Made by a program: the position numbers and the translations under genes
Assembly (NCBI GenBank): GCA_030671985.1
Contig: DAOVHI010000006.1
Location: 1-19,399, forward strand
Reading direction: 5' to 3'
DNA from: JAHJDO01 sp030671985 [NCBI: bacterium]
GTDB lineage: Bacteria; JAHJDO01
DNA: 19,399 bases
Notes under the pieces: generated by a model
Database searches by the model: none
What the model was told of the DNA's origin: nothing
What the model saw: the letters and a program-made list of their open reading frames with translations, nothing else
Shown here: positions 1-19,399 of the stretch, one piece after another
How positions within the stretch are numbered: the first letter of the stretch is position 1
Layout of the letters: every line of letters begins with the position of its first letter

Positions 1-303
1 ATCTATCTTTGGCTCAGAGATAGGGACCAGACTATTCTTCTTGAGTATATCTTGGTAGCTCTGATTAATAAGTTTTTCCTTAATTTCTTCTTTTAGAGCT
101 TCTCCGAAGCGCATCTTTAAAATAGGATAGGGGATTTTTCCTGTTCTGAATCCATGTACAGACGCAGTTTTTCGGAGAGTGCTGTATGCATCTTTTGTCT
201 CTTTTTCAACCAATTCAATAGGGACTTCAATCTTTAAGAGACGGCTGCAATTTCCAAGATCTTTAATATCTACCTTAATATCGTTGCTGCTAGTATCTGT
301 CAT
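1..303 (-). CDS. tig: Trigger factor, N-terminal part (truncated by window edge)
   Basis: Ribosome-associated chaperone that binds nascent chains near the exit tunnel. The 101 codons visible run from an ATG at 303 to the window edge and cover the ribosome-binding domain. The diagnostic signature is seen as GFRTGKIP (family GFRxGKxP), preceded by VPIELVEKETKDAYSTLRKT and followed by ILKMRFGEALKEEI, all typical of trigger factor. The peptidyl-prolyl isomerase and C-terminal arms lie outside the window. It lies 50 bp downstream of a tRNA-Gly gene on the same strand, with no terminator visible between, so it may share the tRNA transcript. Assignment rests on the signature and colinear family resemblance. 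Confidence 0.9.
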   Translation of the reverse strand, partial: MTDTSSNDIKVDIKDLGNCSRLLKIEVPIELVEKETKDAYSTLRKTASVHGFRTGKIPYPILKMRFGEALKEEIKEKLINQSYQDILKKNSLVPISEPKID

Positions 304-353
304 CGTTCCTTCCTTGCTTTATTATTAATAATCCACTTCACTACTACATCAGA

Positions 354-424
354 GCGGGTGATGAGATTCGAACCCACGACCACTTCGTTGGCAACGAAGG
401 GCTCTACCACTGAGCTACACCCGC
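354..424 (-). tRNA. tRNA-Gly (anticodon GCC)
   Basis: The reverse strand folds as a complete 71-nt cloverleaf. The acceptor GCGGGTG pairs with CACCCGC. The D-arm contains AGCTCAGTGGTAGAGC. The anticodon stem CTTCG/CGAAG encloses loop TTGCCAA with anticodon GCC, and the T-loop has GGGTTCGAATC. The 3' CCA is not encoded. Last of three tRNA genes in a row on this strand. Confidence 0.96.
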
Positions 425-439
425 GTAAAACTCGTCAGT

Positions 440-522
440 GCGAGAGGCGGGCGTTGAACCCGCATTCCTGCAAAGGAACTAGATCCTAAATCTAGCGCGT
501 ATGCCAGTTCCGCCACCCTCGC
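440..522 (-). tRNA. tRNA-Leu (anticodon TAG)
   Basis: The reverse strand gives an 83-nt class II tRNA. The acceptor GCGAGGG pairs with CTCTCGC with one G-T pair. The anticodon loop TTTAGGA carries TAG (leucine CUA/CUN codons), flanked by CTAGA/TCTAG. A short variable arm of the leucine type and a T-arm with GGGTTCAACGCCC follow. CCA is not encoded. Confidence 0.95.
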
Positions 523-531
523 TCTTATAGT

Positions 532-604
532 AGGCCGTGAGGGAATCGAACCCACAACCAACGGATTAAGAGTCCGCTGCTCTGCCTAGTTGAGCTAACG
601 ACCC
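532..604 (-). tRNA. tRNA-Lys (anticodon CTT)
   Basis: The reverse strand gives a 73-nt cloverleaf: acceptor GGGTCGT with ACGGCCT, D-arm TTAGCTCAACTAGGCAGAGC, anticodon loop CTCTTAA (anticodon CTT, lysine AAG) and T-arm GTGGGTTCGATTCCC. CCA is not encoded. It is the first gene of the tRNA array and sits just downstream of a promoter at 617-644. Confidence 0.95.
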
Positions 605-616
605 AACGATTCCGCC

Positions 617-644
617 ATTATACAGATTTTTTTTATGATAGCAA
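617..644 (-). promoter_or_regulatory. Sigma-70-type promoter of the tRNA array
   Basis: On the minus strand a -35 TTGCTA (639-644) is followed after 16 nt by a perfect -10 TATAAT (617-622). Predicted transcription start is near 610, a few bases before tRNA-Lys. No terminator is visible between the rnfB stop (654) and this promoter, so rnf read-through into the tRNAs is possible. Confidence 0.7.
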
Positions 645-653
645 CGAAAAATT

Positions 654-1406
654 TTACTGTTTTACTATTGCTTTTGTTGGGCATTTTTTAACGCATTCGC
701 CGCAGTTGGTGCATTTTTTTGCATCTATTATTGCCAGATTGTCTTCTAAGGTTATTGCACCCGCAGGACATGCCTTAACACATATTCCACATCCGATACA
801 TGCAACTTTACACACTGATCTCGCAGCCTTCCCTTTATCCTTGTTGTTGCACGCAATATAAACTTTCTGATTTTTGGGAACTAATTTAATAATATTTTTG
901 GGACATATCTCTATGCACTTTCCGCACATTTTGCAAAGACTTTCATTAAATACCGGAAGTCCGTCTTTGAAAGAGACTGCTCCAAAGGGACATATCTTAG
1001 CGCAATCTCCAAATCCAAGGCATCCATAATCACATAAATTATTTCCGCCATTAACGAGCATGGCGGCTTTACATGTTTTAACACCTGTATAGTGAAATTT
1101 TTCCTGCTGACCGGCGGCTCTTTGACATAGGAGAATCGGGAAAGTTTTGGAAACCAGTTTTGTCTCTTTCTTATCCATAAGCACACATCCGTCAGGTGAA
1201 GTTCTAGCATCCGCAACGGCTCTGGCAAAGCCCATGCATCCTGTAAATCCACACGCGCCGCAGTTGCTTCCCGGCAGACTGTCTATGATGCTTTTGAGCT
1301 TAGGATCAATCTTTACAGCGAATTTTTTTGATGCGTAACCGAGTACAAGTCCAAAGGCCAATCCAAGTCCTCCAAGAAGCAGAATTGCTGTAAAAACGGT
1401 TTGCAT
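654..1406 (-). CDS. rnfB: Rnf complex subunit RnfB, multi-cluster ferredoxin type
   Basis: Electron-input subunit of the membrane ferredoxin:NAD+ oxidoreductase, accepting electrons from reduced ferredoxin. The 250-residue protein has one N-terminal membrane helix (about residues 4-24), then the RnfB-specific four-cysteine motif CGACGFTGC (C49, C52, C57, with C74). The C-terminal half is cysteine-rich: C125/C129/C135/C139, C158/C161/C164/C168, C199/C203/C206/C209/C213 and C232/C235/C238/C242. This suggests four ferredoxin-type [4Fe-4S] clusters in addition to the first. That is more than the short proteobacterial RnfB carries and resembles the clostridial type. It is the last gene of rnfCDGEAB, 15 bp after rnfA, with a good AAGGAAGAG ribosome-binding site before the ATG. 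Cluster pairing is inferred from spacing. Confidence 0.95.
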   Translation of the reverse strand: MQTVFTAILLLGGLGLAFGLVLGYASKKFAVKIDPKLKSIIDSLPGSNCGACGFTGCMGFARAVADARTSPDGCVLMDKKETKLVSKTFPILLCQRAAGQQEKFHYTGVKTCKAAMLVNGGNNLCDYGCLGFGDCAKICPFGAVSFKDGLPVFNESLCKMCGKCIEICPKNIIKLVPKNQKVYIACNNKDKGKAARSVCKVACIGCGICVKACPAGAITLEDNLAIIDAKKCTNCGECVKKCPTKAIVKQ

Positions 1407-1421
1407 ATTAACTCTTCCTTT

Positions 1422-2009
1422 TTATTGTGAAACTAAACCAGTAAAGCCCATAAAAGCGAGCGACATTAAACCGGCTATAATAAACGCAATTGGTATGCCT
1501 TTCATACACTCAGGTATGTCGATTATATCCAGTCTTTCTCTTATTGCAGACATAAGAAGTAGTGCAATAGTAAAACCTACGCCTGCGCCCAGACCATTCA
1601 CAATGCTGCCTATAAAATCAAGATTAGAATCACTATTAATTGTTGCCACACCGAGAACGGCGCAGTTTGTAGTAATAAGAGGAAGGAATATTCCCAATGC
1701 CTGTTGAAGAGCAGGACTTGTTTTAGCAATGACCATTTCCACAAATTGAACAAGTGTTGCAATGACGAGAATAAATGTAATTGTTTGTAAGAACGTTATA
1801 TTGAACGGAATTAGTAAGTAATGCTGTATAAGCCATGTAGCCATTGAAGCAATGGTCATAACGAATATTACAGCCATTCCCATTCCAAACGCGGCAGAAC
1901 TGTTTTTGGAGACACCTAAGAATGGGCATATGCCGAGAAATCTATTTAATACATAGTTATGTACCAGAACCGCAGAAAGAAATATTATAAATAATTTAGT
2001 AAAAAGCAT
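1422..2009 (-). CDS. rnfA: Rnf complex membrane subunit RnfA
   Basis: Integral membrane subunit of Rnf, 195 residues with about six transmembrane segments. Together with RnfE it forms a pseudo-symmetric pair. In the family, a cysteine from each half-helix motif holds a membrane-embedded iron-sulfur cluster between the two subunits. The conserved motifs are visible: NRFLGICPFLGVSK near residues 22-35 and TNCAVLGV near residue 113. The ATG at 2009 lies 3 bp after the rnfE stop. The coding end of rnfE (AAAAGGAAGATG) supplies the Shine-Dalgarno sequence, so translation is probably coupled. Length and topology are normal for RnfA. Its partner RnfE is related but has the GMCPTLAVS version of the first motif. 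Confidence 0.96.
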   Translation of the reverse strand: MLFTKLFIIFLSAVLVHNYVLNRFLGICPFLGVSKNSSAAFGMGMAVIFVMTIASMATWLIQHYLLIPFNITFLQTITFILVIATLVQFVEMVIAKTSPALQQALGIFLPLITTNCAVLGVATINSDSNLDFIGSIVNGLGAGVGFTIALLLMSAIRERLDIIDIPECMKGIPIAFIIAGLMSLAFMGFTGLVSQ

Positions 2010-2012
2010 TGT

Positions 2013-2609
2013 TTACATCTTCCTTTTTTTCGCAAGGCTATTAAAGAATCCAAGAAATAGACCGAGGGCAATAAATGCTCCGGGAGGCAAAATCATTATT
2101 ATCACAGGGTTAAATCCTGCTCCCAATAGGTGATATCCCCAGATCGTTCCTGCTCCCAATATTTCTCTTGTGGCTCCAAGAAGCGCAAGCGCGCCTGTAA
2201 ATCCTATTCCCATACCTAACGCGTCCAAAATAGAAGGGAAAACAGGATTTTTTGATGCGAAAGCCTCCGCTCTGCCAAGTATAATACAGTTTACGACAAT
2301 CAATGGAATAAATATCCCGAGAGATTTATTTAACGCGGGAAAATATGCCTGCATTATAAGCTCTACTACAGTTACAAAAGTGGCAATGATCACAATAAAA
2401 GCGGGAATGCGAATATTTGACGGGATAAGTTTCCTAAACAGGGAAACAAGTATATTGGATCCTAAAAGCACAAAGGTAGTAGCTGCTCCCATGCCTATAG
2501 CATTTATAAGCGAGGTTGAAACAGCAAGTGTCGGACACATGCCGAGAATGAGGCGAAACGTGGGATTCTCTGCGAAAATGCCTCTTGTGAAATCCTGTTT
2601 AAGACTCAT
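2013..2609 (-). CDS. rnfE: Rnf complex membrane subunit RnfE
   Basis: Six-helix membrane subunit of Rnf (198 residues), structural partner of RnfA. The two cysteine motifs matching those of RnfA are present: GMCPTLAVSTS near residues 23-33 and VNCIILGRAEAFA near residues 108-120. The second is the version diagnostic of RnfE/NqrD rather than RnfA/NqrE. The NqrD alternative is unlikely because the neighbouring genes encode ferredoxin-type RnfB and RnfC rather than NqrA and NqrF. It starts 2 bp after the rnfG stop and ends 3 bp before rnfA, so it sits in the middle of one polycistronic message. The end KKRKM is basic, as expected for a cytoplasmic tail. Confidence 0.95.
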   Translation of the reverse strand: MSLKQDFTRGIFAENPTFRLILGMCPTLAVSTSLINAIGMGAATTFVLLGSNILVSLFRKLIPSNIRIPAFIVIIATFVTVVELIMQAYFPALNKSLGIFIPLIVVNCIILGRAEAFASKNPVFPSILDALGMGIGFTGALALLGATREILGAGTIWGYHLLGAGFNPVIIMILPPGAFIALGLFLGFFNSLAKKRKM

Positions 2610-2611
2610 TT

Positions 2612-3151
2612 CTATTTTCTCTCAATCTTTAAAAATTCTGTTATGGATTTTTGTACGGCCTCGCTGACAGCACGCGATGATATGGTAGCTCCGGTAAGGG
2701 CGTCAATAGTTCCTTTGCGGGAGTCCTTTTTTAGCAAAACTTGTTTTAAGGTTTTGCTAAAAAACTGATCTGTAAACTTTTTATCTTCTATTCTTGTTCC
2801 AAGACCTGGCGTTTCGCCCTGTTTAACGATTTTAATATCTTTTATTGTTTTGTCTAATGTCAGTCCTGCTTTAATTTTAATTATGCTGCTGAATCCCTGT
2901 TCTGATGCGTCTATTGCATATCCTATTAACTTATCTTTTGAGTGAACTTCATTATAAATATAGTTGTCTTCGCCTGTTATTAGCCTAAAGTTTGTTGCTT
3001 TTGGGAAAATATCCTTCATGGCTTTTTCTTCTTCCTCTTTAACTTGTCTTGCAATCGGTTCTTTCGTAGCGGTATAGACCATACCCAAAATTGCGCCTGA
3101 AACAGCGGCAATTATAAATAAACTCGCTGATAATTTTAATATATTACGCAT
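2612..3151 (-). CDS. rnfG: Rnf complex flavoprotein subunit RnfG
   Basis: Periplasm-facing subunit that carries covalently bound FMN in the Rnf electron path. The 179-residue protein has a single N-terminal membrane anchor (about residues 7-26), then a soluble FMN_bind domain. The covalent attachment motif Dxx(S/T)GA(S/T) is seen as DALTGAT (residues 150-156), so Thr156 is the expected phosphoester link. A GETPGLGTRI motif (112-121), conserved in RnfG/NqrC, is present. The ATG at 3151 overlaps the end of rnfD by 8 bp. A perfect 14-bp inverted repeat lies within the coding sequence at 2727-2764. NqrC is the only close alternative; the operon context makes RnfG the better name. Confidence 0.95.
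   Translation of the reverse strand: MRNILKLSASLFIIAAVSGAILGMVYTATKEPIARQVKEEEEKAMKDIFPKATNFRLITGEDNYIYNEVHSKDKLIGYAIDASEQGFSSIIKIKAGLTLDKTIKDIKIVKQGETPGLGTRIEDKKFTDQFFSKTLKQVLLKKDSRKGTIDALTGATISSRAVSEAVQKSITEFLKIERK
2727..2764. repeat. Perfect 14-bp inverted repeat inside rnfG
   Basis: TTTTTTAGCAAAAC (2727-2740) is exactly reverse-complemented at 2751-2764, with a 10-nt loop. It lies in the rnfG sequence encoding QFFSKTLKQVLLKK, upstream of the FMN motif. In mRNA it would form a hairpin, but it is not followed by a U-run on either strand. It may affect mRNA stability within the operon or be chance in AT-rich DNA. Confidence 0.6.
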
Positions 3152-4100
3152 TTATTTCTCCGAATTTTTTTGGGATCGTCCACTTCCATCTGTCTATCAG
3201 CGGAGTTACAGCATTCATCAATAATATGGAATAACATACTCCCTCAGGATATCCGCCTTTCAGTCTTATTAGAACAACTATTATCCCGGCTCCCAATCCA
3301 AAGATAATTTTGCCCTTGGGAGTTATTGGGGTCGTTACATAATCCGTTGCCATAAAGAAAGCGCCAAGAATCAATCCTCCGCTCAATATGCTGAATAATG
3401 CGTCTCCTGTGAATAAACCGTTACGTCCGAATATCCAGGAAAGTAACGCTACACACCCAATATAGGAAACAGGAATATGCCATGAAATTCGTTTCCTTAT
3501 AAATAAAAATATTGCGCCTAGCAACAGGGCAAGAGCAGATGTCTCTCCAATACTTCCTCCCACATTTCCAATAAACAAACTCCAATAGGAAGGAAGTTCC
3601 TGAGACAGATTAAGCTTTACTATCGCTAACGGAGTTGCGCTGGTTATTGTATCAATTCTTCCGAAGAGACTCAGCTTCGGTTCCATCCATGTAGTCATAA
3701 AAGTAGGCCATGAAGCCATAAGTATTGCTCTTCCTATGAGCGCGGGGTTGAATATATTGCGTCCAAGACCGCCGAATACTTCTTTTCCAAGTATAACAGC
3801 GCATGCAGATCCGACTGCTGGCAGCCATAAAGGTACGCCCGGAGGTATAATCATGGCTAACAAAAGACCTGTTACAATGGCACTGCCGTTTGATATGGTT
3901 TTGAGCCTTCTGATCCTAGATATAATTCCCTCAGTTATTACAGCTGTTAAAACACTTACTACAACCGGATACAACGCTTGTGTTCCAAAAAAATAAATTC
4001 CCATACAAAGCGCGGGTACAAGGGCTATTATAACATCCCACATTATATTTTTAACGGATAGGTTGGAATGAATATGAGGAGATACTGAAAGAGTATACAT
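3144..4100 (-). CDS. rnfD: Rnf complex membrane flavoprotein subunit RnfD
   Basis: Integral membrane subunit with covalently bound FMN, part of the ion-translocating core of Rnf. I take the ATG at 4100 (318 residues, starting MYTLSVSPHIHSNLS). It overlaps the rnfC stop as TAATG, and family proteins start at this SxSPHxH segment. An in-frame extension to 4193 exists but lies wholly inside rnfC. The flavin attachment motif is visible as DTITSATPL, with Thr156 as the expected FMN-linked residue. GGLGRNIFNPALIGRA, a conserved RnfD/NqrB stretch, precedes it. About eight to ten hydrophobic segments follow the expected topology. It overlaps rnfG by 8 bp. Confidence 0.94.
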   Translation of the reverse strand: MYTLSVSPHIHSNLSVKNIMWDVIIALVPALCMGIYFFGTQALYPVVVSVLTAVITEGIISRIRRLKTISNGSAIVTGLLLAMIIPPGVPLWLPAVGSACAVILGKEVFGGLGRNIFNPALIGRAILMASWPTFMTTWMEPKLSLFGRIDTITSATPLAIVKLNLSQELPSYWSLFIGNVGGSIGETSALALLLGAIFLFIRKRISWHIPVSYIGCVALLSWIFGRNGLFTGDALFSILSGGLILGAFFMATDYVTTPITPKGKIIFGLGAGIIVVLIRLKGGYPEGVCYSILLMNAVTPLIDRWKWTIPKKFGEINA

Positions 4101-5416
4101 TATTTTTTTAATCCTATTTTCCCGTATTTCATATAATGGACTATCGGTATATGCGCGGGACATACATATGTACAGGCTCCACATTCCATACAATCTAATA
4201 GTCCATATTCTTTTGCGTGTTCAAACTGATCGTTTTTTACAAAACAGGTTATTGCATTAGGTAATATCTTCATAGGGCAGACACTGGTGCAGTTACCGCA
4301 TCTTATACAACATTCCTCGGGCTTGTCACAAACTTCGTCTTTTGTTTGGACAAGTATTCCCGACGTGCCTTTAATTACCGGGACGTCCATTGCGTATTGA
4401 GCAATTCCCATCATTGGGCCGCCCATTATTATTTTTCCTGTTTCTTCTTTGAGTCCTTCACAGGCTTCTATTAGATCTGAAAAAGGAGTTCCTATTCTTG
4501 CTCTAAAATTTTGTGGGTTCCTGATGCCTTTTCCCGTTACAGTTACAATTCGTTCTACCAGAGGTTTCCTTTCTACAACAGATTCATACACCGCAAATGA
4601 AGTACCGACATTGCTAACTATTACGCCTATATCCATTGGAAGTCCGCCGCTTGGCACTTCACGTTTTAAGAGAGCCTTTATAAGCTGTTTTTCAGCTCCC
4701 TGAGGATATTTCACCTTAAGTGCTATTATATCAATATCCGTATCTGATTCTTTATTGATTTCGTCTGTGATTTTTTTAAGTGCATCAGGTTTATTTTGTT
4801 CAATACCGATTATACCTTTCTTTACTCTGGTTGCTTTCATTAAGATTTTGAGTCCTGTGACAACTTGTTTTGCGTATTCCAGCATTAGCCTGTGATCTGC
4901 TGTTAAAAATGGTTCACATTCAGCACCATTTAGAATATACGTATCAATCTTTTTGTTTTTCGGCGGACTGAGTTTTACATGTGTTGGAAACGCAGCACCG
5001 CCAAGTCCCACAACACCGGCTTCCCGTATAATATGTTTTATTTGTTCAGGCTTGAGCGTGTTCCATACTCTTTTTGTTTCTTTAATAGCCCATGTGTCAG
5101 TTTCGTCTGACTCTATAATAATAGATAAAACTTTACTCCCTAAAGGATGCGGCATAGGGCAAATGTCTACTACTTTGCCTGATATTGCGGCGTGGACGGG
5201 AGCTGATATAAATGCGTGCGCATCGCCAATCTTTTGTCCTATTTTAACAATGTCACCAATATTAACCACCGGCTTACATATTGTACCTATATGCTGCAGT
5301 AGTGGAATGATTGCTTTTTTAGGAGGGAGAAGATTTAGAATTTCCTTTGTATCTGTGCCGGTTTTAGAATCTTCAGGATGAATCCCCCCGCTAAAACCAA
5401 AATTTTTAATTATCAA
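4100..5416 (-). CDS. rnfC: Rnf complex NADH-site subunit RnfC
   Basis: Peripheral cytoplasmic subunit that binds NAD(H) and FMN and exchanges electrons with RnfB. The 438-residue protein has the RnfC N-terminal barrel-sandwich segment GGIHPEDSKTGT, the glycine-rich nucleotide site GVVGLGGAAFPTHVKL, and EPFLTADHRLM. Two [4Fe-4S] motifs lie near the C-terminus: CIRCGNCTSVCP and CMECGACTYVCP. It lacks the long alanine- and lysine-rich tail of proteobacterial RnfC, so it is the short form. Translation probably starts at a TTG (5414-5416), with AGAGGA 8-9 bases upstream; no in-frame ATG fits the conserved N-terminus. First gene of the operon, expressed from the promoter at 5538-5566 with a leader of about 115 nt. 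Confidence 0.94.
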   Translation of the reverse strand: MIIKNFGFSGGIHPEDSKTGTDTKEILNLLPPKKAIIPLLQHIGTICKPVVNIGDIVKIGQKIGDAHAFISAPVHAAISGKVVDICPMPHPLGSKVLSIIIESDETDTWAIKETKRVWNTLKPEQIKHIIREAGVVGLGGAAFPTHVKLSPPKNKKIDTYILNGAECEPFLTADHRLMLEYAKQVVTGLKILMKATRVKKGIIGIEQNKPDALKKITDEINKESDTDIDIIALKVKYPQGAEKQLIKALLKREVPSGGLPMDIGVIVSNVGTSFAVYESVVERKPLVERIVTVTGKGIRNPQNFRARIGTPFSDLIEACEGLKEETGKIIMGGPMMGIAQYAMDVPVIKGTSGILVQTKDEVCDKPEECCIRCGNCTSVCPMKILPNAITCFVKNDQFEHAKEYGLLDCMECGACTYVCPAHIPIVHYMKYGKIGLKK

Positions 5417-5433
5417 TTTCTAATTTCCTCTCT

Positions 5434-5502
5434 AACTCATCCCCTAGCCCTTCTCTTTTTTCCCTCTCTGTCAAGAGAGGGTAGGGTGAGTTTGGATGAG
5501 TT
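5434..5502. repeat. Palindromic intergenic element in the rnf leader
   Basis: A 69-bp nested palindrome. The outer 9-bp arms AACTCATCC (5434-5442) and GGATGAGTT (5494-5502) are exact. The centre is a perfect 8-bp hairpin, CCCTCTCT (5462-5469) with AGAGAGGG (5474-5481) around a GTCA loop. The intervening arms are partly complementary. It resembles the small repeated intergenic palindromes of many bacterial genomes. It lies in the predicted 5' leader of rnfC, and its right end merges into the hldD -35 box. Confidence 0.75.
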
Positions 5503-5529
5503 GACAGTTTATAACTTACCTGCTAAAAT
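5501..5529 (+). promoter_or_regulatory. Sigma-70-type promoter of hldD
   Basis: TTGACA (5501-5506) is followed after 17 nt by TAAAAT (5524-5529). Predicted start near 5536 gives a leader of about 55 nt, with GGGAG and AGGA just before the hldD ATG. The first two bases of the -35 are shared with the end of the palindromic element at 5434-5502. Confidence 0.65.
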
Positions 5530-5537
5530 TTTGTGCA

Positions 5538-5566
5538 ATAATATCAACTAATTCTAAGTTTGTCAA
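5538..5566 (-). promoter_or_regulatory. Sigma-70-type promoter of the rnf operon
   Basis: On the minus strand TTGACA (5561-5566) is separated by 17 nt from TATTAT (5538-5543). Predicted start is near 5531, and the transcript then passes through the palindromic element before the rnfC TTG start. It faces the hldD promoter, with the two predicted start sites almost coinciding, so the polymerases would interfere. A Rex-like half-site GCACAA lies at the 3' edge of the -10. Confidence 0.65.
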
Positions 5567-5590
5567 AATGCTAGCGAGCAGGGAGTAGGA

Positions 5591-6598
5591 ATGCGAAAGA
5601 CGATTATTGTTACCGGCGGAGCAGGGTTTATTGGAAGCGCCGTTATATGGAAACTAAATCAGAGGGGAGAGTCTAATATTCTTGTTGTTGATGAGTTAGG
5701 AAAGAGCAGTAAGTGGAAGAATCTTCGTGGTCTTCGATTTCTGGATTATATCAATAAGGATGTTTTTCTTGAGAAAGTACTTAAAGGCGATTTCAAGACA
5801 GGCATTCGCGCACTAATTCATATGGGAGCATGTTCGGATACTACCGAGCAGGACGCAGATTATCTTTTGCTGAATAATTATGAATATACAAAGCATCTTG
5901 CTGCTTATGCTGCCAGATGTAATGCGCGTTTTATCTACGCTTCCAGCGCGGCAACGTATGGAGACGGTTCTTATGGATATTCTGATGAAGAAAAAGATTT
6001 GCGTAAATTTTGTCCACTGAATATGTATGCTTATTCCAAACATCTTTTTGATCTCTGGGCAGAGAAAAATAGATTATTGAAACAGGTTGCGGGACTTAAA
6101 TTTTTTAATGTTTTTGGGCCGAACGAATATCATAAAGGGGAAATGAGAAGTATGGTTATTAAGGCCTTTGAACAGATAAACGGATGTAGGGGGCAGGCCA
6201 GCCTTTCCCTCTTTAAATCACATAAACCTGAATACGCACACGGCGAGCAGAAAAGGGATTTTTTATACATAGAGGATGCTGTAGAAATGACTCTGTTTTT
6301 TTTAGACAATCCGAATATAAATGGAATATTTAATATTGGCACAGGCAGGGCAGAGACGTGGAATGAACTAGCAAAACTGGTTTTTGAGGCATTAAATCTT
6401 GGCCCGAATATCAAATATATCTCAATGCCTGAAGAAATAAAGAATTCTTATCAATATTTCACTCAGGCTGATATGTCTAAACTGCACCAAGTAGGATACG
6501 TAAGACCTATAACATCTCTGAAGAAGGCTGTTTTTGATTATGTTCGGAATTATCTGTCCGGGAAAAAATATTTGACAAGATATAATAATCTTGTATAA
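5591..6598 (+). CDS. hldD: ADP-L-glycero-D-manno-heptose 6-epimerase
   Basis: Cytoplasmic short-chain dehydrogenase-type epimerase making ADP-L-glycero-beta-D-manno-heptose for the LPS inner core. Family hallmarks are all visible in the 335 residues. The NAD(P) fingerprint is GGAGFIG (9-15). The HldD-specific stretch GACSDTTEQDADYLLLNNY starts at 79, and the catalytic serine region is YASSAATYGD (116-125). The Tyr-Lys pair is Y146-x3-K150, followed by GLKFFNVFGPNEYHKGEMRSM and HGEQKRDFLYIEDA. A loop at about residues 199-208 (CRGQASLSLF) is around three residues longer than I expect and is encoded by a hairpin-forming sequence. The ATG at 5591 follows GGGAG/AGGA. The 3' end, including the stop codon, overlaps a consensus promoter for the next gene. 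Confidence 0.95.
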   Translation: MRKTIIVTGGAGFIGSAVIWKLNQRGESNILVVDELGKSSKWKNLRGLRFLDYINKDVFLEKVLKGDFKTGIRALIHMGACSDTTEQDADYLLLNNYEYTKHLAAYAARCNARFIYASSAATYGDGSYGYSDEEKDLRKFCPLNMYAYSKHLFDLWAEKNRLLKQVAGLKFFNVFGPNEYHKGEMRSMVIKAFEQINGCRGQASLSLFKSHKPEYAHGEQKRDFLYIEDAVEMTLFFLDNPNINGIFNIGTGRAETWNELAKLVFEALNLGPNIKYISMPEEIKNSYQYFTQADMSKLHQVGYVRPITSLKKAVFDYVRNYLSGKKYLTRYNNLV

Positions 6599-6599
6599 T
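6572..6599 (+). promoter_or_regulatory. Full-consensus sigma-70 promoter of the prepilin genes
   Basis: TTGACA (6572-6577) and TATAAT (6594-6599) are both perfect matches with a 16-nt spacer. The promoter is embedded in the last nine codons and stop of hldD. Predicted start near 6606 gives a leader of about 37 nt containing the AAGGAGGTGA ribosome-binding site. Confidence 0.8.
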
Positions 6600-6642
6600 G
6601 CTGGTATTAGTAAGTCTAAAAGCGAAGGAGGTGAATTAAAAA

Positions 6643-7254
6643 ATGTTAAAATTCTTTAGAAGATCCAGAGGTTTTACGCTTATTGAATTGCTGGTTGTTA
6701 TAGCAATTATCGCACTTCTTGCATCTATGCTTCTGCCTGCATTGACAAGAGCAAGAGAGCAGGCAAGACGGGCAAGTTGCGTAAGTAACCTGAAGCAGAT
6801 CGGCTTGTCTTTGCATATGTACGCTCAGGACTGGGATGAAAGTTTTCCGTTTCTTTCAGCAACTACCGAAGCGTATATAGAGCTTGACATACTCGCTCCG
6901 AAGTACCTTACCAGACAGGTGTTTTTCTGCCCGAGTGCCGTATCAGTGGGTGATAGAAGATATGAGAGTGATGGTGCCGCGTTTGATGAGTTTTGCGTTT
7001 CCTATGCCTATGCTTATAACCTGTGCGAACAGGATGATGTTTCCACCGTGATTGTGGTTGATCAGTCTGGGGCAAAGGATGCTTTAGTGTGGGACACAGA
7101 GTTGGACGCCAGTCCTGTTAATCATGATATAGATGGTGTCAACGCGCTCTATATTGACGGTCATGTTGATTGGATTCCATTGGACCTCATAAAAAATGAG
7201 CTTTCTTTATATGACGCTGGGCTGAGAAATCCTGACGACGTCGACGGCAGCTAG
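6643..7254 (+). CDS. Prepilin-like protein, type II secretion/type IV pilin class (copy 1)
   Basis: Pilin or pseudopilin precursor of 203 residues. The N-terminus has the basic leader [10 protein letters not shown], a prepilin-peptidase cleavage site G10-F11, Glu at +5 (FTLIE) and one hydrophobic helix (about 11-35) that anchors and packs the subunit. A conserved block follows, [20 protein letters not shown], then [13 protein letters not shown]. Near the C-terminus [10 protein letters not shown] matches the YxDGHV motif of DUF1559/H-X9-DG-type prepilins common in PVC and Omnitrophota-like genomes. The ribosome-binding site AAGGAGGTGA (6625-6634) is a full anti-SD match 8 nt before the ATG. 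Its neighbour is a tandem paralogue. Whether it makes a pilus, a pseudopilus or a surface protein cannot be decided; no assembly genes are present here. Confidence 0.9.
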
Positions 7255-7309
7255 TAGATTTCTTCAAGTGATTTGAAAATTTTTGGATGATGAAGGAGGT
7301 GAAGTGAAA

Positions 7310-7879
7310 ATGATGAAATTTTTTAGGAAATCTAGAGGATTCACACTTATTGAATTACTGGTTGTTATAGCGATTATTGCTCTTCTTGCATCCATGTTGC
7401 TGCCTGCATTAGCAAGAGCAAGGGAAATGGCAAGACGGGCAAAGTGTATAAATAATCTGAAACAGATTGGTCTTGCTTTGCATATGTATGCTCAGGACTG
7501 GGACGATTATTTCCCAAAGAAACAGGACGATACGGTAGGTAACGATAATCTGTGCAAGCTAGCTGCTGGTGAGATAATGGATTTTTATCCGGATTATATT
7601 TCAACTTTGGAGATGTTTTTATGTCCATCTAGTGTAAATACTGTCACTACAGAGAGTAGTATTGGCGATGTTAATGCTAGTTATGGATATAATAGTCCGG
7701 CTGGTAAGGCGTTGACAGAGTTGGCTGGTGCGGATACACCGCTTATGGCTGATGATGATGTTCTTCATCACTTAAGTCCGGATGTCATCAATGTGCTGTA
7801 TCTTGACGGGCACGTTGAGGTACTAAGGGGTGAAAATCCTGCTGCTATAGCTCCGAGCAATGCTGATCTTAGCAAATAG
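7310..7879 (+). CDS. Prepilin-like protein, type II secretion/type IV pilin class (copy 2)
   Basis: Second prepilin-like protein, 189 residues from the ATG at 7310. Copy 1 and copy 2 are nearly identical over the first 65 residues or so (leader, G10-F11 cleavage site, [20 protein letters not shown] helix, then [18 protein letters not shown]). They then diverge strongly except at the C-terminal [10 protein letters not shown] motif. The ATG at 7310 (a second ATG follows at once) sits 7 nt after a full AAGGAGGTGA site (7293-7302). The in-frame TTG at 7283 would put that site inside the gene and is rejected. A strong terminator follows at 7907-7937, so the pair forms a two-gene transcript from 6572. 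The pattern fits a recent duplication with diversification of the exposed domain. Confidence 0.9.
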
Positions 7880-7906
7880 TAGTTTTAGTAATACTACAAA
7901 AAAAAT

Positions 7907-7937
7907 AGCTCCGATTATTTCGGGGCTGTTTTTTTTT
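7907..7937 (+). terminator. Rho-independent terminator after the prepilin pair
   Basis: Stem AGCTCCGA (7907-7914) pairs with TCGGGGCT (7920-7927) through eight pairs including one T-G, with a five-base loop. It is followed by G and nine consecutive Ts (7929-7937). An A-run precedes the stem. This is a textbook intrinsic terminator. Confidence 0.9.
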
Positions 7938-7964
7938 GCTTTAATTCTTGATTTTTAATATAAT
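7936..7964 (+). promoter_or_regulatory. Putative promoter of the ligase gene, almost no leader
   Basis: TTGCTT (7936-7941) is followed after 17 nt by TATAAT (7959-7964). A start near 7971 would coincide with the ATG at 7972, which has no usable Shine-Dalgarno sequence. The -35 begins in the U-run of the preceding terminator. Tentative. Confidence 0.45.
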
Positions 7965-10062
7965 GAGCAGTATGTCAAAATATCTACGTACACATAGCAC
8001 TGCAAGTGAAATCTGTCTGCTGATTATTGTCTTCTTTGTCCCAATAGCGGTTTTTAAACAGGCGTACAATTATGTATTTATAAAGTTTGTCATAGCTCAG
8101 GCTATGGTGTTTTATGTCATATTATTGTGGATCTATGATCGGTTATTTCAATGTAGGGGCACGGCGCGCCGTGCCCCTACAGGATTCCTCGGAGGGCTTA
8201 TATCTGCTCTCTGTGTATGGTGCTTAATATCATTCTTTACGGCATGGAACAAGTTTGCTGGCGCTACGGAATTGGTAAACTTGTTTACATATATTTTGCT
8301 TTATTTCGTTGTATTGGAAACATGTAAAAACAGACCGGCATTTTTAAGAATTTGTTTTGCGTGGTTTTTGGCTACATTCATAGCAGAAGTTCCTACACTA
8401 CTTAACTATTTTAACATTTCTGTAATTCACAATTTGCCCCGTCTGTTTGGTAATCCCACATTCTTTGCCCCGTATATTGTTTTGTGTATGCCTGTGATAT
8501 TGTCTTTTATCCTGTATTTTTCTGTGGATATAATTCCCCGAAGGAGAACAAGTTCCCTACGGGGCAGGCAAAATTTAAAATTGTTTTTTCTTGTGCTGTG
8601 CTGCATTTTAATTGTAACAGGCATTATTTCCCTTTATGGGTTAGAAGCAAGGGCCGCATGGATCGGGTTTGCTTTTTCTATTATCTTTTTCGTATTTATA
8701 TTTACCTGTTTTAAATGGGGGCCGACTAAAAGTTTTTACTTGTTTATTGGAATGATTCTCCTATGCGTTGCTGTATGGCAGATAAAGTCAGAATCGATAA
8801 TGAACGCTATTAATGAAGAACTAATCGCAGGAACTATTGGAATTCGGAAGTGGATATGGCTGGGATCGCTGAAGATGTTTCTAGCCAGTCCTTTTACAGG
8901 TTGGGGAATAGGCAATTTTGCCATAGTTTATCCGCAGTTCAGATGTCCAGAGTACTTTCTGAATCCTTACTCCGTAAATGCGACACAGCATGTGCATTGC
9001 GAGGCACTTGAAATCGGGTGCGAACTGGGGATAGTAGGATTAATACTCATTGCGGGAATTATAGGCAATATTCTTTTTCGAGGTGTAAATGCGGCAAGAA
9101 ATACAGATGACAGACTCAAAAAGTATTTGCTTATAGGATTTGTATCCGGAATAGCAGGTATGCTTTTCGAAAATCTTGGGAATGTAGATTTGAGATTTCA
9201 TTCTTCGGGTATATTTCTGTGGTTTGCTTTGGGATGCGTATCTGCTTTAAGCGGTTGGAAAACTCAAAACTCTCCAAAGGAGAACAAGTTTCCTGCGAGG
9301 CAGACTGGGCAGGTAAAATTTAAAATTCCGATCATAATTCTATGTTCAATGCTATTTTTATTTATATTCAGTTATTTCTCGCTCAGACCTTTAATTGCAG
9401 AGGTGTATTTCAGGAAAGGGGTTGAATATCGAAATAAAAAAGACTGGAATAAAGCTATAAATATGTATGAAAAGACGGTTCAGTTTAATAGGGGACATCT
9501 TAAGGCGTATTATCGCCTGGCATTTGCGTATGCCAAGATAGAAAACATAAAAGATGCTTTTAGAGTATATTATCAACTTGCTGAACTGGCTCCTGATTAT
9601 GCCGATATCCACTATAATCTGGCAAAATTACATACCATTACTAAAGATTACGAAAAAGCTGCTGAGGAATTAGCTATAGCTATAAGACGGAATCCATATA
9701 ATGATAAGGCGTTGATGAGTTTAGGAGATGTATATGAAAAGCTAGGGGAGCTTGACCTTGCCGCTCAACAGTATAAATGGGTCATTAAACTTAAGCCTAA
9801 GTTCGGAGGAGCACATAATAATCTTGGGAATATTTACGGCATGAAGGGAGAATGGGAGTGGGCAATTGAAGAGTACAAATTTGCCTTAATGCTTATGCCA
9901 AAAGCTCTTGGAGTCGCGCGTAATTTGGGAGTGGCTTATTGTAATAAAGAGGAATACAGAGAAGCTAAGAACATATTCGAAAAAATTCTACTTATACAGC
10001 CTGATAACAAGCAGGCGAAAACTTATTTGGAACAGATAAATAAAGTGATGAGTAAACAGTAA
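7963..10062 (+). CDS. O-antigen ligase/polymerase-like membrane protein with C-terminal TPRs
   Basis: Multi-pass membrane protein of the Wzy_C (O-antigen ligase/polymerase, WaaL-like) superfamily, expected to transfer or polymerise undecaprenyl-linked glycan on the periplasmic side. Numbered from the ATG at 7963 (699 residues), about 11-12 hydrophobic segments fill residues 15-475. The Wzy_C signature FTGWGIGNF...HVHCEALEIGCELGIVG lies near 311-359. About five or six tetratricopeptide units fill 480-690. In-frame starts TTG 7948, ATG 7963 and ATG 7972 are all possible; none has a clear ribosome-binding site. Three short palindromic repeats are embedded in frame in hydrophilic loops: residues 64-73, about 192-207 and about 437-455. 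Ligase versus polymerase cannot be decided from sequence. Confidence 0.85.
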   Translation: MSSMSKYLRTHSTASEICLLIIVFFVPIAVFKQAYNYVFIKFVIAQAMVFYVILLWIYDRLFQCRGTARRAPTGFLGGLISALCVWCLISFFTAWNKFAGATELVNLFTYILLYFVVLETCKNRPAFLRICFAWFLATFIAEVPTLLNYFNISVIHNLPRLFGNPTFFAPYIVLCMPVILSFILYFSVDIIPRRRTSSLRGRQNLKLFFLVLCCILIVTGIISLYGLEARAAWIGFAFSIIFFVFIFTCFKWGPTKSFYLFIGMILLCVAVWQIKSESIMNAINEELIAGTIGIRKWIWLGSLKMFLASPFTGWGIGNFAIVYPQFRCPEYFLNPYSVNATQHVHCEALEIGCELGIVGLILIAGIIGNILFRGVNAARNTDDRLKKYLLIGFVSGIAGMLFENLGNVDLRFHSSGIFLWFALGCVSALSGWKTQNSPKENKFPARQTGQVKFKIPIIILCSMLFLFIFSYFSLRPLIAEVYFRKGVEYRNKKDWNKAINMYEKTVQFNRGHLKAYYRLAFAYAKIENIKDAFRVYYQLAELAPDYADIHYNLAKLHTITKDYEKAAEELAIAIRRNPYNDKALMSLGDVYEKLGELDLAAQQYKWVIKLKPKFGGAHNNLGNIYGMKGEWEWAIEEYKFALMLMPKALGVARNLGVAYCNKEEYREAKNIFEKILLIQPDNKQAKTYLEQINKVMSKQ
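8152..8181. repeat. Perfect 30-bp GC-rich palindrome in frame within the ligase gene
   Basis: TGTAGGGGCACGGCG (8152-8166) is followed directly by its exact reverse complement (8167-8181). It is exactly ten codons on codon boundaries, encoding CRGTARRAPT in the loop between hydrophobic segments 2 and 3. It is far richer in GC than the flanking DNA. Similar GTAGGGGC...GCCCCTAC palindromes are, from memory, dispersed repeats in many genomes. Confidence 0.9.
8536..8582. repeat. Palindromic coding repeat, copy 1
   Basis: A hairpin CCCCGAAGGAGAAC...GTTCCCTACGGGG (8536-8564, one bulged base) is followed by GGGCAGGCAAAATTTAAAATT (8562-8582). Blocks 8541-8561 and 8562-8582 match copy 2 at 19/21 and 20/21 positions. 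In the ligase frame it reads PRRRTSSLRGRQNLK. Confidence 0.85.
9271..9327. repeat. Palindromic coding repeat, copy 2
   Basis: AAGGAGAACAAGTTTCCTGCG (9277-9297) and GGGCAGGTAAAATTTAAAATT (9307-9327) match copy 1, with about nine additional bases between the blocks and a weaker hairpin. Here the repeat is read in a different frame from copy 1, as SPKENKFPARQTGQVKFKI. Confidence 0.85.
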
Positions 10063-10135
10063 TGGTTGATGAGTAATGTTAGATTTTTTTTAAATTCTTA
10101 CTGATAGCCACTGTCTTTTTACTCTTAGAAGCCAT

Positions 10136-10231
10136 ATGTATTTTGAGAAAGCGGTTCAATTAGAATATGTTGACAATATAAGAGATGCTAGAGAAGCATG
10201 TATAAACAGGGAAAAATCAAAGAGGGCATAA
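10136..10231 (+). pseudogene. Possible TPR-like remnant
   Basis: A 31-codon open frame beginning MYFEKAVQLEYVDNIRDARE resembles a single TPR helix pair (YxxFEKAVQLE type). It lies 74 bp downstream of the TPR-bearing ligase. The frame extends upstream without homology to a TAA at 10091. It has no ribosome-binding site. It could be a decayed end of an earlier TPR tail or chance. The rest of 10063-10298 shows no gene, only the inverted repeat at 10277-10294. Confidence 0.3.
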
Positions 10232-10276
10232 TGGCGCTAAGAAAGGGTGTTAAGCTGCATAATAAAGTCCCCAAAT

Positions 10277-10294
10277 ATCTCAGCTTTCTGAGAT
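10277..10294. repeat. Short inverted repeat between convergent genes
   Basis: ATCTCAG (10277-10283) and CTGAGAT (10288-10294) pair perfectly around CTTT, 5 bp past the stop codon of the minus-strand sugar transferase. It may weakly terminate convergent transcription, but no U-run follows on either strand. Confidence 0.4.
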
Positions 10295-10298
10295 GATA

Positions 10299-11678
10299 CT
10301 AATACGCGCCCTTCCCAAATAGTATTCCGGGTATTGTCCTAATGAGAATTGCAATATCGGTGATAAGAGATTGGTTTCTGATGTAGTAAAAATCATACTG
10401 TAAGTTTTCATTGAGAGGCAGGTTTTTTCTGTCTATTATCTGCCACAAGCCCGTTATGCCGGGTTTAACATCCAGTCTTTTTTTCTGCCAGTATTTGTAT
10501 TCTTTTACTATGAACGGCATCTCCGGTCTTGGACCAACCAAACTCATTTCTCCTTTTAAAACATTGATCAACTGAGGAAGTTCATCAAGGGAGAGTTTTC
10601 GTAATAATCTGCCCGCTCTTGTTATTCGCCTGTCATTAGTTTTTTGAGGGGCGTGTCCATATTTATTTGTGTTTTCATACATTGTGCGGAATTTATATAT
10701 TTCAAAAATCTTGCCAAACTGACCAACTCTGTTTTGTCTAAAAAGAGCGGCTCCTTTTGAATCAAATCTTACTAGCAGTGTAATAATTATCCATAAAGGT
10801 AGGTTTACCAATATACAGATTATAGATATGCAGATATCCATAATGCGCTTAGAGATTTTATAGAAATAGCCGGTTGTATTCACTCCAAGATTTATTATTG
10901 GAATATCTTCAATTTCATCAATGCTTGCCTTGCTGGAAATTACGCCAAAAATATCCGAGGCAACTTTAAAGCTTAGTACTTTTGGTTCACACTGTGTAAT
11001 CAGATTGAAAATATTTTTTTGAGGAAGAGAAGGAATTCCAATAAAGACTTCATCAATATTCTGACTTTTTACTATGCGGGATAGTTTGCTTAATGGTCCT
11101 AAGACTTTTATTCCATTAATTGTTCTTGCTCGTTTGTTCCTATCGTCATCCATGAATCCTATAATCTTATATCCGGACAAATGCGAATTTTTTATCTTTT
11201 TCGCAATCTTTATCCCTGTTTTTCCCGCGCCTACAATAATTGTTTTGATCTGGTAGTTTCCATTATTGATCCATGACGCTTTCAAGATTTTTATTATGAT
11301 TCTGGATAATAAGAGTAGAATCAGGTTTGTTACGCCGGATATAAGAACAACAGATCTTCCAAGTTCATACTCTTTAAGAAGAAAGGCAAGCGCCATTATA
11401 ATCAACGAACTAATGAAAACAACCTTTAGGATAGCAACAGATTCATTGAATCTAGACACCCTGGCTCTGTATGTTTGCTGTTTGTAAAGTCCAAAAACAG
11501 CGCAGTTGATTACCCATACAGCTACTATAAATGGCAGTACATACATATATGAGATAACAGGATTAATCTCTTTCCCGAATAGCACAGGAGTTGCATCTCT
11601 TATCCAATATGCTAAAAACCATGAAAGGCTAAATATAGCAATATCCGTTATTACCAGTATACTTTTAATAGTATTCAT
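10299..11678 (-). CDS. Polyprenyl-phosphate sugar-1-phosphate transferase (WbaP/WcaJ family)
   Basis: Initiating enzyme of surface glycan synthesis: it moves a hexose-1-phosphate from a nucleotide sugar to undecaprenyl phosphate at the inner membrane. The 459 residues show the full large-family plan. Four or five N-terminal membrane helices (about 8-120) come first, then a CoA_binding_3 Rossmann-like domain (VGAGKTGIKIAKKIK, GFMDDD). A re-entrant helix (SKRIMDICISIICILVNLP) precedes the catalytic domain with KFRTM, LSLDELPQLINVLKGEMSLVGPRPE and KPGITGLWQ. The ATG at 11678 follows GAGGG and overlaps the end of the GT4 pseudogene by 14 bp. The sugar (glucose, galactose or other) cannot be read from the sequence. 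It appears intact although its upstream neighbour is broken. Confidence 0.92.
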   Translation of the reverse strand: MNTIKSILVITDIAIFSLSWFLAYWIRDATPVLFGKEINPVISYMYVLPFIVAVWVINCAVFGLYKQQTYRARVSRFNESVAILKVVFISSLIIMALAFLLKEYELGRSVVLISGVTNLILLLLSRIIIKILKASWINNGNYQIKTIIVGAGKTGIKIAKKIKNSHLSGYKIIGFMDDDRNKRARTINGIKVLGPLSKLSRIVKSQNIDEVFIGIPSLPQKNIFNLITQCEPKVLSFKVASDIFGVISSKASIDEIEDIPIINLGVNTTGYFYKISKRIMDICISIICILVNLPLWIIITLLVRFDSKGAALFRQNRVGQFGKIFEIYKFRTMYENTNKYGHAPQKTNDRRITRAGRLLRKLSLDELPQLINVLKGEMSLVGPRPEMPFIVKEYKYWQKKRLDVKPGITGLWQIIDRKNLPLNENLQYDFYYIRNQSLITDIAILIRTIPGILFGKGAY

Positions 11679-12336
11679 TTATCAATCCCTCGTATTTATC
11701 AGCAACAAGTTTCCATGAATAGAGTTTTTTTATTCTTTCCACAGCTAGTTTTTTGTATTTTTCAACTATATCGGGATTCCTAATAAGATTGTCCAACTTC
11801 TCTACTAGATCAAGATGTTCTTTATTGCCTTCATAGGATAATCCTGCATTTCCAATAGTCTCCAGATTAGGAGGTATATCGTTTACCACGATGCAGTTTC
11901 CCATGCCCATCGCTTCCAGAAGCGCGGGATGTGTGCCTCCGACTACAACCAGTTTTAGTTTTGTATTTAACAGGTTATAAGTCTTTATTAAATGATGCGC
12001 GCAGTTTTCCGGAACCAGTCTTCCAACGAACAGGATATATCCATTGGTCTTTAATCCTATTTTTTCTTTTCCAATCCAGTCCGTCAACATTGATAATAAC
12101 CTTTTTCTTAAATATTCTGAGCGGAAGACAAAATATGGCATTGCCTACGCCAAACATTAAGATTGTGTTGTTCCTGTTTCTTATTACTACATGCAATACG
12201 GATATAAGGGTGTGAAAAAAGGTATCCAGATATTGGTAGGCAGATTTACAAGTCTTGAGGAAACTTGTTCTACACAGGTCTCAAATCCACTGTAAGCGGC
12301 GAGAATACCTCTGGTTCCAAGCACAGCTATTTTCAT
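11665..12336 (-). pseudogene. Decayed GT4 glycosyltransferase with DUF1972 N-terminus
   Basis: Three pieces of one glycosyltransferase are found in order on the minus strand but in different frames. Piece A, from the ATG at 12336, reads MKIAVLGTRGILAAYSGFET and then EQVSSRLV, the DUF1972-type start (family MKIAxLGTRGIPAxYGGFET). Piece B, from about 12232, reads YLDTFFHTLISVLHVV, then LMFGVGNAIFCLPLRIFKKK and INVDGLDWKRK. Piece C, from about 12055 to 11665, reads NGYILFVGRLVPENCAHHL, then GGTHPALLEAMGMGNC and VNDIPPNLETIGNAGL. The linking segments, including the donor-site stretch before GTHPALLEAM, are missing. About half of a normal protein of 370-390 residues is lost. A 158-codon frame covering piece C (11665-12141) could still be translated but should be inactive. 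Confidence 0.85.
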
Positions 12337-12346
12337 TATGGTGATT

Positions 12347-12375
12347 ATTATAGTTTATGGACGCCAATTTGACAA
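12347..12375 (-). promoter_or_regulatory. Promoter upstream of the GT4 pseudogene
   Basis: On the minus strand TTGTCA (12370-12375) lies 17 nt from a perfect TATAAT (12347-12352). The predicted start near 12340 is only about four bases before the ATG at 12336, and no Shine-Dalgarno is present. It probably now serves the intact sugar transferase downstream. Confidence 0.6.
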
Positions 12376-12396
12376 TAGACATTCTATCGAAAAAGC

Positions 12397-12695
12397 ATGA
12401 AAAGGAACAACATTTTTTTACTGATACTTATTGTTTTATTAGCTTCCGGACTGAGGCTCTACAAAGTCGGCTCGGAAAGTATCTGGTTTGATGAATATTT
12501 GTCATGTTTTTAACGATATTATTCCTTCCATGGTTGTTAGCAGTTAAGAATAGCGCTTCTTTGGATTCCATTTCGTGGATTAGCGCGCCCAATTTATTTA
12601 CTCCCTTTAAAATTTTTAGCCATTTAAGTATTGGAATTTTCGATCATTTTCCTTCTATTGGAATAAAAATATCCGGTATATTTTATTTTTCATAA
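12397..12695 (+). pseudogene. Decayed GT39/PMT-type glycosyltransferase
   Basis: The ATG at 12397 starts a typical PMT/ArnT-like N-terminus: a membrane helix, then LRLYKVGSESIWFDEYLS with the catalytic-site DE. It stops after 38 codons at 12511. From 12504 a second frame (+2 relative to the first) continues to 12695, with PWLLAVKNSASLDSISWI and NLFTPFKIFSHLSIGIF, resembling the middle of the same family (W(I)P/APxLxxLxKTFxxFS). At least one large internal deletion and a frame change are needed. The N-terminus is closely similar to that of the intact minus-strand gene at 12683-14095 (LRLYKLGSKSLWLDE), so the two are paralogues. The 3' end overlaps that gene by 13 bp. Confidence 0.75.
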
Positions 12696-14095
12696 AGCAT
12701 CAAATCTATATTCCCAGCGAAACCTTTGTATTGCTTTGAGATTTTGGTTTTAAGGTTTTTATCAAAGATTCTCCTAATTTCCGGGTTTGGGACGGAGACA
12801 TAGCTTGAGTTTTGTATGAGCCATATACGTCTCTTTAAATTGATTATTCTCGATAATGTTTCAGGAAGGGCGTTTCTCTTAATGCCATGTCTTTTTAAAC
12901 CTGTTTTATCATAATAGTCAAAGGCAAATCCTGCGTATGGGGGATCATAGCAAATGATATCATCCTGCATGGAATTTTTACTTATGAATAATGCGGCGCT
13001 TCTCCAGTTTTCTTTCGCGAAATCCCTGGAGTAATAAATCCTCAGAGATGCAAGATTCAGGAGCGCTATAAAGATGACGGCAAGTATGGATATGCTTTTC
13101 TTGGGAAATTTGGTGATAGCATGTGCAATTAATAGATATACAATCGGTGATAGGAATATTAAGTGCTTTGATTGAAATTGCGTTGTTCGGAATGGAGATA
13201 GAATCGTTATAATTATGGGAATCACAATCAATAGTATAAGCAGATAAATGTTTTTGTTATGTCTGTCATAGAAAACACCCATGGCAATAATAATTGTGAA
13301 TAAAATAAAAGTCAGAATAGCAGTGAGTCCGCTTTGCAAAAGGAAATAACCAAAAACAAATTGCGGAAGCATTATTATAATACTGCTCAGTTCAAACGGC
13401 TTTAGAAGAGTTGCTATATCTGCCTTTCTGCTGAATAAGACTAATATCTCGGGAATAAAAGCTAAACATGTTATTAGCGCTGTTGATAAGATAATTTTCA
13501 TACTGTTTTTAGCGGATTTTAAAAACCAGACAGCAACTATGTATTCTCCTATAATAAAAAAGGCGCTGTATACGTAAGTGTAGAGAGCGATGATATTTAC
13601 AACGGTAAACAATATCCACATTTTTATATTGGAAGTTCTTAAGGCGGAGACAAGAATTAGCAGAGATAACATGCATAGAAGTGTGATAAGCGCGTATAAT
13701 CTCGTTTCCTGAGCATAATATATTTGATATGAAGAAACGGAAGTTATAAGACTTGCAATAATCCCTGCTTTTTGGGAGAACAGGTTTTTACCTATTAAGT
13801 ATACTATCCAGATAGTTATTATGCTGAATAATGCCGATAGCAGACGAACATACCATTCCGTACTGCCAAGCGTTACCCAGAAATACAGAAGCAGATTGTA
13901 AAACGGGGGATGCGCGTCAGATTTTATTATTTGCGAAAGCATTTTAAATAGAGGCAGTTTTGCAAGATAGACACTGCACGCTTCATCAAGCCAGAGGCTC
14001 TTGGAACCGAGTTTATATAAGCGGAGAAAAACGCCGAATATAAGAATTGTTATGAATGATGGGTGATGGGTGATGGGTGATGGGTGATCACTCAT
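12683..14095 (-). CDS. GT39-family (PMT_2/ArnT-like) membrane glycosyltransferase
   Basis: GT-C-fold enzyme expected to use a lipid-linked sugar on the periplasmic face. Numbered from the ATG at 14095 (470 residues), about 11 transmembrane helices are predicted. The first periplasmic loop carries the catalytic acidic motif LWLDEACS, followed by SDAHPPFYNLLLYFW and SYQIYYAQETRLYAL, all typical of PMT_2. The C-terminal soluble part contains SKNSMQDDIICYD and IRRIFDKN. The N-terminal 16 residues (HPSPITHHPS) come from a heptanucleotide tandem repeat. A GTG one codon earlier (14098) is also possible. The start overlaps the upstream stop by 8 bp. Last gene of the minus-strand operon from 16901; the acceptor is unknown. 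Confidence 0.85.
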   Translation of the reverse strand: MSDHPSPITHHPSFITILIFGVFLRLYKLGSKSLWLDEACSVYLAKLPLFKMLSQIIKSDAHPPFYNLLLYFWVTLGSTEWYVRLLSALFSIITIWIVYLIGKNLFSQKAGIIASLITSVSSYQIYYAQETRLYALITLLCMLSLLILVSALRTSNIKMWILFTVVNIIALYTYVYSAFFIIGEYIVAVWFLKSAKNSMKIILSTALITCLAFIPEILVLFSRKADIATLLKPFELSSIIIMLPQFVFGYFLLQSGLTAILTFILFTIIIAMGVFYDRHNKNIYLLILLIVIPIIITILSPFRTTQFQSKHLIFLSPIVYLLIAHAITKFPKKSISILAVIFIALLNLASLRIYYSRDFAKENWRSAALFISKNSMQDDIICYDPPYAGFAFDYYDKTGLKRHGIKRNALPETLSRIINLKRRIWLIQNSSYVSVPNPEIRRIFDKNLKTKISKQYKGFAGNIDLMLYEK

Positions 14096-14104
14096 CACTC
14101 GTCG
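14058..14104. repeat. Heptanucleotide tandem repeat and imperfect palindrome at a gene junction
   Basis: Four exact copies of GATGGGT (14058-14085) and a partial fifth are followed by GATCACTCATCACTCGTC, which mirrors the last two repeats with three mismatches around GTGATCAC. The array spans the stop codon of the upstream gene and the start of the GT39 gene. A unit of seven is not a multiple of three, so copy-number change would shift the GT39 frame. Confidence 0.9.
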
Positions 14105-15356
14105 CTTCTTTGCTTTTTAAAACAATCCACATCATCCAGAGAGAAACAGCGGTTAGGATGCTTCTGAAGATACCTATAAACTTATGCGCAGAGAAAAACT
14201 TGTTCATAATTGCGATAGGCGGTGTGAGGGTTATTGCGAATTTGGGGTTTATTGGAGCAAAGAGAAAAGTTGTATTAACTTTGCCCAACTGACATACATA
14301 AACAAAGAAGCATATGGTTTGCACGGCAAAAAGTTTGACTAATCGTTTATCATCCTTTATGCAAAGAGCAATGTACGGTACGAGCCATGCAAAGAATTGA
14401 AGATGGAAATAACATGTTGCAAAAAGCCATAGGTGAAAGCACAGCAGGTACTTTATCAGTGAATCTACTTTCTCATCCCGATGCTGGAGCTGATGCAGAA
14501 TTAACAGAACATATCCGACGATAAATACGTAAACCGTATTATGAATACCAAGCGGGAAGTTCATGCTTAACAGATAATCTATGTAGCCCGCATTGGCAAG
14601 CTGTGTTACTGCGCCTATTTTGCCTGTAAATATTCTCGGAAGATTCGCCAGTATAAATGGCAGTAACGTAATCGACGCGTATTTAATTCTATCTGTGGAT
14701 TTATCAGATAGTGAAATAATAAAGAAAGGGACCAGTAGGATGGGATAAGCTCTGAGGGCGATAGCAATGCCTAATAAGATAGCGGCAAATATCTTTTTCT
14801 CTCTTTTTATAAAGTACAGCGAAAGAAGTATGAAGAATATTACGATTACCTCATGGCGGCCGAATATGTAAGTGATGAAAATAATAACAGGGTTTAACAT
14901 CCAGAATTTAAACGCCGTAATGCCCCAGTTTTTATTCTTGCTTATTTTAAGAAGCAGGAAAGCGCAGCCAATTCCAAATAATAGATAAGGTATCTTCATC
15001 CAGAATAATGTCCAGAATGCCATTGGATCGCTTATAAACTTGAAGTACGTATTAAACATTGCCCTAATCTGTTCTCCGTTTATCGGATGTGTGCTTGGAC
15101 ACCATGGCACATCCCACAGGCGGCTCATATACGGCATAAAAGGATAAAGAATAATGAGAAACAGAGCGTGCAGATAGTTCATCAATATTTGAGATGCAGG
15201 CATAAGGAAATCATGCTTAAAAGCTATGAGATATGCTCTGTGATACGGCCAGAGAAGGTCGCACGAGGCGGTAAAAGGCATAAGGAACAGGCGGATAAAA
15301 AGTCCTATTAAAAAATATTTCTTTATCTCTGAACCTGTTTTAGCTTTATCAGACAT
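14088..15356 (-). CDS. Polytopic GT-C-type glycosyltransferase (GT87/mannosyltransferase-like)
   Basis: A 422-residue protein with about ten hydrophobic segments. Features resemble polyprenol-phosphate-dependent GT-C mannosyltransferases (GT87/DUF2029, PIG-M-like): a first periplasmic loop with CDLLWPYHRAYL, then a conserved-looking helix pair FKFWMLNPVIIFITYIFGRH and LGIAIALRAYPILLVPFF, where Asn-Pro and Arg-Ala-Tyr-Pro are common in this group. No soluble domain is present. The ATG at 15356 overlaps the previous stop by 8 bp, and its own stop lies inside the next gene's start, so it is translationally coupled on both sides. Donor and acceptor are unknown; the family call is by pattern, not by an alignment. 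Confidence 0.7.
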   Translation of the reverse strand: MSDKAKTGSEIKKYFLIGLFIRLFLMPFTASCDLLWPYHRAYLIAFKHDFLMPASQILMNYLHALFLIILYPFMPYMSRLWDVPWCPSTHPINGEQIRAMFNTYFKFISDPMAFWTLFWMKIPYLLFGIGCAFLLLKISKNKNWGITAFKFWMLNPVIIFITYIFGRHEVIVIFFILLSLYFIKREKKIFAAILLGIAIALRAYPILLVPFFIISLSDKSTDRIKYASITLLPFILANLPRIFTGKIGAVTQLANAGYIDYLLSMNFPLGIHNTVYVFIVGYVLLILHQLQHRDEKVDSLIKYLLCFHLWLFATCYFHLQFFAWLVPYIALCIKDDKRLVKLFAVQTICFFVYVCQLGKVNTTFLFAPINPKFAITLTPPIAIMNKFFSAHKFIGIFRSILTAVSLWMMWIVLKSKEATSDE

Positions 15357-16269
15357 GTTTGAAGTCTTTCCTCAAAAAGATCAATGATACCAATAAAAAC
15401 AATATTTCAGGAATAAGCGTCCATAATCTGGATATCAATGCAATCATTATAGCAAATGATGCAGGTATGTACATAGTTAATAGAACGGACATCACTCCCT
15501 CCTTCACTCCTAATCCGCCGGGAGTAACAAATGACAAAAAACCTATTAGGTAGCTTAACATGTATATTCCGCTTATCGGCAGAATTAGCGCAGTACTTAT
15601 GGAATACATAGAACGCAATAAAAAGAAAAATCCAATACATTGAGCAAAACCCGTACAGATATGGAACAATAGAATAAGTAGAAGCTGTGTGTATTTTAAG
15701 TTTAAACTAATAATTTGTCTTTTAGTGAGTTTCGATATTAGCTTTAGGGCGTATTGTATTATTGACGGATGGATCAATACAACGCAGGATAAAAGAATTA
15801 AAACCAATATATCCAGTCTCAGAAAGCCTCTTAGACTTATTCCTGAGTATACGCCTAATAGTGCGATAGAAATAACTGCAACTAATCCAATAATATTTTC
15901 CAGAGCTATAGAGAGAAGAATCTTTCCTTTCTTTATTCCAATTTTATTTCCTAAATATACTCTTCCCATTATCGGCCAAATCTTACCGGGTATGAATCTA
16001 CTTATCTGAGAGATAGAAACTATGTATAGAGCTTGTTTGAATTTAATTGATTCTCCTAAAAACTTGAGAAGCAGTATCCAAACAAAAACTGATAGTATAT
16101 AGACAAATATTAATATTATAACAGCGATACTAATATCGTAAGGATTGAATTGAATAGATCCTACGGGGATTTTTTGAAGATTAACGTACAGGGTTTTTAA
16201 CAAAAAGACTATGATTGTTACGGAAATAATACTGCCGATTATTAGACGGGGCTTATTTTTAGTGATCAT
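15349..16269 (-). CDS. Flippase-like LPG_synthase_TM (UPF0104/AglD-type) membrane protein
   Basis: A 306-residue membrane protein with about eight helices and the lysylphosphatidylglycerol-synthase transmembrane (TIGR00374-like) plan. Characteristic elements are FIPGKIWPIMGRVYLG near residues 93-108 and LSFVTPGGLGVKEGVMSVLL near residues 244-263. In glycan loci such proteins are often called flippase-like and are thought to help lipid-linked sugar transfer, as with AglD and dolichol-phosphate-mannose chemistry in archaea; their exact activity is seldom shown. It has no C-terminal aminoacyl-transfer domain, so it is not MprF. The ATG overlaps the methyltransferase stop as ATGA, and it overlaps the downstream gene by 8 bp. 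Confidence 0.85.
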   Translation of the reverse strand: MITKNKPRLIIGSIISVTIIVFLLKTLYVNLQKIPVGSIQFNPYDISIAVIILIFVYILSVFVWILLLKFLGESIKFKQALYIVSISQISRFIPGKIWPIMGRVYLGNKIGIKKGKILLSIALENIIGLVAVISIALLGVYSGISLRGFLRLDILVLILLSCVVLIHPSIIQYALKLISKLTKRQIISLNLKYTQLLLILLFHICTGFAQCIGFFFLLRSMYSISTALILPISGIYMLSYLIGFLSFVTPGGLGVKEGVMSVLLTMYIPASFAIMIALISRLWTLIPEILFLLVSLIFLRKDFKHV

Positions 16270-16901
16270 AAATCCTTAACTGCAAATATTCCAAAGCTCA
16301 TTTTAGGATAAAAAAATACTAACAGTTCTGATATTGCCGCAAGGACTCCCCAAAAAAACCAAGGTTTATATTTAATCCTGCCCTTTTTACCTCTAATAAA
16401 TTTAAACCCTCTTATTCCATAGCATTTATATCCCATGTCTTTTAATTCATTTTCACACCAACCGGATTGATGAACTTCGTAAGGATTGTTTTTGATGGTT
16501 TCCTGAGCGAGAAAACCGTTCGGAGTCGAAATTAAAATCCTCTTTTTTGCTATAGATTCCATCTTTTTTATTAGTTCAATAGCTTCTTGTTTTTTGAAGT
16601 GTTCTACAACTTCAAGGGCTACGACAGCATCAAAGCTTTTTTTAGAGTACGCTTTACCAATATCTAATATATCTATAATCCTATATTTGTTATGAAGTCC
16701 TTTATTCTTACTTTCCAGTATGGCAGGTTCAAAAATATCTACTCCTTCTTTATGCAATGATAATTTCATTTTCCCTAGAGGAGAGTTGCTCCCGCATCCA
16801 ACATCCAAAACGGATTTACAATCAACTAGATTTTTTTCTATTGTTCTGTAAAGAAAGCGTCTGCCAATTTTAATAAATAAAGATTTCATTTTGTAAATCA
16901 T
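16266..16901 (-). CDS. Class I SAM-dependent methyltransferase
   Basis: A 211-residue Rossmann-type methyltransferase. SAM-binding motif I is VLDVGCGSNSPLG (31-43); an acidic motif II follows at GVDIFEPA, and motif IV is FDAVVALEVVEHF, the Methyltransf_11/23 pattern. ISTPNGF lies after it. The last 25 residues are hydrophobic (WFFWGVLAAISELLVFFYP), suggesting membrane association. First gene of a four-gene glycan operon, so it may methylate a sugar or glycolipid; the substrate is not deducible. The start is uncertain: ATG 16901 or ATG 16889, neither with a clear ribosome-binding site. I see no convincing minus-strand promoter in the 81-bp gap upstream. Confidence 0.85.
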   Translation of the reverse strand: MIYKMKSLFIKIGRRFLYRTIEKNLVDCKSVLDVGCGSNSPLGKMKLSLHKEGVDIFEPAILESKNKGLHNKYRIIDILDIGKAYSKKSFDAVVALEVVEHFKKQEAIELIKKMESIAKKRILISTPNGFLAQETIKNNPYEVHQSGWCENELKDMGYKCYGIRGFKFIRGKKGRIKYKPWFFWGVLAAISELLVFFYPKMSFGIFAVKDL

Positions 16902-16947
16902 ATTCTATCGGAATTAAATAATCAAGAATTTGTGTAATGTAATTTGT

Positions 16948-16976
16948 TTGACATGCCGGCAGTTACTCTCTAAAAT
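16948..16976 (+). promoter_or_regulatory. Promoter of the GT2 gene, predicted leaderless
   Basis: A perfect TTGACA (16948-16953) lies 17 nt from TAAAAT (16971-16976). The expected start, seven bases on, is position 16983, the A of the ATG, and no Shine-Dalgarno sequence is present. Confidence 0.65.
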
Positions 16977-16982
16977 CCCTAA

Positions 16983-18053
16983 ATGATGAGGACAAATAAT
17001 TATTTTACTTCTATAATCATATTAAACTTGAACCAAAAAGAAACAACAGAAAAATGTGTAAATTCTGTCTTAAAACAGGATCATCAGAATTTTGAGATAA
17101 TTGTAGTTGATAACGGTTCTTCAGATAACTCTTTTGAATATCTTCAAAATATTTATGCGCATGAATCCAAAGTCAAGCTTTATAGATTGAATAATAATCT
17201 AGGGTTTGTTGGCGGCAATAATTTCGCATTTAAAAAATCATCCAAAAGTTCGCAGTATTGTGTATTCCTTAACAACGATACAACGGTTGAAAAGGACTGG
17301 CTTCGGGAATTGATAAAGCCTTTATCTCTGGATTTCACCATTGCTGCAGCCACAGCAATAGAGATAAGTAATAATACACCTTTGTTTAGATGGGGAAAGG
17401 AGTTTATTACAACAAATCTTATTGGTATAAATACATTTTATAGCATGAATTACAATGCAGATATAATGGATGCATTTATGATTGATGGCGCTTCTTTTGC
17501 CTTTAGAAAAGAGCTGGTTGATATCCCTTTTGATGAGGATTTTTTTGCATATAGAGAGGACATGCATTTAAGCTGGAGATTTCAACTTATGAAATACAGA
17601 GTGGTTTTTGTCCGTCGTTCAATTTTCTATCATACAAAAGGACTAACAAGGAAATCAGACCCCTTCATAGACAAGCAGTGTATTTATTGTGCGGAAAGGA
17701 ATAGGATTCTATGCTTACTATTATTTTATGAGTTAAAAACGTTATTAAAAGTTTTCCCGCTTATATTGTTTGGTATTGCAACTACCAATTTTATTCAGCC
17801 GCTAAGATTTTTAATTAGGTGCAAAAGTTATTTATGGCTGCTAACAAATATCAGGACAATAATGATAAAAAGAAAGAAGCTTCAATCTCTTAGAAAGGTT
17901 TCAGATAAAGCAATATTAAAAAAAATGAGCTATCAAAACAATATAACATATAATAGAATTAAAATTCCGCGCATTTTTAAGCGAATTATTAATCAATTAT
18001 TTAAGTATTATTGTATCTTACTTAATATTAAAACCTTAGAGTTTCATTCATGA
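16983..18053 (+). CDS. GT2-family glycosyltransferase (rhamnosyltransferase-like)
   Basis: Cytoplasmic GT-A enzyme transferring a sugar from a nucleotide donor in surface glycan synthesis. The 356 residues show the GT2 pattern: SIIILNLNQ at the N-terminus, VDNGSSDNS (nucleotide binding), NNNLGFVGGNNFAF, then LNNDTTVEKDWL (the metal-binding DxD equivalent). The catalytic-base region is FDEDFFAYREDMHLSWRFQL, and YHTKG is typical of rhamnosyltransferase-like members. The C-terminal 120 residues are basic with a hydrophobic stretch (LKVFPLILFGIATTNFI), suggesting membrane attachment. Two ATGs occur in tandem (16983, 16986); the first fits a leaderless start. It is very AT-rich. It is divergent from the methyltransferase operon and probably serves the same glycan. 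Confidence 0.9.
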   Translation: MMRTNNYFTSIIILNLNQKETTEKCVNSVLKQDHQNFEIIVVDNGSSDNSFEYLQNIYAHESKVKLYRLNNNLGFVGGNNFAFKKSSKSSQYCVFLNNDTTVEKDWLRELIKPLSLDFTIAAATAIEISNNTPLFRWGKEFITTNLIGINTFYSMNYNADIMDAFMIDGASFAFRKELVDIPFDEDFFAYREDMHLSWRFQLMKYRVVFVRRSIFYHTKGLTRKSDPFIDKQCIYCAERNRILCLLLFYELKTLLKVFPLILFGIATTNFIQPLRFLIRCKSYLWLLTNIRTIMIKRKKLQSLRKVSDKAILKKMSYQNNITYNRIKIPRIFKRIINQLFKYYCILLNIKTLEFHS

Positions 18054-18084
18054 ATTATACAAGTCTGGTAAACTGGAAAAACTT

Positions 18085-18216
18085 ATGATTATGCAGGTTT
18101 TAGTTTTGTGTATTGGGCTTGCGTCGATCCTTGTTTACATGTCTTTACATAAGAGACATCTAGAGACTGCGGTTACAGCGCGTCCCAGCGCTAGATTGTA
18201 CAAAATAATTTATTGA
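18085..18216 (+). CDS. Possible small single-pass membrane peptide
   Basis: A 43-codon frame from ATG 18085 (or ATG 18091): one hydrophobic helix (MQVLVLCIGLASILVYMSL), then a basic tail beginning HKRHLETAVTARPSARLYK. GGAAAA lies about seven bases before the first ATG. It fits between the GT2 stop and the rex promoter, and its stop is 4 bp before the rex -35. I recognise no family. Hydrophobic helix plus positive tail is plausible for a real small protein, but chance cannot be excluded. Confidence 0.35.
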   Translation: MIMQVLVLCIGLASILVYMSLHKRHLETAVTARPSARLYKIIY

Positions 18217-18219
18217 TTA

Positions 18220-18248
18220 TTGACAACGATTTTAGTTAGTGATAATAT
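18220..18248 (+). promoter_or_regulatory. Promoter of the rex operon
   Basis: TTGACA (18220-18225) lies 17 nt from TAATAT (18243-18248). The -10 lies inside the upstream Rex-like operator (18237-18254). The start near 18255 falls between the two operator copies, so Rex binding would block transcription. Confidence 0.7.
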
Positions 18249-18254
18249 TCACGA
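18237..18254. promoter_or_regulatory. Rex operator-like site, upstream copy
   Basis: TAGTGATAATATTCACGA fits the Rex consensus TTGTGA-N6-TCACAA with two mismatches. It covers the -10 box. With the downstream copy it forms an exact 14-bp inverted repeat (18239-18252 and 18260-18273). Confidence 0.7.
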
Positions 18255-18257
18255 AAT

Positions 18258-18275
18258 TTGTGAATATTATCACAA
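18258..18275. promoter_or_regulatory. Rex operator, downstream copy
   Basis: TTGTGAATATTATCACAA is a full match to TTGTGA-N6-TCACAA. It lies immediately after the predicted transcription start and just before the rex ribosome-binding site, consistent with autorepression relieved by NADH. Confidence 0.88.
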
Positions 18276-18283
18276 GGAATTAA

Positions 18284-18919
18284 ATGGAAAGCTATAAAAT
18301 TCCAAAGAGATCGGTAGAGAGATTATCCATATACAAGAGAATTTTGAAGGTAATAATGGATGCCGGTTTTACGACTGTCTCTTCAAGTGAACTTGCAGAA
18401 AGGGCAGGACTCAATCCTGCTCAGGTAAGAAAAGACCTTGTGTATTTCGGTCAATTCGGGACTCCCGGTATGGGATACCAGGTGTCAACGCTTCACAGGG
18501 CAATTACTAGGATAATGGGTTTGCACAAGAAGATTCCCGTGGCATTAGCCGGTGCGGGGAACCTTGGACAGGCATTATTATCTTATCAGGGATTCAAGGA
18601 CCGCGGATTTATAATAGAGTCTATTTTTGATAATGATCCTGAAAAAGTTGGGAAGATGAAAAACGGGATAAAAATACGAAATGAGAAGAATAGCAGCAGT
18701 GAAATTAAAGATAAGAAGATCAAGGTGGGAATTATTTCAACACCTTCCTCCGCAGCGCAGTCCATTGCAAACAAGTTGATTGAGGGAGGCATTAAAGGGA
18801 TATTGAACTTTGCGCCAATAGAACTTAAAGTTCCTTCGGGAATAATTGTGGTTAATGTTGCTTTATGTGAAAAACTGGAAATGTTGTCCTATTATCTGTC
18901 AAAAAGGAAAATACTATGA
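18284..18919 (+). CDS. rex: Redox-sensing transcriptional repressor Rex
   Basis: NAD(H)-sensing dimeric repressor of fermentation, hydrogenase and electron-transfer genes; rising NADH/NAD+ releases it from DNA. The 211 residues have the Rex layout. The N-terminal winged helix (about 1-80) carries SSSELAERAGLNPAQVRKDL and the wing FGQFGTPGMGYQV. The Rossmann domain has GAGNLGQALL (90-99) and IFDNDPEKVG, and a C-terminal dimer-swap helix (NVALCEKLEMLSYYL) follows. The ATG at 18284 has AAGGA five bases upstream. Two operator copies sit in its promoter. It overlaps the next gene by 4 bp (ATGA), so rex, the DRTGG protein and the CBS protein are probably one operon. Confidence 0.96.
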   Translation: MESYKIPKRSVERLSIYKRILKVIMDAGFTTVSSSELAERAGLNPAQVRKDLVYFGQFGTPGMGYQVSTLHRAITRIMGLHKKIPVALAGAGNLGQALLSYQGFKDRGFIIESIFDNDPEKVGKMKNGIKIRNEKNSSSEIKDKKIKVGIISTPSSAAQSIANKLIEGGIKGILNFAPIELKVPSGIIVVNVALCEKLEMLSYYLSKRKIL

Positions 18920-19251
18920 AAATTAGGAATGTTGCCCGCATTTTAGAGGCTGAAATATTGTGCTGCGAAAATTATCTTGGGAAAGAAATTGCTGATTTTG
19001 CGGCAAGTGATCTTTTAAGTGACGTTCTGGCTTATGAAAATGAAAACTATTTGCTTTTGACAGGGCTTACTTCTCAACAGGTCGTTCGGACAGCTGAGAT
19101 AACAGGCGCGGTTGCTATTGTCTTTGTAAGAGGGAAACTTCCTCCTCAGGAAGCAATCGGATTGGCAAAATCTCATAATATTCCCCTTATGATGACCGAC
19201 AAATCGATGTTTGATTCCTGCAGGAAAATAACCGAGGAACTTAGTAAATAA
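18916..19251 (+). CDS. DRTGG-domain protein
   Basis: A 111-residue soluble protein matching the stand-alone DRTGG domain (PF07085 type). It has the start KIRNVARILEAEILCCENYL, the core ASDLLSDVLAY, LLTGLTSQQVVRTAEITGAV, and an end with HNIPLMMTDKSMFDSCRKI. The domain is thought to be a regulatory, ligand-binding module, known next to CBS domains and in phosphotransacetylases. Stand-alone versions occur beside redox regulators, hydrogenase genes and anti-sigma-type kinases in anaerobes (recalled, not searched). It begins inside the rex stop (ATGA) and ends directly before the next ATG, so it is co-translated with rex. Ligand unknown. Confidence 0.8.
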   Translation: MKIRNVARILEAEILCCENYLGKEIADFAASDLLSDVLAYENENYLLLTGLTSQQVVRTAEITGAVAIVFVRGKLPPQEAIGLAKSHNIPLMMTDKSMFDSCRKITEELSK

Positions 19252-19399
19252 ATGAATATACATAATCATTCTAAGGAAAAATTAAGTTTGGCCAATGAGC
19301 TGATATATGAGATTAAGGTCAAGGAGGCAATGTCTAAAAAACTGGTTTTCTTTGATAAAAATGCTACTTTTAGAGAAATTCAGTTGACACTCAAGAAGA
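19252..19399 (+). CDS. Probable CBS-domain protein, 5' part only
   Basis: An open frame starts at ATG 19252, immediately after the TAA of the DRTGG gene, and runs off the window after 49 codons. The visible part has SLANELIYEIKVKEAMSKKL followed by VFFDKNATFREIQLTLKK. The VKEAM-x4-(L/V)-x4-D-A/NATFREI pattern is how CBS domains normally begin (family KxVMTxxxVTVxPDxTLxEa). GAGGAA in the end of the previous gene can serve as ribosome-binding site. The remaining domains (often a second CBS or a GHKL kinase in such operons) cannot be seen. Confidence 0.6.
   Translation, partial: MNIHNHSKEKLSLANELIYEIKVKEAMSKKLVFFDKNATFREIQLTLKK

Follow-up and report, generated by a model that had tools for sequence, protein, structure and literature searches.

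A short hairpin repeat inside protein genes of two bacterial phyla, apparently a very small mobile element tolerated by proteins

Why should one short repeat lie twice in a single membrane protein gene and be translated there in two different reading frames? The question arises from the window, the stretch of 19,399 nucleotides analysed here, which is one contig of a 1.25-Mb assembly (152 contigs). On its plus strand, positions 7963..10062 encode an O-antigen ligase-like Wzy_C membrane protein with C-terminal TPR repeats, as assigned by Pfam (PF04932 at residues 216-363, plus TPR families) and by orthologues. A repeat search paired 8532-8567 with 9268-9303 (36 nt, 83%, spacing 736) and 8559-8582 with 9304-9327 (24 nt, 92%, spacing 745), which confirms the duplicated block that a sequence-only reading had noticed in this gene. 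Because both spacings equal 1 modulo 3, the copies are read one base apart, as had been claimed, and the difference between the spacings corresponds to nine extra bases in the second copy. Copy 1 (8532..8582, plus strand, 51 nt including its A+T-rich tail) is a hairpin with tail, recognised by repeat pairing and folding, and is read IIPRRRTSSLRGRQNLKL. Copy 2 (9268..9327, plus strand, 60 nt including its tail) is a decayed hairpin read NSPKENKFPARQTGQVKFKI. When excised, copy 1 folds with an outer CCCCG/CGGGG stem at -14.3 kcal/mol, a value without shuffle control, and this outer stem is lost from copy 2, which has two AAAACTC units on its 5' side; folding and spacing agree with the earlier description of a strong first hairpin and an eroded, longer second one. 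The placement of both copies in hydrophilic loops was borne out as well, the two repeat-type segments having mean Kyte-Doolittle values of -0.96 (copy 1) and -1.33 (copy 2). Copy 1 is closely flanked by hydrophobic stretches above threshold (residues 174-184 and 210-223), and copy 2, at residues 436-455, is directly followed by one at 457-470, the nearest preceding stretch ending at residue 369. An AlphaFold model of the ligase region was too poor for use (mean pLDDT 36.9).

We then asked what related species carry at these loops. The comparison set includes four congeners, and beyond these the relatives share only the domain label with the window's genome. Orthologues of the ligase gene at 73-75% identity are present in G001, G002 and G003, and G004 gave weaker matches only; a scan of the genome contigs with the ligase alignment retrieved just the G001 gene again and one distant homologue. 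A perfect palindrome of 30 bp (GTAGGGGC...GCCCCTAC type; 8152..8181, no strand assigned) lies in the first loop of the ligase and is read CRGTARRAPT; it recurs in G001, but in G002 and G003 the palindrome is another one. Where the ligase has copy 1, a GGCAAAA array is found in G001, another palindrome in G003 and an AAAATTT-type array in G002, while the loop of copy 2 holds a GGCACAAA array in G001 and a TCAAAAA-type array in G002 and G003. With an additional palindrome-like segment in a further loop of the G001 protein, four loops vary in repeat content across the four orthologues, and none of the three related proteins has an empty loop at these sites. The loops of this gene are, judging from the alignments, unusually tolerant sites at which nearly every species has its own repeat. 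According to these data, the earlier claim of three insertions into one gene stands insofar as the gene has been a repeated target, but not as a count of independent insertions, since one of the two element copies could derive from the other inside the gene. Two further repeats of the window may be recorded here. An imperfect inverted repeat of GTGATGG-like units at 14070-14098, at the start of ORF 12683-14098 and read SDHPSPIT, is another short array within a gene, and two adjoining ORFs that we read as prepilin-like have a 209-nt stretch in common (6640-6848 and 7307-7515, 81% identity).

Searches for further copies close to home yielded fragments only. With copy 1 as query against its own genome, copy 2 was recovered at E = 2.0e-6 and no other place at E <= 0.001, and neither this genome nor the four congeners contained another full copy. 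As partial matches, G004 has 26 bases (92%) where a rarA-like gene begins, and the 20-base tail recurs in G004 with two mismatches and in G001 with three. A 14-base pattern allowing two mismatches produced 54 matches in G000 vs 24 for its reversed control and is too loose for interpretation. When 385 genomes were scanned with a 25-base pattern at up to three mismatches (<=3), nothing was matched except the window's own pair and a single exact copy in G364, a genome that by its label has no more than the domain in common with the window's; the reversed control matched once, in G374. This exact copy is read in frame within an AmrS-like radical-SAM gene, and its longest identical stretch is 39 bases with copy 1 (8535..8573, plus strand, by sequence comparison) and 14 bases with copy 2.

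This identity bears on the simplest objection, that the two blocks are low-complexity loops which converged on similar sequences with no shared origin. The sequence-only reading had held that such loops would be indicated by homologues carrying the same sequences, or by a lack of further copies in the genome. As described above, G001, G002 and G003 have different repeat sequences at the same loops. The second situation does literally obtain, there being no other full copy in the genome, and the loop segments of the orthologues are indeed repetitive; but since 39 bases of copy 1 recur exactly in another phylum's AmrS-like gene, unrelated to the ligase, and a family of 25 copies exists, convergence is excluded for practical purposes and its probability is negligible.

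To define this family, a gapped pattern was run against 385 genomes around G364, with G003 and G004 included and G000 left out. It returned 26 matches, in G364 (4), G387 (8), G097 (2), G386 (9) and G385 (3), so that five of the six genomes of that phylum are carriers; none was found in the sixth, G235, nor in the other 379 genomes, and the reversed pattern gave 0 matches in the 385. After removal of L190, which lies within L188, 25 distinct copies remained, a lower bound because divergent members such as the G387 AmrS copy escape the pattern; several of the assemblies are incomplete. All 25 fold with an outer stem (L192 is one pair shorter). The matched stretches measure 27-37 nt and have a common outer part, CCCGAA ... 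CTACGGGRCAGGC, most often as a 27-nt core equal to nine codons, the constancy of the outer bases being partly built in by a pattern that demands them. The inner hairpin is identical in 18 of the 25 copies and different in the other 7, and one of two short array motifs, with units of ~7-8 bases, occurs within 25 bases of the element in 16. Copy number is low throughout, with 2 copies in the window's genome and 2 to 9 matches per carrier genome of the other phylum, the latter being lower bounds. Viral sequences in IMG/VR gave no match to the tight pattern; the single match to the gapped one (L197) has an inner hairpin that does not fit by eye, and we took it as chance. Three stretches of element sequence had no match in the literature searched.

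Occupancy of individual sites was examined by comparing the flanks of the 25 copies with 522,530 bases of G364 and with other loci of that phylum. Four filled sites have a counterpart in G364 that lacks the element, namely L194 (G386, with a second copy close by), L171 (G385), L193 (G387) and L178 (G097). The place in G364 that matches L178 holds a different hairpin, and the one that matches L193 a different array. At the AmrS site, G364 and its sister species G387 (88% protein identity) are filled differently, the latter having an array-hairpin-array of another sequence, and in an AmrS-like alignment of eight sequences taken from 26 matches, six lack any insert; AmrS is the sole genic copy for which insert-free homologues were aligned at the DNA level. 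L188 (G386) and L173 (G097) represent the same site, with ~740 bases aligned, and it is filled in both genera; the copy here looks inherited rather than recently moved. No flanks matching on both sides were found for the remaining sites among the loci compared. No clean target-site duplication, such as a MITE makes on insertion, was seen at the compared sites; for L171 vs L221, a 23-bp overlap between the flanks was observed in the element-free genome, but the region is repetitive.

We next considered the copies that lie within genes. Seven of the 25 were counted as genic, and every one of their carriers gave a Pfam domain match: a Na/Ca exchanger, DapF, an Lnt-like CN-hydrolase protein, a Wzy_C protein, a UDG protein, ribosomal protein L22 and an AmrS-like protein (the names Lnt and AmrS are our own reading, and three of the seven ORFs run off a contig end). 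L192 and L193 were not counted because their ORFs cross the element upstream of the first start, and antisense open frames of at least 100 residues in L173, L174, L181, L182, L192, L193 and L197 were judged spurious. The element sits between the two domain matches of the exchanger and outside the conserved domain in the Lnt-like protein (N-terminal side), UDG (N-terminal extension) and L22 (C-terminal extension). For UDG, the best solved match, 4zbx, starts at query residue 56, after the element. For DapF, 9mro is the best solved match and has 26 residues fewer across the matched span. Of 17 solved matches, 15 break into two stretches on either side of the element; the first stops near query residue 87, and the second, where the best stretch reveals it (1gqz, 5ha4, 8qzy), resumes at 127-129. 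When the ligase orthologues and the Wzy_C homologue of G364 are aligned, at low sequence identity, the element of the homologue occupies the linker after the same helix as copy 2 of the window. All three frames are used: PEGQAYGAG in the exchanger, Wzy_C and UDG proteins; PKDKPTGQ or PKENKFPTGQ in DapF, Lnt, L22 and AmrS, with SPKENKFPARQ in copy 2 of the window; and RRTSSLRGR in copy 1. In G364, a different palindromic repeat, CGAGCGAAGCGAG, was seen in two copies (L062 982-999 and 1008-1025), in frame in a neighbouring ORF, 411-1184.

The earlier suggestion that the element is free of stops in at least two frames, and has been selected or filtered for coding tolerance, survived in part. The hairpin core is open in all three sense frames rather than just two. 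None of the 25 copies has a stop in the three sense frames, and one antisense frame has a stop; the full copies of the window with their A+T-rich tails, by contrast, contain a stop in one frame for copy 1 and in two for copy 2. Because 74% of shuffles of the 27-nt core are also stop-free in the three sense frames, the open core by itself is not evidence of selection, being no more stop-free than its composition predicts. Indirect signs of filtering came from orientation and flanks. The genic copies are in sense in 7/7 cases, or 9/9 with those of the window (two-sided sign test, 0.016 and 0.004, which are not true probabilities as the copies share history). The comparison of genic with other copies that had been proposed revealed a difference in flanking arrays: AAGTCC-type (AGTCC-type) arrays accompany 5/7 genic vs 0/18 other copies (Fisher p = 0.0004), and AAAGTG-type flanks 0/7 vs 11/18 (p = 0.008), in a test that was not blind, as genic status was our own reading with the flanks in view. 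Among the arrays tested, sense-frame stops are present in those of AAAGTG type and absent from those of AGTCC type.

An element kept for its function at each site, for example as a regulatory RNA hairpin or as a peptide, would also be consistent with uniform sense orientation of the seven genic copies, with the common outer stem around inner arms that vary in 7/25, and with one site kept in two genera. Such selection is nevertheless very improbable, given that other sites differ between related genomes, two of them holding a different hairpin, that the carriers have no common function, and that the search pattern itself accounts for part of the constancy of the outer bases.

A far stronger competitor, to which we give slightly less than an even chance, concerns the origin of the pair in the window: one copy would have come from outside, and the other would have arisen within the gene itself, whether by duplication, by template switching or by gene conversion between two A+T-rich loops. 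The two are the only full copies in their genome, they have the tail AAAATTTAAAATT in common, and both carry an inner hairpin variant that occurs, among the 26 gapped-pattern matches, in G364 only. Against an internal origin, CAAAACTC is found on the 5' side of copy 2 and next to the G364 copy but is absent from copy 1, and copy 2 differs by several transitions besides the nine extra bases.

A further possibility is that the element is of the GTAG type of REP sequences and is moved by a RAYT (Y1) transposase. Four of the five genus genomes contain strict GTAGGGGC-type palindromes, at five places in all; two of these are the same ligase site, and each place sits in an ORF; the reversed control hit one place each in G002 and G003. 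In G003 (L100 1501-1528), a UDP-glucose epimerase-like gene holds one such palindrome in frame, which its orthologues in G002 and G000 lack. In addition, we observed one inside a short Y1 transposase-like ORF of G004 (L098 1501-1528), read VGANGCSPLQ, and, on contig 56 of G003 (L079 17538-17568), a 31-bp palindrome read NPVRKDFSNGV, without counterpart in the G002 orthologue of the ORF. Strong palindromes are rare, seven contigs totalling 388,470 bases having six, of which four fall in ORFs, and across 87 gene pairs of G002 and G003 (30,022 residues of G003 ORFs) we found 17 internal gaps of at least three residues, three of which are of palindrome or array type by our reading, one of them in this ligase. 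Y1 transposase matches in 5/5 genomes of the window's genus, a neighbouring palindrome that starts with GTAG and the G004 case speak for a REP origin. We regard it as improbable, since the GTAG of the element, on the complementary strand, lies inside the stem rather than forming an unpaired terminal tag, copies are few, and G364, the sole carrier genome of the other phylum examined for a Y1/RAYT transposase, has four copies and no match.

Taken together, the two blocks are probably copies of a short non-autonomous hairpin element, similar to intragenic REP and RPE sequences, whose genic copies survive in loops and linkers. The differences in site occupancy suggest that the element moves. The window's lineage would have acquired it by horizontal transfer after the species split from its congeners; as far as sampled, the element is at home in the other phylum, and the simplest reading is that it was transferred to the window's lineage, a direction that we infer from copy numbers only. 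Intragenic copies may be retained because their positions are loops or linkers and they introduce no stop into the frame that is read. Observations against this account include the presence of just two full copies in the window's genome, both in one gene, and the L188/L173 site that is filled in two genera. A bolder version, which we consider rather doubtful, is that hairpin and heptamer array form a composite mobile element, active across phyla and living partly in genes, with a nine-codon core open in all three sense frames, stop-free 7-mer arrays that protect the frame, and permissive loops as shared landing sites where elements replace each other. The element seen here is smaller than the RPEs, is common at the DNA level to two phyla and lies inside unrelated genes, and related species carry different repeats at the same protein loops. 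Should it prove mobile, its size would be unusually small among mobile elements, and it provides a way, open to testing, in which peptide segments could be added to proteins by DNA repeats.

Several known systems invite comparison. Cyanobacterial small dispersed repeats are very small mobile repeats tied to heptamer STRR arrays, and the array motif within 25 nt of 16/25 copies is a likeness; compared by description, not sequence, the present element differs in having several copies in frame in conserved genes. Intragenic palindromic repeats as such are already known from Rickettsia (PMC2229807) and some REP-rich genomes (PMC3733652). The GTAG/CGTC REPs are described in PMC3733652 as 20-40 bp palindromes, some intragenic, with some genes hit twice and with two Xanthomonas species carrying different REPs at roughly the same position of recB. 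Our element is likewise a small palindromic stem-loop whose 27-37 nt fall within that range, but it lacks the unpaired terminal GTAG/CGTC tag, the complementary-strand GTAG falling within the core stem, its copy number is low, and the Y1 transposase is absent in G364, though present in 5/5 genus genomes. For the Correia/NEMIS repeats of Neisseria, PMC2229807 reports 107 and 155 bp forms with terminal inverted repeats, of which an open-frame version is fused in genes and a stop-bearing version is almost only intergenic. This genic/intergenic division resembles the split in array type seen here, again by description rather than sequence, whereas those lengths and terminal inverted repeats contrast with a core of 27-37 nt. 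The Rickettsia palindromic elements measure 105-146 bp and lie between genes as well as in frame inside conserved protein genes (PMC2229807). The present element is also found in frame in conserved protein genes; it differs in its core of 27-37 nt (51 and 60 nt with tails), in often standing in short tandem arrays, and in that one variant of it is common to two phyla.
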